64,000 bases of DNA from Bacteroidota bacterium. GTDB taxonomy: Bacteria; Bacteroidota; Ignavibacteria; Tepidaquicellales; Tepidaquicellaceae. The position numbers were made by a program, and so were the translations under genes. The DNA is taken from the NCBI GenBank assembly GCA_018266835.1, contig JAFDZP010000005.1, forward strand, positions 248,001-312,000, in the 5' to 3' direction. This document shows positions 1 through 64,000 of this stretch, in pieces. The notes under the pieces are model-generated. The model was not told the DNA's origin and did no database searches. It saw only the letters and a list, made by a program, of their open reading frames with translations. Numbering within the stretch: the stretch's first letter is position 1; each line of letters opens with the position of its first letter.

Positions 1-417
1 AAGATGAACCTGCAACATTAAGCTTTCATTTAAAAATGATGCTGCCTGTATATTGGAGTTGTCGTAATCATTCTGTGTTCCCTTCGATGCGTGCTCGGCG
101 GGATCGTAATCCATTTCTTCTTTATTGAAATAGTCATCCCAGTCAAGCTCATCTTCTTTTGTATTTTCAGAGGGCTCTATCTCATCATCTTCTTTCTTTA
201 TATCCTCTTCGTCTTTTTTCAGTTCAAGATCTTTTTCCTCAGCGGTTTCATCCTTTATCTCATCGGAAGCTTCTTCTTCCAGAAGAACATTTTCTTCAAG
301 CTCTTTCTTTATCATCTGCTCAAGCGCCAGAGTTGGCACTGCAAGAACACTCTGATTAAGTATTACTTTTGGAAAAAGTTTTTGTGATAGTTTTAAATTT
401 TGACTTTGTGATATCAC
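1..417 (-). CDS. rpoN: RNA polymerase sigma-54 factor, N-terminal part (cut by window edge)
   Basis: Reading the minus strand from a GTG at 417 gives 139 codons that run off the left edge. The first 50 residues (LKLSQKLFPKVILNQSV, then LALEQMIKKELEENVLL) match sigma-54 Region I, the helical segment that contacts core polymerase and AAA+ enhancer-binding activators. Residues about 50-110 are almost all Glu, Asp and Lys, as in the acidic Region II. The core-binding and DNA-binding regions (RpoN box) lie outside the window. The GTG overlaps the TAG stop of the upstream DUF3109 gene by one base (TAGTG), so the two are probably translationally coupled. Start choice rests on this coupling; no ATG is available in frame nearby. 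Confidence 0.85.
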   Translation of the reverse strand, partial: MISQSQNLKLSQKLFPKVILNQSVLAVPTLALEQMIKKELEENVLLEEEASDEIKDETAEEKDLELKKDEEDIKKEDDEIEPSENTKEDELDWDDYFNKEEMDYDPAEHASKGTQNDYDNSNIQAASFLNESLMLQVHL

Positions 418-1001
418 TATACTTTTGTTTTGTTTAAATTCTTATTTAAAAATTTTTCTTTTGCTGCTTTGTAAAAATCAATACCGAACTCATCAATAAT
501 CGGCTGCTTTAAAAATTCAAAAACCGTCTTATCTTCTGTAACACCTTTATCTAGAGCATCGTTGCACTCAGTTATTTTTTCGTAACGCATTATGTTTCTT
601 TTTTTGCCATAAACTCTTATAGGGAAAAGATAACATGAAATCGGTTTTTTGAACTCAATCTCTCCCGCAAAGTATGCCGTCTGAAAAGCGCACTTTGCTA
701 TTCCCTTTTCATCGTAAAAAGAAAAAACACATTCATTATCATTATACGTACTAACTGCATAATCGTTATCGTGTCTGTAATAAAATCCTTCGCGCTTTAT
801 AACATCAAGATGTTTTTCGGGCAAATATTTCTCTACCTTCGGAAGCAGATGCTTCATTACATTAATTTCTTTTTCAAGCAGCGGCGCGCCGTCTGTTCCT
901 GTGATTGTACAGCATGCTCCTTTGCACATATTCAAATCGCAGGAAAACTTCACATCGAAAATCCTGTCGTCTATTATATACTTGTCTAAATTTATTTTCA
1001 T
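417..1001 (-). CDS. DUF3109 family protein
   Basis: 194 residues. The N-terminal cysteine cluster CKGACC (about residues 26-31) followed by GAPLLEKEI is the hallmark of DUF3109, a family common in Bacteroidota and thought to bind a metal through its cysteines, like YkgJ-type zinc/iron chelating proteins. Further cysteines occur near residues 91, 99 and 118 (CAF and CYLFPIRV), also conserved in the family. No signal peptide, so cytoplasmic. It lies directly upstream of rpoN with a one-base overlap and about 136 bp downstream of dprA. Its biochemical role is unknown; the family assignment is firm, the metal binding is inference. Confidence 0.8.
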   Translation of the reverse strand: MKINLDKYIIDDRIFDVKFSCDLNMCKGACCTITGTDGAPLLEKEINVMKHLLPKVEKYLPEKHLDVIKREGFYYRHDNDYAVSTYNDNECVFSFYDEKGIAKCAFQTAYFAGEIEFKKPISCYLFPIRVYGKKRNIMRYEKITECNDALDKGVTEDKTVFEFLKQPIIDEFGIDFYKAAKEKFLNKNLNKTKV

Positions 1002-1045
1002 TTAATGGTTATGCTTTTTTCTTGCTACAAACTGCTTTTATTGAT

Positions 1046-1085
1046 ACCGCCCCCTCAATCCCCCTCCTTCTGAAGGAGGGGGAAG
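1046..1085 (+). repeat. Family A palindromic repeat, copy R1 (forward)
   Basis: Tail ACCGCCCCCTCAAT followed by a hairpin with arms CCCCCTCCTT and AAGGAGGGGG. Single copy between dprA and the DUF3109 gene. Confidence 0.85.
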
Positions 1086-1137
1086 TCGAGTCATTTTTTT
1101 ATTTATTCTAAATTCTACATTCTGAATTCTGAATTCT

Positions 1138-2295
1138 TCACGCTCTTACAAAATATTTTCCGGGAAGCTGTCTGACTATTCCTTTGAACTCCAGACTAAG
1201 CAGCTCGACCAAACAAGATGAAATATTAAATCCTGTTCCTTCGTAAATCTTATCTATGTGCATCGGTTCAAATCCCAGTAAATTATAAATAACAGTTTCT
1301 GACTTTGATAAGTTCGGCAATACTTTTTTCTCTTCTTTATTTTTTGCTTTAACAAAATTTTTCATTTTGCTTTCAAGCTCAACCAATACATCATCTGCGT
1401 TCATCACAAGCTTTGCGGTTCCGCGCTTTATTAAATTGTTAGTTCCTTCCGATTGCTTTGAATTAAGATGTCCCGGTACTGCAAATACTTCCCTGTTCTG
1501 GTCAATAGCAAATCCCGCAGTTATTAATGCGCCGCCTCGTGCTGCGCTCTCAATGATAATTGTACCAAGACTGATTCCGCTTATAAGTCTGTTTCTCTTT
1601 GGGAAGTTCGGCTTATCAGGGAAAGTCCCGGGCGGAAACTCAGATACAATTGCTCCGACTTCAGCGACTTCATCATACAACTTTTTATTCTCAGGCGGAT
1701 AAATTACATCCACTCCGCAGCCAAGCAATGCATAATTTACATTTCCGAATTTGCAGGCTGTCTTGTGACAGATTGAATCGACTCCCTTAGCCATTCCGCT
1801 CATTAAAGGAATGTTCATCTTTGAAAACTCTTCGGCAAAATGTTCGCATATCTGTCTTCCATATTCGCTTGGAGTTCTGGTACCAACTATACCGATTGAA
1901 AACTCATCCGTCGCGCTTAGACTTCCTCTATAATATAAAAGAACGGGAGCATCATAAATAGGTTTTAAATTCTTCGGATAATCATCTCTTAAAAAACTTG
2001 TAATCTTTATATCTTTCTTTTCACATACGTCCATCAGGTTTGAAAACTCTTTTTCAAGACTTTCCATCGCTGCCTGGCTATTCCTGACTTTCTCCAAATT
2101 TTTAATATTTGCGATTGTCAGAATTTCGGTATTCTTTATGCTGAGCAGGTCTGCGTTGAAAACTGCTTCGGCGCTTTTGAACAAATTGACAAGCGAGGTT
2201 ATCTTTACATTTCCTATGTTTTCAATTCTTGAAAGGAAATATAAATATTTAATTTCTCTGAAGTCTGTCTCGCTTAAATCAAGATTTACAGTCAT
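1138..2295 (-). CDS. dprA: DNA-processing protein DprA
   Basis: 385 residues, normal length. Residues about 105-310 form the Rossmann-like DprA/Smf core: GIVGTRTPSEYGR, then SGMAKGVDSICHKTA, LGCGVDVIYPPENKKLY, SEFPPGT, FPKRNRLISG and GALITAGFAIDQNREVFAVPG are all family signatures. The last 55 residues fit the C-terminal winged-helix domain (ETVIYNLLG ... HIDKIYEGTGFN). DprA loads RecA on incoming single-stranded DNA during natural transformation and also occurs in non-competent species. The N-terminal 100 residues are a helical region with helix-hairpin-helix character. Start ATG at 2295; no other competence gene is in the window. Confidence 0.95.
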   Translation of the reverse strand: MTVNLDLSETDFREIKYLYFLSRIENIGNVKITSLVNLFKSAEAVFNADLLSIKNTEILTIANIKNLEKVRNSQAAMESLEKEFSNLMDVCEKKDIKITSFLRDDYPKNLKPIYDAPVLLYYRGSLSATDEFSIGIVGTRTPSEYGRQICEHFAEEFSKMNIPLMSGMAKGVDSICHKTACKFGNVNYALLGCGVDVIYPPENKKLYDEVAEVGAIVSEFPPGTFPDKPNFPKRNRLISGISLGTIIIESAARGGALITAGFAIDQNREVFAVPGHLNSKQSEGTNNLIKRGTAKLVMNADDVLVELESKMKNFVKAKNKEEKKVLPNLSKSETVIYNLLGFEPMHIDKIYEGTGFNISSCLVELLSLEFKGIVRQLPGKYFVRA

Positions 2296-2672
2296 TTTAA
2301 TAATTTAAATATTATATCCTTTTAAATGAATGTCTAAAAAAAGTAGTAGAATAATTGAATTATTATTGCAAATCGAAAAAAACTTTTAATGTGCATTTTT
2401 TTGCTTTTCCTGGTTTTCATTTATGTAGAAAGGAAGGCACAATAAAACCACCCCCTCAGTCCCCCTCCTTGAAAAGGAGGGGGAAGTATTCGCAAAATTT
2501 TAATGTTTTATTTTAAAAATAAAAATGATAGTTTTGTAACTATAATATTTGTCTGTGTAATTTTGCAGATAAAGTAATTCGTTAAAAAGAGGCAGTAAGA
2601 ACTATATATTTCAGTGTTTATTTTTACCGATTAATCTTTTAATTTATAGCCATCAACCAAAAAATACAAAAT
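2296..2672. other. Gene-free stretch with one family A repeat
   Basis: Apart from repeat R2 this AT-rich stretch between dprA and the barrel-like gene holds no ORF or RNA gene that I can support. It must carry the promoters of the two divergent flanking genes, but no clear promoter boxes stand out. Confidence 0.6.
2447..2486 (+). repeat. Family A palindromic repeat, copy R2 (forward)
   Basis: ACCACCCCCTCAGT tail, then hairpin CCCCCTCCTT / AAGGAGGGGG with a two-base loop. Single copy in a gene-free stretch. Confidence 0.85.
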
Positions 2673-3476
2673 TTGCAGACCCCGTTAAATAGTAAGATTT
2701 TGCTCGTTATGGTAACAGTATGCATTTTTTTGTTATGTACAGAGAAATCGTATTCCCAGTGGATTCCAACAAAGGGCAAAAATGGAACACTCGTTACAAT
2801 GAAATATGGGGAATTTAACCAGTTATACGATGCGACCGGAGTTTTAAAAAGCAGCAATTCTAAATTTTCCCGCTTCGATATAGATATTTTCAACATCACA
2901 GGCATTAGCCCAAGTGTTGCATTCTTCATTAAATTCGGTGTAGCTAAACTGACAAATGTTGACCCTGTTACGGGAACAACAAGCAGCTTTGGTTTTAAAA
3001 ATCCAAGTATTGGTTTAGTTTATCAGATTTCTGCAGGTCCACCCGTTATGGGGCTTGAACTTGAAGCAAATCTTCCTTTCCATTTCCCGAGAGATCAGGA
3101 TCCCGAGCTCGATGCAAGTTTTGCAACGTACAGCATCGGATTCACAATCGGAAACGGAATGCGGTTATTCAGAATGCCTTCATATTACAGCGCAGGTATA
3201 AAATATAAATTCAGAGGCGCAGCAGATGCAGGCGAAGAAGTTTCGATATTCTTTACACTCGGTTCATCGTTCAACAGATACACAAGCTGGTATGCAACAA
3301 TAGAAAGCAACAGAGGGCTTAACGGAAATCCAACTAGCTCAACAAAACTTTCAGGCGCAATTGTTCAGAAGATTTCAAAGACAACAAGCTTATCCTTCGG
3401 CACAGAATATATTGTAGCAGGTAAAAATGTTTCTACAGGTCCGAGCCTGTTCTTCGGATTCAATTTCGGATATTAA
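2673..3476 (+). CDS. Predicted outer-membrane beta-barrel protein
   Basis: 267 residues from a TTG; an in-frame ATG at 2709 would give 255. The N-terminus is a signal peptide ending near SYSQ. The rest is rich in alternating hydrophobic residues, aromatics and glycine (PSIGLVYQISAGPPVMGLELEAN, SYYSAGIKYKFRG), typical of a 10-12 strand barrel, and ends FFGFNFGY with a terminal aromatic, as outer-membrane barrels usually do. It vaguely resembles the phenol-degradation MetA-type barrel family, but I cannot assign a substrate. The gene is 72 bp upstream of the GT-C gene and may be cotranscribed with it. Confidence 0.65.
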   Translation: MQTPLNSKILLVMVTVCIFLLCTEKSYSQWIPTKGKNGTLVTMKYGEFNQLYDATGVLKSSNSKFSRFDIDIFNITGISPSVAFFIKFGVAKLTNVDPVTGTTSSFGFKNPSIGLVYQISAGPPVMGLELEANLPFHFPRDQDPELDASFATYSIGFTIGNGMRLFRMPSYYSAGIKYKFRGAADAGEEVSIFFTLGSSFNRYTSWYATIESNRGLNGNPTSSTKLSGAIVQKISKTTSLSFGTEYIVAGKNVSTGPSLFFGFNFGY

Positions 3477-3548
3477 TGAATTTCCGAAAATCCTTAATGG
3501 ATTTTCATTGTTATAATATTTACGGCCTTTTATTTAATTTATTAATAC

Positions 3549-5141
3549 ATGGTAGATAAATTTTTTAGTGATGAGGTAACGATAAAATCTTTCAGGCGCG
3601 TATTTTATTTTACTTTGATAGTAGGATTTCTTGCGCAGCTTGCTAGCTACTACTATGAATATGTGTATGCATACCCCGATTCCATCAGCCGTGTTGATAT
3701 AGCCCGAAGATTTTACGATTCACTTACTCCGGGTATCAGCCAGCAGCTTGGTACTGCATGGCTTCCGATTCCTGCAGTAATGATTCTTCCATTTGCTTAT
3801 TTCGATTTTCTATGGTACACAGGTCTTGCCGGCAGCATAGTAAATCTTACTTGCTTTGTAATTACTTCACTTTGTATTTTTCTCTCGGTAAGACTTATCA
3901 CTGAGCACAGACTTTCACAATACATCGCAGTTTTTATTTTTGTTATAAATCCCAATATACTTTACCTGCAGACGACTGCCATGTCGGAAATGATTCTGAT
4001 GATGTTCATGACTGCCTCGGTTTATTATCTACTGAAGTGGAACGTAACGGGAGAAAAAGTTTGGTTTATTTATTCGGCAATCCTTACTGCGCTTGCAGTG
4101 GGTTCGCGTTACGAAGGGTGGACATTTGCCGTCTTTATAGTCATAGCTGTTGTTCTACTTTGCTTCGGTAAGAACAAAACAATGGTGCTGCGTTACTCAA
4201 TTTTATATGTTGCGCCAACTGCTCTCTTTGTGGGCTTCTGGCTGTATCACAACTGGAGCGTTTATGGAGACCCTATTGCATTCTTGCGCGGTGAATACTC
4301 AGCAGGCGCATGGTTTGAAAAGGGCGGAAGATTTAATGCTAAAGGTGATTTATTATTCTCACTCGTAGTTTACTTAAATAATATTGTTCAGTTAATAGGA
4401 ACTATACCGCTGCTTCTCTTTGGAGTCGGTGTGATAATATATTTCTTAGTTAATAAGTTCAGATTCTCTGCTATTACTCCTTATGTGTTTTTGATTTCAA
4501 TTCCAGTAACTGTTTATCTTGTTTACTCCGGTTCGATTATTATTGAAATGCCGAACATAGAACCTTACGGATATTACAATGCGCGGTATGGAGTGTTTAT
4601 TATTCCCGGTGTTGCATTCTTTATAGGTTATCTTTCATATAAAATTTACGAGTACAGATATTATAACAATCTTCCCTATTACATAGGATACTTTGTTCTT
4701 GCGCTGATAATTCCGCTCAGTTATTATTACAACTGGCCGAAAGGCGCTCCCGTAATTGTTGAAACTGCCTTCTTTAATAATTCACGTCCTGAAATTAACA
4801 GAGCATCAGAATTTTTAAGAATGAATTACAAAGGCGGAACAATTTTTTATGACGGTGTTAACTTCTCATTGAAGCCTTGGACAAAGATTGATATCAAACA
4901 AAGAATTTATCCTGAAAGCTGGGAAGTAGGACCAAAGACTTTAGCTCGTCCGCAGGATTATGCTAACTGGATTCTTATTGATAACAAAAATCCCTACTAC
5001 AGATTACGTGATAAAGTTGATCCTATAGTTTTAGATAAATTTTACGATTTGCTTTACGTAGATAACGGAATTGAAATTTACAGAAGAAATGCTCCTATAG
5101 AGCCTATCTCAGTTGACCTTAAGAAAAAAGACGAACAATAG
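3549..5141 (+). CDS. Multi-pass membrane glycosyltransferase-like protein (GT-C / ArnT-PMT type)
   Basis: 530 residues with about ten hydrophobic segments between residues 18 and 400 and a soluble C-terminal part of about 130 residues. The first loop carries an acidic pair region (YAYPDSISRVDIARRFYDS) where GT-C enzymes have the catalytic Asp after TM1, and YEGWTFAVFI and similar segments resemble glycosyltransferase family 39 and ArnT-like proteins, which use polyprenyl-phosphate sugars as donors at the outer face of the inner membrane. The two genes downstream encode small ArnE/ArnF-like proteins, which supports a lipid-linked sugar role. A terminator hairpin overlaps the stop codon. The exact sugar and acceptor cannot be told. 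Confidence 0.6.
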   Translation: MVDKFFSDEVTIKSFRRVFYFTLIVGFLAQLASYYYEYVYAYPDSISRVDIARRFYDSLTPGISQQLGTAWLPIPAVMILPFAYFDFLWYTGLAGSIVNLTCFVITSLCIFLSVRLITEHRLSQYIAVFIFVINPNILYLQTTAMSEMILMMFMTASVYYLLKWNVTGEKVWFIYSAILTALAVGSRYEGWTFAVFIVIAVVLLCFGKNKTMVLRYSILYVAPTALFVGFWLYHNWSVYGDPIAFLRGEYSAGAWFEKGGRFNAKGDLLFSLVVYLNNIVQLIGTIPLLLFGVGVIIYFLVNKFRFSAITPYVFLISIPVTVYLVYSGSIIIEMPNIEPYGYYNARYGVFIIPGVAFFIGYLSYKIYEYRYYNNLPYYIGYFVLALIIPLSYYYNWPKGAPVIVETAFFNNSRPEINRASEFLRMNYKGGTIFYDGVNFSLKPWTKIDIKQRIYPESWEVGPKTLARPQDYANWILIDNKNPYYRLRDKVDPIVLDKFYDLLYVDNGIEIYRRNAPIEPISVDLKKKDEQ

Positions 5142-5157
5142 TGTTCGTCTTTTTTTT
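5128..5157 (+). terminator. Rho-independent terminator overlapping the GT-C stop codon
   Basis: Arms AAGACGAAC (5128-5136) and GTTCGTCTT (5143-5151) with a six-base loop, followed by a run of eight T. The 5' arm encodes the last residues of the protein. Confidence 0.85.
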
Positions 5158-5182
5158 ATTAAAAGAATACTAAGCTGCATTA

Positions 5183-5566
5183 ATGAAACATTACACCGGA
5201 ATTTTACTTGTCGTCGTTTGCACATTTCTCGGAACAGCAGCGCAGATTCTTTTCAAGCTTGCCTCAGTAGCATCAGTTAATGAAAAACACACTTTAATAG
5301 ATACTGTAATGAATCCCGTTCTTATAGGAGGATTCATTGCATACGGTCTCAGCTTTCTTATACTTACCATAGCTTTAAAAGAAGATGACCTTTCAACATT
5401 ATATCCTTTCATTGGTCTTACGTATGTCTGGGTGAGCATTATTTCACCATTATTTTTTCCTTCTGATTCATACAGCGTCCTAAGATTTGCAGGCGTTGCT
5501 GCTATCGTTGCAGGAGTTTCATTTATAGGTTACGGAGGCAAAGGGGGTGATAAACGTGGAAAGTAA
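5183..5566 (+). CDS. Small EamA/SMR-like membrane transporter subunit (ArnE-like)
   Basis: 127 residues with four predicted transmembrane helices; the N-terminal helix contains GTAAQILFKLA and the third segment DLSTLYPFIGLTYVWVSIISPLF, both signatures of the drug/metabolite transporter superfamily halves such as ArnE and ArnF. In enterobacteria ArnE/ArnF flip undecaprenyl-phosphate-aminoarabinose. The C-terminus is lysine-rich, putting it in the cytoplasm. It overlaps the next gene by 20 bases in another frame, a sign of tight coupling, and follows the GT-C gene. Heterodimer formation with the next protein is inference from family behaviour. Confidence 0.7.
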   Translation: MKHYTGILLVVVCTFLGTAAQILFKLASVASVNEKHTLIDTVMNPVLIGGFIAYGLSFLILTIALKEDDLSTLYPFIGLTYVWVSIISPLFFPSDSYSVLRFAGVAAIVAGVSFIGYGGKGGDKRGK

Positions 5567-5918
5567 ACCGACAGAATTATGGGCAATTGGATTAGTTATC
5601 CTCAGCACTTTAATAGGAGCAGTTGGTCCTATTATGCTGAAGATTGGCGTTCATGAAATTAAAATGTCTTTCTTCAATATCATTAAACATCCGAAAATTA
5701 TTTTCGGCGCGTTTATGATGGTGATATCAGCAGGTGTTTACATCATGGCATTAAAGGGCGGCGAGCTTAGCGTGCTTTATCCTTACGCTTCGTTAAGCTA
5801 TCTATGGGTAACACTCATTTCAAAATTCTACCTCAAAGAAGAAATAAACAAACAGAAAGTCATAGGAATTGTTCTGATTATCCTTGGAATAGTTCTCATC
5901 GGTCTCTCAAACAGATAA
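5547..5918 (+). CDS. Small EamA/SMR-like membrane transporter subunit (ArnF-like)
   Basis: 123 residues, four helices, with GAVGPIMLKIGV in TM1 and ELSVLYPYASLSYLWVTLIS in TM3, the same signatures as its upstream partner. A GTG at 5547 or a second GTG at 5556 can serve as start; the purine stretch GGAGGCAAAGGGGG just upstream favours the second by spacing. Two different single-domain halves in overlapping frames is the usual layout for a heterodimeric transporter with dual-topology subunits. Likely a flippase for a lipid-linked sugar given the neighbouring GT-C protein; other small substrates are possible. Confidence 0.7.
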   Translation: MINVESKPTELWAIGLVILSTLIGAVGPIMLKIGVHEIKMSFFNIIKHPKIIFGAFMMVISAGVYIMALKGGELSVLYPYASLSYLWVTLISKFYLKEEINKQKVIGIVLIILGIVLIGLSNR

Positions 5919-5930
5919 TCATTTGTACAA

Positions 5931-7892
5931 TCACTTCTTAAGATACTTCTTCAGCATTACAATAAGTCCGTGCTTATCAAATGGTTTTTGAATGTAATCA
6001 TCAAATCCTTCGGTAAGAAGTTTTTCCTTATCCCCTGCCATAGCAAGTGCCGTTGAAGCAATTACCGGAGTATTGTGATTAATTGACTCATTCTTAATTC
6101 CTTTCAAAACTTCAACACCGTTTATACCGCTGTTGAAATGTATATCCAGCATTATCAAATCAAATTTTTCCGATGAATAATATTTCTGCGCCTTAAGGGA
6201 ATCTTTCACAATAGTCAGCTGAAATTTATCGGATAACAGCTTATTGATATAAAAACAATCAACATCATTATCTTCTACTAAAAGGATTTTTTTATTTTTA
6301 TCAGAAAAATTTTCTTTTGTAATTTCTTTTGCACCGTTCTCTTTATAATAAACGACGGGACTGATATTATTAACTGTGCCGCCGTTACCATTTCTGCTGT
6401 TGACAGGTATCTCAATTATAAATTCACTGCCTGCTCCGACTTTACTTGTCACGCTTATTGTGCCGCCCATAAGTTCTACGAATTTCTGCGCAATCGATAG
6501 TCCTATACCCGTTCCTTCATAATTTCTTCTTATGCCTTCACTTGACTGACGGAATCTGTGAAATACTATTTCAAGGTCCTCAGGGCTGATGCCTATGCCT
6601 GAATCTTTCACACTTATAAAAATGTATTGATGTCCGTCTTTTAAAACTTTATCCAGCACTACTTTTACATATCCTCTGTGAGTAAATTTTATTGCATTAC
6701 CCAGAAGCTTATAGATTATTTTTTCATATCCCTCCAAGTCAATTGTGCATATAAGATTTTCAGATTTAATTTCCAACTGTAGTTCTATTTCTTTTCTTAC
6801 CGTGCCTTTAAAATGATTAAAGATCTTCTGAGTTGTATTTACTAAATTCACCGCCTCTTTTCTCAATACAATCTTTCCGGATTCAATTACCGACAGGTCA
6901 ATTAAATCATTAAATGTGTCCAGCAGTCTCTGTCCGCTTGTTCTTATTGCTTCTATATAAGATTTGTGCTCTTCGTTAACAAGCTCATTTGCAAGCATAT
7001 CTGAAAATCCAAGAATTCCGTTTAACGGAGTTCTGAACTCATGGCTTAAATTTGTAAGAAAAGTTGTCTTCAGCTTATTCATTTCTTCTGCCCGCTCTTT
7101 CGCTTTGTTCAATTCTATCTCTGCAAGTTTGTGCGGAGTAATATCAACAAATTTTACCACAACATACATTATACCATCCAGAGTTATCTTTACAAAATTA
7201 GTAAGAACAAATTTTTTCTCCCCTTCTTTCGTACCGACTTCAAGCTCATAATTTTTTACAACGTACTTATCCTTCAGGGCAGTTTTTACAAAATTTTCAT
7301 GATGATGTGAATCGAAGAAATCAAAATCATAAATATAGCTGCCGATAAGCTCCCCTTCCCTGTATTTGCTGAAATCACAGAAACTTTCGTTCACATCCAT
7401 TATCAGCCCGGATTCAAAGTTAAGTATGCACGTAGGTACGGGAGAGAAATGAAATATCTTAGAAAATTTTTCTTCAGATTCTTTTAATTTTCTTTCGGCG
7501 TAATTTTTCTGTCTGTTCAGGTACATCTTCTCAATTGCAGAATGAACCGCAGGTCCCAATCGTGAAAGATTTTGTTTAAGGATGTAATCATCTGCCCCGG
7601 ATTTTATTATCTCAACTGCGCGCTCTTCATCTAATGTGCCCGTGATTTTTATGAAAGGAGTAAAGGGCGCATGTTCATTCCTGAAATTCAGAACTTCAAT
7701 TCCATTGAATGACTGAAGCTGATAATCACTGAAAATTATATCGGGAGGGTTCTCGGTGATTTCTCTTTTAACATCCTCAAACTTATAAACATTTTTATAT
7801 TCAAAGTTCAGATTGTTCTTTTTAAGTTCTCGAATAATTAATTCAGTATCGAACTTATTATCTTCAATTATTAGTATTTTAATCTTTTCCAT
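5931..7892 (-). CDS. Hybrid sensor histidine kinase (REC-PAS-HisKA-HATPase-REC)
   Basis: 653 residues without transmembrane segments. Residues 1-120 form a receiver domain with acidic pair E10-D11 and phospho-acceptor D56 (IIFSDYQ). Residues 140-260 are a PAS domain. HisKA follows with H284 in NLSHEFRTPLNG, then the HATPase domain with N399 (LLGNAIKF), DSGIGIS and GTGIGLSIA. A second receiver lies at 535-653 with D583 in IMLDIHF and K622 region IQKPFD. Input can therefore be both phosphotransfer to the first receiver and a PAS ligand. It starts 59 bp after the CHASE3 kinase and the two may be one transcript; no DNA-binding response regulator is nearby. Confidence 0.9.
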   Translation of the reverse strand: MEKIKILIIEDNKFDTELIIRELKKNNLNFEYKNVYKFEDVKREITENPPDIIFSDYQLQSFNGIEVLNFRNEHAPFTPFIKITGTLDEERAVEIIKSGADDYILKQNLSRLGPAVHSAIEKMYLNRQKNYAERKLKESEEKFSKIFHFSPVPTCILNFESGLIMDVNESFCDFSKYREGELIGSYIYDFDFFDSHHHENFVKTALKDKYVVKNYELEVGTKEGEKKFVLTNFVKITLDGIMYVVVKFVDITPHKLAEIELNKAKERAEEMNKLKTTFLTNLSHEFRTPLNGILGFSDMLANELVNEEHKSYIEAIRTSGQRLLDTFNDLIDLSVIESGKIVLRKEAVNLVNTTQKIFNHFKGTVRKEIELQLEIKSENLICTIDLEGYEKIIYKLLGNAIKFTHRGYVKVVLDKVLKDGHQYIFISVKDSGIGISPEDLEIVFHRFRQSSEGIRRNYEGTGIGLSIAQKFVELMGGTISVTSKVGAGSEFIIEIPVNSRNGNGGTVNNISPVVYYKENGAKEITKENFSDKNKKILLVEDNDVDCFYINKLLSDKFQLTIVKDSLKAQKYYSSEKFDLIMLDIHFNSGINGVEVLKGIKNESINHNTPVIASTALAMAGDKEKLLTEGFDDYIQKPFDKHGLIVMLKKYLKK

Positions 7893-7951
7893 TAGGGGCA
7901 GCGTTAAGGTTACAGTATTTAAGATTGTATAAATTAAACTTGAAAATATTT

Positions 7952-9733
7952 TTATGATTTATTGGGAACTGTGAATGAAAAAATTGTCTCCTCATCAGGA
8001 ACTGACTTAGCAGAAATAGTTCCCCCATGAAGCCTTATAATTTTCTCACATAATGCAAGTCCCACACCGTTCCCTGCAAACTCACTTTCTGAGTGCAGCC
8101 GCTGAAAGACCTGGAACAGTTTATTTGCATAGCTCATATTAAATCCCGCACCGTTATCTTTTACATAAAATCTTACAATGCTATCCACAACTTCACATCC
8201 TATTTCTATCGAAGGATTCTCTTTATTACCGGAAAACTTAACGGCGTTTGAAATCAAGTTTTTCCATACTTCAAACAAGAGTACTTCATCAGCATAAGAA
8301 GGAAGCAAAGGTTTTATTTTAAATATATTTTTATTCTCTAAATCCTGCGAACATAACTCAATCGCATCTTCAACTAACCGGTTGTTATCAACAATTGCAT
8401 AATTCAAAGCGCGCTTGCCGACTTTGGCAATATTCAAAAGCTCATCAATAAAAACTCCCATCTTTACTGCATTATCTCTGACAATTTTTAACAGACGTTT
8501 GCCTTCGTCATCAATTACATTTCCGTATTCCGCTTCAAGAATTTTTGAAAAGCCGTCAATGGAGCGCAGCGGCGCTCTTAAATCATGAGATACCGAGTAA
8601 GAAAATGATTCGAGGTCTCTGTTTGAAATCTGAAGCTCATTTATTTTTGTGTCCATTTCTTTCGTAAGCTCCTGCAATTGTTCATAGCTCTTATCAAGTT
8701 CAATTTCTGTTTTACGTTTCTCAGTAATATCTCTGAAAATCAGTACTGCTCCTGTTACTTCATCTTTCTCATTTATTATCGGGGCGGCGCTGTCATCTAT
8801 ATGGATTTCATTATTAAATTTATCAAGAAGTATTGTGTGATTATTTAGCCCGACAATTTGTTTTGTTTGAATCGCAACTTTTACCGGACTCAGGACTGCA
8901 TCTCTAGTTCCCTCTTTATATATATTAAAAACTGTTTCAATTGGTCTTCCCTCTGCCTCATCTTTACCCCACTTTGTTAAATTTTCCGCAACCTTGTTCA
9001 TAAATGTTATGAATGCTTTTTCATTTGTGGTTATAACTGCATCACCAATACTAATTAGTGAGGTTGAAAAAAATAACCGTCCCTGGTTGGCTTCCTGTTC
9101 AAGTCTGCTTCTCAGATTTATTTCTTTTAACAGAGAGAAGAAGACGAAAATAATAACTGCAAAACTTATTGTAATACCGGCAACATAGCTTTTTACAGCT
9201 CCTGAACTGCTTGCAAGTGTATTTACTTCGTTCGATTTTAGAATTTCACTTTCTTTTAAAAGCAGGGTATCAATGGAAGTCCGAATAGAATCCATTATAT
9301 TTTTCCCGATATTCGAATTTATTCTTGCTACTACTGAATCACTGAATCCTTTTTCTTTCAGATTAACGGTATAATCCAGTTCCTTAAACTTTGAGTTAAT
9401 AAGATTTTCAACTTTATCAAACAGTTGTATTTGGGGATTGCCAATGTTGGCAGCGCGATATTGTTGTATGAGTAAATTTATTTCTTTCTTAGAACCGAAA
9501 TAAGGTTCCAGATAGGAGTAGTTTTTTGTGATTATATAGCCCCTTTGACCTGTCTCGCCATCAACAACTGCCTTTTCGATTTTATTGAGCAGGTTTACAT
9601 CTGAATATGATTCCTTTACCTGATTTGCATTAGCCTGAAGCGCAATCAGATTCATATAAGCAAGATACGATATACCGATTAAAATCAGTATGGCGCAGGC
9701 AAATGCGGTATATAAAATTTTTTTATTTATCAT
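7952..9733 (-). CDS. Membrane sensor histidine kinase with CHASE3 and PAS domains
   Basis: 593 residues from ATG at 9733; a TTG five codons upstream is an alternative. TM1 is at the N-terminus, followed by an extracytoplasmic CHASE3 domain (about residues 40-175, with VVDGETGQRGYIIT), then TM2 near residue 185-200. A PAS domain with FRDITEKRKTE follows, then HisKA with H383 in SVSHDLRAPLRS and an HATPase domain (NLISNAVKFSG, DNGAGF, GNGVGLALCEKI). This phytochrome-type HisKA is common in Bacteroidota. No receiver domain is attached, so it may pass phosphate to the receiver of the hybrid kinase encoded just downstream, which is inference. Confidence 0.9.
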   Translation of the reverse strand: MINKKILYTAFACAILILIGISYLAYMNLIALQANANQVKESYSDVNLLNKIEKAVVDGETGQRGYIITKNYSYLEPYFGSKKEINLLIQQYRAANIGNPQIQLFDKVENLINSKFKELDYTVNLKEKGFSDSVVARINSNIGKNIMDSIRTSIDTLLLKESEILKSNEVNTLASSSGAVKSYVAGITISFAVIIFVFFSLLKEINLRSRLEQEANQGRLFFSTSLISIGDAVITTNEKAFITFMNKVAENLTKWGKDEAEGRPIETVFNIYKEGTRDAVLSPVKVAIQTKQIVGLNNHTILLDKFNNEIHIDDSAAPIINEKDEVTGAVLIFRDITEKRKTEIELDKSYEQLQELTKEMDTKINELQISNRDLESFSYSVSHDLRAPLRSIDGFSKILEAEYGNVIDDEGKRLLKIVRDNAVKMGVFIDELLNIAKVGKRALNYAIVDNNRLVEDAIELCSQDLENKNIFKIKPLLPSYADEVLLFEVWKNLISNAVKFSGNKENPSIEIGCEVVDSIVRFYVKDNGAGFNMSYANKLFQVFQRLHSESEFAGNGVGLALCEKIIRLHGGTISAKSVPDEETIFSFTVPNKS

Positions 9734-10328
9734 CCCCCGATAAAGCAAAATTCTAATATTAAACTAATACTTCAGTAGATTACACAACCAAATATAAAAA
9801 TAAGAATAAATTATAAAACAAAGTAGTTATACTACTGAAATTTCGATTTACAGTTATTTATTTACTGCTAAGTTAAAAAAGCTAATTGAATTTATAATTA
9901 ATAGTATACATACTACTATTATACGCAAAAAATTGTCATAATAAATTTTACACAAGCATAACTGTTAGGGTAATTTATTTGACTCCGGAAAATTTTATTA
10001 AAAGAACAATGCTATCTTTTAATAATGCATATAAAAGAATGTTCTCCTTGGATAGAGATTTTATGAAGGGATATAAAAAAGGCGCTTACCGCTTTGCACT
10101 TTCTTACAACCTTTTACTTTAAATTATAAAAAGTTATTAAAAATGCCACTCGGTTTTAAGATAAAAAGTTTTTAAAAAAAAAGCAATTTCAAATCTATAA
10201 CTCCGTACATAAACGCAGTATATTATAACATATTCCCTGTGATATTCTATATTTGTATAGCATATCTGAATTGAAGTTACATTTCAAAAAAGTTACCTTA
10301 GTCTTTCCACAAATTAACCACAAGATAT
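9734..10328. other. Divergent intergenic region with an inverted repeat
   Basis: About 600 AT-rich bases between the minus-strand kinases and the plus-strand lipoprotein. It contains AATAGTA at 9900-9906 and its inverted partner TACTATT at 9914-9920, a possible operator. A 37-codon ORF starts at 10009 (MLSFNNAYKRMFSLDR...) and ends at 10122; I cannot tell it from chance. Nothing else is supportable. Confidence 0.45.
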
Positions 10329-11018
10329 ATGAAATCTCTTATTCTCTCTATCTTTGTCATTCTATGCCTGGTATTTGTTAATGGATGCGTAAACGTAGAC
10401 CAGAAAACAACCCTGAAAGAAGACGGCTCGGGCTCAATTAAACTTCACTACTGGACTTCTATGAAGAATCTCTCAATGGGTGATGAAATTGGCGGCTTCT
10501 CATTTTCTGAATCGGGCGTAAAAACAAACTATACTGCCACAGGAATCGAACCTTCTGATATTAAAGTTACGGAAAATACTGACGACTCTACTAAACATGT
10601 AAATCTGACTGTGGACTTCAAAGACTTCAATAAACTGAGCGATGCAAAAGGTTTTGCCAAATCTAAACAAACCTGGGCAAAAGGAAAAGACGGAATGGAT
10701 TTCAAATACACATTATTAAAAGATACTGCTAATGCAGGCGGAATGGGTATGGAAGAATTCAAGCTCAACTATGAATTTACAATGCCTGGTGAAGTTATCG
10801 TTACAAACGCTACTTCAAAAGACGGCATGACTTTGAAATGGAGCAAAACAGTTGCAGACTTAAAAGATGATGTTAACATGACTGCTACAGTAAAAGGCGG
10901 CAGCTCAGGAAAGAAATGCGGACTCTTCGGAATGGAACTTCCTGTAATAGTATTCTTTGGACTGATGTTTGGTTACACAGTCAGAAAAAGAAACAGCAAG
11001 AAAAATAACAAAGCTTAA
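10329..11018 (+). CDS. Putative lipoprotein with C-terminal membrane anchor
   Basis: 229 residues. A lipobox-like signal peptide ends in FVNGC (Cys at residue 20), so the mature protein should be lipid-modified. The sequence after it, VDQKTTLKEDGSGSIKLHYW, is a pattern seen in small envelope lipoproteins with an N-terminal beta-domain (LppM/DUF3153-like). Residues about 195-215 are a hydrophobic helix followed by KRNSKKNNKA, so a second, C-terminal anchor is likely. Function unknown. A strong terminator follows 26 bp after the stop, making it monocistronic. Confidence 0.6.
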   Translation: MKSLILSIFVILCLVFVNGCVNVDQKTTLKEDGSGSIKLHYWTSMKNLSMGDEIGGFSFSESGVKTNYTATGIEPSDIKVTENTDDSTKHVNLTVDFKDFNKLSDAKGFAKSKQTWAKGKDGMDFKYTLLKDTANAGGMGMEEFKLNYEFTMPGEVIVTNATSKDGMTLKWSKTVADLKDDVNMTATVKGGSSGKKCGLFGMELPVIVFFGLMFGYTVRKRNSKKNNKA

Positions 11019-11043
11019 TAAAATAATTTATTCAATTTTTACG

Positions 11044-11071
11044 GGGCAATTCTTATGAATTGCCCTTTTTT
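11044..11071 (+). terminator. Rho-independent terminator after the lipoprotein gene
   Basis: Arms GGGCAATTC (11044-11052) and GAATTGCCC (11057-11065), loop TTAT, then six T. Confidence 0.9.
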
Positions 11072-11186
11072 ATTTCCGGTTTTATTTCGTCTCTCAACAA
11101 TGTCCTAAATTAATTCAGTTAAATATTTACATTAGCTTAATCTTCGGATAATATTCGATAGCTAAACTTAATGTATTAAATAAAAA

Positions 11187-12656
11187 ATGTACTCAAATGA
11201 TGAACTTCTTAAAGAATTAATTTCTTTAAGAGAGAGTATTATTTCTGAGGGGCTGCAATTATACTCAACATATCTCCCGAATATTTCACGGGAGCAATTC
11301 AAATACAGCGCATTAAATCTTGCGTATTACTTATCTGCAAGAAGACGTGACCTGAGAAAAATCCAAACCTATCTTACTGCAAACGGTCTTTCCTCTCTGG
11401 GAAGAAGCGAGTCCCGCTTATTGGAAACTTTAGATTCAGTAATTCTGAACCTTAATGCCATTGTCGAAAATAAAATTAATATTGACTTATCCAGGCCTTC
11501 ACTGGAAAAATTTTTCAAAGGAGAAGATGTATTAAAAAACAATTCATTAGAAATTTTCGGAGAAACGTTTACTGATAGAGATGTTAAAATAATGGTCACT
11601 CTTCCTGAATCTGCTTCTGAAGATTATAAGCTGGTAAAAAATCTTTTACTTTCAGGTACAAATATTTTCAGAATAAACTGCTCACACGATACACAAGACG
11701 AATGGGAAAAAATGATTAACAATATAAGAAGAGCCGAAAGATCTACGGGCTTGAGAGTAAAGATTTCTATGGAAATTGGCGGACCAAAAATAAGACTGAA
11801 AGATTTTCGCGCTCCGAAGAAAAAAAACAAAAAGATTTACGAAAACGAACTTATACTTCTCTCCCGGGAAAAACCTCCTGCAGAGTATATAGGATTCTGC
11901 GGAAGATGCTCAATACCTGAAACTCTGGATTATATTAAAACCGGTAACAGAGTTGTAATTGATGACGGAAAAATTATAACCGAAGTTATAGATTTAAGAG
12001 CTGAAGGGATTTTACTGCGGGTGAAAAGTATATCACCCGAAGGGAAAAAATTAAAAAACGATAAGGGAATTAATTTCCCTGATTGCGAATGTCATATCGA
12101 CCCGATTACAAAAAAAGATAAAGAAGATATAAAATTTATTCTTAAGCATGCTGATATATTAGGTTATTCTTTTATTCAAAAACCCGGCGATATGGATTTG
12201 CTTGAAGAAGAAATAAACAACTGCGACCATAAGAATAAAAATATATGTATTATAGCCAAGATAGAAACCAAGCTTGCCGTAAACAACTTACCCGAAATAA
12301 TTGCAAGGACTGCAGGGAAATTTCCGCTGGCTATTATGATTGCACGAGGTGACTTAGCAGTAGAAATAGGTTATGAAAGGCTTGCAGAAATGCAGGAAGA
12401 AATTTTATGGATATGCGAAGCTGCCCACGTTCCGGTGATTTGGGCAACTCAGGTATTGGAAACCCTTGTAAAAAACGGAATTCCCACAAGAGCAGAAATT
12501 ACTGATGCAGCCATGTCTGAGAGGGCTGAATGTGTAATGCTTAATAAAGGAAAATATATAGTCGAGGCAGTAAAAATACTGGATGATGTATTAAGAAGAA
12601 TGCAGTTACATCAGCTAAAGAAAACCCCCCAGCTGCGTGCTTTAAAATCATGGTAA
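11187..12656 (+). CDS. Pyruvate-kinase-like protein without C-terminal domain
   Basis: 489 residues. The first 130 residues are a helical extension with no match I recognise. The pyruvate kinase barrel follows: FRINCSHDT replaces the usual NFSHG motif, EIGGPKIR replaces DTKGPEIR, the catalytic lysine is kept near residue 358 (IIAKIETK), and MIARGDLAVEIG and PVIWATQVLETLVKNGIPTR are clearly recognisable. The protein stops soon after VMLNKGKYIVEAV, so the C-terminal allosteric domain of classical pyruvate kinases is missing. The Asp of DTKGPEIR, replaced by Glu here, and the altered loops make the activity uncertain: it may be a divergent pyruvate kinase or a related phosphotransferase. It converges on paaD with only 10 bp between stops. 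Confidence 0.75.
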   Translation: MYSNDELLKELISLRESIISEGLQLYSTYLPNISREQFKYSALNLAYYLSARRRDLRKIQTYLTANGLSSLGRSESRLLETLDSVILNLNAIVENKINIDLSRPSLEKFFKGEDVLKNNSLEIFGETFTDRDVKIMVTLPESASEDYKLVKNLLLSGTNIFRINCSHDTQDEWEKMINNIRRAERSTGLRVKISMEIGGPKIRLKDFRAPKKKNKKIYENELILLSREKPPAEYIGFCGRCSIPETLDYIKTGNRVVIDDGKIITEVIDLRAEGILLRVKSISPEGKKLKNDKGINFPDCECHIDPITKKDKEDIKFILKHADILGYSFIQKPGDMDLLEEEINNCDHKNKNICIIAKIETKLAVNNLPEIIARTAGKFPLAIMIARGDLAVEIGYERLAEMQEEILWICEAAHVPVIWATQVLETLVKNGIPTRAEITDAAMSERAECVMLNKGKYIVEAVKILDDVLRRMQLHQLKKTPQLRALKSW

Positions 12657-12666
12657 AGTAATTCTA

Positions 12667-13197
12667 CTAGACGGGTTTGAATTGTTCAAACGCCTGAGAA
12701 CATGCATCACAATAGTGTATTGCGCGGCAGAGAGTTGGTCCGAAAGGATTTCGAAGCCGTGTTTTTTTACTACCGCAAAAAGGACACTCTACATTAGTCA
12801 GCAAGTCAATCGAAATCAATTCGTTGTTCAAATGTGCCGGCAATGCAAAGCCGGATTCTTTTAAATGTCTTCTTCCCTCTTCTGTTATCATGTCAGTTGA
12901 CCATTGTATATCATAATCAACCTTCACTTCAACATCTTCAACAGGAAGCTCTAATACTTTATTTTTAATTTCAGACTTCAAAATTTCAACTGCCGGGCAT
13001 CCCGCAAAAGTCGGAGTCATTCTTACTTCAACTTTATTATCAGATGAAATTTCTATTCCCGTTATCATCCCAAGCTCAACTACAGAGACACGCGGAATTT
13101 CCGGGTCTTTTACTTCTTGCAATAAGGAAATAACATCATCCTTTGTGACATTTTCTATAGTATCCATATCGTCTAACGTTTGTAATGCTTTTACCAT
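12667..13197 (-). CDS. paaD: 1,2-phenylacetyl-CoA epoxygenase subunit PaaD (DUF59/MIP18 type)
   Basis: 176 residues. The N-terminal half is a MIP18/DUF59 domain: LLQEVKDPEIPRVSVVELGMI and TPTFAGCPAVEILK, the second containing the conserved Cys. The C-terminal part has a zinc-ribbon-like cysteine set, CPFCGSKKTRL and then CDAC. PaaD is required for maturation of the Fe-S reductase or diiron parts of the epoxygenase. The start overlaps the end of paaC by 7 bases. It is the last gene of the paaABCD run on the minus strand. Confidence 0.92.
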   Translation of the reverse strand: MVKALQTLDDMDTIENVTKDDVISLLQEVKDPEIPRVSVVELGMITGIEISSDNKVEVRMTPTFAGCPAVEILKSEIKNKVLELPVEDVEVKVDYDIQWSTDMITEEGRRHLKESGFALPAHLNNELISIDLLTNVECPFCGSKKTRLRNPFGPTLCRAIHYCDACSQAFEQFKPV

Positions 13198-13970
13198 TCT
13201 GCTGAGGGGTCTATTGAATAAACTTCTGTCATCTCATCAAGCAGCGGTTGTAAATACTCTGTGTGATATCCTTTTCTTCCGCCAAAGGCTAGTGTACTCA
13301 GATTAGCATCGTTAATATCAGGCATCTTCAAATTCGATTTCTCAATTACTTCAGTCACAATATCTGTCCATACTTTCTGCAACAATTCTTCTCCGTCAAA
13401 CACTCCCGATTCCATCAATTCATTTTCATAATCAGATTTCTCAAATATTCCCAATGCAAGCGGATAACATTCGTTAAGCGCAGCCTGCATCCTTATATTA
13501 CTTTCATCGGTAGCTTTCCCTAACTGACTTATCCATATATTTGCATGCATCGTATGATACTTTATTTCGCCTCTTACTTTCTTGGCAAGATTTGCAAGCG
13601 GCTGGCATGATGATTTCGTAAGCATATCAAAACGAATCGCCTCTGCTGTATCAAATAAAAAATGTCTCATTAAGCTGAAATCATAATCACGAATAGGATA
13701 CTCCACAAAGTGACAGCAGTAAAAATTCTTTTCGTTTCTTGTGAATGCCAGCGTATCTGCATCCGGCTCACCCATTGAATGTAAAATATTATACAACGCC
13801 TGAGCATGACCGAGCTTATCCTGCGCCATCGAAGAGAATGCAATATCTTCTTCAAGTATAGGACCGAGTCCCGTCCATTCTGAATTTCTGTGCCCGATAA
13901 TAAGTTCATCATCTGCCATTCTGAACAAAAGATTTTTGATAGCAGTTGTATGCTGTTCACCATTACTCAT
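13191..13970 (-). CDS. paaC: 1,2-phenylacetyl-CoA epoxygenase structural subunit PaaC
   Basis: 259 residues, ferritin-like all-helical fold. EWTGLGPILEEDIAFSSMAQDKLGHAQALY and YHTMHANIWISQLGKATDESN are signatures of PaaC, the subunit that is homologous to the catalytic PaaA but has lost its iron ligands and supports the PaaAC heterodimer. The start overlaps the paaB stop by four bases (ATGA), so translation is coupled. Acts in the cytoplasm with PaaA and PaaB to epoxidise phenylacetyl-CoA. Confidence 0.93.
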   Translation of the reverse strand: MSNGEQHTTAIKNLLFRMADDELIIGHRNSEWTGLGPILEEDIAFSSMAQDKLGHAQALYNILHSMGEPDADTLAFTRNEKNFYCCHFVEYPIRDYDFSLMRHFLFDTAEAIRFDMLTKSSCQPLANLAKKVRGEIKYHTMHANIWISQLGKATDESNIRMQAALNECYPLALGIFEKSDYENELMESGVFDGEELLQKVWTDIVTEVIEKSNLKMPDINDANLSTLAFGGRKGYHTEYLQPLLDEMTEVYSIDPSAEW

Positions 13971-14389
13971 GACTTCACCTCCTCATTTTTTGCAGCTTCG
14001 GGTTTCTTATGTTCTTTTTTATATTTATTGATTTTTTCCATCACTTTATAACCGCCTGCTTCGCGGTACATTTTTTCGGAATTATTTTCATACATATCTT
14101 CAGTTTCATAATCAGTGGAAAATATATCGGCAGTTTTCACAACCCAGATATTTACGCACTTGCCTCTTCTTGCATATTGTTCTTTAGCTGAGAGAAATGC
14201 AATTTCAGGATTCGGAGCATGAAGCGAACCCACATGCACATGATGGTCGCCCTTCTTTGTCTGATGGAAGACTTCATAAGTCTGCCACTGGTCAAGCGGA
14301 GCAATTTCAATTTTTAGTTCTTCGTCCTTTGGAATATCAGCCCTTGTTATTCTCGGATCGAGCGATTTGATGGTGGAGTCGGATTTCAA
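13967..14389 (-). CDS. paaB: 1,2-phenylacetyl-CoA epoxygenase subunit PaaB
   Basis: 140 residues, a little longer than the roughly 95 residues of enterobacterial PaaB. The core QWQTYEVFHQTKKGDHHVHVGSLHA followed by NPEIAFLSAKEQYARRGKCVNIWVV is the PaaB signature. The C-terminal extension (about residue 105 on) is lysine- and glutamate-rich and probably disordered. PaaB bridges PaaAC dimers in the complex. Between it and paaA lies an inverted pair of family A repeats (158 bp gap), so the operon has been interrupted by repeats but order and orientation are kept. Confidence 0.92.
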   Translation of the reverse strand: MKSDSTIKSLDPRITRADIPKDEELKIEIAPLDQWQTYEVFHQTKKGDHHVHVGSLHAPNPEIAFLSAKEQYARRGKCVNIWVVKTADIFSTDYETEDMYENNSEKMYREAGGYKVMEKINKYKKEHKKPEAAKNEEVKS

Positions 14390-14407
14390 TTTGATTTGTT
14401 AATGTGT

Positions 14408-14445
14408 TTCCCTCTCCTTACTAAGGGGAGGGCTAGGGTGGGGTT
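14408..14445 (-). repeat. Family A palindromic repeat, copy R3 (reverse)
   Basis: Hairpin CCCTCTCCTTA / TAAGGGGAGGG followed by a G-rich tail (CTAGGGTGGGGTT). Left half of an inward-facing pair inside the paa operon. Confidence 0.8.
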
Positions 14446-14482
14446 AGCGGGAAGAAGAAACCAAAGTTTGTACTTATCCTTT

Positions 14483-14516
14483 ACCTCCCCCAACCCCCTC
14501 CTTATAAAGGAGGGGG
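14483..14516 (+). repeat. Family A palindromic repeat, copy R4 (forward)
   Basis: Tail ACCTCCCCCAAC then hairpin CCCCTCCTT / AAGGAGGGG. Right half of the pair; 37 bp separate it from R3. Confidence 0.85.
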
Positions 14517-14547
14517 CTTTACAACTATACTTATACAAAAAATTCTT

Positions 14548-15534
14548 TTACGCCAATGGAGTTATATACTGCTCATCTCTTTTCATCAATGCCTTCCGAA
14601 CCCATTCGCCTCTTTCTTCAGCCATCTTTCTCACGGCAAGTCTTTCCTTATTGCAAGGTCCGCCGCCGTTAATTACTTTTTTAAATTCATCCCAGTCAGG
14701 CTCAGTATATTGCCATTGACCGGTTGCTTCATCTTTGCGTAAGTTCGGGTCAGGAATTGTTAATCCCAGGTCCCATATTTTCGGTACATACATATCTAAA
14801 AATTTCTGACGCATGTCATCATTGCTTGCCATCTTTAATTTCCATCTCATCATTGTTTCAGTGTGAACTGAAATCTTATCCGACGGTCCGAAGAAATGCA
14901 TTATCGGTGGCCACCATCTGTTCAATGCATCCTGCACCATTGCTCTTTGTGTAGGAGTGCCTGTTGCAAGGAACACAACGTTATCATGACCGTATTTTAA
15001 ATGAAAACTTTCTTCCGTGCAGATTCTTTCAAGCGCGCGGCAGTAGGGACCGTAACTTCCCTTTGAGTTCGCTACCTGATTTATAATTGCGCCTGCATCT
15101 ATAAGCCATGCAATCACTGCAGTATCTGCCCATGTTTCAGCAGGATAGTTGAAAACATTCGAGTACTTTGATTTTCCCGTTATCAAATCGTTAATCATAT
15201 CTTCACGTGACTTGCCGAGCGTTTCAGCTGCGCTATATAATAACTGAGCGTGACCGACTTCATCCTGAACCTTTGCCATCAGAGCAAGCTTGCGTCTGAA
15301 TCCCGGTGCGCGGGTTATCCACGTGCCTTCGGGCAGAGCGCCGATGATCTCTGAGTGAGCATGCTGCTCAATCATTCTGATTAACTGTTTGCGATAGTCA
15401 GCAGGCATCCAGTCCTGCGGTTCTATTTTTTCGCCCGCTGCAATGCGCGCTTCAAAAGCTTCCAGCTTCTGAGCGTCGTCAGTTTGGTTATTATTGTTGT
15501 TTGTATCGTCGTAGATATATCCGCCGCCGTACAT
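14548..15534 (-). CDS. paaA: 1,2-phenylacetyl-CoA epoxygenase catalytic subunit PaaA
   Basis: 328 residues. Diiron ferritin-like enzyme: [21 protein letters not shown], then [20 protein letters not shown] (a DExxH iron-ligand pair) and [16 protein letters not shown] (a second ExxxH ligand set) identify the catalytic subunit. It inserts one oxygen atom of O2 into the aromatic ring of phenylacetyl-CoA. The first 18 residues ([19 protein letters not shown]) are a lineage-specific tail. First gene of the minus-strand order A-B-C-D. PaaE, the reductase, and PaaK/PaaG/PaaZ are not in the window, so electrons must come from a reductase encoded elsewhere. Confidence 0.95.
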
Positions 15535-15658
15535 AAGCTTATTTGTTTAATTTAAATTGAAATAATATGTTTACAGAATATAAAACATATTAAATGCATT
15601 ATAATTCAAATTTAATGTATTTAGATTTGTAAAAAAAGGCACACTTGCAGTGGAATTT

Positions 15659-16243
15659 TAACGCAAAGTACGCAGAGCTCTACGCGAAGTGCGCAAAGCA
15701 CATGCATTGTACTGCATTGAATTTTTTATATATTTATTGCTGCTTAGCGGTCTCTGCGTGAACCTTTGCGTATTTTGCGTCTAACTACATAAGCAAAATT
15801 TTTTGCGAAGCACGCAAAGCGATTAAATATAAATTTATTTAAAATATATCAGTTTTTCTCAGCGGTCTCTGCGTGAACCTTTGCGTACTTTGCGTTTAAC
15901 TACATAAGCAAAGTTTTTCGCGAAGCACGCAAAGCAATTAAATATAAATTTATTTAAAATATATCAGATTTTCTTAGCGGTCTGTGCGTGAACCTTTGCG
16001 TATTTTGCGTTTAACTACATAAGCAAAGTTTTTCGCGAAGCACACAAAGCAATTAAATATTAGTTTATTTAAAGTATAACAGATTTTCTTAGCGGTCTCT
16101 GCGTGAACCTTTGCGTATTTTGCGTTTAACTACATAAGCAAAGTTTTTCGCGAAGCACACAAAGCAATTAAATATTAGTTTATTTAAAGTATAACAGATT
16201 TTCTTAGCGGTCTCTGCGTGAACCTTTGCGCACTTTGCGTTTA
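15659..16243. repeat. 115-bp tandem repeat array
   Basis: The string AGCGGTCTCTGCGTGAACC begins at 15746, 15861, 16091 and 16206 and, with one change, at 15976: exactly 115 bp apart, giving four full units and one partial. Each unit carries CTTTGCGTAnTTTGCG on one side and its near complement CGCGAAGCACGCAAAG on the other, so each can fold into a long stem. Left of the array, 15659-15703 holds the arm in the opposite orientation (AACGCAAAGTACGCAGAG), so the whole array is bracketed by inverted arms. It ends 11 bp before the next gene. The unit is not a multiple of three, and no real gene lies in it. Confidence 0.9.
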
Positions 16244-16254
16244 ATATCATTAGA

Positions 16255-16569
16255 ATGGAAACTAAAAAAAATATAGCGGTAGATACTTTCATCTACCTTG
16301 TTACAATCGGAAGCGTTTACACGCTTTTGTGCTTTATTGTTGTGCTGCTTACGCAGACACAGTTCTGGCTCTTCTGGCCCGGGTACGGCATCGGGATTTA
16401 CTCGCTCGTCTCCCCTATTATGTTAATCGTTTATGCCGGAGTTTATGCCGCTTACAAAAAATATCTCCGCGCCCGCTTTTCAAAGTGGATGCTGTATTTT
16501 AATTTTCTATATCTCTTCTTCCTCCTCGGTTCTCTAATATATAGTTTGATTTTTTATAAGGAGTTGTAG
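16255..16569 (+). CDS. Small membrane protein, unknown
   Basis: 104 residues with three hydrophobic segments (about 12-34, 41-63 and 76-98) and a basic loop KKYLRARFSKW between the second and third. I recognise no family. ATG lies directly after the 115-bp array. A hairpin of arms CAGGTGC and GCACCTG (16588-16613) lies shortly downstream. Codon use and GC look like neighbouring genes, so it is probably real. Confidence 0.5.
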   Translation: METKKNIAVDTFIYLVTIGSVYTLLCFIVVLLTQTQFWLFWPGYGIGIYSLVSPIMLIVYAGVYAAYKKYLRARFSKWMLYFNFLYLFFLLGSLIYSLIFYKEL

Positions 16570-16894
16570 GATGGATTTCCTTCCTTGCAGGTGCTAGAGC
16601 TCACTTGCACCTGATTAATCATGTGCTCAAAGAAATATTCCACATTCCAATCTCCAATTACCAACAGAAAATATATTTTTTTTTGAAAAAACTTTTATTT
16701 AACTCAAAATTTGTATGATTATTTCGAGGATAAAATTTTTCCAATGATAATTTACCAACATCTAAAGTTTTTTTTCTCTGTATAATTAAACTATTTTTCA
16801 TATGTTCAAGTATGAAATATTCATTTTGTAGTTTAGTTTTAAAATTCAATATTTTCTTAATAATTCTAATTAAAATATCTGTTCAGTCAACCAA
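16570..16894. other. Gene-free AT-rich stretch
   Basis: Contains the inverted repeat CAGGTGC (16588-16594) / GCACCTG (16607-16613), without a T run. A minus-strand frame over 16658-16849 is AT-driven and not credible as a gene. Nothing else seen. Confidence 0.5.
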
Positions 16895-17470
16895 ATGAGT
16901 ATTGCTTTATTTAATATTGACTTCTTTAAAAACCTGAAATTGTTTTTAAAACCCCGAAATTTAATTGCAAAAGATAGGGCAGAAACAATTTCTGAGGTAA
17001 TGGGAATAATAAAAAATCAAAATTTTAAAGGAGTGATTTTTGATGTAGATCAAACAATAGTACCTTACGGTGAAACAATAGTAGATTTAGATATAAAAAA
17101 TGAAATTCTTGAAATTACAAAAACAACAAAGTGTTGTATGCTTTCCAATTTTCCGAAGACTAAAGAAAAATTTGAAAGATTGAGTGAAATACAAAGGCAA
17201 CTTGGAATTCCGCTTACATATTCAGATGAGAAAAAGCCATCGCCAAAAGCATTTATGGCAGCTCTAAATATATTAGAAACAAAAGCATCTGATACAGCAA
17301 TGGTAGGAGATCGAATTTTTACTGATATTATGGGAGCTAATAATGTTGAAATCTATACTATTTATCAAAGACCATTAAATCCAAAAACTGATCCATTTTT
17401 TTGGGTTACCATTCCAAGGATAATTGAAAACTTTATCGTTAATGTTTTTAAAATATTTTTAAAAAAATGA
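16895..17470 (+). CDS. YqeG family HAD-type phosphatase
   Basis: 191 residues. HAD motifs in order: FDVDQT with D50 and D52 (motif I), MLSNFPK (motif II), the lysine in EKKPSPKAF (motif III) and MVGDRIFTDIMGANN (motif IV). YqeG proteins are small IIIA HAD phosphatases of unknown physiological substrate. The gene is AT-rich compared with its neighbours and ends with ATGA overlap into the next gene, so both are cotranslated. GTG/ATG choice: ATG at 16895 gives the usual family N-terminus. Confidence 0.85.
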   Translation: MSIALFNIDFFKNLKLFLKPRNLIAKDRAETISEVMGIIKNQNFKGVIFDVDQTIVPYGETIVDLDIKNEILEITKTTKCCMLSNFPKTKEKFERLSEIQRQLGIPLTYSDEKKPSPKAFMAALNILETKASDTAMVGDRIFTDIMGANNVEIYTIYQRPLNPKTDPFFWVTIPRIIENFIVNVFKIFLKK

Positions 17471-18951
17471 CTGAAGCTGCACCTGAAATTGAACAAAATA
17501 ACAATAGCTGGACCCCATTTTCATTGTTCTGCTTTTTCAGTACTATTGGAAGTGCGTTAATAGCAACAATATCATCATTTACTGGTATTGATAGATCTTA
17601 TCAAGTAATGATTTATTATGCCTCCATAATATGTGTCCTTTTTTTACAGTATACAAACATTAATAAATCAAAAAAGATAAAATCGCCTTGGTATAATTTC
17701 TATAAATACTGTCCAACTACAAGTGCTCTTTTTAGAACTTTATTTACTTTATGTCTTTCTACAGTATTTTTTACAACTGTATATCCACCATATCCAACAA
17801 TACTATATTTTATATACTTCGTTTTCATAGTTACTACTTATGATAGAATTTCTTATCATAAATATTCTTGGAGAAGAGTTCGTATACTAGTTGACCTTGC
17901 ACTTGCAATTGTAATTTTTACTTATTATGGCGGAATTAAAAATCCTAACTGGCTATTGTTCCTAATTCCAATCTCTACGGTCGCTAGGCGATATCTTTCG
18001 TTTAAGACTATCATAATTACAAGTATAAGCATTTTATCAATAATTTTAATTTCAACTTTACCGGTTTTCGAAGCAATTTCAAATTTTTATCATCTTATTC
18101 GAATAGAAAATATTCAAGTAGTTAATATTGATGAATTAAAAAATGCGAGTAATTTTAATAAATACCTTGAGGCACGTGACGGATTTGCTAACTGGCAAGC
18201 ATTTAAGCAGTTAATAATTGTATCCATTTTTTTTATTGTTGTTGCTGTTATTTTTCAAGCAGAAACAAAAATTAGAATTAAGAGAATATTTGATTTTACA
18301 GCGGAGCTATTCGATGATTTAATAGACAGTAAAAAAACAATTAATTATGACATCATACGAAAATTATGTCGGGAAATTAATAGCGAAGCACTGTTTGTTT
18401 TCGAAAAAAACGACGAGAACTATCTCTTAAGCATGGGGTTTCAAACCCATGCTCTTGAGGGAAACAAACAAAAAATTCTATGTGACAAACAACTATTAAC
18501 AAAAGATGATTACACACATATTGAAGATTGGTTTAAGGAAGTGCAAGATCTTTTCAAATCAAAAAGAGAAGGTTATGATAATTTAAGTTTATTTACAAAA
18601 TGGTATCGTGAAGATAATAAATACTTCTTAAAGCACTTTGAAGAAGAAGTTAATGAAATCAGACTTGAGGATGACGAAGACTTAATCACAAAATTTGTGG
18701 ATTATTTTTTTAATAATGGAATTGTGGCTTCTACACGAAAAAGGGCAAATCTTTTGCAAAAAAAAGATATTGTTGTTCTAGTTCCAATAAGAATAAACGA
18801 TTCTTATATAGTTTTTATTAACAATCTTCCTTCTAAATTTAAAATAGTACAAAGAGTCTTTTGGGAAGATGGAATTCAAAAAGTAAGAATGATAAAGTAT
18901 TTAATGAGTTCTGTTCAGGAAATTAAGCCGACAAACCCATTTAACAAATAA
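17467..18951 (+). CDS. Multi-pass membrane protein with cytoplasmic sensor-like domain, unknown
   Basis: 494 residues. About seven hydrophobic segments lie between residues 17 and 260. From residue 275 on the protein is soluble: an initial helix (RIKRIFDFTAELFDDLID), then an alpha/beta region to the end (LCREINSEALFVFEKND ... DIVVLVPIRINDSYIVFINNLPS) whose order of strands resembles a GAF-type domain. No histidine kinase, GGDEF or other output domain follows. It overlaps the yqeG-like gene by four bases. AT-rich, weakly biased codon use, possibly acquired. The GAF comparison is by eye only. Confidence 0.5.
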   Translation: MTEAAPEIEQNNNSWTPFSLFCFFSTIGSALIATISSFTGIDRSYQVMIYYASIICVLFLQYTNINKSKKIKSPWYNFYKYCPTTSALFRTLFTLCLSTVFFTTVYPPYPTILYFIYFVFIVTTYDRISYHKYSWRRVRILVDLALAIVIFTYYGGIKNPNWLLFLIPISTVARRYLSFKTIIITSISILSIILISTLPVFEAISNFYHLIRIENIQVVNIDELKNASNFNKYLEARDGFANWQAFKQLIIVSIFFIVVAVIFQAETKIRIKRIFDFTAELFDDLIDSKKTINYDIIRKLCREINSEALFVFEKNDENYLLSMGFQTHALEGNKQKILCDKQLLTKDDYTHIEDWFKEVQDLFKSKREGYDNLSLFTKWYREDNKYFLKHFEEEVNEIRLEDDEDLITKFVDYFFNNGIVASTRKRANLLQKKDIVVLVPIRINDSYIVFINNLPSKFKIVQRVFWEDGIQKVRMIKYLMSSVQEIKPTNPFNK

Positions 18952-19051
18952 TTTTCTATTCCACATTCAGTTTTCTTAGGAAATGATTGTTTCAGCCTAT
19001 ATTGGTCTTCCTGACCAATAACTATTATTTTTCAAGTTAAATTATTATTTA

Positions 19052-19082
19052 TGACTGGATTCCCGCCTTCGCGGGAATGACA
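19052..19082 (-). repeat. Family B palindromic repeat, single copy
   Basis: TGACTGGATTCCCGC then loop CTTC then GCGGGAATGACA. The same element recurs at 51571-51639 and 54484-55741. A second hairpin, CGGGG / CCCCG, follows at about 19101-19117. Confidence 0.8.
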
Positions 19083-19128
19083 GTGTAGTGATAAAACAAC
19101 TCGGGGTTTTCGCCCCGCATACAACTTC

Positions 19129-19605
19129 TTAAAACCCGGCCTCTGCCTGTTCATGATACGGAGATTCCTTACTGATAGCATCCTTCAACTCCTCTGAAGT
19201 AAGATGTACATCCAGCATATTAACAATCTGCTGATGGTTCGGGTCAATTAAAAACACTCTTCCCGGTGCCTTATTTGCATTTAGGAGATACAAAAGTCCG
19301 TAGTTCTGCACATCTGTCTTCGTAGCATCGATAGTGTTTTCATCAGTAATATCGTAGCTTAAAAAAACTATCGAAGGTCTATCCGAGTAATAATTTACAA
19401 CTTCTGTATTCCATCTGGTGTAGTTATCATTCATCATCTCGCACATATCTGAGCGCTGCAGAACAACATAGAGTGAATTGGTTGTCTTAGGCTCTTTGCC
19501 ATCAAATGTTTCTGCATTCTGCGCGTTTACATTTGCAGTTATAAAAGTAAAAAAGGAAATTACAGCAAGTAGATTTGCAATAATGGTTCGCTTTGAATTT
19601 TTCAT
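19129..19605 (-). CDS. Secreted thioredoxin-like paralogue 1 (CxxM)
   Basis: 158 residues from ATG at 19605; a longer frame exists to 19692 but the ATG gives a clean signal peptide ending NVNAQ. The mature part has the core SLYVVLQRSDMCEMMNDNY, then YYSDRPSIVFLSYDIT and PGRVFLIDPNHQQIV. It aligns along its length with the products at 21505, 22146 and 22794. The alternating strand-helix order and the position of the CxxC-like site after the first strand suggest a thioredoxin fold. Here only the first Cys (C55) remains and the second is Met, so it cannot form the disulfide. Periplasmic or secreted; function unknown. Confidence 0.65.
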   Translation of the reverse strand: MKNSKRTIIANLLAVISFFTFITANVNAQNAETFDGKEPKTTNSLYVVLQRSDMCEMMNDNYTRWNTEVVNYYSDRPSIVFLSYDITDENTIDATKTDVQNYGLLYLLNANKAPGRVFLIDPNHQQIVNMLDVHLTSEELKDAISKESPYHEQAEAGF

Positions 19606-19817
19606 TTTGAGTTTAATAAGTGGTGCGTTAGTATTAATACGTACATAGAATATGCCAATATAGCTGTTAAGAATGGCAGGTAAAGTGAACAATTAAAAAG
19701 CTGCTGAGACATAACTGTCAATTTCGGTGCTTTATGTTTTATAATGTCGTACATCATAGAAGAACTCTCAATCTTTCTCTCTTAAATCTCAAATCCAAAA
19801 GAGTTACATTGTGATAT

Positions 19818-20132
19818 ATGAAACCCCTGTACGCTAAAATATTTCTTCCGATAATCACACTCATAAATCTTGCGTTCATCCTGATTTTCTTCGGAGGGAT
19901 ATTTTTTACCGAGTATCTGCCGCGGACAATCTTCTTTTCGGACTTCCTTAAATACTATCTCTACGGCTCACCTGTTGTTGCGGCGATTTTTATTTTCTTC
20001 TATTATAAATTTCGTGACGTTCATCTGTTCAGATATCAGTCATTCGTTTTCCATCTGAACTTTCTTCTCATTTCCCTCTCAGTAATGCTGCTTATACTTG
20101 TTGTTGTTATGAAAGCTTTTGTGATGGAGTAA
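19818..20132 (+). CDS. Small membrane protein, unknown
   Basis: 104 residues, three hydrophobic segments (about 8-30, 48-63 and 75-98), with FYYKFRDVHLFRYQS as a basic loop. Not recognised. It is divergent from thioredoxin-like paralogue 1 and followed 8 bp later by family A repeat R5. Similar in size and helix count to the product at 16255, but I see no convincing sequence similarity. Confidence 0.5.
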   Translation: MKPLYAKIFLPIITLINLAFILIFFGGIFFTEYLPRTIFFSDFLKYYLYGSPVVAAIFIFFYYKFRDVHLFRYQSFVFHLNFLLISLSVMLLILVVVMKAFVME

Positions 20133-20140
20133 AGATTTGA

Positions 20141-20192
20141 ACCACCCCCTTAATCCACCTCTTAATCCCCCCTCCTTGTAAACGAGGGGAGG
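20141..20192 (+). repeat. Family A palindromic repeat, copy R5 (forward)
   Basis: Tail ACCACCCCCTTAATCC, a partial internal duplication of CTTAATCC, then hairpin CCCCCTCCTTG / GAGGGGAGG with imperfect pairing. Confidence 0.75.
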
Positions 20193-20358
20193 AAAATACC
20201 TCTGACACAACTACTATAAATCGTCATGCCTGTCTAAGTAGAATCAAAAAAAACGTTACTTTCAGCGAAATTTTACCATGCCATAGGAACACTATGTGCA
20301 AATAGTATATGCATTCGGCACTCCCCGGCTCTGCCCCTAAAACTAAACGTACAAAACC

Positions 20359-20496
20359 ATGAACACAGAACTTCATTACTCGAACCCGAGGAATTACAGA
20401 ATGCCTGACAGATTATTTAATTCTGGCAGAGTTATGTTTGTTGTATGCGCAATTCTTACTCTTATGATAGTAATTTTTGCAAGCTCAAGAGGTTAA
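20359..20496 (+). CDS. Small single-pass membrane protein, unknown
   Basis: 45 residues (MNTELHYSNPRNYRMPDR, then a transmembrane stretch VMFVVCAILTLMIVIF, ending ASSRG). Charged, polar N-terminus followed by one hydrophobic helix near the C-terminus. A well-formed terminator begins 21 bp after the stop, which supports real expression. No family recognised. Confidence 0.5.
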   Translation: MNTELHYSNPRNYRMPDRLFNSGRVMFVVCAILTLMIVIFASSRG

Positions 20497-20516
20497 TTAA
20501 CCAATGCCTTTTTAAA

Positions 20517-20553
20517 GAACTGAGCTCTGCTAATACGGGGCTCAGTTCATTTT
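20517..20553 (+). terminator. Terminator-like hairpin after the 45-residue gene
   Basis: Arms GAACTGAGC (20517-20525) and GCTCAGTTC (20540-20548) followed by ATTTTG. Confidence 0.7.
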
Positions 20554-20581
20554 GAACAAAAAGCAATTAAATAAAAATAAA

Positions 20582-20950
20582 ATGGAAACAAATAATCACA
20601 ACTCAAATCAGCCCGGCAGCGACTCCGCTAAGGAAAAACAAAGAGAGTATAACGACAGCTTAGAGAACCAAAGCGATACTGCTATTAACGATTCTGCAAG
20701 CCGTTTGCCATCTTCAAAGGATGTTAACACAGATAACGGTTACAAGCAAAAAGAAACTGAAGAGATGGGCGGAGAAGTAGATAGAAAAAAACGCGAGGAG
20801 AATTTAGAAAAAGGAAGAGATGAAGGCGGCGCAAAGGACTCTCACGGAGTTAGCATTAACGAAGCTGAAAACTTCGGCGATGAAAACACAATAACTGAAA
20901 ACACCAAAGAACGCGCTACACTTGACCATACTTCAAGAAGCGTTATATAA
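20582..20950 (+). CDS. Hydrophilic disordered protein, unknown
   Basis: 122 residues from ATG at 20582 (a TTG 30 bases upstream lies in the terminator hairpin region and is unlikely). The protein is almost wholly polar: Asn, Asp, Glu, Lys, Ser and Gly, no hydrophobic core, no Cys and a single aromatic segment. Such proteins in Bacteroidota are often stress-related or seed-like, but no motif here proves it. Followed at once by a strong terminator. The upstream gene and this one are separated by a terminator, so each is probably monocistronic. Confidence 0.55.
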   Translation: METNNHNSNQPGSDSAKEKQREYNDSLENQSDTAINDSASRLPSSKDVNTDNGYKQKETEEMGGEVDRKKREENLEKGRDEGGAKDSHGVSINEAENFGDENTITENTKERATLDHTSRSVI

Positions 20951-20958
20951 TTAATTTT

Positions 20959-21036
20959 AATTGCTTTCCGGCATACTGCTCCCATACTGTATTTGTTACC
21001 TGAGGGATATTCCGCCGGGAAGCAATTTTTTTTTTT
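20959..21036 (+). terminator. Rho-independent terminator with long loop
   Basis: Arms AATTGCTTTCCGGC (20959-20972) and GCCGGGAAGCAATT (21014-21027), then eleven T. The 41-base loop is unusually long. Confidence 0.8.
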
Positions 21037-21110
21037 GCCCAACAAATCCTTATCAAATCCGAAATCAATTCCTCGTTCCCTAGTTTATTTAATATAAAAA
21101 TTTAATACAT

Positions 21111-21148
21111 AAAAAAATGACCTGTGAAATAAAATTCCACCGGTCATT
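21111..21148 (-). terminator. Terminator of the 69-residue minus-strand gene
   Basis: Arms AATGACC and GGTCATT flanking about 20 bases; on the minus strand the hairpin is followed by seven T. Confidence 0.75.
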
Positions 21149-21174
21149 CTAATTTTACCAAAGTATTCTAAGGT

Positions 21175-21384
21175 TTACATCATTGTCTCATTTGTTTTTC
21201 TCTGTACCCATTCTTTATCCTCATCTGTTCCTGCAGGTCCTTCATCATTAACAATGGAATCATTCATATAATCAGAAGCATTTGGTTCATCTGTTTTATC
21301 TCTCAAAATATAATCAGGCGGCTGAGTCATTATTCCCGCTTCGGTGAATCCTGATTTAGTGGCGGTTTGTTTTGTAGTTTCCAT
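21175..21384 (-). CDS. Small acidic protein, unknown
   Basis: 69 residues, polar and acidic, no hydrophobic segment (METTKQTATKSGFTEAG then EGPAGTDEDKEWVQRK). Not recognised. It has its own terminator 27 bp after the stop and lies between two other small-protein genes. Composition is like the disordered protein at 20582, so the two may share a role, which is speculation. Confidence 0.5.
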   Translation of the reverse strand: METTKQTATKSGFTEAGIMTQPPDYILRDKTDEPNASDYMNDSIVNDEGPAGTDEDKEWVQRKTNETMM

Positions 21385-21433
21385 TGATATTTTAAATTAA
21401 ATTTAAAAGATATTTTTGAATTACCCCCTTTAA

Positions 21434-21471
21434 AACAAAAAACCCATGAACTACTATCTTAGCCCACGGGT
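21434..21471 (-). terminator. Terminator of thioredoxin-like paralogue 2
   Basis: Arms ACCCATGAAC (21442-21451) and GCCCACGGGT (21462-21471), pairing with G-U, followed on the minus strand by a T-rich run. Confidence 0.75.
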
Positions 21472-21504
21472 ATTTTGCTCTCTTGTGTAAAACTGGAAAT
21501 CTTC

Positions 21505-21933
21505 TTACTGATTTGAGCGCGCAATCATTTGCGAACCCTCAGCTATAGATTTCAATATATCCTTTGTACCGGCGTCCAGATTATATCTTGATATTACCTG
21601 CTTGCTTGCAGGGTCCATTATGATAATTCCTTCCTCTCCGTTATTTGCATATGCAGCATTGTAAACAGCGTACCAGTCAAAATCCCCTTTTAAGTTTGCA
21701 GTCATTGCATCGTTTGTAACATCATAAGAAATAAAAACAACCTTGGTATTTTTCGTATATCTGCTCATTATATCCTGTTGAATCCTGTCATAGTTTGCAT
21801 TGTAAGCCGGACTATCATCTGTGTGCTGAACGATTACATATAAAGTCGGATTCGGTGTCTGCGCAGCTGCCGATGTCTGGAAAACTACTAAGCTCAAAAT
21901 TACTGTCAGGATTACATACTCTATTGTTTTCAT
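21505..21933 (-). CDS. Secreted thioredoxin-like paralogue 2 (no cysteines at active site)
   Basis: 142 residues with a signal peptide ending SAAAQ. Aligns with the other three paralogues: TLYVIVQHTDDSPAYNANYDR against the CxxC region, then KVVFISYDVT and IIIMDPASKQVI. Ser41 and Tyr44 replace the two cysteines, so redox activity of the thioredoxin kind is impossible. A terminator follows. Likely retained for a binding or structural role, or on its way to loss; the open frame is fully intact. Confidence 0.6.
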   Translation of the reverse strand: MKTIEYVILTVILSLVVFQTSAAAQTPNPTLYVIVQHTDDSPAYNANYDRIQQDIMSRYTKNTKVVFISYDVTNDAMTANLKGDFDWYAVYNAAYANNGEEGIIIMDPASKQVISRYNLDAGTKDILKSIAEGSQMIARSNQ

Positions 21934-22084
21934 TTGCGGTTTTAATGTTTTGCTGTTGCTTTATTTAATTCCAATATTTGTGCCAAAGTATTTATGCAAA
22001 ATACGTTTAATTTTGCAGAACGGATTTATTTTTTCGTCAATCATGTCGCAGTGTCAATATCATGTCAGTCACATTAGTAATAAC

Positions 22085-22121
22085 AAAGACCCGTAAGCCA
22101 CTCTCAAATGATTTACGGGTC
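22085..22121 (-). terminator. Terminator of thioredoxin-like paralogue 3
   Basis: Arms GACCCGTAA (22088-22096) and TTACGGGTC (22113-22121); on the minus strand followed by TTTGTTATT. Confidence 0.75.
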
Positions 22122-22145
22122 TTCTTCTGTTTAAGGAGAAATCAA

Positions 22146-22577
22146 TTATTTCGAAGGGGAGGGATTTCCTCCGTTAATCGATTTCAGTATATCCTGTGTA
22201 GATGAGCTTATTGTTGTTGTACCTACAACTTGTTTTGTGACCGGGTCAACCAGTATTACGCTTCCAGGTGTATTATAAGAAGAAATCGAATTATAGATTC
22301 CGTACTTATCAAGGTCGGCGCGTGTTGTTGCCATTGTCTTGTCATCTGTTAAGTCATAGTTCAGAAATATTACGCTTGGATCATTTGAATAATAATTTCT
22401 TACTTCTGTATTCCATCGTGTCTGATTATCGGTACATATTAAACAGTTGGCAGAGCTTTGTGTGATTACATAAAGGCGTGGACTGATATTTCCATCAGTT
22501 TGTGCCTTTGCGTTAACATTAAAAACGATCAGTGCGATTAAGCTAAGGAACAGGCTTAAGATTTGTTTCTTCTTCAT
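22146..22577 (-). CDS. Secreted thioredoxin-like paralogue 3 (CLIC)
   Basis: 143 residues, signal peptide ending NAKAQ. The strand-turn LYVITQSSANCLICTDNQ carries a complete CxxC (C45, C48), followed by RWNTEVRNYYSNDPSVIFLNYDLT and GSVILVDPVTKQVV. The cis-Pro typical of thioredoxins may be the Pro of the TPGSVILVD stretch. If the fold assignment is right it can act as a periplasmic thiol oxidoreductase. Own terminator downstream, so transcribed alone. Confidence 0.65.
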   Translation of the reverse strand: MKKKQILSLFLSLIALIVFNVNAKAQTDGNISPRLYVITQSSANCLICTDNQTRWNTEVRNYYSNDPSVIFLNYDLTDDKTMATTRADLDKYGIYNSISSYNTPGSVILVDPVTKQVVGTTTISSSTQDILKSINGGNPSPSK

Positions 22578-22730
22578 GTTTTACCCCATGTGATTTTATG
22601 TTATAAATTATCCTTCTTACTCATATGTTTTACAACCTGCGTGCCGAAATTATTCCATAAAAATACTCAGATTTTGAGTGTATCATTTATAAAATTTGTC
22701 ATCGATGTCCTGTAGTAACTTTAATGTCAA

Positions 22731-22771
22731 AAAAATAAATGCCGCCTCAATTTCACTCAAAGACGGCATTT
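22731..22771 (-). terminator. Terminator of thioredoxin-like paralogue 4
   Basis: Arms AAATGCCG (22737-22744) and CGGCATTT (22764-22771); on the minus strand followed by TATTTTTTT. Confidence 0.8.
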
Positions 22772-22793
22772 ATCACCTCGTAAAAAATATAAT

Positions 22794-23264
22794 TTATTTT
22801 GTTGCTTTATGTTTCATAGGAGCTGCTTCATTTATATAATTCTGTATATCAGTAGTTGCAAGGTCAACATCAAGCATTTTTACAATTTGTTTTGTGTTCG
22901 GATCAATAAGTAAAACTCTTCCTGGGCGTTTGTTAGCATTTACCAAGTCTGTCAGTCCGTATTTATCAATATCTGCTTTTGTGTTTTCAATTGTCTTATC
23001 GTTTGTGATATCGTAGTTCATAAAAATAATTGATGGTCTTCCTGAGTAGTATCCTATTACTTCTTTATTCCATCTGTCATAGTTATCCTCGCACATTGTG
23101 CACATATCTGAGCGCTGAACAACTACGTAAAGGCTCGGACCGTCCTGCATATAAGTATCGGTCACAGCGCTTGCATCCTGAGCTTTTAATGGCGAGCTGT
23201 TTATAAAAATAAAAGTTACCGCCGTGAGGAGAGCAGCGAAAATAATTTGTTTAAAGTTTTTCAT
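22794..23264 (-). CDS. Secreted thioredoxin-like paralogue 4 (CTMC)
   Basis: 156 residues, signal peptide ending PLKAQ. Best-preserved member: VVVQRSDMCTMCEDNYDRW with C55 and C58, then GRPSIIFMNYDIT, TKADIDKYGL and PGRVLLIDPNTKQIVKMLDV. Most similar to paralogue 1 at 19129, which has the same QRSDMC but lost the second Cys. The conserved sequence around the site (RW, YY..RPS, YDIT) differs from standard thioredoxins, so this is a distinct family. No known partner in the window. Confidence 0.68.
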   Translation of the reverse strand: MKNFKQIIFAALLTAVTFIFINSSPLKAQDASAVTDTYMQDGPSLYVVVQRSDMCTMCEDNYDRWNKEVIGYYSGRPSIIFMNYDITNDKTIENTKADIDKYGLTDLVNANKRPGRVLLIDPNTKQIVKMLDVDLATTDIQNYINEAAPMKHKATK

Positions 23265-23541
23265 ATTAGTTTTTTGTTTGATTTATTTCTTAATCTCTAA
23301 CCACCTGTTAAACAATCGTTATGCCAAAACAGACTGTGAAAAAATTATTAAAATTCAATTAATTTATAACTTAAACCGACACCAATGTCAAAGATGACAC
23401 ATAAATGCATACTCAGCAATTTAAATAAAAAATATCAATTTTCTTACAAATCATTTATTATCAATATGTTATATTTCTAATAAACTGCGAAAAAAATCTT
23501 TGCTTGTAAATAGTATTTAATTCATATTTGAGTAAATAAAT

Positions 23542-24765
23542 ATGAACATGAAAAAAATCACGCTAACCCTCGTTTTATTTTTACTCTCAAATATCTCTTT
23601 TTCACAAAGTGCGTGGCAGGTTGTGACTCTTCCCTCTAATATCACAAAGACAACTCGATTAAATTTTACTGATGCAAATACAGGATTTCTTTTAGCTAAT
23701 GCTATTTATAAAACTAATGATGCAGGAAATAGCTGGGTTCAGAAAACAACAACTTTAGATGTGAATGCATTTTTCAGTCTTTCATTTTTAAGTTCGAATA
23801 CAGGTTATTTTTGTCAAAGCAGTGGTGAGATATTTAAAACTACAAATGGTGGTAATAACTGGTTGCAGCTACCAAATAATATAAACGGGTTAGTAATGAA
23901 ATTTATTAATGTAAATACAGGCTGGATTGCAGGAAGCAGATTTGTTTCAAAGACTACTGATGGCGGATTAAATTTTATTACCGTAAATCTTGTCGATACT
24001 GTATATGCAATGTTCTGCATGGATTTTTTAAATGACAACACCGGTTGGGTTGCAGGAATGAAAAGTATATGTAAGACAACTAACGGCGGACTTAACTGGC
24101 TGCCTCAAAGCAACTTTGCGCCTTCAATTTCTACTATGGCTTACGGCATGGATTTTATCAATGAATCTACAGGCTTCCTTACCGGTACCGGAGGAATGAT
24201 TTGCAAAACAACTGATAGCGGAATTACTTGGGAAAAAACAAATCCGGGCACTTCTCTTATGAGAGATATTAAGTTTATTAACAATCAAACCGGATGGGCG
24301 TGCGGCGGCGCAGGAAATTTATTTAAAACAACTAACACAGGAATAAACTGGACTGCTATTACAATAGACCCGTCATACGGTCTGATGGATATAGAATTTA
24401 CCAATGAAAATACCGGATGGATTACAACAAGCACTAATAATCTTCTCAAAACGACTAACGGCGGAGTTGTTTTTATTTCTCAGACATCCTCCGAAATACC
24501 GGATAAATTTGAACTGTATCAGAATTATCCAAATCCGTTTAATCCATCTACAACAATTAAATATAAAATAAAAAATTCAGAGCACGTTACTATTAAAGTG
24601 TTCGATTCAAAAGGGAATGAAGTTGAAACTCTGGCTAATGAAAATCAAACCGCTGGAAGTTACTCGGTAATGTTCAATGCTTCAAAACTTTCAAGCGGTG
24701 TCTATTATTACAAATTAATTTCAAATAATTTTTCTGAAACAAAGAAATTGATTTTGGTAAAGTGA
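23542..24765 (+). CDS. Secreted YCF48-type propeller protein with T9SS sorting domain
   Basis: 407 residues. Signal peptide MNMKKITLTLVLFLLSNISFSQ. Residues 25-320 contain about seven repeats of the YCF48/BNR type, each with NTGF or NTGW, then KTT(N/D)GG and W, forming a beta-propeller. The last 85 residues start at PDKFELYQNYPNPFNP and end TKKLILVK, the T9SS type A sorting domain, which directs the protein across the outer membrane and is then removed or used for anchoring. First of five similar cargo genes in a row. Its sorting domain is the most divergent of the five. Repeat R6 starts 3 bp after the stop. Confidence 0.85.
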   Translation: MNMKKITLTLVLFLLSNISFSQSAWQVVTLPSNITKTTRLNFTDANTGFLLANAIYKTNDAGNSWVQKTTTLDVNAFFSLSFLSSNTGYFCQSSGEIFKTTNGGNNWLQLPNNINGLVMKFINVNTGWIAGSRFVSKTTDGGLNFITVNLVDTVYAMFCMDFLNDNTGWVAGMKSICKTTNGGLNWLPQSNFAPSISTMAYGMDFINESTGFLTGTGGMICKTTDSGITWEKTNPGTSLMRDIKFINNQTGWACGGAGNLFKTTNTGINWTAITIDPSYGLMDIEFTNENTGWITTSTNNLLKTTNGGVVFISQTSSEIPDKFELYQNYPNPFNPSTTIKYKIKNSEHVTIKVFDSKGNEVETLANENQTAGSYSVMFNASKLSSGVYYYKLISNNFSETKKLILVK

Positions 24766-24768
24766 GTG

Positions 24769-24806
24769 TTTCCCCTCCCCTGCGAAGGGGAGGGATAGGG
24801 TGGGGT
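24769..24806 (-). repeat. Family A palindromic repeat, copy R6 (reverse)
   Basis: Hairpin CCCCTCCCCT / AGGGGAGGG with tail ATAGGGTGGGGT. Left half of an inward-facing pair between two cargo genes. Confidence 0.8.
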
Positions 24807-24837
24807 CTATAACGGATAGTTAAAGTTTGAATTGATA

Positions 24838-24872
24838 ACCACCCCCTGCCCCCTCCTTAGTAAGGAGGGGGA
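24838..24872 (+). repeat. Family A palindromic repeat, copy R7 (forward)
   Basis: Tail ACCACCCCCTGC then hairpin CCCCTCCTTA / TAAGGAGGGG. Right half of the pair; 31 bp separate it from R6. It ends 16 bp before the next start codon. Confidence 0.85.
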
Positions 24873-24888
24873 AACCAAGCAAAAACTT

Positions 24889-26514
24889 ATGAAAAAAATT
24901 ATTTTATTACTCGTTCTCCTCATTTCCCTTCCCTCCTTCGCTCAGATGACTCCCCAGTGGCAAAATTATTATGGCGTAAAGGATAGTCTTGGGATTTTTC
25001 CTATGGGAATGGTGGTTGATGACAGTTCTAATACCTATGTCATGGAGGAGGCGGCGAGATTAACATACACAGAAAGTCCTCCTCGTGACCCCTTCATACA
25101 AAAAATCAATAAATACGGAGAAACTATCTGGATCAAGAATTTCGGATTGGATATTTCCAGGAAGGAATTTCCACTAAGCATAAAATATAGTTCAGATAAG
25201 TTTTTATATTTTTTATGCTCACAATTTGATAGCAGCTTATGGACAATGAATCTTTTTAAGTTAAATACAGAAGGCAATCAAATATGGAAAAAGAGAATAG
25301 GCTATTACGATTATCAGTATTTCCAGGAAGTAAATTTAACTTCAACAGGGACTATATATTCAAACGGGGCCAGCTATACAAACGGAAAATGTCTTTATAA
25401 ATTTAACCCGGCCGGAGAAATTATCGATTCAATTTTTATTGTAATTAACAATATGAATGCAGGAATCGAAAGATATAATCTTACCGCTGATAATAAAGTT
25501 TTCATTTTTTCTGAATTATCAATAAATGATATTAAAAATTCATTTATATCTTTTGCCGATACTACTCATAATATTTTTTGGACGAAGGAATTAAATTATA
25601 GGGGCAACCCATACGCTTTGCAATCTTCCAAAGATTCATCACTTTATGTCTGCTTTTACAGGGAAGAGACGCTGAACGGAGTAGTACTTTCAATTTATAA
25701 ATATGATTATGCCGGCAATTTAAAATGGCTAAAAGAACTGCCCGGACCTGTTGCAATAAATAATGATGTTCTATATTACGGCTATTATCCTCATATTTTG
25801 ATTGATAACGATAATAACCCGGTTATTTCAAGCACTATGAAAGATGCTCAGTTCAGTAGTACCAATACGTTAGCTATAATTAAATTAGATAAGTCAACCG
25901 GTAATGAACTGTGGATAAACAGAGTGGATAATTTAATACCGGGCAGCAATGGGATTTTACGAAACTCTGTAATTGATTCTCTCGGAAATATTTATGCTTG
26001 CGGAGAAATTATCACCGGTAATATTTATGACTTCGTTATACTGAAAATTTCTTCCTCAGGGCAGGTTTTAAGAATTACAAGAAATAACGGGTTTTTAAAT
26101 TTTAGATATTTCCCTTATCATTTAGCCTTGGCAAAAAATAATGATTTAATTGTAACAGGAATTGATTTCAATCCGCCATTTTGGGAAAAAGGGGCAACTA
26201 TCCGATACTCCCAGCCGGTAAATATTACTCCAAGCGGGAATAATCTACCTGATAAATTTTCTCTTAACCAAAATTATCCCAACCCATTCAATCCATCAAC
26301 TACTATAATTTTTCAGATTCCGAAAAATAATTTTGTGAGCTTAAAAGTTTTTGATATAAACGGCAAAGAAGTGTCGCAGCTTGTGAACGAAAACTTAAAT
26401 GCAGGTGAGTACAAAATAAATTTCAACGGCGCTGCCCTTCCAAGCGGAGTGTATTATTACAAGCTAACGGGTGAGAATTTTTCTGAAACAAAAAAAATGA
26501 TTCTGATAAAATAA
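24889..26514 (+). CDS. Secreted propeller-type protein with T9SS sorting domain
   Basis: 541 residues from ATG at 24889; the frame is open to 24832, but the extra residues are encoded by repeat R7 and lack a signal peptide, while MKKIILLLVLLISLPSFAQ is a perfect one. The body has repeated GNxxWxK-like units (KYGETIWIKNFG, GNQIWKKRIG, GNLKWLKELPG, GNELWINRVD), as in PQQ-like or SBBP-type propellers. The sorting domain begins at PDKFSLNQNYPNPFNP and ends KKMILIK. Two bases separate it from the next gene, so the two are cotranscribed. Confidence 0.8.
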   Translation: MKKIILLLVLLISLPSFAQMTPQWQNYYGVKDSLGIFPMGMVVDDSSNTYVMEEAARLTYTESPPRDPFIQKINKYGETIWIKNFGLDISRKEFPLSIKYSSDKFLYFLCSQFDSSLWTMNLFKLNTEGNQIWKKRIGYYDYQYFQEVNLTSTGTIYSNGASYTNGKCLYKFNPAGEIIDSIFIVINNMNAGIERYNLTADNKVFIFSELSINDIKNSFISFADTTHNIFWTKELNYRGNPYALQSSKDSSLYVCFYREETLNGVVLSIYKYDYAGNLKWLKELPGPVAINNDVLYYGYYPHILIDNDNNPVISSTMKDAQFSSTNTLAIIKLDKSTGNELWINRVDNLIPGSNGILRNSVIDSLGNIYACGEIITGNIYDFVILKISSSGQVLRITRNNGFLNFRYFPYHLALAKNNDLIVTGIDFNPPFWEKGATIRYSQPVNITPSGNNLPDKFSLNQNYPNPFNPSTTIIFQIPKNNFVSLKVFDINGKEVSQLVNENLNAGEYKINFNGAALPSGVYYYKLTGENFSETKKMILIK

Positions 26515-26515
26515 T

Positions 26516-27751
26516 ATGAAAAAGATTCTTATAATAACTCTATTCTTCGTTACATGTAATTTCGTTCACGCGCAATGGATTCAGTATAATCCCGGCATAG
26601 CATCAAGCTTCGATAAAATATATTTTATAAATAATCAGACCGGATTTGCAGGCTCAGCTTTCCCTACCTTCCATAAAACAACTAACGGAGGGATTAACTG
26701 GGTGCAGATAAGCGGACCTTTATTCGATGGATATGTTCTTGGTCTATATTTTTTAGACGAAACTACAGGATTTTTTGCAACAGGGTTAAGCAGGATTGCA
26801 AGAACAACAAACGGCGGATACAACTGGCAGTACCTGGAGTCAGGTGCGATGGAAATCTGCAATTACACATTCATAAATTCAAATACCGGTTTTGCAATCG
26901 GCTCTGCTATATACAAAACTACAAACCACGGAGATAACTGGATGCTCATAACGGATTCAGTCTATACTCTTTATGATGCAATGTTCGTAAATCAGCTTAC
27001 AGGTTATGCATGCGGAGGATACTCAAATTTAATAGAAAAAACCACAGATGGCGGAAATTCCTGGAAGCGCATCGCAACAAATTTAGATAGCACAGGTTTT
27101 GCAAGAATATTTTTTGTAAACGCTAATACAGGATTTTTATCCGGGATCAAATATAATAATCAGAACCGCGGGGCATTGGCAAAAACATCAGATGCAGGAT
27201 TGAGCTGGCAAAGAATAGGAACTGATATTGTGGATTATAATTATTTATCCATTCACTTCTCCAATGCAAATATCGGTTACTTTACATCAGAGCAAAAAAT
27301 TTATAAGACTACAAACGGGGGGACAAATTTTAATGTTATTTATTCGCGGGAGAATGGCGTTCTAAATGATATGAAATTTTTCGGAGCAGATACAGCTATA
27401 GTAAGCGGCTACTATCAGAATGCATTTATATTGAAGACGACAAACGGCGGTAATGTTTTCATAGAACAAACTTCCACAAACATTCCTAAAAATTTTTCTT
27501 TAAACCAAAACTATCCCAACCCCTTTAACCCTTCAACCACTATAAGTTTTCAGCTGCCCATTGCCGGATTTATTTCTTTAAAAGTTTTCGATATTAACGG
27601 AAGAGAAGTATCACAGCTTGTGAAGGAAAATTTAAATGAAGGCGAGTATAAAATAAATTTCAACGGCGCTGCCCTTCCAAGCGGAGTGTATTATTACAAG
27701 CTTACGGTTGATAATTTTTCAGAGGTGAAGAAGATGGTGCTGGTGAAGTAA
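26516..27751 (+). CDS. Secreted YCF48-type propeller protein with T9SS sorting domain
   Basis: 411 residues, signal peptide ending VHAQ. Seven or so YCF48/BNR repeats with NxTGF and KTT(N/D)GG motifs (HKTTNGGINW, RTTNGGYNW, KTTDGGNSW, KTSDAGLSW). The sorting domain begins at PKNFSLNQNYPNPFNP and is closely related to that of its upstream neighbour; the segment encoding NFNGAALPSGVYYYKL is identical at the DNA level in both genes. ATG lies two bases after the upstream stop. Confidence 0.85.
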   Translation: MKKILIITLFFVTCNFVHAQWIQYNPGIASSFDKIYFINNQTGFAGSAFPTFHKTTNGGINWVQISGPLFDGYVLGLYFLDETTGFFATGLSRIARTTNGGYNWQYLESGAMEICNYTFINSNTGFAIGSAIYKTTNHGDNWMLITDSVYTLYDAMFVNQLTGYACGGYSNLIEKTTDGGNSWKRIATNLDSTGFARIFFVNANTGFLSGIKYNNQNRGALAKTSDAGLSWQRIGTDIVDYNYLSIHFSNANIGYFTSEQKIYKTTNGGTNFNVIYSRENGVLNDMKFFGADTAIVSGYYQNAFILKTTNGGNVFIEQTSTNIPKNFSLNQNYPNPFNPSTTISFQLPIAGFISLKVFDINGREVSQLVKENLNEGEYKINFNGAALPSGVYYYKLTVDNFSEVKKMVLVK

Positions 27752-27821
27752 TATTATTTTTCACTCATTATTTATAATTATCTTTAATATACTTTAATAC
27801 GTGTAGAAAACTTAAAAGTGT

Positions 27822-29111
27822 ATGTTTAAACTTCTTCTGATATTATTTTTCTCATTCATTTTCTTAACTGTACAAGCGCAACAGTGGAAAGTTTGGAATT
27901 CTTCTAATTCAAATATTCCCACCAACAATTTAATTAATTTATACATTGATAGTAGCGGTATTATTTGGATTGGTTCAGGTGATTTTGGTTTGATAAGATT
28001 TGACGGCATAAATTTCAGTTCTTATAACTCAGGAAACTCACCTATGAAATCAAATTTAGTTAAGTCTATGTCAGTAGATAAATTTGAAAACTTATGGTTG
28101 TGTGCTTTTAGACAGGGATCAGGAAATGAAGGAGCATTGATGAAGTTTGATAGAAAAAATAACTGGTCATATTATAATTCTCAGAACTCAGGGATTGAAA
28201 ACGGAAATCAATTTAGTGTTAATATAGATACAAATAATATTGTATGGTGTATCTATAATTCACTGAGCAAATTTGATGGGACTAATTGGTTTGTTTACGA
28301 CTCAAAAAACTCTCCCTTAAGACCCTCAACGGCATCCGAAATCTACGTCGATAAACAAAACAACAAATGGATCGGTCTTGATTTCTATGGGTTATATAAG
28401 CTGGCAAATGATAATACATGGACCTTGTTTAGTCCTAATAACTCAGGAATTGGAGGAACTATAATAAGAAAAATTAGAGAAGATAATACTGGAAATTATT
28501 GGATTAATATTTCCTATTCAGGATTGTGTAAATATAATGCCTCAAGTAATTCATGGCAGAACTGGACTCCTCAAAATTCTAATTTAATTTCTGCACATCC
28601 ATTAGGACTATTTATAGATAAAAGAAATATCAAATGGATTGGTTTTAATAGTACTGAAACAGGTTTGGCAGAATTTGCAGATACACAATTTGTATATTCT
28701 AATCCACCCGTTATTGGAAATGGAACTAACATTTACGATATAAAGGAAGATAAATTAGGTAATCTATGGATAGCAACAGCAAGTGGATTACTTGAATTTA
28801 ATAAAAACGGTATAGTTGGTATTAATAATTCTTACGTTATTGTCCCTACAGCCTTTGAACTTTCTCAAAACTATCCCAACCCCTTCAATCCATCAACTAC
28901 TATAATTTTTCAGATTCCGAAAAATAATTTTGTGAATCTGAAAATTTTTGATATAAACGGAAAAGAAATATCGCAGCTTGTGAATGAGACCTTAAACGCA
29001 GGCGAGTATAAAATAAATTTCGACGGCTCTGAATTTCCAAGCGGAGTGTATTATTACAAACTGGCGGGTGATAATTTTTCAGAAGTGAAGAAGATGGTGC
29101 TGGTGAAGTAA
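27822..29111 (+). CDS. Secreted two-component-regulator-propeller protein with T9SS sorting domain
   Basis: 429 residues, signal peptide MFKLLLILFFSFIFLTVQAQ. The body has repeated units with IWIG or KWIG plus G(L/I)..FDG (GIIWIGSGDFGLIRFDG, NKWIGLDFYGLYKL), the Reg_prop type of propeller blade, here extracellular and not attached to a kinase. The sorting domain starts FELSQNYPNPFNP. The signal-peptide coding region and about 70 bases upstream are nearly identical to those of the next gene, so the pair arose by duplication, while the propeller bodies have diverged. Confidence 0.83.
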   Translation: MFKLLLILFFSFIFLTVQAQQWKVWNSSNSNIPTNNLINLYIDSSGIIWIGSGDFGLIRFDGINFSSYNSGNSPMKSNLVKSMSVDKFENLWLCAFRQGSGNEGALMKFDRKNNWSYYNSQNSGIENGNQFSVNIDTNNIVWCIYNSLSKFDGTNWFVYDSKNSPLRPSTASEIYVDKQNNKWIGLDFYGLYKLANDNTWTLFSPNNSGIGGTIIRKIREDNTGNYWINISYSGLCKYNASSNSWQNWTPQNSNLISAHPLGLFIDKRNIKWIGFNSTETGLAEFADTQFVYSNPPVIGNGTNIYDIKEDKLGNLWIATASGLLEFNKNGIVGINNSYVIVPTAFELSQNYPNPFNPSTTIIFQIPKNNFVNLKIFDINGKEISQLVNETLNAGEYKINFDGSEFPSGVYYYKLAGDNFSEVKKMVLVK

Positions 29112-29181
29112 TATTATTTTTCACTCATTATTTATAAATATCTTTAATTTACTTTAATACGTGTAGAAAACTTAAAAGTGT

Positions 29182-30447
29182 ATGTTTAAACTTCTTCTGA
29201 TATTATTTTTCTCATTCATTTTCTTAACTGCACAAGCGCAACAGTGGGTTGTATATGACCCATCTAATTCAGGTTTGCCCTCATATGGTCCTCTGTGCGT
29301 TGCAATTGATTCCAATGATGTAAAATGGATAGCTTCGGGAGGATTAAACAGATTATACAGTAATAATTGGATAAATTATAACGTAACTAATTCTCCGCTT
29401 CCTAACAATAGAATTCATTGTATTGCAATAGACGGTTCCAATAACAAATGGATAGCCACTGAAGGCGGAATAGCAGTATATAATGAGACCTCATGGACTC
29501 TTTACAATAGTTCTAATTCTCCATTACCTTCAAATCTAATTTTTGATATAGCAATTGATCAAAATAACAATAAATGGATTGCAACGCACTTGGGACTGCT
29601 TAAGTTCGATGGAACAAATTGGACCATTTACAATACTTCCAACTCGGGACTTTCTAATAATTTTGTAAGATCTGTTGCAATTGAAAAAGATTCAATAGTC
29701 TGGATAGGAACAAGTGGAGGAGGAATGTGTAGATTTATTAACGGTAACTGGACTGTTTTTACCGACACAAATTCGGGGCTTAATGCAAATCAAATTTATA
29801 CAATTGTAATCGATAAAAATAATAAAAAATGGATTGGGTCTGAGAATTCGGGAGGATTATATAGTTATAATGATACTACTTTTACAAAGTATGATAGTTC
29901 TAATTCTACTTTATTCGAAAATGGAAACACTGACATAAATAGTATTCGAGTTGATAGATTAAACAAAAAATATATCGGAACAAAATACGACGGACTTCAT
30001 TATTTCAACAATCAAAGTTGGACAAAATATAATGATTTAAATTCTGGCTTACCGAGTAATTTTATTAATAGTATTAGTATAGATAAATATTATAATAAAT
30101 GGATTGCAACAGATGCGGGTGGCTTAGCGGTATATAATGAAACCGGAGTTGTAAGTATAAAAAACAGCTTATCAGTAATCCCCGATAAATTTTCTCTGAA
30201 CCAAAACTACCCAAACCCTTTTAACCCTTCAACCACTATAAGCTTTCAGATTCCAAAAAATAATTTTGTGAATCTGAAAGTTTTTAATATAAACGGACGA
30301 GAAGTATCGCAGCTCATAAACGAAAACTTAAATGCAGGCGAGTATAAAATAAATTTTGATGGCTCTGAATTTCCAAGCGGAGTATATTATTACAAGCTGA
30401 CGGGTGAGAATTTTTCAGAAGTGAAGAAGATGGTGCTGGTAAAGTAA
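29182..30447 (+). CDS. Secreted two-component-regulator-propeller protein with T9SS sorting domain (paralogue)
   Basis: 421 residues. The signal peptide is the same as in the upstream gene apart from one residue (LTAQAQ). Propeller units such as NNKWIATEGGIAVYNETSW, NNKWIATHLGLLKFDGTNW and KKWIGSENSGGLYSY recur about nine times with a period near 42 residues. The sorting domain begins PDKFSLNQNYPNPFNP and ends KKMVLVK. Last of five consecutive plus-strand cargo genes. No clear terminator follows. Confidence 0.83.
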   Translation: MFKLLLILFFSFIFLTAQAQQWVVYDPSNSGLPSYGPLCVAIDSNDVKWIASGGLNRLYSNNWINYNVTNSPLPNNRIHCIAIDGSNNKWIATEGGIAVYNETSWTLYNSSNSPLPSNLIFDIAIDQNNNKWIATHLGLLKFDGTNWTIYNTSNSGLSNNFVRSVAIEKDSIVWIGTSGGGMCRFINGNWTVFTDTNSGLNANQIYTIVIDKNNKKWIGSENSGGLYSYNDTTFTKYDSSNSTLFENGNTDINSIRVDRLNKKYIGTKYDGLHYFNNQSWTKYNDLNSGLPSNFINSISIDKYYNKWIATDAGGLAVYNETGVVSIKNSLSVIPDKFSLNQNYPNPFNPSTTISFQIPKNNFVNLKVFNINGREVSQLINENLNAGEYKINFDGSEFPSGVYYYKLTGENFSEVKKMVLVK

Positions 30448-30657
30448 TCTAAATTTACACCCTTGGGAATGAGTCGGTAGGAGTAATTTCAAGGGAAAAT
30501 GAAAATTCAAAATTGAGTAAAAAAAGTTAAGATTTCGTTCAATTATTTGTATGTTAAATCAATAGGATAAAATCGACTTTACATAATCTGGAAATAACTT
30601 AATGTTTTAAGAATAATTTATTTTCGCTCTCCAAATTTTCGCGAAACTTTTGCCAAT

Positions 30658-30679
30658 AAAAAAGCCGCTATCCGCGGCT
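30658..30679 (-). terminator. Terminator of the nuoI-cargo transcript
   Basis: Arms AGCCGC (30663-30668) and GCGGCT (30674-30679), loop of five, followed on the minus strand by six T. Confidence 0.85.
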
Positions 30680-30713
30680 CTAAAATTACTTTCTACTTTC
30701 TACCTGCTACTTT

Positions 30714-31382
30714 CTACTTAGCCAATATCATCTTCTTTATATCCGATGAATACTGAGTCTCGAGTTTATAGAAATAAATTCCCGTTGAGAGTTCGGGATA
30801 ATTCATCGCATTAAACTCGACTGTATAATTCCCCGCGCTCTGCTGCTCATCAATTAGCTTTGCAACTAACTGCCCAGTCATAGTAAATACGCTCAGGCGG
30901 ACATTGGAAGCTGACTTAAGCTCATATGTAATAAGTGTAGAAGGATTAAATGGATTAGGTGTATTCTGATGCAGCTTGAAATCAGGTATATCACTGATGC
31001 CAAGCTTTAACTCTTCATTGGATATAACAGCATCACTTGCATTAAGCAATGTGAGTCTGTAGAAATAAACACCGTTCTCTGTTTTAGAATCTTTATAGGA
31101 GAATGAGTAAACAGTCTCTTCTGCCTTCGTGTCTTTTTTTAGATAATCCGTAAACAGAACGTCATCTACTTTTGTAAAAGCAGCCTCTGAAGATTTACGT
31201 GATTCTAATCTGAACTTATAAAGATTATTGGGATTGGAAATTTTCCACGAGAGCGATACCTCGCCCTTTTTTACCTTCGCAGAAAATGCTGATAGCTGGT
31301 TATCTGTTTCAGGCGTATCTATAGCATAGGCATTTAGCGCAAATAAAAATATACAGGATAATATCAGGGACCGGATTTTCAT
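30714..31382 (-). CDS. Secreted protein with fibronectin-like domain and T9SS sorting domain
   Basis: 222 residues. Signal peptide ends ALNAYA. Residues 30-125 look like one fibronectin type III-like beta-sandwich (LSAFSAKVKKGEVSLSWKIS ... GVYFYRLTLLNA), of the kind that precedes sorting domains in this phylum. The sorting domain follows from about residue 132 (FKLHQNTPNPFNPSTLI to KKMILAK). No catalytic domain. It is 9 bp downstream of nuoI on the same strand, an odd transcriptional partner. Confidence 0.8.
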   Translation of the reverse strand: MKIRSLILSCIFLFALNAYAIDTPETDNQLSAFSAKVKKGEVSLSWKISNPNNLYKFRLESRKSSEAAFTKVDDVLFTDYLKKDTKAEETVYSFSYKDSKTENGVYFYRLTLLNASDAVISNEELKLGISDIPDFKLHQNTPNPFNPSTLITYELKSASNVRLSVFTMTGQLVAKLIDEQQSAGNYTVEFNAMNYPELSTGIYFYKLETQYSSDIKKMILAK

Positions 31383-31391
31383 TATATCAAA

Positions 31392-31880
31392 TTACCTGTT
31401 TTCTTTTAAAAAGTCCAATCTTTTCTGAACTCTTTCTTTCGGGAATAAAAGCTTATCTTTACCATAAATTGCCTCGGGCTGATTGTTAAACACCAGCTCA
31501 AATTCATCACTCATTACAATCGCTTCTTCAGGGCAGACCTCTTCGCAAAAGCCGCAGTAAATACAGCGAAGCATATTTATTTCAAACTTTTCAGGATATC
31601 TTTCTTTTTCAAGTTGTGTCTCGCCTGCCTGGACTTCAATAGCAAGCGCAGGGCAAACCCTTGAGCACAATCCGCATGCAACGCACCTTTCTTTTCCGTT
31701 CTCTTCTACAAGTACCGGACGTCCTCTGAATGAAGGCGGGGAAACCCATCTCTCTTCAGGATACTGACGTGTAAACTTCGGCTTGAACATCTGCTTGAAT
31801 GTCTGAGCAAGACCTTTTACGATCTGAGGTAAATAAGTTTGTTCAAGTACAGTTAGATCTTTCTTTTTTATCACAGGCAT
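31392..31880 (-). CDS. nuoI: NADH-quinone oxidoreductase subunit I
   Basis: 162 residues. Two 4Fe-4S motifs, [12 protein letters not shown] and [12 protein letters not shown], with spacing typical of NuoI (N6a and N6b clusters). The N-terminal amphipathic region includes [21 protein letters not shown], and [11 protein letters not shown] precedes the first cluster, both NuoI signatures. NuoI sits in the peripheral arm of complex I at the membrane interface. No other nuo gene is adjacent; nuoH and nuoJ, its usual neighbours, must lie elsewhere or this is an additional copy. Confidence 0.92.
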
Positions 31881-32115
31881 AGATTATATAGTGCGTTTGT
31901 TTATCTAATTTAATTTTTTAAACTATACAAATTATAGCTATACAAGATAAAATAAAAATGATTGAATTAAAATTCCTTTTGTTGGTCATTAAACTGTAAA
32001 TATATTCACCTGTTTATTAAACTGTCTTATTTATATTCTGAATTCTTTTACATCTGTTTTATTTCTATTATCTGAATTCGGTTTCTTAATATTACCTGAA
32101 CTTCTAAATTGCTTT

Positions 32116-33576
32116 ATGCTTTCTGCTACAACTGTTGAGATTTTAAAACGTTTAAGTTCAGCTGAACTAAAAAGATTTGGCGATTTTATAAATTCCCCAT
32201 ATCACAATTCCACAGCCTCTCTTGAAAAAATTTATAAAATAGTTTTGAAAGCCCGTCCCGATTATTCATCGCCCGCACTGGAATATAAGAACATATGGAA
32301 AAAAATGTTCCCTCATGAAGAATATAAAGAGAAACGCATAAAAAATCTGTATGCTGATTTCAGTATCATCCTGAAAAAATTTATCGGCTATGAAGAGATC
32401 GCAAATAAAAGCTATGAGCTGGACCTTCTTACAGCTGAAAGCTTATCGGCAAAAAATCTCTTTGACGCTTCTGCAAAATTTATAAAAAAAAGCATTGCCA
32501 AACATGATACAGGACTGATTACCGATCATATAAAGCTCTTATACAATCAAAGAATAAATATTATTCAAAGAGATAATTTTCAGCATGCCGGCGCTGAAAC
32601 GAAAGAGCAGGATTACAGGAATGTTCTGACAGTAATTTCTGAGTCCATGATAACCAGGTTCCTCAGAATAACATATACTGAAGCCTATTCTATTGCTACT
32701 GAAGAAGCTATAAGTTCTGAAAAAGGAATAATGATAGTTGATGCATTCTTGAATGTGTTTGACATGGAGAAATTTTTAGAAACTTTAAAAAGGGAAAACC
32801 ATAAATATTATTCTTATTTAAAAATAAATTACATGCTCTACTATCATATGAAGTCTGATATAAATGAAGAGCAATTATATGATTTAAAGAAAGAGATTTT
32901 CAATATAATTCATAAGGTTGAGAAGTGGGAAGCATACACTTTTATATTCAGGACAATTGATTTAATCCTTGTTAAAATGGTAAGGTCTGACAGAAAATAT
33001 TACCGCGATATATTAGACTTTGCAAATCTGTTTCGTGAACTTAAAATCTTCCCTGATGACTCAGGCAATGTTTTCACAATTGGCTGCTTCAGAGATGCAT
33101 TTATGCCTGCTATAATTTTGAAGGAGTATGAATGGGCGGAAAATTTTGTTTATGAGTACGCGCCTTACCTCGCAGAAGATACCAGAGAGAGCGAGCTTAA
33201 CTACTGTCTCGGCATTTTAAGTTTTAAGAAAGGAAAATTTGAAGAGTCGTTAAATTACCTGAACAAATTAAAACTCGTTCATCTGGTGCAAAAAATTTCT
33301 ATCCGTTTTTATTATCTGATGAACTATATAGAGCTGAAAGCATATGAAACTGCGCTTTCCTCTGTACAGACATTAAGACAATATTATAATGACAATAAAG
33401 ATATGCCTGAAATATTTACAGTCAATTTTACCGAATCACTAAAATATTTTCAGGAAATAATAAAATGCGAAATGGAAGGGAAAAAAATTGACGGCTTTCT
33501 TTACGAAATTGCTAAAAACGGGAAAAATTTTAACCATAGACAATATATTCTGGAAAAAATGGAAAAGCTGCTGTGA
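32116..33576 (+). CDS. Conserved all-helical protein, unknown
   Basis: 486 residues, no signal peptide, predicted almost wholly helical. The N-terminus LKRLSSAELKRFGDFINSPYHN matches a pattern I know from uncharacterised Bacteroidota/Ignavibacteria proteins (KRF..F..SPY.N), while the C-terminal half has TPR-like spaced helices (ELNYCLGILSFKKGKFEESLNYLNKLK). Likely a cytoplasmic protein-interaction protein; no catalytic motif. Flanked by convergent transcription at the 3' side. Confidence 0.6.
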   Translation: MLSATTVEILKRLSSAELKRFGDFINSPYHNSTASLEKIYKIVLKARPDYSSPALEYKNIWKKMFPHEEYKEKRIKNLYADFSIILKKFIGYEEIANKSYELDLLTAESLSAKNLFDASAKFIKKSIAKHDTGLITDHIKLLYNQRINIIQRDNFQHAGAETKEQDYRNVLTVISESMITRFLRITYTEAYSIATEEAISSEKGIMIVDAFLNVFDMEKFLETLKRENHKYYSYLKINYMLYYHMKSDINEEQLYDLKKEIFNIIHKVEKWEAYTFIFRTIDLILVKMVRSDRKYYRDILDFANLFRELKIFPDDSGNVFTIGCFRDAFMPAIILKEYEWAENFVYEYAPYLAEDTRESELNYCLGILSFKKGKFEESLNYLNKLKLVHLVQKISIRFYYLMNYIELKAYETALSSVQTLRQYYNDNKDMPEIFTVNFTESLKYFQEIIKCEMEGKKIDGFLYEIAKNGKNFNHRQYILEKMEKLL

Positions 33577-33673
33577 GTTATGGATTATAGTTATGATAGT
33601 TATTTATAAAAGCAATGCCCCTTCTTAAAAATTAAAGAGACATTACTTTATAAACTTTTAACTTTGCAACCTT

Positions 33674-36600
33674 CTACTTAATAAGCACCATCTTCTTCAC
33701 ATCTGAAAATTTATCTGTAGTCAGCTTATAAAAATAAGTTCCGCTTGGAAGCCCTGCCGCGTTAAAATTGACATTATAATATCCTGCCTGCTGGACTTCA
33801 TTTACAAGTTGATCAACTTCCCTTCCATTCATATCAAATATTTTCAATGAAACGAAATTTGTAACCGGCAATTCGTAATTTATTTTTGTGGTTGGATTAA
33901 AAGGATTAGGAAAGTTCTGCGATAACACAAATTTTTTGGGAGCTCCGATTATGACTTCACTGGCTAAATCATAGTAATGGAAGTTGCCGTTGAAATCTAT
34001 CTGCTTTAATCTGTAGTTATATTTGCCTGAAGTATTATTTACATCTGTAAAAGAATAATTGCTTGGAGTGTTAGTGTTTCCATGTCCTACTATGTTGCCT
34101 ATTTTTTTCCATACCAATGCATCTGATTTTCTTTCTATATCGAATCCCGAATTATTCTGCTCTGAGTTTGTTGCCCAGCTTAAATTTACGTTACTGCCAT
34201 TTATACTTGAGGTGAACGATGAAAGTTCGACGGGCAATAAATTTTCTACGTTTCCGGCCACACCAAAATCTGAAAATGAGGTTCCGTTGCGATAATATAA
34301 AACAGGATTTATTGTTGTGCCCGTGGTAGGAATATAGTTTGAATAATTCCATCCCCATGGATTTGAACTGTCATGTCTTTTTATAACTGTGATATAATTA
34401 ATATTTGAAACATTCGGAATTGCATCTCCTGTAAGCTCAAGATTGTAATTAAATCCTGCAAGCCCGTCCCCTGCTGATATTGTCCAGTATTGCGGCGCAA
34501 GATTAATGAGGTTCACATGCATTTCAGGTGCAGGAATATAATTACCGTCCCCTTGCGAAGGCAATGAACCTGAGCCTGAATTATGAAATGTAGCAGTCAG
34601 CGTGCCGCCTGTTGCAACTGAATTAAATGAAATCTTTGCCTGGGCAAATGCGCCTGAACCGTTATCTAATGGAAAAATTTTATTCAACGCTGCTCCGGTT
34701 GAAAACCATCTTTTGATTGTTCCTCTTATCGAACCGCCGTTTCGGATTATTTCACCCGGATTAGAAACACCTGAACCGATTGTTATTGTATTTCCCCCAG
34801 TATTTAAAAATGCAGCGCTTTGTTCAAGCGTAAGAGTTCCGTTAATATTTAAGTTACCGCCAAGAGTAACAATCTGATTGTTGCTGATATTGAGATTATT
34901 CAAATCAGTTAAGCTCGATGGTATAGTTATACCCGGCATAAATCCTGAAACGATAAGATTAGAACTTGATGTACCTGTAAGATTTGTAATTGTGCCCGAT
35001 AATGGATTACAAATATTAAGCGTTGCCGGGCCGATATTCAATGGTCCCGATAAAGTTACTGCTCCGGTTACTATTACCGTTCCGCTTAAATTTACTCCTG
35101 CAGCGTTTACAGATTGAAGGTTTGCATAAGTACCGGCGGGAATTGTTTGAGCAGTAATCCCTGAAAAACTATACATACCTCCGTCACTGTTGCTGAATGA
35201 ATTAGTTGTAAAGCCGGTGACCTGAGTTGTAAGATCTCCTGCCAGGCTTAATTTCCCGCTGGACGAGCCTTTTAGAGTACTTGTACCTTTTCCCGTTAAG
35301 TTATAATTGTTTAGTTTTGCAAAGCCTGATATATTTGCCGTCCCATTATTGATATTAATGCTGCTTGTAAACAACACACCTGCTGCCTGATTATTGCTGA
35401 TTGTAAGATTATGTAAATCCGTTACAGATGATGGTATGACAATTCCGTTTCCTGTTCCGCCAACCGTGAAATTTGAGTTAACATTTGAAATTAAATTTGT
35501 TCTCGTTCCCTGAATAGCATTTCCTATACTAAGAGTCTTTGCACCGATGTTAAAATTGCCTGATGTTAAAGTTAAAACCCCAGAAATAGTAATATCTGAA
35601 CTCATAGTAACACCCGAAGAATTATTTATTGTAACATTGGTTACAGTGGAAGGAAGTCCGTTTCCTGTAAACTGTGCTGCCTCACCATTGTAAATATAGT
35701 TTGCTGATGCGTTAAAATTTCTCGTTGTAGTCTGAACATTTCCTGCTGACCCTGATGTTGTTATTCCATTTGCCGAGCCGATGTTTATATATGAACCTGA
35801 TGCTGCCGTAAACGATGCTGCACCTGATTCAAGTAGAGAGTATGAACCGAATGAAATTACTCCACCCGATAAAACTGTGAGAGCCTGTGACGTTACGAGA
35901 GATATATCGCTTGTCAGTACTGCTGCCGATCCTGAATTTATAGTCCAGCTGTTCCGTGAGATTACTCCTCCGGTGCTGCCCGACTTTACACAAGTGTAGA
36001 GGTTAGATTCGTTAAGCAATGTCTTTACTCCCGCATTAGTAATAATTGAATTTGCAAAAACTGTAACGTTATCAACTCCGAATTTCCCGTGTGAAGAAAA
36101 TCCGTCTCTACCTGTTCTGTCTGATGCGCTGCCTGAATAAGCATAAATTCTGATTGTAATGGTGCTCCAGTTATCTGCTCCGGAAGGTAATGAAAAGATG
36201 CCTGAGTTTTTAAAAGTACCATTGCCCGTAAGCACAGGTGATGTTGTAGCAGATAAAAAATTGATTCCGTTGCCGCTGAATAAAACTCCTGTTCTTGCAG
36301 GTCCGTCTTCTTCCGAAGAATTATCGAATGAAAGTGTTATACCTCTGAATCCTGATGTATTTACAACAAACTGATAATAATAATCTGCGCCTGTTCCCGG
36401 GTCTGTTGTTTCACTGCTCCAGCCACCTTGCTGTGTAGTAATTGCCTGACCTGTTGCTGCCCCAAGATTAAATAGTCCTGCTCCATTCATATTATCAATA
36501 TGCACAGCCGAGCCGTGCCCGCCAAACTTCTCAAGAGCTCCGCTTCCGGAGTTTATTTGCGCTTCGACTGAATTTTGAAATGAAGTACGGTCAATATTAT

Positions 36601-36700
36601 CTTCGAAATCGTAATATAAAATCGGAATTTGAGCATTTAAACTCTTTGTCATAATTATTAATAAAGCCAATAAAAGAACAATTTGGGATATTTTTTTCAT
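33674..36700 (-). CDS. Large secreted repeat protein with T9SS sorting domain
   Basis: 1008 residues, signal peptide ending SLNAQ. Residues about 25-210 are a beta-rich domain (YYFQFVVNTSGFRGITLSFDNS type) resembling a concanavalin-like or MAM-like sandwich. Residues 225-680 hold many short beta-strand repeats of the sort ITISGVLTLTSGNFNIGAKTL, as in autotransporter/beta-helix surface proteins. A fibronectin-like segment LPVELSSFTSSINGSNVNLSW follows at about 820, then the sorting domain from FVLSQNFPNPFNPTTKI to KKMVLIK. Probably a cell-surface or adhesive protein. Confidence 0.78.
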   Translation of the reverse strand: MKKISQIVLLLALLIIMTKSLNAQIPILYYDFEDNIDRTSFQNSVEAQINSGSGALEKFGGHGSAVHIDNMNGAGLFNLGAATGQAITTQQGGWSSETTDPGTGADYYYQFVVNTSGFRGITLSFDNSSEEDGPARTGVLFSGNGINFLSATTSPVLTGNGTFKNSGIFSLPSGADNWSTITIRIYAYSGSASDRTGRDGFSSHGKFGVDNVTVFANSIITNAGVKTLLNESNLYTCVKSGSTGGVISRNSWTINSGSAAVLTSDISLVTSQALTVLSGGVISFGSYSLLESGAASFTAASGSYINIGSANGITTSGSAGNVQTTTRNFNASANYIYNGEAAQFTGNGLPSTVTNVTINNSSGVTMSSDITISGVLTLTSGNFNIGAKTLSIGNAIQGTRTNLISNVNSNFTVGGTGNGIVIPSSVTDLHNLTISNNQAAGVLFTSSININNGTANISGFAKLNNYNLTGKGTSTLKGSSSGKLSLAGDLTTQVTGFTTNSFSNSDGGMYSFSGITAQTIPAGTYANLQSVNAAGVNLSGTVIVTGAVTLSGPLNIGPATLNICNPLSGTITNLTGTSSSNLIVSGFMPGITIPSSLTDLNNLNISNNQIVTLGGNLNINGTLTLEQSAAFLNTGGNTITIGSGVSNPGEIIRNGGSIRGTIKRWFSTGAALNKIFPLDNGSGAFAQAKISFNSVATGGTLTATFHNSGSGSLPSQGDGNYIPAPEMHVNLINLAPQYWTISAGDGLAGFNYNLELTGDAIPNVSNINYITVIKRHDSSNPWGWNYSNYIPTTGTTINPVLYYRNGTSFSDFGVAGNVENLLPVELSSFTSSINGSNVNLSWATNSEQNNSGFDIERKSDALVWKKIGNIVGHGNTNTPSNYSFTDVNNTSGKYNYRLKQIDFNGNFHYYDLASEVIIGAPKKFVLSQNFPNPFNPTTKINYELPVTNFVSLKIFDMNGREVDQLVNEVQQAGYYNVNFNAAGLPSGTYFYKLTTDKFSDVKKMVLIK

Positions 36701-37113
36701 AGGGAGATATTTTTTATACCGGATTTAAAATAATTTCAACAAAGATATTCTATTGCGAATACCTTAGCAAAAAGAAATTTTTTTAAAATCCTGCTGAAAA
36801 ATTGTTTTATCTCACACTATTTTAATAATTTTACATATATTTGACACTATTTTTTATCATCTGAAATTTAAACTAAAAAATATAGTTTACATACTATTTT
36901 ATTGATTTAATTTACATTAATTCAACAATATAGAGCCCTTATATAAAGTATTACTTTATATAAGGTGATAAATTTAGAAAAAATGAAAAATACAATGATA
37001 GGAGTAAATTCTGCTTAACTCACTTTAGAACGTGGTGGAGATGGACTATTCTCTAAAAAAAGCCCTGAGGAAAGAATCCCACAGGGCTTTGATCTTAAAA
37101 TTTAGTTTAAATT
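36701..37113. other. Gene-free stretch with a perfect 29-bp palindrome and a terminator
   Basis: AT-rich. At 36937-36965 the arm CCTTATATAAAGTA is followed after one base by its exact complement TACTTTATATAAGG. The rest is a terminator at 37055-37090. No credible ORF. Confidence 0.6.
37055..37090 (-). terminator. Terminator of the BNR-repeat cargo gene
   Basis: Arms AAAGCCCTG (37059-37067) and CAGGGCTTT (37082-37090); T run on the minus strand. Confidence 0.88.
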
Positions 37114-38691
37114 TTATTTAACTATTGTAAGCTTCTTCGTCTGTGTAAACTTGTCAGTCTTTAGAGTATAATAATATGTTCCTGATGATAAATTGAAATT
37201 AGTTGAATTGAAGTTGACTTCGTATGAGCCGGATGTCAGAGTTGAACCGTTCATTAACTCTGCAACCATTTTTCCCTGTACATTATAAACCTGCAATGTA
37301 ACCGCCTGCGTTTCAGGGATAGAGAATTTTATTTTTGTCTCGGGATTGAACGGATTAGGATAGTTCTGCTCAAGTGAATATTTCTCCGGTACAACTCCGC
37401 TTATCTGATTTACATTTGTAGGGAAATCAACAATGGCTGTGTAGATACTCATGTTACTGCTTGAACTACCGTTTAGTCTTGCCCAGATAGGACGAATCTT
37501 CCCGTTGTATGCAGAGACGTTTGTGTAGTCACCAAAGAATACTCCCGACGTAGGAGTGAACGGTGAGCTGCTTACTTTGAAATTTGTAAAGGTCTCGCCG
37601 CCATCCGTTGAGCGCGCCATGTAAACATCCGTAGCATTGCCTGATGTATAATTTCTTCTGTCATAGAAAACAAAATATAGAATACCTGTTTTCTGGTCTA
37701 TTGTCATCCATGTAAAAAATTGCTGTTTACCTGCAGGATCATCGTTAACTCGTTTTACAGCGCTCCAGTTTGCGCCGCCGTTAGTAGATTTTATAAGCCA
37801 TACATCTGTATCAGTCACTCCGTTTCTCTGGTCAGTCCAGTTTATATAAATTGTTCCTCTGTTAGGTCCGTTGCTTAAGTCACAGGCCGTAATAGGTAAG
37901 CCGTTTGCTCTGTAGATTCCGGGTACACCGTAATCCCATCCGCCCGGGTGAGCCGTTACAAAAATATCATTGGCAAGCCAAGTGTTTCCGGCATCAGTGG
38001 ATTTATCCATAACAATTCCAAGCGGTCCCGACCATGCAACATAAATTTCACCGTTTGGTCCTACACAAGGAACAGCGCCTTCAACTGTGTTATCGGCATC
38101 GATACAGTCACCTGCCCTTTGATTAATTCTTGTTACTGTACTCCAGTTTGCTCCTCCGTTTGTTGAACGCGCAAAAACTATATTGGAACTGTCGGAAGGA
38201 TTTGAACTTCCATAGCTGTCAAACTGAGTCCATGTTACATATAAATTATTGTTACGCGGGTCAACACATCCCCAGGCTTTATCCTGCTGCTTAGGTGGAA
38301 CATATCCGACTGAACTTCCGTCAGACCAGTTAGCACCTCCGTTAGTTGATTTCTGAGCAACTATTCTATCAATGAAATATCCTCCGTTGGGATTTGTTAA
38401 GTGCAGATAATAAAAATTGCCAAGTGTATCTGTGAACAATGCAGGGTCGCCCCAAACAGAATAAGATGAAGTAAGGTTAGCCTTAGTCCAGTTTGTGCCG
38501 CCGTTAGTCGAATAATAATAGCTGCTGATATTAGCGCCCCCCACTACCTGGTTTGGATTTTTAGGATTTATCCAGATAGAAGGTTCATTTGGTGATGATG
38601 AGCCTGAATCTATTCTTATGTTCGTATATTGCGCCCATGCAACAGACGAGCTGAATGTTAATATTAAAATAAAGAGTAAGTACTTTTTCAT
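37114..38691 (-). CDS. Secreted BNR/sialidase-like propeller protein with T9SS sorting domain
   Basis: 525 residues from the ATG at 38691, which gives signal peptide MKKYLLFILILTFSSSVAWAQ; the frame stays open for 19 more codons upstream but these lack signal-peptide character. The body contains Asp-box-like blades of the BNR family: YYSTNGGTNW, KSTNGGANW, RSTNGGANW, KSTDAGNTW, RSTDGGETF. Sialidases share this fold, but I cannot see their catalytic Arg triad, so no enzyme activity is claimed. The sorting domain runs from KYSLEQNYPNPFNPETKI to TKKLTIVK. Confidence 0.82.
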   Translation of the reverse strand: MKKYLLFILILTFSSSVAWAQYTNIRIDSGSSSPNEPSIWINPKNPNQVVGGANISSYYYSTNGGTNWTKANLTSSYSVWGDPALFTDTLGNFYYLHLTNPNGGYFIDRIVAQKSTNGGANWSDGSSVGYVPPKQQDKAWGCVDPRNNNLYVTWTQFDSYGSSNPSDSSNIVFARSTNGGANWSTVTRINQRAGDCIDADNTVEGAVPCVGPNGEIYVAWSGPLGIVMDKSTDAGNTWLANDIFVTAHPGGWDYGVPGIYRANGLPITACDLSNGPNRGTIYINWTDQRNGVTDTDVWLIKSTNGGANWSAVKRVNDDPAGKQQFFTWMTIDQKTGILYFVFYDRRNYTSGNATDVYMARSTDGGETFTNFKVSSSPFTPTSGVFFGDYTNVSAYNGKIRPIWARLNGSSSSNMSIYTAIVDFPTNVNQISGVVPEKYSLEQNYPNPFNPETKIKFSIPETQAVTLQVYNVQGKMVAELMNGSTLTSGSYEVNFNSTNFNLSSGTYYYTLKTDKFTQTKKLTIVK

Positions 38692-38834
38692 TTTAGGTTT
38701 AGTTTTATACTGCAAAGATAGTACAGGTGGATGTATAGTTGTAGTCAAAAATAAGATGTGATTTGATAATTATTTCTCTCTCAACTTTAGCCAGAAATAA
38801 GAAACACTATTATTTTAAAAAAAGAGCTTCCTTT

Positions 38835-38896
38835 AACCTCCCCCTTAATCCCTCCCGTCAAGGCGGGACAAGCTCTCCTTAGTAAGGAGAGGGAAA
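38835..38896 (+). repeat. Family A palindromic repeat, copy R8 (forward, with insertion)
   Basis: Tail AACCTCCCCCTTAATCC, then an insert containing CCCGTCAAGGCGGG, then CTCTCCTTA / TAAGGAGAG. Confidence 0.75.
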
Positions 38897-38965
38897 CGAT
38901 AACTTCTTTTATGTAGAGTAAAGCTAGAATAACTCCTAAATAAGGAATGTAAATCACGAGAATAG

Positions 38966-39001
38966 AACCCCATCCTTTATAAGGAGGGGGCAGGGGGAGG
39001 T
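38966..39001 (-). repeat. Family A palindromic repeat, copy R9 (reverse)
   Basis: Hairpin CCCCATCCTT / AAGGAGGGGG, then tail CAGGGGGAGGT. Left boundary of the DUF559 bracket; the last codons and stop of the DUF559 gene lie inside it. Confidence 0.82.
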
Positions 39002-39366
39002 AAATTGCGACTAATTTCTATTTCATTCTTAATCTTATTAAGAACATTATCAATTGATTTATAGATTTCTTCATTTGAAAATCTAATTACCTTTATTTTT
39101 CTTTGCTTCAAATAATTTGTCCGAATTTTATCATACTCAATTGCATCTTTATCATCATGCACTTCACCATCCAATTCAATTCCTAGTCGGAGTTCTATTG
39201 AATAAAAATCTAAAATATATCTATCAACACTGTATTGCCTTCTGAATTTTATCCCATGAAATTTCTTATTCTTTATTTCATCCCAAAGTAACTGCTCTGC
39301 TTTAGTAGAATTGTTCCGAAGAAATTTTCTCGCTTCCTTTTTTTCGGGTTTGTTGTAAAGCTTCAT
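38977..39366 (-). CDS. DUF559 endonuclease-like protein (copy 1)
   Basis: 129 residues. DUF559 belongs to the Vsr/PD-(D/E)xK-like nucleases. Signatures seen: KEARKFLRNNSTKAEQLLWDE at the N-terminus, KFRRQYSVDRYILDFYS with the catalytic Asp, LGIELDGEVHDDKDAIEYDK with the ExD pair, and KVIRFSNEEIYKSIDNVL. No other domain. The final residues LPPPAPSL are encoded by repeat R9. Repeat R10 lies 26 bp upstream of the start in the opposite orientation, so the gene sits in an inverted-repeat bracket. Cellular role of the family is not established. Confidence 0.88.
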   Translation of the reverse strand: MKLYNKPEKKEARKFLRNNSTKAEQLLWDEIKNKKFHGIKFRRQYSVDRYILDFYSIELRLGIELDGEVHDDKDAIEYDKIRTNYLKQRKIKVIRFSNEEIYKSIDNVLNKIKNEIEISRNLPPPAPSL

Positions 39367-39391
39367 CTCAGCCGATTGAATTCTTGCCTTT

Positions 39392-39430
39392 AACCTCCCC
39401 CTTAATCCCCTCCTTAGTAAGGAGGGGGAA
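39392..39430 (+). repeat. Family A palindromic repeat, copy R10 (forward)
   Basis: Tail AACCTCCCCCTTAAT and hairpin CCCCTCCTTA / TAAGGAGGGG. Right boundary of the DUF559 copy 1 bracket. Confidence 0.85.
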
Positions 39431-39456
39431 GAAAATTCATTAAAACTTATAATAAT

Positions 39457-39506
39457 AAAAAAACAGCCGACAGATGGTGAATTACAGGGGCACCTGAAGG
39501 CTGTTT
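39457..39506 (-). terminator. Terminator of the 241-residue cargo gene
   Basis: Arms AAACAGCC (39461-39468) and GGCTGTTT (39499-39506); T run on the minus strand. Confidence 0.7.
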
Positions 39507-39560
39507 CACTGGTATTATAAATAATACCAAAATTTGATTATTATATTTTTTAGAACAAAT

Positions 39561-40286
39561 CTATTTTACTAAAACCATACTTTTTATAGAAGAGAATTCA
39601 TCTGTTTTAAGAGTGTAATAATAAACACCGGATGATAAATTTGCTCCAGAGAAATCTGCTCTGTACTCCCCTGCCTGCATGAACTGATTTACAAGGTCGG
39701 CAACTTCTCTTCCCATCATATCATAAACTTTCAAGCTTACGTTCTGAGCTTTAGGGATTGAGAAATTTATATTTGTTATAGGGTTGAACGGATTCGGATA
39801 ATTTTGTTTAAGCTCAAATGATTTTACTGTAGAAGAAATATTAGTAATAGCTGTTGTTGTTCTTCTAACATAAAAAGTTACCTCCTGAAACTGAGACGGA
39901 TTATCATTATCAAACATTCTTACAGTTTGAGTACCAACACCAGGGTTCGGAACTGTCCAGGTAACTTCAAAAGTTGAATCAACTTCTCCCGGAGCTAAAT
40001 CAACTGTGCCGGATGGAGGAATAATTTCCGTATTCACATAGCATAAACCATAACACATATCAGCAGCCCAACCCGAAGGAATAACTCTAGCCATCTTCTG
40101 AAATTTTATGTGCAATGTTGTAGCGCCTGTATTTCTCATTACTGCATAAGTATAATATGTATCGAATGTACCGCCGTTTTCATAACGCGCAGTATCAGCC
40201 CCTAATTTTGTAAATGTAAAACTCTGCGATTGTGCGCATGTTGCAAATGCGAGCACCGCGAAACAAATAAGTAATGCTTTTTTCAT
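39561..40286 (-). CDS. Small secreted protein with T9SS sorting domain
   Basis: 241 residues, signal peptide ending TCAQSQ. The mature domain (residues 21-145) is a beta-sandwich with a probable disulfide in GWAADMCYGLCYV, then PSGTVDLAPGEVDSTFEVTW and GVGTQTVRMFDNDNP. This arrangement resembles the domain that often accompanies Omp28-type thioredoxin-fold proteins, here alone. The sorting domain runs from FELKQNYPNPFNPITNI to IKSMVLVK. Gene lies alone with its own terminator. Confidence 0.78.
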   Translation of the reverse strand: MKKALLICFAVLAFATCAQSQSFTFTKLGADTARYENGGTFDTYYTYAVMRNTGATTLHIKFQKMARVIPSGWAADMCYGLCYVNTEIIPPSGTVDLAPGEVDSTFEVTWTVPNPGVGTQTVRMFDNDNPSQFQEVTFYVRRTTTAITNISSTVKSFELKQNYPNPFNPITNINFSIPKAQNVSLKVYDMMGREVADLVNQFMQAGEYRADFSGANLSSGVYYYTLKTDEFSSIKSMVLVK

Positions 40287-40324
40287 TTTGGTTGGTGAAT
40301 GATGATTATGTAATATTTTTTAAT

Positions 40325-40819
40325 TTAGTTTAATAGTCCCTGCAGCCTGTTGAAGTTCTGCTTAGCCGCAAGATATTCAGGGGCAATATCTTTAGATTTT
40401 CTGTATTCTTCAACTGCCTCAAACCACAGCCCTTTCATTTCAAATGCTCTTCCTAAATTTAGATGAGCAAAATGAGGGGCATCGTATCGTTTTGCATTTA
40501 ATGCCATTTCAATAAAAGGAATAGCCTCTTCCACTTTTCTTTGTGCAAGAAGATATGCGCCAATATCGTTATACGGATTTCCGTAATCGGGGTCTATTTC
40601 AATTGCGTTTTTACATTCTTCAATCGCTTTCTCGTAGTTACCAAGTAGCGAGTATGTCCATCCTAAAAATGTGTGAGCTTCAGGGGTTGGAAATAATTCT
40701 ATAGATAAATTATAGTTCTCAATTGCCTGTTCAAGTAATCCTTCAGACTGAAATTTGAATGCCTTATTAAAATAATCCTTTGACTGTTCAACTAAATTCT
40801 TATAATAGTTTTCTTTCAT
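40325..40819 (-). CDS. Tetratricopeptide repeat protein
   Basis: 164 residues made of four TPR units of 34 residues: YFNKAFKFQSEGLLEQAIENY, LGWTYSLLGNYEKAIEECK, IGAYLLAQRKVEEAIPFIE and LGRAFEMKGLWFEAVEEYR, each with the Ala8 and Ala20 pattern. No signal peptide. A protein-interaction scaffold of unknown partner. It starts 39 bp upstream of the neighbouring cargo gene on the same strand. Confidence 0.85.
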   Translation of the reverse strand: MKENYYKNLVEQSKDYFNKAFKFQSEGLLEQAIENYNLSIELFPTPEAHTFLGWTYSLLGNYEKAIEECKNAIEIDPDYGNPYNDIGAYLLAQRKVEEAIPFIEMALNAKRYDAPHFAHLNLGRAFEMKGLWFEAVEEYRKSKDIAPEYLAAKQNFNRLQGLLN

Positions 40820-40933
40820 AAGTATTTTAATATTATAAACTAACCCTGCATATTTAAAGTTTCATGTGAACAAACATAGCAGTAATGAAAAGTATTTTCA
40901 AGGTTTAAAAAAATTATTTCGCAGAAGTAAGAT

Positions 40934-41067
40934 TTAACCACAGAGGACACAGAAATTATACCGAGAACACAGAAAAGAATATGAATAAAACTAGTTTTAT
41001 TGGTTAAAAATCGACATTAATTAAATCTGTGCTCTCTGTGTGCAAAATCTGTGTTCTCTGTGGTTAA
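40934..41067. repeat. Long inverted repeat
   Basis: TTAACCACAGAGGACACAGA at the left and its near complement TCTGTGTTCTCTGTGGTTAA at the right, with further internal copies GAGAACACAGA and TCTGTGCTCTCTGTG. The two halves can fold into one stem. Lies in the divergent region between the TPR gene and purine nucleoside phosphorylase. Confidence 0.85.
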
Positions 41068-41167
41068 TTTTCAAAAAGTGTGATTTCACTTTCTTATTAC
41101 ATAAAAATTTAAAATATTCAATTAATCACCATTTTTGCATAATATAAAAAGAGAAACAGAGAAATAA

Positions 41168-41866
41168 ATGAGTTTAACGGGGGTAATACTGGGTTCGGGG
41201 CTTAACAAATTTTCAGAAGAGATTGAAAACAGCGAAATTTTGCTCAAAGACGATTCTGGATTTCATAAAAGAAAAATCATAAAAGGTACTATAAACAAAA
41301 AGCCGATTGTCGTTTTCGAGGGCAGAAGTCACTTTTACGAAGGATACACTCAGGATATGGTTTTCCAGAATGTGAATAAGGCAATTGAGCTGGGCGTCAC
41401 AAATCTGATTATAACAAACGCTGCCGGCGGAGTGAATCTTAATTATAAGGTCTCAGACTTAATGCTTATTACTTCTCATATTGATTTAATGAACAGAAAA
41501 ATTTTCCAGCCGAATAAATCGTGCTTCCATCACCCAACTTTATCTAAAGTAATAAAGCTTGCAACAGATAATAACATTAAATTAAGGCGAGGGACTTATG
41601 CAGCTTCATCCGGACCTGCGTACGAAACCAAGTCAGAAATTCTTATGCTTCGCAAAATGGGAGCGGATGCCATAGGCATGTCAACCATTCCGGAAATTCT
41701 TTACGCTAAGAAAAATAATATTAACGTTATAGGAATTTCCTGTATCACAAATCTGCTGAGAGTTTCCAACAACGGAAAAACTGAACATGCTGAAGTTGTT
41801 GAAGCGGGTTTAAGCGCATTTAAGAATTTTTCAAATCTTCTCAGAACAATCGTTACTAATTCTTAA
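41168..41866 (+). CDS. Purine-nucleoside phosphorylase
   Basis: 232 residues, slightly short for the trimeric PNP family (about 270). VILGSGLNKF at the N-terminus is the phosphate-binding loop; VVFEGRSHFYEGY, ITNAAGGVN, SDLMLITSHIDLMN and GTYAASSGPAYETKSEI followed by GADAIGMSTIPE are the PNP/MTAP signatures, including Glu and Asn base contacts. It splits purine nucleosides with phosphate to base and ribose-1-phosphate. The shortening is mainly at the N-terminus. Followed 16 bp later by tatD, likely same operon; hpt at 60575 provides the next salvage step. Confidence 0.9.
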   Translation: MSLTGVILGSGLNKFSEEIENSEILLKDDSGFHKRKIIKGTINKKPIVVFEGRSHFYEGYTQDMVFQNVNKAIELGVTNLIITNAAGGVNLNYKVSDLMLITSHIDLMNRKIFQPNKSCFHHPTLSKVIKLATDNNIKLRRGTYAASSGPAYETKSEILMLRKMGADAIGMSTIPEILYAKKNNINVIGISCITNLLRVSNNGKTEHAEVVEAGLSAFKNFSNLLRTIVTNS

Positions 41867-41882
41867 ACTGAAATATTTTAAA

Positions 41883-42647
41883 ATGATAGTAGATACTCAC
41901 GCCCATCTTTATTACGAAGATATATTAAACAACATAGATGAAATTTTAAAACGCGCGGAAGATGCCGGAATAGAAAAAATCATTGCTCCCGCCGTTGATT
42001 ACAAAACATCGATGCAATTGCTCGAGCTTACAGCAAAGTATCCTATGGTTTACGCTGCTTTAGGTATTCATCCTACCGATGTAAATAAATATGAGTATTC
42101 GGAATTGGAGAAGATAGAAAAACTTTTTGATAACGATAAGGTTGTCGGAGTCGGTGAGACAGGTTTAGATTATTACTGGGATACATCTTACAACGATAAG
42201 CAAAAAGAATTTTTCAGACTGCACATAGAAATTGCAAAAGCAAGAGAGCTGCCTGTTATTATTCACACCCGCAATTCAATCGATGATGCTATACAAGTTG
42301 TGAAAGATAATTACAGCGAAAAGCTGAAGGGACAATTCCATTGCTTCGACGGCACGACTGAACAGCTTGATAAAGTAATGGAACTGAAAACATTCTATGT
42401 GTCATTCACGGGCAATGTTACATATAAGAAATATGCTTTTGCAGATACTGTTGTGAAAGTCCCGATGAATAGAATATTATCAGAGACGGATTCTCCGTTC
42501 CTCTCGCCAATCCCCCACCGCGGAAAACCGAACGAGCCTTCCTATATTGTAAACACGATAAAAAAAGTCGCCGAGTTTAAAAATGTAAATGAAGATGAAA
42601 TGAAGAAGAGTTTCAGAGAGAATGTGACATCTTTATTTAAGATTTAA
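41883..42647 (+). CDS. tatD: TatD family hydrolase
   Basis: 254 residues, standard length. Metal-binding signatures in order: DTHAHLYYED, AALGIHPTDV, GETGLDYYWDTS, IIHTRNSIDDA, GQFHCFDGT and SETDSPFLSPIPHRGKPNEP. TatD-type proteins are metal-dependent 3'-5' exonucleases/deacylases in the cytoplasm. Repeat R11 begins 10 bp after the stop. Confidence 0.93.
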   Translation: MIVDTHAHLYYEDILNNIDEILKRAEDAGIEKIIAPAVDYKTSMQLLELTAKYPMVYAALGIHPTDVNKYEYSELEKIEKLFDNDKVVGVGETGLDYYWDTSYNDKQKEFFRLHIEIAKARELPVIIHTRNSIDDAIQVVKDNYSEKLKGQFHCFDGTTEQLDKVMELKTFYVSFTGNVTYKKYAFADTVVKVPMNRILSETDSPFLSPIPHRGKPNEPSYIVNTIKKVAEFKNVNEDEMKKSFRENVTSLFKI

Positions 42648-42656
42648 GAATTAAGC

Positions 42657-42695
42657 CTCCCCCTCCTTACGAAGGAGGGGGACTGAGGGGGCGGT
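42657..42695 (-). repeat. Family A palindromic repeat, copy R11 (reverse)
   Basis: Hairpin CCCCCTCCTTA / GAAGGAGGGGG, then tail ACTGAGGGGGCGGTA. Left boundary of a bracketed small gene. Confidence 0.87.
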
Positions 42696-42714
42696 ATAAT
42701 TTAATATTTAAGGT

Positions 42715-43019
42715 ATGAGAATCCTAAAAAAATTAATATTCTAATACTGTGTCTCTCAATTCTGTATACAATTTTATTATTTTTTTATTTGCATAAGCCA
42801 ATAAATTCATTCAACAGATTAGATTTTGATATCACAGGTTACGCATTAATTTATGCAGTATTAATTTTTGTTTTTTCTATTGTAACGATATTTATCTTCA
42901 AAGTTGAAAAAACCATTTTACAAAACTATTTCACTTTTTCTGTACCGGTAATAAATGCCCTCTTATCATTAATAATTTTTTATATAGCCAGAATATTTTT
43001 AGTAAGTGTCTGGGTGTAG
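42715..43019 (+). CDS. Small membrane protein broken by a frameshift in an A7 run
   Basis: ATG at 42715 reads MRILKK and then hits a stop after three more codons. In the frame one base back, the run continues INILILCLSILYTILLFFYL and on to the stop at 43019. Joining the two at the seven-A run (about 42726-42732) gives a 101-residue protein with three transmembrane helices, starting like a proper membrane protein. The run A AAA AAA is a slippery heptamer for a -1 shift; a sequencing deletion of one A or a pseudogene are equally possible. Without the shift, only a TTG start at 42789 (76 residues, one helix fewer) is available. Bracketed by repeats R11 and R12. Family unknown. Confidence 0.5.
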
Positions 43020-43025
43020 AACTAT

Positions 43026-43065
43026 ACCGCCCCCTTAATCCCCCTCCTTCGTAAGGAGGGGGAAA
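43026..43065 (+). repeat. Family A palindromic repeat, copy R12 (forward)
   Basis: Tail ACCGCCCCCTTAAT and hairpin CCCCCTCCTTC / AAGGAGGGGG. Right boundary of the bracket, 6 bp after the stop of the small membrane gene. Confidence 0.87.
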
Positions 43066-43193
43066 TCAGATTGTCCTAACATAAATCTTCTCCTATTTTC
43101 CTTTTTATCCCTCAAAATATTTTTTTATTTTTATTTCATTCATTGAGAAATAACTCCAATATTAAATTAAACGACTTTATCAATTACGCAAGC

Positions 43194-43234
43194 TTCCCCC
43201 TCCTTACGAAGGAGGGGGACTGAGGGGGCGGTTA
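43194..43234 (-). repeat. Family A palindromic repeat, copy R13 (reverse)
   Basis: Hairpin CCCCCTCCTTA / GAAGGAGGGGG with tail ACTGAGGGGGCGGTTA, almost identical to R11. Left boundary of the second DUF559 bracket, 10 bp before its start codon. Confidence 0.87.
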
Positions 43235-43244
43235 AATAAGAAAA

Positions 43245-43613
43245 ATGGAAATATTTAATAAACCAGAGTCAAAGGAAAAAAGAAAACATCTTAGAAAAAA
43301 TTCTACCAAAGCAGAATCAATTCTTTGGGAAGAATTACGTGGTAAAAAACTTTTAGGCGCAAAATTCAAAAGACAATTTAGTGTTGATAAATACGTTATA
43401 GATTTTTATTGCCCTAAATTAAATCTTGCAATTGAGCTTGACGGAGAAATCCACTTAGAAAAAGTTGCTATAAAATATGATAAAGTAAGAACACTATTTT
43501 TAAATAACCTTGGAATAGAAGTAATCCGATTTAATAATGAAGAAATATTTGAAAGTCTGCCATTAGTTTTAGAAAGAATAAAGGATGAAATTTTAAAATT
43601 ACGTAGTAATTGA
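43245..43613 (+). CDS. DUF559 endonuclease-like protein (copy 2)
   Basis: 122 residues, the same family as copy 1 at 38977 but clearly diverged: KPESKEKRKHLRKNSTKAESILWEE, KFKRQFSVDKYVIDFYC, LAIELDGEIHLEKVAIKYDK and EVIRFNNEEIFESLPLVLERI. The predicted catalytic residues (D in VIDFY, E and D in ELDGE) are kept. R13 lies just before the start and R14 begins 3 bp after the stop, in inverted orientation, so the gene fills the bracket. Both DUF559 copies start with NKPE-(S/K)KE, so they are recent relatives. Confidence 0.88.
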   Translation: MEIFNKPESKEKRKHLRKNSTKAESILWEELRGKKLLGAKFKRQFSVDKYVIDFYCPKLNLAIELDGEIHLEKVAIKYDKVRTLFLNNLGIEVIRFNNEEIFESLPLVLERIKDEILKLRSN

Positions 43614-43615
43614 TA

Positions 43616-43680
43616 TCGCCCCTCCCGCATCAAGTGCTGGACATACTTTAATCCCCCTCCTTCGTAAGGAGGGGGGAAAT
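43616..43680 (+). repeat. Family A palindromic repeat, copy R14 (forward, with insertion)
   Basis: Tail TCGCCCCTCCCGC, 20-base insert, then CTTTAAT and hairpin CCCCCTCCTTC / AAGGAGGGGG. Right boundary of the DUF559 copy 2 bracket. Confidence 0.78.
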
Positions 43681-43823
43681 AACAATTTACAACTTCTTCA
43701 ATCGGCATAATATTTGATATAAATACCATAAACTAACACTCGCTTTTTTGTTTTTTTCACTCAAAATGCTTATTTTTAACTGGTATTCACCAAATACAAA
43801 AAACTAAACCTCTAGCAAACACA

Positions 43824-45029
43824 ATGAAGAAACTACTATTAGTAGTCGTTCTTTTCGTATGTACTTCTTATTCGTACTCTGTACCTAAAAAATTCTTATT
43901 CGATGCAACGATGGGCGAAACTGCCGGAAACGCTGACTGGGTAATTGACGAAGATACAAGCACTCCGCAAAGATATCCTACACCGTTACAATCAACCGTT
44001 ACACAGTCAACCACTGAAGACTATTGGAAAGGCGCAATCTCGGCATGGGGTATTTCACTTGTTAAACTCGGAAACACTGTAGAAACTCTTCCTCCAAGCG
44101 GAGCAATTACCTATGGAAATTCAAGCAACGCTCAAGATCTTTCCAATTACGATGTATTTGTAATAGATGAACCAAATAACGCTTTTACGGCAACAGAAAA
44201 AGCTGCAATAATACATTTTGTTCAAAACGGCGGCGGATTATTTTTAGTAGCTGACCACGCAGGCGCAGATAGAGACGGAGACGGCTGGGATGCTGTGCGT
44301 GCAATAAACGATTTGATTAGAAATAATTCAGTTCAGTCCTATCCATTTGGAATCATCCTTGACTCCAACAATATTTCCGAAACATCGGTAAATGTTTTAA
44401 CATCATGGAGCGGAAGCCCTATTCTTAATGGAAGCGTTGGCGCAGTCCAGCAATTGAAATTCTCTAACGGCACCTCGATGACAATTAACACAACTCAAAA
44501 CGCAAATGCAAAAGGAGTTATATGGCGTAACGGTGCTTCACAAAACAGCGTGAGCATAATGTGCGCAACATCATTGTTAGGGACAGGAAGAGTCTGCATC
44601 ATAGGAGACAGCTCACCTTGCGATGACGGAACGGGCGCCTCAGGAAATACATTATATCCCGGATGGACAGAGCTGGGTACAAACCACTCAAGCTTATTTC
44701 TGAATGCATCTTTATGGCTGGCAAAACTTTCAGGCGTGACTTCTGTAGGAGAAAATACTGCTCCTGTTAGCTTTAAGCTTGAACAGAATTATCCGAATCC
44801 TTTTAACCCGACTACAAAAATAAATTTTTCAATTCCGAAATCTGAATACGTGACTCTTACAATTTATAATTCAATGGGAAAAGAGATTAACACACTGGTC
44901 TCTGAAAATATCTCAGCAGGAAATTACGAATATACTTTTTCAGGAATGGAATTATCCTCAGGAGTTTATTTCTACAAAATTACCACACCTGACTTTACTC
45001 AGACTAAATCAATGACACTTATAAAATAA
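43824..45029 (+). CDS. Secreted protein with GATase/DUF4350-like domain and T9SS sorting domain
   Basis: 401 residues, signal peptide ending YSYS. The first 300 residues resemble secreted proteins with a class-I-amidotransferase-like fold: NYDVFVIDEPNNAFTATEKAAI, then IHFVQNGGGLFLVADHAGADRD, and GTGRVCIIGDSSPCDDGT near the end. I see no obvious catalytic Cys-His pair, so the activity is unclear. The sorting domain runs from FKLEQNYPNPFNPTTKI to TKSMTLIK. Followed by a terminator; monocistronic. Confidence 0.72.
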   Translation: MKKLLLVVVLFVCTSYSYSVPKKFLFDATMGETAGNADWVIDEDTSTPQRYPTPLQSTVTQSTTEDYWKGAISAWGISLVKLGNTVETLPPSGAITYGNSSNAQDLSNYDVFVIDEPNNAFTATEKAAIIHFVQNGGGLFLVADHAGADRDGDGWDAVRAINDLIRNNSVQSYPFGIILDSNNISETSVNVLTSWSGSPILNGSVGAVQQLKFSNGTSMTINTTQNANAKGVIWRNGASQNSVSIMCATSLLGTGRVCIIGDSSPCDDGTGASGNTLYPGWTELGTNHSSLFLNASLWLAKLSGVTSVGENTAPVSFKLEQNYPNPFNPTTKINFSIPKSEYVTLTIYNSMGKEINTLVSENISAGNYEYTFSGMELSSGVYFYKITTPDFTQTKSMTLIK

Positions 45030-45069
45030 TTTTCCAAGAAAATTATTGAGCAATTATAACTTTGTTTTA

Positions 45070-45108
45070 AAAAATCCGTTTAACTAATAAGAGTTGAACG
45101 GATTTTTT
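45070..45108 (+). terminator. Terminator of the GATase-like cargo gene
   Basis: Arms AAAAATCCGTTTAACT (45070-45085) and AGTTGAACGGATTTTTT (45092-45108); the A and T runs make it bidirectional. Confidence 0.88.
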
Positions 45109-45195
45109 ATTTCTCTCCTCTGTATTAAATCTTCAATCTTAATTCTTAATTCTTAAATTTGTATATTTGTTTAAACTCTTAAACCTAATTTGTCT

Positions 45196-45651
45196 ATGAA
45201 AAATTACAAACTACTTAGTCCTGATACAGGAGACGGAGGCTCAGTTCCACCACCTCCTCCTCCACCGCCAAATTACAATCCACCGCCGCCACCGCCGCCG
45301 CCGCCGAGTTATAATCCACCGCCGCCGCCGCCACCTCCACCGTCTTACGGCAATACACAATTTGGAGGCGTGGACCAGAACAAGGCAAGTACTAATGCCA
45401 TAATGGCATTGATACTCGGTATAGCTTCTTGGTTAATAGGCTGTACAATTTTAACAGCTATTCCGGCATGGATAATCGGCAGAAAAGAAATTAATGCTAT
45501 TAATGAAGGACGTTCTTCAGAAGCAGGACGCTCTATGGCAACAATCGGTATGTGGCTTGGTATTGCACACTGTATTGTTGCAGTGCTTGGAATTATCGTA
45601 GCAATAATTGCTGTGTTCTTCGGATTACTTGCGGGGATTTCCAATAACTGA
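45196..45651 (+). CDS. Proline-rich membrane protein with DUF4190 domain
   Basis: 151 residues from ATG at 45196 (a TTG two codons earlier is possible). Residues 18-53 are three Pro tracts of eight to nine residues, separated by (S/N)YN, a flexible cytoplasmic linker. The C-terminal 85 residues contain DUF4190: [25 protein letters not shown] and [10 protein letters not shown], with two hydrophobic segments. It shares the tetranucleotide TGATG with dut, stop and start overlapping, so the two are coupled. Function unknown. Confidence 0.72.
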
Positions 45652-46094
45652 TGAAAGTTCTTTATAAAAAATTTGATGCTTCGAAAGAAGCATTTGTACC
45701 CGAATATAAAACCTCAGGCTCTGCAGGCGCAGACCTGAGGTCTTCTTCTTCTGAAATAATTTCATTGAAAAAAGGCGAACGGAAATTAATCCCTACAAAT
45801 CTTATTATAGAATTGCAGGAAGGTTATGAAGCCCAGGTACGCCCCAGAAGCGGACTTGCATTGAAAAACGGAGTGACGGTTTTAAATACGCCGGGCACAA
45901 TTGACTCGGATTACAGAGGAGAAGTGAAAGTCCTGCTTATAAATCACGGAGAAGATGTTTTCGAAATAAATTACGGCGACAGGATTGCGCAGCTTGTAAT
46001 TGCAAAACATGAAAAAATGGAATTTGTAGAAGATGAAAACTTATCTGAAACCGAACGCGCAGAAGGCGGATACGGCAGCACAGGTGTAATTTAA
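45651..46094 (+). CDS. dut: dUTP diphosphatase
   Basis: 147 residues, normal for trimeric dUTPase. The five conserved motifs are present: [43 protein letters not shown] and the C-terminal P-loop-like [10 protein letters not shown]. It hydrolyses dUTP to dUMP, protecting DNA from uracil and feeding dTMP synthesis. Start overlaps the stop of the DUF4190 gene; rsmI follows 13 bp after. Confidence 0.95.
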
Positions 46095-46107
46095 ACTAAC
46101 AAATAAC

Positions 46108-46803
46108 TTGCCTCTCAATCTAATAACAACTCCCATCGGCAACTATGCAGATATCACTCTGCGCGCTTTGCGATATCTTAAAGAATCCGATTATATAATC
46201 TGCGAAGAATATAAAGAAGCCGTTAAGCTTTTAAAATTTTTTGGAATAAAAAAAGATCTTAAAAGAATTAATGAGCATAACGATAACAAAGATAACGAAG
46301 AGACGGAAGAAATTTTTCTTGATTTAGTTAACGGGAAAAACATTTCGCTTATCTCAGATGCAGGCACTCCCGTTTTTGCCGACCCCGGCAAAACACTTTT
46401 AAAGAAGTGTATCGATTTTAATATCAAGCTTGAGTTTTTGCACGGACCGAATTCAGTCCTTGCTGCTATTGTCCTTTCAGGATTTGATATCAGCAGATTT
46501 TATTATATCGGCTTCCTCTCCCCCAAAAGTGAAATAAGAAAAAAAGAAATTTACGATTTAAAAAATCTCAATAAGGTTTTTGCATTACTTGAAGCTCCCT
46601 ACAGATTAAAACAAATCCTTGGTGACTTTGCAGAAGTATTCCCCAACACACAAATTTTTATAGGCTTTGACTTAACAATGCCCGGTGAAAAACATTTCAG
46701 AGGCAATGCAAAAGAAATTCTAACTCAGATAGGGGAAGAAAATTTAAAGGGAGAATTTGTAATTGTGGTGGATGGAAAGGTGCATAAGAATTTGGAGTTA
46801 TGA
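46108..46803 (+). CDS. rsmI: 16S rRNA (cytidine(1402)-2'-O)-methyltransferase
   Basis: 231 residues, TTG start, giving LNLITTPIGNYADITLRALR at the N-terminus. ISDAGTPVFADPG, PNSVLAAIVLSGF and FYYIGFLSPKS are RsmI signatures of the tetrapyrrole-methylase fold. It 2'-O-methylates C1402 of 16S rRNA in the decoding centre. Somewhat short at the C-terminus (family about 275), lacking the final small domain. The stop codon is the first unit of a GAGTTAT heptamer array. Confidence 0.9.
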   Translation: MPLNLITTPIGNYADITLRALRYLKESDYIICEEYKEAVKLLKFFGIKKDLKRINEHNDNKDNEETEEIFLDLVNGKNISLISDAGTPVFADPGKTLLKKCIDFNIKLEFLHGPNSVLAAIVLSGFDISRFYYIGFLSPKSEIRKKEIYDLKNLNKVFALLEAPYRLKQILGDFAEVFPNTQIFIGFDLTMPGEKHFRGNAKEILTQIGEENLKGEFVIVVDGKVHKNLEL

Positions 46804-46992
46804 GTTATGAGTTATGAGTTATGAGTTATGAGTTATGAGTTTAGAATAATGAATTTGTTTATTAACTTGAAACTTGAAACTTGAAACTTGAAACTTGAAA
46901 CTTGAAACTTGAAACTCGAAACTTGAAACTTGAAACTTGAAACTTGAAACTTGAAACTTGAAACTTGAAACTTGAAATTTGAAATTTGAAAC
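46796..46992 (+). repeat. Two adjacent heptanucleotide tandem arrays
   Basis: 46796-46840 is about six copies of GAGTTAT, beginning in the rsmI stop codon. 46864-46992 is about eighteen copies of AACTTGA with two or three single-base variants. Both have a period of 7. The second ends six bases before the corA start. On the minus strand 21 nt equals three units, so one frame encodes repeats of SSFKFQV, which I take as a consequence of the repeat. Confidence 0.95.
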
Positions 46993-46998
46993 TGATTT

Positions 46999-48033
46999 AT
47001 GATAACAATCCTTACACAAAACTCACACGGATGTCATCCGGTTGATTTAAAAGATTTCAATTCATGGGATACAGGCAATGAAAAGGAATTTGCATGGATA
47101 GATATGTGGCAGCCGGAAGAAGACGAAGCCAATAAAATCCTTAAAGATATTTTTAATTTTCATCCGCTGGCAATTGAGGACTGTTTAAAATATCTGAATA
47201 AAAATGAAGATGTCCATCTTCCTAAAATTGATGATTATGAATCATATCTCTTTCTGGTATTTAACGGTATTACTGTTTCAGAAGACTACACTCACTATAA
47301 ACAATTTTCATTAAGCTGTTTCATCGGGCATAATTTCATAATCACGGTTCATAATGAGAGGGAGAAAAATTTTATTCTTGCCGCCGTAAATGCTCAGTTA
47401 AGAGAGACAATTCTTAAAAAAGGACCTGATTACGCTCTGCATATTATTCTGGATTCACTCGTTGACAGATATTATCCCGTGCTGGATTACATTGAGGAAG
47501 AGATTGACAGAGTGGAAGATTTTGTTTTCAAGATGCAGTCTTCAAATACTACTCTCCAAAAAATTCTCGAAATGAAAAAACAGCTGATAAAAATAAGAAG
47601 GATTGCAAGTTATCAGAAAGAAATATTATTTAAGTTATACCGCGGTGAGTATGACCTGATTTCAGAGGAAGAATCTGTTTATTACAGGAATGTATATGAC
47701 CACTTAGTAAGAATTGTTGACAGCGCAGAATCTTATAGAGATGTTGTTACAAGTATGCTGGATTCATATCTTTCTATCGTGAACAACAATATGAATAACA
47801 TTATGAAGAGACTTACTATCATTGCTACCATTATTTTACCTTTGAATCTTATTACCGGAATATATGGTATGAATTTCGACTACATGCCGTTCCTTCACAG
47901 CCAGCTCGGATTTTTTTCAAGCATAGGAGTAATGGTAATAATTATAATTATTATGTTGGTTGTATTTAAAAAAGCGGGATGGATAACTATGAGTGATTTT
48001 AACGCCGCAAAGCTGAAGAGAATAGATAAATAA
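46999..48033 (+). CDS. corA: Magnesium/cobalt transporter CorA
   Basis: 344 residues. The large N-terminal cytoplasmic domain (alpha/beta, about residues 1-250) is followed by two C-terminal transmembrane helices with the diagnostic loop YGMNFDYMP after TM1 (ITGIYGMNF). EEIDRVEDFVFKM is the willow helix region. It forms a pentameric Mg2+ channel in the inner membrane. The C-terminus ends in Lys/Arg residues as usual. The AACTTGA array immediately precedes the ATG. Confidence 0.95.
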   Translation: MITILTQNSHGCHPVDLKDFNSWDTGNEKEFAWIDMWQPEEDEANKILKDIFNFHPLAIEDCLKYLNKNEDVHLPKIDDYESYLFLVFNGITVSEDYTHYKQFSLSCFIGHNFIITVHNEREKNFILAAVNAQLRETILKKGPDYALHIILDSLVDRYYPVLDYIEEEIDRVEDFVFKMQSSNTTLQKILEMKKQLIKIRRIASYQKEILFKLYRGEYDLISEEESVYYRNVYDHLVRIVDSAESYRDVVTSMLDSYLSIVNNNMNNIMKRLTIIATIILPLNLITGIYGMNFDYMPFLHSQLGFFSSIGVMVIIIIIMLVVFKKAGWITMSDFNAAKLKRIDK

Positions 48034-48103
48034 AATCATTTTAATTCTCTTCCCCCTCCTTCTCTAAAAAGTTGATTATAAATCTATAGGAATAGTAAAG
48101 CAA

Positions 48104-48205
48104 AACTCCTCCCTTGAGGGAGGTGTCGAGTGAAGCGAGACGGAGGGTGTTCAGTTATACACCCCTCCCTCCGCTTCGCGGAGTACTCCCATCGGGGGAG
48201 AGTTT
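48104..48205. repeat. Diverged family A-like inverted pair R15
   Basis: Left element CTCCTCCCTTGAGGGAGG with tail ...ACGGAGGGTGTTC, right element ACACCCCTCCCTCCG with hairpins TCCGCTTCGCGGA and CTCCCATCGGGGGAG. Six bases separate the halves, which face inward. Confidence 0.7.
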
Positions 48206-48381
48206 TAGAACAATAAGTCTATAATTGTTTTTTAAAGGAACTACTATTTTATAATTGACCATATTACTCAAAACATTTTCCTTAAAATAAAAAAAGGTAA
48301 AGAATGTGTAAATCCTCTATCCGAAGCCATAATTGTAAAAAATTTTCACAACTTAATTCCGGGCAACGGGCTTACACAATT

Positions 48382-48419
48382 GATATATAGCCGGAACCTC
48401 TTCCGGCACTGTATATATC
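48382..48419. other. Strong stem-loop, possible structured RNA element
   Basis: GATATATA-GCCGGAA, loop CCTC, then TTCCGGC, a four-base bulge ACTG, and TATATATC. Fifteen perfect pairs. No T run, so not a usual terminator. Confidence 0.6.
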
Positions 48420-48641
48420 CTTCTTCACCTATGGAAACATTCGGCGAGATTTTTTATCTGCAATGAAATTTAATTATGTAATTATCACTCCAGAGGATTT
48501 ACGATATGAATCCTATTGAGTCTCACCGAAAAATTAAAGCGGCAAGTAATATACGATATGGAATTGGAATTTAATCCTTTCAAACATATCATACTCACCG
48601 CAAACTTTTTGTCCGTGTAAAGTCAATTTAAAGTTTTAATA

Positions 48642-48703
48642 AGGTGAGATAGTCACCATAAAATGTAATTGTATCTTTTACATAATATCGATTTATCTCA
48701 CCT
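48642..48703. other. Nested inverted repeat
   Basis: AGGTGAGATA (48642-48651) pairs with TATCTCACCT (48694-48703), enclosing ATGTAA / TTACAT (48663-48668 / 48678-48683). Confidence 0.55.
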
Positions 48704-49006
48704 CAGAAAATGTATTTACTGCTTTACTATTTTTAATGAACTTGTTATATATTAATTCAATACCTGTGCCAAAAACCTATGATGAAAATATTATAATTAT
48801 TAGTTGTATTTGAAGATTGCGTAAGTGAATTAACATTTTACAAGGCAGGACTGTCAGTCATTATGAAATTATTGTCCGTCAAATGTTAGAGTAAATTGGG
48901 ACTATTCTTGAATTTATTCTTGAACTGATTAACAAACTTGATAATGAACTTCTTATAACGAATAGAAGGGAAACAATTTCAAAGAAAAGTGAAGAATACC
49001 ATTGAT

Positions 49007-49046
49007 ACCGCCCTCTTAATCCCCCTCCTTATAAAGGAGGGAGAAA
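49007..49046 (+). repeat. Family A palindromic repeat, copy R16 (forward)
   Basis: Tail ACCGCCCTCTTAAT, hairpin CCCCCTCCTT / AAGGAGGGAG. Single copy upstream of purM. Confidence 0.85.
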
Positions 49047-49149
49047 CTATAAAATCTCACCTTTTACAAAAACTAACTTTAAACTGTTTAAACGCAGTTT
49101 TTTCACTATGAAACTGCATTGATAAAATTCTGCATTTTGAGTAACTTAT

Positions 49150-50148
49150 ATGGTGCAAGTAAGTTATAAAACCTCAGGCGTTAACATTTCCGAAGCTGAC
49201 AAATTTGTTAAAGCTATAAGCCCGCTTGTAAAAAGTACTTTCACTAAAGGTGTTATACAGGGCATCGGAAACTTTGGTTCCTTCTACCAGATAGACTTCA
49301 AAAAATACAAATCTCCCGTTCTTGTTTCGAGTGTTGACGGAGTAGGAACAAAACTTAAAATTGCCGCTCTTTTAAATAAGTATGATACAATCGGTGAAGA
49401 CCTCGTTAACCATTGCGTAAACGATATTGCCGTATGCGGCGCAGTTCCTCAGTTCTTTCTTGATTACTATGCAATTGGAAAGCTGAAAAGCAAAGTCGCT
49501 CAGGAAGTTGTAAAAGGACTTATCCGCGGATGCAAAGCAAACGGTTGCTCACTCATCGGCGGTGAAACTGCAGAGATGCCCGGAGTTTATCATGATAACG
49601 ATTTTGATCTGGCTGGTTCGATAACAGGTATAGTAGAAAAGTCTAAAATACTCGATAAGAAAAATGTAAAGAAGGGCGATGTGCTTATAGGACTTCCCTC
49701 AACGGGACTTCATACAAACGGCTACTCACTTGTAAGAAAAATTTTTGATACAAAGGCGAAGCTCAATAAAAAATATTCAGGACTTACGAAAACATTAGGC
49801 GAAGAGTTACTTAATACACACAGGTCATACTTAGATATAATACAAAGTTCTTTAAAGAAATTTAAGATAAAATCCATCTCGCACATAACAGGCGGAGGAA
49901 TAGAAGGCAACACAAGACGAGTTGTTCCGAAGAATCTTAAAATAAAAGTTGATTACGATACATGGGAGCGCCCCGCAATATTTGATATCATACAGGTAAA
50001 AGGAAACGTTGACGAGAAAGATATGAGAAGAACTTTTAATCTGGGAATCGGTTTAATATTTATAGTAGCCCCTAAAGATGTTCTCAGATTCAGAAAATTT
50101 TTAAAATCACAAAACGAAACACCCCTTTTTATAGGTAATATTCACTAA
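49150..50148 (+). CDS. purM: Phosphoribosylformylglycinamidine cyclo-ligase
   Basis: 332 residues, standard. Signatures in order: YKTSGVNISEADKFV, SSVDGVGTKLKIA, NHCVNDIAVCGAVPQFFLDYYAIGKL, GCSLIGGETAEMPGVYHDNDFDLAG, GLPSTGLHTNGYSLVRKI and SHITGGGIEGNTRRVVP. It makes aminoimidazole ribonucleotide from FGAM with ATP in de novo purine synthesis. No other pur gene is adjacent. The next gene starts 24 bp downstream. Confidence 0.96.
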   Translation: MVQVSYKTSGVNISEADKFVKAISPLVKSTFTKGVIQGIGNFGSFYQIDFKKYKSPVLVSSVDGVGTKLKIAALLNKYDTIGEDLVNHCVNDIAVCGAVPQFFLDYYAIGKLKSKVAQEVVKGLIRGCKANGCSLIGGETAEMPGVYHDNDFDLAGSITGIVEKSKILDKKNVKKGDVLIGLPSTGLHTNGYSLVRKIFDTKAKLNKKYSGLTKTLGEELLNTHRSYLDIIQSSLKKFKIKSISHITGGGIEGNTRRVVPKNLKIKVDYDTWERPAIFDIIQVKGNVDEKDMRRTFNLGIGLIFIVAPKDVLRFRKFLKSQNETPLFIGNIH

Positions 50149-50172
50149 ATCTTAACCACGGAGGATTCTACA

Positions 50173-51537
50173 ATGGAAACAATGGAAAAAAAATCTACAG
50201 CTACAAACGGAGTCGGTGCAGTCCCACACATTGATGCAGCTAATGTTCAGGACGTTCTAAAAAAATATATGCTCGTTGACGGATTTGATATGACTCTAGA
50301 TATAAAAAAATCACAGGGCTCATATCTTTTCGATGCAAAGCATGGGAAAAGATATCTGGATTTTTTCACATTCATTGCATCAAATCCTCTCGGGATGAAT
50401 CATCCGAAAATCAACAACGATGAGTTCAAAAAGAAACTTGGCGAGGTAGCAGTTTCAAAGCCATCTCTGTCCGATATATACTTACAGGATCAGGCTGAAT
50501 TTGTTGATACATTCTGGAAGCTTGCAGTCCCCTCTTACTTCAAGTACTCATTCTTTATTGAAGGCGGAGCGCTTGCTGTTGAGAATGCATTGAAAGTTGC
50601 AATCGACTGGAAAGTCAGAAAGAATTTTGCAAAAGGTTACACAGAAGAAAAAGGTCATCAGATAATTCACTTTAAGGAAGCTTTCCATGGAAGAAGCGGA
50701 TATACAATGTCTTTAACAAATACTTCACCTGAGAAGACGAAGTACTATCCTAAATTCCACTGGCCACGAGTTTCAAATCCGTACATCACTTTTCCTCTTA
50801 ACGAAGAAAATTTAGCCGCAACAGTTGAAAAAGAAAAAGCATGTATAAACGAAATTCATGATGCATTAAGAAAAAATAAAGATGATATAGCAGCGATTAT
50901 ACTTGAACCGATTCAGGGTGAAGGCGGAGACCATCACTTTAGAAAAGAGTTCTTCCAGGAACTCAGAAGAATCTGCGATGAAAACGAAATCATGTTCATA
51001 CTTGATGAAGTGCAGACAGGTATTGCTCTCACAGGTAAATGGTGGGCACATCAGCATTTTGTTCAGCCGGATATAATTACATTCGGAAAGAAGATGCAGG
51101 TCTGCGGATTATTATGTACAGACAGAGTTGATGAAGTTCCGGATAACGTATTCCACGAACCAAGCAGAATAAATTCTACATGGGGCGGCAACATAACTGA
51201 TATGGTGCGATCAAAAAGAATTCTTGAAATAATAGAAGAAGATAATTTAGTAAAGAATGCAGAAGTAATGGGTGAATACATGCTTGCGAAGATAAAAGAA
51301 CTTTACGAACAATTTTACGGTTTAGTATTAAGTCCCAGAGGTAAAGGCCTTATGTGCGCATTCAGCTGCAAAGATACTGAAACAAGAAATCAGGTTATCA
51401 AAAAAGCGCTTGAGTCAGGCGTAATGGTTCTCCCATGCGGAAGAAGAACAATAAGATTCAGACCTCCGGTAAACATTAACAAAGCAGAAATAAACGAAGG
51501 CTTCGATGCACTGCATAAAGCATTGAAGTCGTTTTAA
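50173..51537 (+). CDS. lat: L-lysine 6-transaminase
   Basis: 454 residues. Class III PLP aminotransferase with the particular features of lysine epsilon-aminotransferase: HIDAANVQDVLKKYMLVDGFD at the N-terminus, FFIEGGALAVENALKVAIDW, FHGRSGYTMSLTNTSP, AAIILEPIQGEGGDHHFR, ILDEVQTGIALTGKWWAHQHF, and the PLP lysine in ITFGKKMQVCG. It transfers the epsilon-amino group of lysine to 2-oxoglutarate, the first step of lysine catabolism to 2-aminoadipate. Downstream pathway genes are not in the window. Confidence 0.9.
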   Translation: METMEKKSTATNGVGAVPHIDAANVQDVLKKYMLVDGFDMTLDIKKSQGSYLFDAKHGKRYLDFFTFIASNPLGMNHPKINNDEFKKKLGEVAVSKPSLSDIYLQDQAEFVDTFWKLAVPSYFKYSFFIEGGALAVENALKVAIDWKVRKNFAKGYTEEKGHQIIHFKEAFHGRSGYTMSLTNTSPEKTKYYPKFHWPRVSNPYITFPLNEENLAATVEKEKACINEIHDALRKNKDDIAAIILEPIQGEGGDHHFRKEFFQELRRICDENEIMFILDEVQTGIALTGKWWAHQHFVQPDIITFGKKMQVCGLLCTDRVDEVPDNVFHEPSRINSTWGGNITDMVRSKRILEIIEEDNLVKNAEVMGEYMLAKIKELYEQFYGLVLSPRGKGLMCAFSCKDTETRNQVIKKALESGVMVLPCGRRTIRFRPPVNINKAEINEGFDALHKALKSF

Positions 51538-51570
51538 AAATAGTTTAATAAATAATTAAAAAATAATTTT

Positions 51571-51639
51571 GTCATTCCTGCGAAGGCAGGAATCCAATCA
51601 TAAAGTTTAACTGGATCCCGGGTCAAGCCCGGGATGACA
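51571..51639. repeat. Family B palindromic pair, empty
   Basis: Left GTCATTCCTGCGAAGGCAGG followed by AATCCAATCA (51571-51600), ten-base centre, then right CTGGATCCCGGGTC and GACCCGGGATGACA-like arm AAGCCCGGGATGACA (51611-51639). The AATCCAATCA and TGGATCC tails face inward. The right copy runs into the frame of the Fur gene. Confidence 0.82.
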
Positions 51640-51648
51640 TCGAAAAAA

Positions 51649-52113
51649 ATGATATCAGAAGACGCAAGAAAAATTTTTGTAAAGTATTTAAAAGAGCATG
51701 CGCACAGAATAACGAATGAAAGATTTCTTATTCTTGATGCCGCTTTAAATATGGCAGGGCATTTTAACGCTGATGAACTGTACTTAAAAATGAAGAATGA
51801 ATACCTGAACGTTTCAAGAGCGACCGTTTACAAAACTCTTGACCTGATGAGCGAGTGTGACCTTCTTACAAAGCACAATTTCAAAGGCGAACGTACACGC
51901 TACGAAACGAAATTCGGACGCAACAATCATTACCACATCATCTGTGTTCATTGCAACAGAATTCTTGAATTTGAAGATCCGAAAATTGAAAAGCTTCAGG
52001 AAGAAGTCTGCAAGAAAAACGAACTGAAATTAGTTGACCACACTTTACAGGTTTTTGCCGAGTGTAAAGATGAAAAGGCATGCGAATTTAAGCACGATAC
52101 TAAACACCAATAG
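51649..52113 (+). CDS. fur: Fur family transcriptional regulator
   Basis: 154 residues from ATG at 51649; an ATG at 51634 lies inside the family B repeat and is less likely. The winged helix is residues 5-85 (RITNERFLILDAALNMAGHFNADELYL, VSRATVYKTLDLM), then the dimerisation domain with NNHYHIICVHCNRILEF, the zinc/iron-binding His and the CxxC pair, and a second Cys pair in CKDEKACEF. It lies directly upstream of feoA and feoB, so iron-dependent repression of ferrous uptake is likely; PerR or Zur are less likely from context. Confidence 0.85.
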   Translation: MISEDARKIFVKYLKEHAHRITNERFLILDAALNMAGHFNADELYLKMKNEYLNVSRATVYKTLDLMSECDLLTKHNFKGERTRYETKFGRNNHYHIICVHCNRILEFEDPKIEKLQEEVCKKNELKLVDHTLQVFAECKDEKACEFKHDTKHQ

Positions 52114-52189
52114 AGTTTTAAAAAAATTTGTCTGTATATTTATACAAAGTCTTAATAAGATTTAAACAAAGACTAAATAAAGTTTTTAA

Positions 52190-52408
52190 TTGAAAAGAGC
52201 TGACGATTTAAAAATCGGCGAGCGCGCCGTAATAAAAGACGTAGATAATACTCACCCGTCTGCGCACAGAATACTTGAAATCGGTTTCACGCCCGGGCAG
52301 GAAATCGAGCTTCTCAATTGCTCGGCATTCAAAGACCCTCTTGCATTTGCAATAAGAGGAACTATAATTGCAATCAGAAAAAAAGAGGCGCATTGTATTC
52401 ACATTTAA
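52190..52408 (+). CDS. feoA: Ferrous iron transport protein A
   Basis: 72 residues, TTG start, single FeoA/SH3-like domain: LKIGERAVIKDVDNTHPSAHRILEIGFTPGQEIELL and the closing IRGTIIAIRKKEA with the conserved Arg. A small cytoplasmic partner of FeoB. It overlaps the feoB start by 16 bases in a different frame, so the two are translationally coupled. Confidence 0.9.
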   Translation: MKRADDLKIGERAVIKDVDNTHPSAHRILEIGFTPGQEIELLNCSAFKDPLAFAIRGTIIAIRKKEAHCIHI

Positions 52409-54432
52409 ACGAAAAGAAGACTCCGCTTGTAACATTAGTTGGTCCGCCAAACTCGGGCAAGACTACGCTGTATAATTACCTCAGCGGAAAAAAATCCAAG
52501 ACGGTAAATTATCCCGGCTCGACCGTTAATTATTCTGTTTCTAAAATTCTCAGCAAGCACGAAGTTAACGCCGATATACTTGACTCTCCCGGAATCATTA
52601 GCTTAATCCCCACTTCCCCCGATGAAAAAGTTTCTGTCGATACGCTATACAAACATCCCAAGTACGGACATCCCGATATAGTAATTGTAACTGTTGATGC
52701 ATCGCAGCTCTCACGGCATTTGTATTTAGTGAAGCAGCTGATGGAATCGAATTTCAATCTGATTGTTGTTGTAACAATGATTGATATTCTGAAGCGTAAC
52801 GGAAAAGATATTGATATTATAAAACTCAGCGCAATACTTGGCTGCTGTGTTGTGAAATTTGACGGTAGAAACGCAGACGGTATAAAGCATTTGCTTGAAA
52901 AGACACGCGATAAAATCGTTGCTATACAAAAAGAAGAAATAATTTTACCGATTGCAAAATTTCATATTGATAAAGATAAACTGCTGCTTTCATACAAACA
53001 GATTGAAGAGATTGAAGATGAAGTAATAACCGAAAACGGTTTTAGAAAAAACGGTGCACTGGATTTAAACGCTATCAACGAAGAGCTTGTTATATTAAAT
53101 CAAAGAAGACCATTCGTAAGGCCTGATTCAAAGACTCTTAAGCTCGATAAAATTTTTCTTCATAAATACTGGGGACTTTCAATTTTCTTCCTGATTATGG
53201 CATTTACGTTCACTGCTATTTTCTGGATTGCACAGCCCATGATGGACTGGATAAGCGGCGGATTTGAATGGCTCTCAAATTATTCCGGTGATTTACTCGG
53301 TGATAATTTATTGAGTGATTTAGTTTCCGGCGGACTTATACCCGGGCTCGGTTCAGTTCTCGTCTTCCTACCGCAGATTTTAATTTTATTTTTTATACTT
53401 GAATTACTGGAAGACTCCGGCTACTTAGCGCGGGGCGCGATGCTTGTTGATAAGCCTCTCTCAAAAATTGGATTGAACGGACGTTCATTCGTTCCGATGC
53501 TTTCTGGTTTTGCATGCGCTATTCCCGCAACAATGGCTGCACGGACTATTGCAAATAAGAAAGAAAGATTTCTTACGATTTTTATTTTACCGTTAATGTC
53601 ATGCTCGGCGCGTATTCCGGTTTATGCTTTGCTCGTTGCTTTTTTAACTCCTAAAGATAAGCCATATCTCGGCGGAATATTTTTTACTCTGATTTATATT
53701 TTCAGCATAGTATGTTCTCTGGTTGTTGCTGCTATTATGAATAAATTCCGCGATAAAATTGTAAAAGAAAAAGAGGACTCGTCTTTTATACTTGAGCTCC
53801 CCGCTTACCGCAGACCAAAGCTCTGGTACAACTTAAAGCACTCATATAAGAATGCAAAGCAGTATGTAAAAAAAGCGGGACCTGTGATTTTAATTCTGTC
53901 TCTTGTGCTATGGGTGCTGACAACTTTTCCAAATTACAATCCGTCCATTCCGGATGCGGATAAGTTAAGCGCTGAGGAAGTTTCTTCTGTTAAAAACTCC
54001 GAACGTCTCGCAGGCTCATATGCTGCCATGATGGGAAGATTTATTGAACCCGTTATGAAGCCGATGGGAATGGACTGGCGTATCGGCGTTTCTCTTGTTG
54101 CTACTTTCGCAGCGCGTGAAGTGTTCGTCAGCTCCTTAGCACTTATTTTCAAAGTGACCGATGACGATGAGTCAAATCATAATAGCCTTCTCACTGCAAT
54201 GCAGGATGCAAAGTTTGAAGATACGGGTAAGAAGTTATTTACGCCGTCAATGGTTATAGGGCTCGTAATCTTTTTCGTCTTTGCTATGCAATGTTTATCC
54301 ACGACAGCAATTGCACGCAAGGAAACCGGCGGCTGGAAAATACCTATACTGCAAATTGTAGTTTTTACTTCGCTTGCCTATACTCTGACTGTAATTGTTG
54401 TGAATGGGTTGAAAGCGATGGGAGTGAGTTAG
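52393..54432 (+). CDS. feoB: Ferrous iron transport protein B
   Basis: 679 residues from a TTG at 52393, which starts LYSHLNEKKTP; the frame is open to 52318 but that part lies within feoA and lacks FeoB similarity. The N-terminal GTPase domain has G1 GPPNSGKTT, G3 DSPGI and a G4 written TMID where NMID is usual. Then come about eight transmembrane helices with the two Gate regions: LVFLPQILILFFILELLEDSGYLARGAML, FVPMLSGFACAIPATMAAR and LPLMSCSARIPVYALL. It takes up Fe2+ at the inner membrane. feoC is absent, as in most of the phylum. Confidence 0.93.
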   Translation: MYSHLNEKKTPLVTLVGPPNSGKTTLYNYLSGKKSKTVNYPGSTVNYSVSKILSKHEVNADILDSPGIISLIPTSPDEKVSVDTLYKHPKYGHPDIVIVTVDASQLSRHLYLVKQLMESNFNLIVVVTMIDILKRNGKDIDIIKLSAILGCCVVKFDGRNADGIKHLLEKTRDKIVAIQKEEIILPIAKFHIDKDKLLLSYKQIEEIEDEVITENGFRKNGALDLNAINEELVILNQRRPFVRPDSKTLKLDKIFLHKYWGLSIFFLIMAFTFTAIFWIAQPMMDWISGGFEWLSNYSGDLLGDNLLSDLVSGGLIPGLGSVLVFLPQILILFFILELLEDSGYLARGAMLVDKPLSKIGLNGRSFVPMLSGFACAIPATMAARTIANKKERFLTIFILPLMSCSARIPVYALLVAFLTPKDKPYLGGIFFTLIYIFSIVCSLVVAAIMNKFRDKIVKEKEDSSFILELPAYRRPKLWYNLKHSYKNAKQYVKKAGPVILILSLVLWVLTTFPNYNPSIPDADKLSAEEVSSVKNSERLAGSYAAMMGRFIEPVMKPMGMDWRIGVSLVATFAAREVFVSSLALIFKVTDDDESNHNSLLTAMQDAKFEDTGKKLFTPSMVIGLVIFFVFAMQCLSTTAIARKETGGWKIPILQIVVFTSLAYTLTVIVVNGLKAMGVS

Positions 54433-54483
54433 TTCTCGGTTGTTAGCTGTCAATTGCTAGAAAAATTTCACATATACACTCTA

Positions 54484-54514
54484 TGTCATTCCCGCGAAAG
54501 CGGGAATCCAATCA
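54484..54514 (+). repeat. Family B palindromic repeat (left boundary of the Mrr bracket)
   Basis: TGTCATTCCCGC, loop GAAA, GCGGGAATCCAATCA. Confidence 0.85.
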
Positions 54515-54587
54515 AATGACTCCCAAATTAACTCTTGATTAACTTAAATACTAAATATAATTTATAAGTAATTAAAGTAAGTTATAT

Positions 54588-55688
54588 TTGGGCAGAGGAT
54601 ATTATCGTAACGATTCAACTTCTTCACTAATTGCAATTCTCATATATTCTTATCCAATAGGTAAAGGATATCAATACGTATTAACAAATTGGCTTCACAT
54701 AAAAATTAACCCTTGGTATCTTTTTTGGATATTAATATATCCATTAACTTTAGTAATTTTAATTTTTTTATTTTGGGGGATCGGATGGCTTGCAAACTAT
54801 ATAAAGGAAAAGCGTTTCAATTATAAACAAGCAAGACAAGTATGCAAACACAATATTATAGGAGGTGAGACGTTAGCAAAATGTGAAAAATGTAAATGGG
54901 ATAAAATTTTACTTGAAAGAAAAAAAAATAATGAGAGGATAGCAATTGAAAAGAAAAAAGAATTGAACCAAAAGGCAGATGACTTAAGGTTAAATGAATA
55001 TAAAAGACTTTTGAAACTAAAATTGACAAAACAAGAATATCTATTATCACTCCAACCAAATGAATTTGAAGACATAGTTTCAAAAATGTTTGAAAATCTT
55101 GGATACAAAGTAAATAAAACTCCTTATACAAATGATAGAGGAAAAGATGCCGTATTCTTTAAAAATAATAGAAAATTTGTAGCAGAATATAAAAAGTATA
55201 AAAAAGAAAATACTATTGGTAGAAGGGCACTGCAAATCTTTTTTGCAGCTATGCAAGAAGAAAAAGCAGAAAAAGGGTTTTTTGTAACAACTTCTGATTT
55301 CAAAAAAACTGCAATAGAGTACGCTTCGACTGTAAATATTGATTGCATAAATATTGATCGCTTACTTAAATTAATGGGCGCCGCATTTCCCGAAAAAGAA
55401 AACTATAACTATAATGCGATGTGCAGAGAATGTGGGAACATTGTTTTATTTGATCTTAAAAACTCTGAAAGTTCTAAAGTATGTGAATTTGGACATACTG
55501 TAAATCTTGATATTAACATAGATGATATATCGATTAATATACTTACACAGAAAAAGATTTGTTATAGTTGCGGAAAAGAAATGAAACTAACTAATGGGTT
55601 TTATGGTAAATATTGGCGTTGTTCTGGGTATCCTAATTGCAAACGGTCATATAGTGCAAAAAATTTTAAGTTTAAGAGATATAGATAA
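54588..55688 (+). CDS. Membrane-anchored Mrr-type restriction endonuclease-like protein with zinc fingers
   Basis: 366 residues, TTG start. Two hydrophobic segments at about 12-30 and 44-70, then a Cys/His cluster CKHNIIGGETLAKCEKC, a charged coiled-coil stretch (105-150), and the Mrr catalytic domain at about 155-265: LQPNEFEDIVSKMFENLGY, DRGKDAVFF with the catalytic Asp, and FVAEYKKYKK, the E-x-K of the PD-(D/E)xK nuclease. The C-terminus has a topoisomerase-type C4 zinc finger, CYSCGKEM ... YWRCSGYPNCKRSY. Such proteins recognise and cut modified or foreign DNA, here probably at the membrane. AT-rich, alone, and flanked by inverted family B repeats: signs of transfer. Confidence 0.82.
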   Translation: MGRGYYRNDSTSSLIAILIYSYPIGKGYQYVLTNWLHIKINPWYLFWILIYPLTLVILIFLFWGIGWLANYIKEKRFNYKQARQVCKHNIIGGETLAKCEKCKWDKILLERKKNNERIAIEKKKELNQKADDLRLNEYKRLLKLKLTKQEYLLSLQPNEFEDIVSKMFENLGYKVNKTPYTNDRGKDAVFFKNNRKFVAEYKKYKKENTIGRRALQIFFAAMQEEKAEKGFFVTTSDFKKTAIEYASTVNIDCINIDRLLKLMGAAFPEKENYNYNAMCRECGNIVLFDLKNSESSKVCEFGHTVNLDINIDDISINILTQKKICYSCGKEMKLTNGFYGKYWRCSGYPNCKRSYSAKNFKFKRYR

Positions 55689-55689
55689 A

Positions 55690-55741
55690 TGATTGGATTC
55701 TCGCCGGAGTTTATCCTGCATTTGGTGTGGAACGGGAATGC
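55690..55741 (-). repeat. Family B palindromic repeat (right boundary of the Mrr bracket)
   Basis: TGATTGGATTCTCG and CGGGAATGCA arms with a 27-base loop; the TGATTGGATTC tail is the exact inverse of GAATCCAATCA at 54504-54514 and starts two bases after the stop. Confidence 0.78.
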
Positions 55742-55754
55742 ATTATGAATTGAT

Positions 55755-55825
55755 ACCGCCCCCTTAATCCCCCTCCTTGTAACGCTATCAATTATCAAGT
55801 CCCGCTTTAGCGGGAGAGGGGGGAA
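55755..55825 (+). repeat. Family A palindromic repeat, copy R17 (forward, with insertion)
   Basis: Tail ACCGCCCCCTTAAT, CCCCCTCCTTG, an insert holding TCCCGCTTTAGCGGGA, and then the GAGGGGGGAA arm. A palindrome nested in the loop of the repeat. Confidence 0.78.
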
Positions 55826-55833
55826 CTTGTGAA

Positions 55834-55871
55834 TAAAAAAAAACTCCTTCCGGAAAAATCCGAAAGGAGTT
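55834..55871 (-). terminator. Terminator of ychF
   Basis: Arms AACTCCTTCCGGA (55842-55854) and TCCGAAAGGAGTT (55859-55871); T run on the minus strand. Confidence 0.88.
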
Positions 55872-55912
55872 AAAGTTTTCTGACAACGAACAACTAGCAA
55901 CGGACAACTAAA

Positions 55913-57019
55913 TCAGACATTGAACCTAAAATTCGCAATATCGCCATCCTCAAACACATAATCTTTTCCTTCTACGTGCAGTAATCCTTTTTCTTTAACA
56001 GCTGCTTCAGTTTTATATTCAAGAATGTCTTTGCATTTTATAACCTCTGCGCGGATGAATCCTTTTTCGAAATCGGTGTGAATTACTCCCGCTGCTGCCG
56101 GAGCTTTTGTGCCTTTATGGATTGTCCATAAGTGCAGTTCCTTCTCCCCTGCCGTGAAGTATGTGATTAAATTTAATAATGAATATGCTTCTCTTATAAG
56201 TCTGTCAAGACCTGATGCTTCAAGTCCCAACTCCTTTAAAAATTCCGCTTTCTCTTCTTTGGTTTCCAATTGGGAAATTTCAGATTCAATCTGTACTGAC
56301 AACGTCATAAAGTTAGCGCCTTCTTTTGCAGCGATTTCTTTTACTACATCTGAATATTTATTTCCCTTCGAGCTTGAATCATCTACGTTTGCAACATATA
56401 AAAACGGCTTATCGGTTAGAAGATGCAAGTCACGGATTGTGATTTTATCGTCTTCGTTATCTAATTCATTCGTAAAATATTTTGCAAGTCTTCCGCCGGA
56501 TAAATGTTCTTTCAATCTTGTAAGTACATCTACTGCAGCTTTTATTTTTTTATCGCCTGACTTCAAACCTTTTGATGTTCTCTCTATTCCCTTCTCAGTT
56601 GTATCAAGATCTTTTAGTATAAGTTCTGTTTCAATAACTTCAATATCATCGGCGGGATTTACTTTTCCCTCTACGTGAATAACGTTATCATCTTCAAAGC
56701 ATCTGACAATATGAATAATTGCATCAACTTCTCTTATGTGAGATAAGAACTGATTGCCAAGCCCTTCGCCCTTTGAAGCGCCCTTTACAAGTCCCGCTAT
56801 ATCAACGAACTCAATCGTTGACGGAATTATTTTTTTAGGATTATATAATGCAACAAGCTTATCGATTCTTTCATCGGGTACGATAACTGTTCCGACGTTA
56901 GGATCGATTGTACAAAAAGGATAATTTGCCGCCTCTGCATTTTGTGAAGAGGTTAAAGCATTAAACAATGTTGACTTTCCTACATTCGGAAGTCCTACTA
57001 TACCGCATCTTAAAGACAT
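55913..57019 (-). CDS. ychF: Redox-regulated ATPase YchF (Obg family)
   Basis: 368 residues, family-standard. N-terminal G domain with [15 protein letters not shown] (G1), [30 protein letters not shown] (G3), and NVDD in place of NKxD in G4, the basis for its ATP preference. The C-terminal TGS domain holds [41 protein letters not shown] and ends in [10 protein letters not shown]. It binds ribosomes and responds to oxidative stress. Own terminator downstream. Confidence 0.96.
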   Translation of the reverse strand: [368 protein letters not shown]

Positions 57020-57130
57020 TTTTTATAATTATGAATTATGAATTTAGAATTATTGAGTGAAACGAAATCCCGCTTTAGCGGGATGAATTATTATTTCTGT
57101 TACTTTATACTTACTACTTTATACTTTTTA

Positions 57131-57763
57131 CTAACAGAGGCATCCGCGACCAAGAATCATATTCACTGCATTAAAGACTACACAAAACGAAACAGGGATT
57201 AAAATATTATCATCAATAGGAATAGGCATAAGCTCAAGTGTTACAGTAATTGCCAGCGCAATTAATGCAGGAATTAAAAATAATCCGCTGAGCATCCCCA
57301 TGAAAAAAAGTATTATAAGTCCCGTAATAAAAAATACAATGCTGCCTTCGAGCGTCTTATCAAAAACTTTTATCCTGCCAAAATATTTTCCATACAAAGC
57401 TGCTGCCGTATCGCCGAAAGTTGTAATAAGCATTCCGCTTATTGCAACGTGTTTTTCAAAAAATAAAAAACAGAACAGCGAAGAAAGAACTATATACGTA
57501 CCGCCCGTGAATAACGACTTTGAATTATCTGTTTCGTGATTCCGTAAGATCTTTCCAAGTACTTTAAGATATAAATCACGCAGCCATATCCATTTTATTC
57601 TTAGCAGATCCAGAGCAATCATGTAAACGCTGAGGATTATCGTTATCGTAACTATTACTTCTTTTGTTGTGAATAAATAAAAAATAGGAACAGCAGAATA
57701 CCCGATGTGAATCGACTTCCTCAAGAATTCATTTTTTATATCCAGCTTTTTTCCTGATTCCAT
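57131..57763 (-). CDS. Diacylglycerol/polyprenol kinase family protein
   Basis: 210 residues with about six transmembrane helices. The diagnostic motif GDTAAALYGKYFGRIKVFDKTLEGS (about residues 117-141) is that of the CTP-dependent dolichol kinase / DGK1 / VTE5 family. The N-terminus contains RKSIHIGYSAVPIFYLF, another family signature. It phosphorylates a lipid alcohol such as diacylglycerol or undecaprenol at the inner membrane. Starts about 100 bp after the retropepsin gene's terminator. Confidence 0.82.
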   Translation of the reverse strand: MESGKKLDIKNEFLRKSIHIGYSAVPIFYLFTTKEVIVTITIILSVYMIALDLLRIKWIWLRDLYLKVLGKILRNHETDNSKSLFTGGTYIVLSSLFCFLFFEKHVAISGMLITTFGDTAAALYGKYFGRIKVFDKTLEGSIVFFITGLIILFFMGMLSGLFLIPALIALAITVTLELMPIPIDDNILIPVSFCVVFNAVNMILGRGCLC

Positions 57764-57807
57764 TTATCTATACAACTCTTTTTGGCTACTCTTTTAAATG
57801 AGTACAT

Positions 57808-57846
57808 AAAAAAAGCGATTCCGAAAAATACATTACGGAACCGCTT
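57808..57846 (-). terminator. Terminator of the ftsH-retropepsin transcript
   Basis: Arms AAGCGATTCCG (57813-57823) and CGGAACCGCTT (57836-57846); T run on the minus strand. Confidence 0.86.
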
Positions 57847-57862
57847 GAAACATTTTTGAAAA

Positions 57863-58225
57863 CTATTTTTCTAAAGTAACTCTTCTTTCCTTGCAGTCTA
57901 CAATTAATTTATATCCAAACAAAATAAAAAAATCCATTCCTACTATTGGTAAACCATCCGATATAAATACTTCGATTAAATTGAATTCTCCTTCAATATT
58001 AATAACTGCCGAAGCAGCCATCATATTTGCAACTGAATTATCCGCTAACCTTACATTTCTAGTTTCAGTTATATCTAAAGCTAATTGTGCTGCAAGAATA
58101 GGTGAAATCATAATTCCTCCTGCAAAACCCGTATCAATCAGAAAAGTCTCCTCAAGAGAAGTAGTGCCCCATGAAACATCTAAATTAATATAAGCAAGAT
58201 TACCATGGAAAAAGCCTTTAATCAT
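57863..58225 (-). CDS. Retropepsin-like aspartic protease family protein
   Basis: 120 residues, one retropepsin lobe. The active-site motif is LIDTGFAGGIMIS (Asp about residue 31), followed by AVINIEGEFNLIEVFIS and LPIVGMDFFILFGYKLIVDC, the conserved ILG-like closing motif of clan AA proteases. Active only as a dimer. No signal peptide. ATGA overlaps the stop of the upstream small gene, so both are cotranslated. In many bacteria this protease is paired with a similar small partner; the physiological role is not known to me. Confidence 0.78.
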   Translation of the reverse strand: MIKGFFHGNLAYINLDVSWGTTSLEETFLIDTGFAGGIMISPILAAQLALDITETRNVRLADNSVANMMAASAVINIEGEFNLIEVFISDGLPIVGMDFFILFGYKLIVDCKERRVTLEK

Positions 58226-58506
58226 TTAATGCTCTTCAAATAACGGCTTGAAAATCCCGGATATTCCATAGTAACATCAAATCCTATTTTCTTGATATAA
58301 AAAATTGTTTCAGCTTTATCTTTCCTTGCAATTTGTGATGCCTGAAGACTTGTATCACCTAAATAAACTTTACCGGTTTCCGTATCAATAGCTAAAAATT
58401 TTCCTATTAGATGAGGTTCATAATCAGATTTAATTTTTTCATAAATCTTTTCACCTTCCCTTGCTATCTTTTCAGTATCAATATTTTTAATATTATCAGC
58501 TGTCAT
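58222..58506 (-). CDS. Small partner protein of the retropepsin (DUF5678-like), unknown
   Basis: 94 residues. The central part HLIGKFLAIDTETGKVYLGDTSLQASQIARK and the end ETIFYIKKIGFD resemble a small family (often DUF5678) found beside retropepsin-like genes in several phyla. No catalytic residues are evident. The N-terminal 30 residues are amphipathic (NIDTEKIAREGEKIYEKIKSD). It starts 9 bp after the ftsH stop and overlaps the protease by four bases; substrate, inhibitor or adaptor of the protease are the open options. Confidence 0.6.
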   Translation of the reverse strand: MTADNIKNIDTEKIAREGEKIYEKIKSDYEPHLIGKFLAIDTETGKVYLGDTSLQASQIARKDKAETIFYIKKIGFDVTMEYPGFSSRYLKSIK

Positions 58507-58515
58507 TACTTTTCT

Positions 58516-60540
58516 TTAATTCGCCAATGCTACATTACCTGAAAAGCCGGGATCGTCCTTCATTATCTTTTCTTTCTTAGCTTCTTTTCCCTGCTCTGCT
58601 ACAGGAAGAATCGGTTCCTTAATGAACGGAGGCAATTCCTCTCCGCGCATTATCTTATCAATTTCTTCTGCATCAAGAATTTCTCTCTCAACTAATATAT
58701 GTGACATCTTATGAAGCACTTCGATGTTATCACGTAATATTTTTTCTGCTCTTGTCATGCCTGCCTGAACAGTTCTCTTCACCTCTTCATCAATTATGAT
58801 CTGTGTTGATTCGCTGTAATCCCTGTTGTGATGCGAACCCATTTCACGGCCTAGGAATACTTCTTCCTGTTTCTGTCCGTAAGCTACAGGCCCTAATCTT
58901 TCACTCATACCGAATTCACATATCATTCTTCTTGCCATTCCCGTTGCGCGTTCTATATCATTGCTTGCGCCGGTAGTAAGCTCGTTGAAAATTATTTTCT
59001 CTGCTGCTCTGCCGCCCATAGCGTATGCAATAACTGCTTCGATATGCTCTTTGGAGTAGCTGTGCTTTTCATCCATCGGAAGATAAGTTGTTACGCCTAA
59101 TGCTCTTCCTCTCGGAATGATTGTAACTTTATGCACAGGGTCAGCTTCAGGAATCATTCGTGCAACTATAACGTGACCGCACTCATGATATGAAGTCGTT
59201 AATTTTTCTTTATCGGAAATTATCATGCTCTTTCTTTCCGTACCCATCATAACTTTATCTTTCGCATCTTCAAGTTCGCGCATGCTTACAACATCTTTGC
59301 TGTTTCTTGCAGCAAGAAGCGCTGCTTCGTTTACAAGATTTGCAAGGTCAGCTCCTGAAAATCCGGGAGTGCCTTTTGCAATCGTTTCAATCTTAACATC
59401 TTTCGATAGCGGAATTTTTCTTGTATGAACTTTTAAAATTCCTTCTCTTCCCTTCACGTCAGGTCTATCTACAACTACCTGTCTGTCAAATCTTCCCGGT
59501 CTTAACAACGCAGGATCAAGAATGTCAGGTCTGTTTGTGGAAGCGATAACTATTACACCATTGTTCTGTTCAAAGCCGTCCATTTCGATAAGGAGCTGAT
59601 TTAATGTCTGCTCTCTTTCATCATGTCCGCCGCCCATACCAGCGCCGCGGTGACGACCTACTGCATCAATTTCATCTATGAAAATTATACATGGAGCGTG
59701 TTTCTTTCCCTGCTCGAATAAATCTCTTACTCTCGATGCGCCAACGCCTACAAACATTTCTACGAAGTCTGCACCTGAGATTGAAAAGAACGGAACGCCT
59801 GCCTCGCCTGCTACTGCACGGGCAAGTAAAGTCTTACCTGTTCCGGGAGGGCCTAATAAAAGTACGCCTCTCGGGATTTTACCGCCGAGCTTCTGGAACT
59901 TGCCCGGTGATTTTAAAAAGTCTATTATTTCAGAAAGTTCCTGCTTAGCTTCATCTGCTCCCGCTACATCGTTGAATGTAACTTTGATTGCAGATTCGTT
60001 CAGCATCTTCGCCTTTGATTTTCCGAAAGAGAAAATATTTCGCGAGCCGCCTGCTCCGCCTGACTGCATTCTGCGCATAATCAAAATCCAGAATACAATT
60101 ATAAGTATCCACGGCACTGCGCCGAGAAGAGGTCCGAGCCATCCGCCGTCATCTTTTTCAACGGAGAATTTCACGCCTGCTTCATTCAGGGATTTTATAA
60201 AATTGTCATCTACATTTGTATATGGGAGGAATACTGTAATTTTATCAGTTGTGAATGTGCGTGTGCCTACGTTTACCGGCTCATTGCCTTTCAGCTTGCC
60301 GAGGAATTCGTAGTTGTTATCATTCTTTTTGATAACTGCGCTCTCTATTTTTTTGTCACGAAGTAATCTCTGGTATTCGTCAAATGATACATCGGAATAC
60401 TTTCCTTCTGAGCCCTTCGTGTAAATCATTATCAGAAAGAACCCAATTAATATTGCGCTCCAGCCGAGAACGATTCTGAAGACACGGCTCCAGTTAAAAT
60501 CATCATTGCCTGATTTTTTCTTGTTCTTATTGTTATCCAT
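58516..60540 (-). CDS. ftsH: ATP-dependent zinc metalloprotease FtsH
   Basis: 674 residues. Two N-terminal transmembrane helices (about 22-41 and 142-156) enclose a periplasmic domain. AAA+ domain: Walker A GPPGTGKT at 230-237, Walker [35 protein letters not shown]. Zinc protease domain: HECGH (usual HEAGH) near residue 450 and the downstream Asp in the [11 protein letters not shown] region. It degrades membrane and regulatory proteins. The C-terminal tail from about 640 is disordered. Follows hpt by 34 bp on the same strand, as in many bacteria. Confidence 0.97.
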
Positions 60541-60574
60541 TAAAATTGATTAGTATTAAAATTTAATTCTTTTA

Positions 60575-61102
60575 TTATAACACAAAAATGCCATTTAAAT
60601 TCCTATATTTCTGGGCGTAATCAAGACCGTAACCTATTACGAAATCATTCTTTATCTTGAACCCGATGTAGTCAATTTTGAAATCTAATTTGGCTATATC
60701 CTTCTTGTATAAGAGTGTAACGAATTTTATTGATTTTGGTTTCTTTGTCATGATTAAGTCGCGGATAAACTTTACAGAGAGTCCCGTATCTACGATATCT
60801 TCAACAACGATAATATCCTGACCTTCGACTTCGCAGTTAAGGTCTTTCAGGAGAGTTACCTGTCCCGAAGAAATTTTGCTGTCACCGTAGCTTGAGAGCT
60901 TAAGAAAATCTATTTCGCATTCGACTTCAATCTCGCGCACAAGGTCGGCAATAAAAATAAATGAGCCGTTAAGTATGCCTATGAAAATCGGTTTTTTATG
61001 CTTGTAGTCTTTATTGATTTTCTTCGCAAGCTGAGAAATCCTTTTTTTGATTTCTCCTTTTTTTATGTAAGGTTTAATTTTCGCTTTTTTGTTTACTTCC
61101 AA
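60575..61102 (-). CDS. hpt: Hypoxanthine phosphoribosyltransferase
   Basis: 175 residues. IFIGILNGSFIFIADLVREI, the flexible loop region FLKLSSYGDS, the PRPP-binding motif IIVVEDIVDTGLSVKFI and GYGLDYAQKYRNLNGI identify an HPRT. It converts hypoxanthine (and guanine) with PRPP to IMP (GMP). Together with the purine nucleoside phosphorylase at 41168 it completes a salvage route, though the genes are unlinked. hpt-ftsH order is common in bacteria. Confidence 0.94.
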   Translation of the reverse strand: MEVNKKAKIKPYIKKGEIKKRISQLAKKINKDYKHKKPIFIGILNGSFIFIADLVREIEVECEIDFLKLSSYGDSKISSGQVTLLKDLNCEVEGQDIIVVEDIVDTGLSVKFIRDLIMTKKPKSIKFVTLLYKKDIAKLDFKIDYIGFKIKNDFVIGYGLDYAQKYRNLNGIFVL

Positions 61103-61179
61103 AATTGTTTGCCCCCGGATGTTGTTATGAATTCAATTGCCACGGCTTTCAAGCCGTGGATAAAAATTTATCCCCGCAT

Positions 61180-61217
61180 AACCCCCTCCTTTTCAAGGAG
61201 GGGGCAGGGGGTGGTTA
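61180..61217 (-). repeat. Family A palindromic repeat, copy R18 (reverse)
   Basis: Hairpin CCCCCTCCTT / AAGGAGGGGG, tail CAGGGGGTGGTTA. Confidence 0.87.
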
Positions 61218-61356
61218 ACTTTAATATTATTCTCCGTCCCAAACTCCTGTTTGGGACGGAACTATACCGTGAAACTCTGTTTCACTGCGAAACGGAGTTT
61301 CGCGGAATATGCATTCCCAAACGGAGTTTGGGAATGAGAACCGTTCGTTTCCAAAA

Positions 61357-61396
61357 ATAAAAAAACCCGCCTATACTCAAAATAGTAATGGCGGGT
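61357..61396 (-). terminator. Terminator of rpsU
   Basis: Arms ACCCGCC (61365-61371) and GGCGGGT (61390-61396); T run on the minus strand. Confidence 0.86.
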
Positions 61397-61430
61397 AAAA
61401 ATTTACATCTAATTAATTCAACGTATTGGA

Positions 61431-61628
61431 TTAATTATTTTCTTCCGCTATTATTCTTTTAGTTTTCCTAATAGCGCGTTCTAGATCCATTTTCTTTTCA
61501 ATAGATGGCTTAGTAAAAAACATTCTGCGTCTGAATTCTTTTAAGATTCCTGACTTTTCATATTTTTTCTTGAATCTTTTAAGTGCCTTATCGATAGATT
61601 CGCCTTCCTGAATGATGACTTTGAACAA
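61431..61628 (-). CDS. rpsU: 30S ribosomal protein S21
   Basis: 65 residues. IIQEGESIDKALKRFKKKYEKSG, LKEFRRRMFFTKPSIEKK and the basic C-terminus identify S21, the small subunit protein near the anti-Shine-Dalgarno region of 16S rRNA. Monocistronic with its own terminator. Upstream of its start, the leader region is occupied by a heptamer array and repeat R19. Confidence 0.95.
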   Translation of the reverse strand: MFKVIIQEGESIDKALKRFKKKYEKSGILKEFRRRMFFTKPSIEKKMDLERAIRKTKRIIAEENN

Positions 61629-61702
61629 AGAAATTACCTCTTTCTAGTTAGATTTTATTAGTAAAAATAAGCAAATATCCTTAGATATTCAAGGGAGATT
61701 AA

Positions 61703-61782
61703 AGTTATGAGTTATGAGCTATGAGCTATGAGTTATGAGTTATGAGCTATGAGCTATGAGTTATGAGTTATGAGCTATGAGT
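61703..61782. repeat. Heptanucleotide tandem array with 28-bp higher-order period
   Basis: About eleven copies of GAGTTAT or GAGCTAT. The T/C variants alternate in pairs (T T C C T T C C), so the true repeat is four heptamers, 28 bp. The same GAGTTAT unit occurs at 46796. Confidence 0.93.
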
Positions 61783-61783
61783 G

Positions 61784-61845
61784 TTCTCCTCGTTTTCAAG
61801 GAGGGGGTACTTGTCCCGCAGTTCTTTTGCGGGAGAAGTGGTTTA
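61784..61845 (-). repeat. Family A palindromic repeat, copy R19 (reverse, with insertion)
   Basis: Hairpin CTCCTCGTTTT / CAAGGAGGGGG, then an insert with GTCCCGCAGTT and TTTTGCGGGA, and the tail GAAGTGGTTTA. Confidence 0.7.
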
Positions 61846-62019
61846 AAAGTTATCATACATCCTCTCGTTCCGATGCTCCGGCTTCGGAACGAACATAAAT
61901 CCAATTTACTAAATTCACTGTATATCTTTTATTATCAATAGCTTATTTTGTTGTTTTTTCGCTAAAAAAGTCTTTGTTTTTAAAGTGAATTTATCTGATA
62001 TTTGTTTATACAAAAGCTT

Positions 62020-64000
62020 ATGAGAAAATTTATTATAATAATTTTCCTCCTTGCCTCGGTTCCCTCTTTTGCGCAATGGACAAAAATCTCGGGATTATCT
62101 GGAGGAAGAGTTTCAAAAGTAATAAAGACTTCACATTATTTATTTGCAGTCACCGATGGTAACGGTCTGTTCCGCTCATCTGATAACGGGCTTGACTGGG
62201 AAGAATCTAATAACGGATTTTCGATAATTAATATACTTGATATCACTGAAATTGGAACCGACATTTATGCCGCGTCTTATGGCAAAGGAATTTTCCGTTC
62301 GACTGATTTCGGAAGCAGCTGGAGTTCCTTTAGCCCGGCTTTAATAACTCCATTTGCAAATTGTGTCAGTTCAATAAACGGCAAGTTGCTCGTGGGAACA
62401 TATATCGGCATTTTTATTCTACAAGGAAATCAATGGGTAGATATTACTTCAGGACTAAATTATCCGAATATTTCTGAAATTAAAAAATATAATAATATCC
62501 TGTACGTTAAACTGACCGGAGTTTTGTATAAATCTACTAATGAAGGACAGAGCTGGAGCAGAATTGGTCATTCTTCCTACACTGACTATGCCGATTATTG
62601 TTTCAAAGATAATTATATATATGCTCTGGATTTTAATGGAATATATAAATGCCATTTAGATTCTACTCACTGGGTTACTCTGCCAAAACCATATCCTTCT
62701 GCCTATTATCCAATTACCATTTTTTCTGATTCCCTGAATCTTTTTGTAAGCTATCAGAATTTTATTTATAAAAGCACTAATTCCGGATTGAACTTTACTC
62801 CTTCAACTTCTCCGATTACAAATAATATTTATCCGAGATATAGCTCATGCTCAGATGGAAATAATATATTTCTTGCAAATACTAATGGTATAATGTATTC
62901 ATCTGACGGAGGTTCAACTTGGCAAAGCAGAAATAAGAACATCATTAATATTCTTTTTAACTCTGTTAACATTTACGGCAGCGAATTGTATTGCACTATT
63001 TACGGAATTATCTACAAAACTACAACTAACGGTGACCAATGGACACTAAACTTCGACGGCTATGCAAACAACGGATATTATCCTGCTAATTCATTAATCA
63101 AAAAAAACTCAAGCAGGATATTTATTCCTGTCAGTAATTCTTATTATACAATTTTACGAACTTCAAATGGCGGAGTGAACTGGTTTAACGGACTTCAGTC
63201 TTATTCGTATAGCACTTATCTCGGAGAAATAAATAACGAAGATATTTTATTTTTAAGCGATAATTATCTTCTTGTCTATCACGATGATAATACATTAAAC
63301 TTCTCTACATTTTATTTAAACTCTGTCTTAAACCATATTTATAAAAGCGGCAATGAATTTTTTATAAGCTCACAATCCGATGGAATTTATAAATGCTCCT
63401 CTTCATATATTTTAACTCAGATAAATAACGGTCTTACTAACCTGAATTCAAATGCTGTTACATCTGCAGGCGATTTTTTATTTGCTGCAACAAATTCCGG
63501 AATATACAGAACAAACAGAAACAGCATAAACTGGACAAAAGTTTTTCAGGAACAGTATAGTTCTCCATTCACAAAAATTATTTCATACAACAATTACATT
63601 TTTGCAAATTCAGGTACAGCTGTTTATAAATCTTCCGATTTCGGAAACACATGGATTTCAATTTATTCTGCCGCTGCAAACATAAACGTAAATAATATTT
63701 GGAATAATTCTGAATACATATTTGCTTCAATAGGCAATGCAGGCCTTATTCGAAGAAGTATATCAGATGCAATCGGTATTTCTCCGATTTCTTCACGTAT
63801 TCCCGATAAATTCTCTCTATCACAAAATTATCCCAACCCGTTCAATCCCAATACCACAATAAATTTTCAAATTCCGAAAAATAATTTTGTCAATCTTAAA
63901 GTCTATGATATAAACGGAAGAGAAGTATCTGAGCTTGTTAATGAAAATTTAAACGCAGGTGAGTACAAAATAAATTTCAACGCAACCGCATTACCAAGCG
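62020..64000 (+). CDS. Secreted YCF48/BNR-type propeller protein with T9SS sorting domain (cut by window edge)
   Basis: 660 codons from ATG at 62020, open to the right edge. Signal peptide MRKFIIIIFLLASVPSFAQ. The body has many blades of the form GLFRSSDNGLDW, GIFRSTDFGSSW, VLYKSTNEGQSW, GIMYSSDGGSTW and AVYKSSDFGNTW, more than in the other cargo, probably two propellers. The sorting domain begins near residue 602 with PDKFSLSQNYPNPFNP and is cut at NFNATALPS, about 20 residues before its end. Its sorting domain is closest to those of the 24889-30447 cluster, over 30 kb away. Confidence 0.88.
   Translation, partial: MRKFIIIIFLLASVPSFAQWTKISGLSGGRVSKVIKTSHYLFAVTDGNGLFRSSDNGLDWEESNNGFSIINILDITEIGTDIYAASYGKGIFRSTDFGSSWSSFSPALITPFANCVSSINGKLLVGTYIGIFILQGNQWVDITSGLNYPNISEIKKYNNILYVKLTGVLYKSTNEGQSWSRIGHSSYTDYADYCFKDNYIYALDFNGIYKCHLDSTHWVTLPKPYPSAYYPITIFSDSLNLFVSYQNFIYKSTNSGLNFTPSTSPITNNIYPRYSSCSDGNNIFLANTNGIMYSSDGGSTWQSRNKNIINILFNSVNIYGSELYCTIYGIIYKTTTNGDQWTLNFDGYANNGYYPANSLIKKNSSRIFIPVSNSYYTILRTSNGGVNWFNGLQSYSYSTYLGEINNEDILFLSDNYLLVYHDDNTLNFSTFYLNSVLNHIYKSGNEFFISSQSDGIYKCSSSYILTQINNGLTNLNSNAVTSAGDFLFAATNSGIYRTNRNSINWTKVFQEQYSSPFTKIISYNNYIFANSGTAVYKSSDFGNTWISIYSAAANINVNNIWNNSEYIFASIGNAGLIRRSISDAIGISPISSRIPDKFSLSQNYPNPFNPNTTINFQIPKNNFVNLKVYDINGREVSELVNENLNAGEYKINFNATALPS

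Follow-up and report, generated by a model that had tools for sequence, protein, structure and literature searches.

Inverted hairpin repeats around DUF559 nuclease genes suggest an overlooked kind of jumping gene

Introduction

Can a small nuclease gene that is enclosed by two inverted copies of a dispersed hairpin repeat be a mobile element, and could the nuclease itself be the enzyme that moves it? The question is raised by a DUF559 gene in a stretch of bacterial DNA of 64,000 nt, which in its full length we call the window, and within which window coordinates are counted. Loci and genomes are denoted by L and G numbers. REP-like repeats are abundant in many bacterial genomes. In the portion of the literature source used here, the mobiliser described for such repeats is a HUH transposase, and the CGTC REPs have none assigned (PMC3733652).

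Results

A DUF559 gene between inverted repeats

DUF559 copy 1 and the repeats next to it are arranged as follows.

38977..39366, minus strand: DUF559 copy 1, a nuclease of 129 aa with the invariant residues intact
38966..39004 (about), minus strand: R9, inverted hairpin and tail repeat, tail towards copy 1, containing the final eight codons of the gene with its stop
39387..39431 (about), plus strand: R10, hairpin and tail repeat, tail towards copy 1
38830..38896, plus strand: further repeat copy with a small palindrome nested in its hairpin, forming a doublet with R9 in which the hairpins are innermost and the tails outermost

Copy 1 is a member of the DUF559 (PF04480) nuclease family, both by profile search (E=3.3e-31) and by its predicted Vsr/EDxHD fold, and is the sole ORF of the unit. 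R9 reads ACCTCCCCCT-GCC-CCCTCCTTATAAAGGATGGGG and R10 reads ACCTCCCCCT-TAAT-CCCCTCCTTAGTAAGGAGGGGG, and their hairpin arms (38968-38989 and 39407-39428, 22 nt each) are 86% complementary. A preliminary description of the window had placed copy 1 between R9 in reverse and R10 in forward orientation, with tails facing inward to the gene and hairpins outward, and had located the final eight codons, together with the stop, inside R9. The sequence confirmed both points, the stop codon being 38977-38979 and the codons specifying LPPPAPSL. A strict hairpin pattern missed R9 because of a one-base insertion in its hairpin. The palindrome nested in the hairpin at 38830-38896 is CCCGTCAAGGCGGG, and similar nested palindromes are present around L003 and L007.

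The repeat consists of a perfect or near-perfect hairpin, CCCCTCCTT-n-AAGGAGGGG, and a one-sided tail, ACCnCCCCCT, separated by a variable spacer (CAG, TAG, CTGAG, TTAAT and others, by eye in the listed copies). The hairpin core occurred perfectly 158 times in the 4.0-Mb window genome and 0 times for the reversed control, indicating that the repeat does not arise by chance. A second DUF559 gene in the window has the same layout as copy 1.

43245..43613, plus strand: DUF559 copy 2, 122 aa
43194..43234, minus strand: repeat left of copy 2, tail towards the gene, reverse hairpin at 43198-43216
43655..43677, plus strand: hairpin right of copy 2, tail degenerate
43025..43064, plus strand: additional family copy beside copy 2, from the repeat search
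42657..42697, minus strand: additional family copy beside copy 2, from the repeat search

The window genome contains seven DUF559 genes, and at each of them (7/7, by eye) a hairpin copy lies no more than about 130 bp away on one side or both. Their flank layouts differ, L001 having a copy on one side only and L007 a right copy with an outward tail. Five of the seven genes are 43-59% identical pairwise, and thus the seven are not recent duplicates. Directly downstream of the L005 gene (L005 1857-2090) is a partial second copy of the DUF559 3' end with a repeat of its own. An Rfam scan of 38700-43900 gave no match, and PADLOC returned weak partial matches only; a defence role may still apply.

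Predicted fold of the nuclease

The predicted model of copy 1 (pLDDT 92.1) matched the DUF559 protein NGO0050 (3hrl, Z 15.3), the homing endonuclease I-Bth0305I (3r3p, Z 11.8) and Vsr (1cw0, Z 9.2), and I-Bth0305I was also matched at E 2e-5. DUF559 proteins share the catalytic fold and motif of the EDxHD homing endonucleases. The assignment of copy 1 to the PD-(D/E)xK enzymes of the Vsr/DUF559 type, made earlier from the sequence, is therefore supported by a predicted fold of the Vsr/EDxHD kind. A Y1_Tnp search found no match in the window genome or in G192, making a resident REP transposase an unlikely mobiliser in these two genomes. Y1 genes were found in 10 of the 12 genomes checked.

Repeats flank DUF559 genes far more often than other genes

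We compared DUF559 flanks with those of other genes from the same sequence stretches. The sample comprised 80 standalone phylum loci and 20 long-frame loci, taken from the matches listed (in order of score, best first), with contig-edge matches left out; inverted-repeat (IR) scores were computed for 78 of the 80 phylum loci, two being without full flanks. An inverted repeat common to both flanks with a score of at least 14 was found at 47/78 DUF559 genes (among the matches listed) as against 32/834 controls. For the phylum DUF559 genes among the matches listed, C/T-rich hairpins were present on both sides of 50/80 genes compared to 11/836 other genes, and on either side of 73/80 compared to 176/836. 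When the neighbouring gene was at least 120 bp away on both sides, hairpins stood on both sides of 36/51 DUF559 genes and 7/150 controls (Fisher p 7e-21). No hairpin was present on either side at 7/80 phylum DUF559 loci (among the matches listed) and at 8/27 DUF559 loci of relatives of the window genome. Y1_Tnp loci, used for comparison, had C/T-rich hairpins on both sides in 0/30 cases and an IR score of at least 14 in 13/30.

The preliminary description had set beforehand a comparison with random genes, from which DUF559 flanks emerge as far more frequent (36/51 against 7/150, and 50/80 against 11/836). It had also held that DUF559 genes without flanking repeats would speak against its reading; a minority lack such flanks on both sides, and most have them. 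In a tail-direction count that took in 69 of the 80 named loci, the tail of the nearest hairpin pointed towards the gene 122 times and away from it 64 times; inside ORFs the figures were 7 and 17. Orientation therefore varies, and the inward-tail layout described for copy 1 is common but not universal.

The design is found across phyla

A scan of named genomes, which favours proteins resembling the query, yielded 80 loci from many phyla, 77 with full flanks. An IR score of at least 14 was obtained for 52/77, hairpins were present on both sides in 51/77, and all 77 had a hairpin on at least one side. Scores of at least 14 were distributed over cyanobacteria (8/9), Patescibacteria (9/15), Bacteroidales (12/18), Ignavibacteria (6/8) and Nitrospirae (1/3), and were also seen at single loci of Planctomycetes, Elusimicrobia, Geobacteraceae and Actinomycetota. 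Aligned flank pairs revealed one design, a hairpin followed by a G-rich tail, in differing sequences.

The exact window-type hairpin was detected in 31 of 198 genomes, and DUF559 was found in 30 of these 31 as compared to 79 of the 167 hairpin-free genomes (p 5e-8, relatedness being ignored). In two of the 30 co-occurring genomes, G107 and G182, DUF559 was matched only weakly and the hairpin is present once. The one hairpin genome without a DUF559 match, G006, carries 7 exact hairpins. For the 20 nearest genomes the corresponding counts were 11/11 with the hairpin and 5/9 without it. The sole two exact hairpins of G192 flank its DUF559 domain. Dispersed gene-less repeat copies in the genus of G038 include REPIN-like doublets. 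On viral contigs (L278-L328), 17 of the 37 DUF559 loci with full flanks scored at least 14, with a maximum of 82, and phage records gave 2 weak DUF559 matches.

E. coli ycjD (L407, L408 and L417) is a DUF559 gene located between sapF and fabI. It was considered as a full unit and rejected, since in MG1655 a single C/T-rich hairpin lies 174 bp downstream of it, with no inverted hairpin pair present, and since IR scores are low at the ycjD loci of strains H240 and KE47. The sequence just 3' of E. coli ycjD resembles a median of 4 places per genome having any. The gene may be a member of the element class that has been domesticated or is decaying.

Whole units lie in frame inside host genes

DUF559 matches in long frames, which are multi-domain proteins, were intended as negative controls and were dropped from that role. 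Hairpins were found in the reading frame at 18 of these 20 loci (among the matches listed) on at least one side, and on both sides at 15/20, so that the intended control turned into evidence. Hosts identified by Pfam were leucyl-tRNA synthetase (leuS), methionine synthase MetH, type I HsdR, HsdM, type ISP/Eco57I/MmeI-like and N6_N4 methyltransferases, a UvrD helicase and an M23 peptidase, and the unit occupied a C-terminal position in GATase_5 (L126) and N-formylglutamate amidohydrolase (L135). The hosts of L123, L134 and L136 were assigned by likeness, outside the Pfam scan. Restriction-modification (R-M) genes were the hosts of 9 of the 20 in-ORF units (among the matches listed). The in-frame repeats are translated as Pro/Gly-rich linkers, and no intein was evident in Pfam scans of the in-frame units. 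The D-x-ExDGxxH motif is kept in 20/20 in-ORF copies, and a catalytic-type motif in 85/87 standalone copies. At L078 the unit is fused in frame ahead of an apparent RNase HI sequence (by eye). The mobile-unit idea of the preliminary description can thus be extended, as the design spans phyla and whole units lie in frame in housekeeping genes, neither of which had been seen there.

On cyanobacterial plasmids (L409-L412), DUF559 genes with hairpin repeats adjoin, or separate, fragments of DUF1156 or PglX methyltransferase genes, a further sign that R-M and defence genes often serve as neighbours or hosts.

Empty sites in relatives

The LeuRS search covered 60 genomes from a single family. Among the 23 sequences aligned, five carried a DUF559 insert (one of them decayed and hairpin-free), 17 were uninterrupted and one had another small insert. 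G240 (L150) carries another small sequence in frame at the leuS position where other genera have DUF559 units. MetH was searched in 76 genomes of a second family, where five matches spanned the insert; of the 14 examined, 5 were with the insert, 8 without it and 1 unreadable. All five metH inserts share one site. The five carriers were scattered in the MetH host trees, and G035, which has the insert, was paired with G279, which has none, at 100/100 and 100/99. Exact junctions sought from this sister pair were unreadable, since the host linker is too diverged.

Copy 1 is missing from the sister species G316, in which 198 hairpin-free nt stand in place of about 810 nt between conserved genes. 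This absence could reflect loss as well as a unit never gained. In the region of G316 that corresponds to copy 2, such a hairpin is likewise missing, and we noticed no DUF559 frame. The search for empty sites that had been proposed earlier was therefore successful, with uninterrupted leuS and metH genes in relatives and a sister species without copy 1.

For L084, counterparts in the genus of G038 were without the unit in G065 and G069, and carried another repeat in G175. The counterpart in G026 (L172) was rejected as an exact empty site; it is an internal gene deletion with a 14-nt overlap, which removed the DUF559 gene and left the neighbouring repeat doublet in place.

Boundaries of the unit and lineages of nuclease and repeat

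Two loci of one genome in different surroundings, L046 and L057, share 487 bp at 85.5% identity from hairpin to hairpin, with unrelated sequence directly outside. At this identity, copying within the genome was not very recent. At an orthologous locus of two species (L115 and L117), the unit region is 90.1% identical over 527 bp as compared to 74.5 and 70.8% for the flanking genes, and the likeness drops at the hairpins. No target-site duplication was seen by eye in either pair, and no movement within one strain was seen among the copies compared.

In a tree of 114 DUF559 domains, the HsdM, Eco57I, MmeI-like and N6_N4 units and one type ISP unit formed one clade (92/92), which spans different host genes and families, and the MetH inserts grouped with one M23 insert (99/98). 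Tail types were placed on the DUF559 tree for the 70 of 107 loci with a recognisable tail, and required 23 label changes as compared to 40.0 with shuffled labels. With near-copies removed, the nearest protein from another genome had the same tail type in 22/48 cases against 10.9 expected (p=0.001). Several genomes have two or more tail types, next to different DUF559 lineages. By these sequence-based measures, repeat type follows nuclease lineage.

Discussion

A hairpin-bounded unit around DUF559 suggests an overlooked kind of jumping gene. As judged by comparison of genomes, the unit ends at the hairpins and is found at various loci and in unrelated host genes, with the same site empty in relatives; in some genomes it is accompanied by many gene-less repeat copies, single or as inverted doublets. 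We consider it probable that this is a REPtron-like mobile element of ~0.5 kb, driven by a PD-(D/E)xK nuclease instead of a HUH transposase. Such an element would consist of a hairpin and tail repeat, a single DUF559 nuclease gene and an inverted hairpin and tail repeat. The nuclease would recognise its own repeat, as an extruded hairpin with a G-rich tail, and nick or cut it; the ends might then serve, either in single-stranded form or by way of break repair, to copy the whole unit or gene-less doublets elsewhere. Units in frame would sit within a loop of the host protein and carry the nuclease as an extra domain, and may be tolerated since translation reads through the open frame of the repeats and yields Pro/Gly-rich linkers. 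For a Vsr-fold nuclease enclosed by hairpins of its own, the simplest reading is that it processes these hairpins. The step it performs may be a nick at the tail, work on the hairpin itself or a break at the target. The earlier reading, a mobile unit with inverted ends and a lone nuclease, has gained boundaries, empty sites and enrichment in its favour, whereas the nuclease as mover of the unit is what we infer. With somewhat less assurance, though still on the favourable side of even, we take DUF559 units to represent an undescribed class of mobile elements across phyla (Bacteroidota, Cyanobacteria, Patescibacteria and others), in which a Vsr-fold nuclease and not a transposase would recognise hairpin and G-rich-tail ends, spread gene-less REPIN-like doublets and insert units in frame in essential genes as translated passenger domains.

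The nuclease could instead be a free-standing homing endonuclease that cuts a cognate site in unit-free relatives, whereupon repair copies the unit and the hairpins serve as end structures or insulating linkers. We regard this as distinctly less probable overall, and yet as a serious rival for metH and for L115/L117. The fold resembles that of the EDxHD homing enzyme I-Bth0305I, the metH inserts of five genomes, scattered over the host tree, occupy a common site and have DUF559s that cluster, and at L115/L117 the unit is far more similar than its flanks; for the metH inserts clustered at one site, homing fits as well as transposition. Homing accounts poorly for one DUF559 clade hosted by several unrelated R-M genes, for copies at unrelated places in one genome and for the many dispersed gene-less repeats and doublets, and no intron or intein is evident. 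Both behaviours, homing and transposition, may occur.

Under the preferred reading the unit would move by its own nuclease. That another transposase, for example a Y1/HUH REP transposase, instead moves unit and repeats in trans as passengers seems to us improbable. The layout is similar to that of REPtrons and TIRtrons, as these appear in the excerpt of PMC3733652 used here, and Y1 genes are frequent in the genomes checked; yet the window genome, with its 158 hairpins, and G192, whose two exact hairpins flank DUF559, have no Y1 match, C/T-rich hairpins on both sides are found at none of the 30 Y1 loci, and the repeat type follows the DUF559 lineage. We attach equally little weight to the view that DUF559 is a Vsr-like repair or defence nuclease gene occupying tolerant spots where palindromic repeats land too. 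The Caulobacter DUF559 protein VsrA is linked to a cytosine methyltransferase in the excerpted text of PMC12907096, and R-M genes host nearly half of the in-ORF units among the matches listed (9/20). Tolerant spots would not explain the excess over matched long-intergenic controls, ends that are exact at the hairpins, insertions within leuS and metH, or a tail type that tracks the DUF559 protein.

If the preferred reading of a nuclease-driven element is true, the question of what mobilises REPs would be answered in part, by a second, unrelated type of enzyme coupled to repeats of its own, and DUF559, a common family of 'unknown function' with the K-12 member ycjD, would gain a testable role. 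An active-looking nuclease domain in frame in leuS and metH would be an unusual instance of a selfish gene that resides in essential proteins with no splicing.

Our literature search, with bioRxiv and most subscription journals outside its scope, turned up no account of flanking repeats at DUF559 genes. Among known systems, MITEs and insertion sequences share with the unit the terminal inverted repeats around a short unit and the gene-less derivatives, and differ from it in that the DUF559 unit has no recognised transposase and that no target duplication was seen in two pairs. Rickettsia palindromic elements are likewise palindromes translated in frame within host proteins, but are short and have no nuclease gene, according to the part of PMC10969869 drawn on. 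Vsr endonuclease and the DUF559 proteins YcjD of E. coli, NGO0050 of Neisseria and VsrA of Caulobacter have the same fold and family as copy 1; the source excerpts present them only as nucleases or putative nucleases and describe neither mobility nor a cognate repeat. DUF559 is grouped with Vsr in excerpts of PMC12907096 and PMC1189080, and with the EDxHD homing enzymes in that of PMC9403480. I-Bth0305I, an EDxHD enzyme, is alike in fold, in being a mobile nuclease and in insertion in conserved genes. DUF559 units differ in lying outside any intron or intein as far as seen, in being bounded by inverted hairpins, in having many unrelated hosts and in lacking an extended DNA-binding domain. With regard to one conserved target site, a mark of EDxHD homing enzymes, the five metH inserts share theirs, but DUF559 units are present in many unrelated hosts.

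REPtrons and REPINs are the closest systems in logic, a comparison for which we used parts of PMC3116915, PMC3733652 and PMC8266576. The DUF559 unit departs from them in having a PD-(D/E)xK/Vsr-fold nuclease and not a HUH Y1 transposase, in repeats without a conserved GTAG tag, and in lying whole and in frame within housekeeping genes. It resembles the REPtron with its RAYT (TnpA-REP) in having small palindromic repeats, tailed on one side and inverted around the gene on both sides, in dispersed gene-less copies and doublets, and in a repeat type that tracks the enzyme lineage.

Follow-up and report, generated by a model that had tools for sequence, protein, structure and literature searches.

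Within a window of 64,000 nucleotides of DNA from a bacterium of the phylum Bacteroidota, a gene for an Mrr-type nuclease lies between two palindromes. This arrangement raises the question whether gene and repeats form a mobile cassette or came together independently. The original prediction placed the gene between inward-facing palindromes with their hairpins outside; re-analysis confirmed the coordinates of this arrangement and an inverted tail of 11 nt. The locus comprises the following features:

52402–54432, + strand: feoB, conserved left neighbour; start codon approximate.
54425–54471, + strand: outer inverted-repeat arm just past the feoB stop codon; 47 nt, imperfect.
54484–54514, + strand: left palindrome, an intact CGTC-type REP of 31 nt, TGTCATTCCCGCGAAAGCGGGAATCCAATCA.
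54588–55688, + strand: Mrr-type nuclease gene, TTG start codon, 366 amino acids.
55690–55740, - strand: right palindrome, a decayed CGTC-type REP of the long (GGAGTTTATCC) subtype; 51 nt, TGATTGGATTC...CGGGAATG.
55749–55822, + strand: family A palindrome split by a second short palindrome; right side only.
55869–55915, - strand: outer inverted-repeat arm just before the ychF stop codon.
55913–57019, - strand: ychF, conserved right neighbour, convergent with feoB.

The Mrr-type product contains a strong transmembrane segment (approximately residues 44–63), an Mrr_cat domain (PF04471, residues 153–263; E-value 1.1e-25, 90.4 bits against a cut-off of 21) and a C-terminal Topo-type zinc ribbon (residues 324–358), the last as a weak match. 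The PD-(D/E)xK residues of Mrr_cat (D187, E200-x-K202) were all in place. In this domain, with its D and E-x-K residues, the protein resembles Mrr-type (type IV-like) restriction endonucleases, a family defined by cleavage of methylated foreign DNA, whereas its N-terminal membrane anchor and zinc ribbon differ from the description of known enzymes of this type. The nuclease domain was matched by the PADLOC models mREase_IV (type IV methyl-directed) and PDC-S02 (a candidate system). No close relative of the protein was found in the public genome collection. Searches of 148 relatives yielded weak, domain-level matches at most, those of phages and plasmids yielded domain-level matches only, and PDB sequences gave no match. 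As had been predicted, the gene is AT-rich relative to its neighbours (GC content 28.6%, versus 40.2% for feoB and 37.2% for ychF). It is probably an acquired accessory nuclease, for which family membership makes a role in defence, probably against phages, likely.

The left palindrome consists of a TGTC head, a ATTCCCGC/GCGGGAAT stem, a GAAA loop and a CCAATCA tail directed toward the gene, and its predicted fold is stable (-9 kcal/mol, z -4.8). In the right palindrome, the TGATTGG tail is also directed toward the gene, the head is gone and the predicted fold is at shuffle level (z 0.12). The inverted tail common to both is exactly 11 nt long (GAATCCAATCA / TGATTGGATTC), with tails inward and hairpins outside. 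Pattern searches of the 4.0 Mb genome yielded 12 copies with a tight and 16 with a loose hairpin definition, against none for reversed-pattern controls; GGGAATCCAATCA is carried by nine copies, and the well-formed ones among the 12–16 copies sit in gaps between open reading frames. By pattern, the right element occurs only once in the genome. It aligned, however, with GTATTCCCGCTGGAGTTTATCCCGTATTTAGTACGGGGCGGGAATGACA, a longer subtype that adjoins a GIY-YIG gene in another phylum (locus L177), with a score of 44 that none of 2000 shuffles reached. This match identified the right element as a genuine but decayed REP of another subtype. Consequently, of the two copies of one repeat family originally proposed to flank the gene, the left stands as a family copy, but the right does not duplicate the left.

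Stem pairs of these REPs covary across relatives (18 double-change cells, versus 5 in shuffles). Both flanking palindromes fit the published superfamily of CGTC-tagged REPs (Di Nocera 2013, PMC3733652), palindromes of 20–40 nt with a conserved stem, whose members lie mostly between convergent or same-direction ORFs, were reported without a dedicated transposase and include the Neisseria repeat dRS3 (ATTCCC-N8-GGGAAT; PMC3898611). The elements share with this superfamily the stem, loop size, GTC head, AATCC tail and preference for convergent or 3' intergenic positions, as well as its occurrence in Chlorobi/Bacteroidetes-type genomes. Unlike the CGTC head described in PMC3733652, the GTC head of the copies found here is preceded by T (TGTC); CGTC itself is present in alphaproteobacterial GIY-YIG units. 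Further REP copies occur within the window at 51571–51595 and 19057–19081, one between aminotransferase and fur genes. In a relative (G014), REP strand was strongly biased along long contig stretches (contig C1: 12 of 15 forward), possibly tracking replication direction.

Throughout the family, feoB and ychF adjoin each other in convergent orientation, and a distance of 6–14 nt separates the two stop codons in most relatives. In G014 the gap of 87 nt is occupied by a REP (TGTCATTCCTGCGAAGGCAGGAATCCATCA) and a second palindrome but no gene. The sister species G001, a congener whose YchF is 93% identical, carries a different gene plus debris in the slot, and sequence resembling the outer inverted-repeat arms. 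This gene (locus L085, 3226–3849) encodes a protein of 207 amino acids that begins like a lipoprotein and matches no Pfam family. An Rfam search of the slot gave sub-threshold matches only. Because the slot is empty in most relatives, contains only REPs in G014 and holds another gene in G001, it is variable and collects repeats, and the Mrr gene is an acquisition specific to this species. As described in PMC3898611, minimal mobile elements (Saunders and Snyder 2002) similarly consist of differing whole genes between two conserved genes, with no mobility gene, and are incorporated by homologous recombination only. The present slot differs from them in that it was compared between species rather than strains and also gathers REPs.

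REP copies in this genome and its relatives were listed with their strand, and neighbouring copies 0.5–4 kb apart were classed by orientation. The resulting 40 pairs comprised 6 tail-to-tail, 7 head-to-head and 27 direct pairs; with 10 tail-to-tail pairs expected, enrichment of gene-length tail-to-tail pairs was rejected. Genes enclosed by inward-facing pairs were mostly ordinary (amidase, queG, relA, secreted proteins). For the suggested route by which defence nucleases might move, the sole hint lies in G001 (contig C40; loci L117 and L161), where tail-to-tail REPs 2.7 kb apart enclose a gene for a 786-residue NACHT-type protein, with a PIN-like gene adjacent; besides the Mrr bracket, this is the one tail-to-tail pair of gene length in the genus. 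Of the 19 Mrr homologues tested in relatives, none had head-out REPs on both sides, and general bracketing of Mrr genes by REPs was therefore rejected. In two relatives, weak inverted repeats of a different kind were present. Within the genome, the REP-Mrr-REP unit was found in a single copy. In simulations, a tail-to-tail bracket around a single gene arose by chance with P of approximately 0.02 in this genome (17 REPs) and in 0.5% of genomes like that of G001, which nonetheless has one. With these chance levels, the Mrr bracket is unusual, yet not compelling when taken alone. A REP-Mrr cassette is not recurrent.

In relatives, tail-to-tail REP pairs of approximately 314–330 nt (one in G001, two in G014) and one of 639 nt (G013) enclose a gene for a solo GIY-YIG endonuclease of about 110 residues. 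Further solo GIY-YIG genes, found in relatives by Pfam search, had palindromes on either side, some of them from another family with a GTC head (TGTCATCCTGAGCG..., CCCTGAGCGGAGTCGAAGGG). Next, with protein similarity as the sole criterion, 80 GIY-YIG loci were retrieved from the public genome collection, of which 78 had usable flanks. A flanking inverted pair with a score of at least 24 was present at 70 of the 78 loci, versus 24% of shuffled pairings, and one with a score of at least 40 at 40 of them, versus 5%. Where REPs on both sides were compared, 34 of 74 loci were head-out and 13 head-in, while the head-out arrangement was absent from the controls (0/29 ychF, 0/19 Mrr). The loci span Bacteroidota, Alphaproteobacteria, Patescibacteria, Clostridia, spirochaetes, planctomycetes and others. 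These results support the existence, across many phyla, of a regular unit in which GTCAT/CGTC REPs flank a solo GIY-YIG endonuclease gene. The Mrr locus matches this unit in architecture, but its interior gene encodes Mrr instead of GIY-YIG. In this genome, none of the three inspected genes among six GIY-YIG matches was bracketed by REPs, and searches of phage records with the GIY-YIG query gave no matches.

The ends of the GIY-YIG unit coincide with the REP heads. In G014, two units share 82% identity over a stretch that runs exactly from GTCATT to AATGAC, beyond which their sequences are unrelated, and several alignments between units of different species likewise end at the REP heads. Between gltA and lpxB, Sinorhizobium meliloti Ak57 carries a decayed unit (locus pair L289/L292), whereas Sinorhizobium K101, with the same flanks, has at this position a single two-headed palindrome, TCATCCTCGGGCTTGTTCCCGAGGATGAC, and no GIY-YIG unit. 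Such a filled and empty pair would result if a unit had inserted into a REP-like palindrome or been lost from one. An entire REP/GIY-YIG cluster of Shinella is missing from S. oryzae. With one clean empty-site pair and one coarse pair to go on, the mechanism is a proposal, in which the GIY-YIG nuclease would cut at or near REP palindromes and repair would then copy the unit in, in a homing-like manner; direct transposition would be an alternative. Either process may help both the REPs and the GIY-YIG gene to spread.

Neighbouring REP pairs less than 150 nt apart in relatives comprised 6 tail-to-tail, 0 head-to-head and 14 direct pairs, an orientation pattern expected if tail-to-tail dimers were deletion derivatives of REP-GIY-YIG-REP. 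Solo GIY-YIG genes of a second type (YTYIL..YIGHT/YTGST) were observed at or inside tRNA genes (L242, L246, L247, L249, L252, L253 and L256), including one locus in the genome under study (L242; C2:402200-403700). The opposite side of these genes usually has a partial copy of the 3' part of the tRNA, and in L253 the GIY-YIG gene interrupts tRNA-Leu.

A second nuclease family is associated with the family A palindromes. The window contains two DUF559 genes, both bracketed by these palindromes (38963–39430 and 43194–43677), the second, which was the comparison case of the original prediction, as follows:

43245–43613, + strand: DUF559 gene, with family A palindromes at 43194–43232 and 43633–43677 on either side.

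Of 19 solo DUF559 genes from relatives, 12 had a flanking inverted pair with a score of at least 28, versus 12% of shuffled pairings, and these pairs were mostly CCCCTCC...GGAGGGG palindromes. Together with the two genes in the window, this count supports the earlier statement that family A palindromes bracket DUF559. The broader idea that repeat families regularly bracket nucleases was supported, in modified form, for GIY-YIG with REPs of the type seen at the Mrr locus and for DUF559 with family A, but did not extend to Mrr.

How, then, did the Mrr gene come to lie between two REPs? With a confidence slightly above even, we consider independent insertion of REPs around an acquired gene the most likely explanation. 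In this species alone, the Mrr-type gene would have entered the variable slot that separates feoB from the convergent ychF. CGTC-type REPs, which build up in convergent intergenic regions and at the 3' ends of genes, would have been added independently at both of its ends, and their tail-to-tail orientation would be happenstance. The different subtypes and ages of the two flanking REPs, and the third, unrelated palindrome on one side only, are consistent with such a history. Against it stand the low chance levels given above, despite which both this genome and G001 have a bracket, each around a defence-like gene. In addition, the tight fit of the right REP, 1 nt past the mrr stop codon, resembles that of GIY-YIG units, and a matched repeat pair around a species-specific gene is what a cassette would also leave.

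A cassette with exchanged cargo is a possible but less probable origin, to which we give tentative weight. According to this explanation, Mrr would occupy a unit bounded by REPs in which GIY-YIG is the usual cargo, and this unit would be mobilised either in trans by a GIY-YIG enzyme or through recombination at the REPs. The head-out, tail-in architecture shared with GIY-YIG units, the NACHT-type gene within the genus's only other gene-length tail-to-tail pair and the low chance expectation all agree with a cassette. Such a unit is, however, difficult to reconcile with two REPs that differ in subtype and are unequally decayed, with the lack of REP brackets around any of the 19 Mrr homologues, with the single copy of the unit in the genome and with the absence of enrichment of gene-length tail-to-tail pairs in relatives.

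It is improbable that the REPs serve feoB and mrr as ordinary 3'-end elements, as terminators or for mRNA stabilisation, and are unrelated to gene movement. Their positions, 52 nt past the feoB stop codon for the left REP and immediately past that of mrr for the right, would suit such a role, as would the tendency of published REPs to cluster between convergent ORFs and at positions downstream of ORFs (PMC3733652) and the location of several other copies in the genome 7–16 nt from a gene end. The decay of the right hairpin and the differing orientations of the two REPs argue against it, and it leaves the absence of REPs at this site in most relatives unexplained. Transport of Mrr by an ordinary insertion sequence or a composite transposon whose terminal inverted repeats are the REPs would account for an acquired gene flanked by inverted repeats, but is largely refuted and very improbable: the genome has no Y1 (IS200/RAYT) transposase domain, no transposase gene lies between the repeats, these are scattered as solo copies, and only 11 nt of their ends match.

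In RAYT/REPtron systems with GTAG REPs and REPINs (PMC2817692, PMC3116915), a gene for a small DNA-cutting enzyme likewise lies between inverted REPs, and inverted REP dimers also exist. The units described here differ in that the enzyme is a GIY-YIG (or DUF559) nuclease instead of a Y1 HUH transposase, neither of which is present at the Mrr locus, and in that the REPs have GTC instead of GTAG heads. With no match to PF01797 in this genome, mobilisation by a Y1 transposase was rejected. Whereas CGTC REPs were reported without a dedicated transposase (PMC3733652), solo GIY-YIG genes are here their regular bracketed partner. No published link between GIY-YIG or DUF559 and REPs was found in the open-access literature, including the RepRanger paper. 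Solo GIY-YIG nucleases may be the missing mobilisers of GTCAT/CGTC REPs, and DUF559 nucleases those of CCCCTCC...GGAGGGG palindromes, so that REP-nuclease-REP units would form a minimal mobile class parallel to RAYT REPtrons and REP-Mrr-REP would represent an occasional cargo swap; we regard this proposal as evenly balanced.

For the Mrr locus itself the meaning is modest: a variable slot has here acquired a candidate defence gene. The GIY-YIG partnership, with unit ends at the REP heads, provides a concrete candidate enzyme for CGTC-type REPs in many phyla and may explain how such palindromes spread. If this is true, solo GIY-YIG and DUF559 genes, two large and poorly understood groups, would be readable as selfish elements rather than as defence or repair genes.
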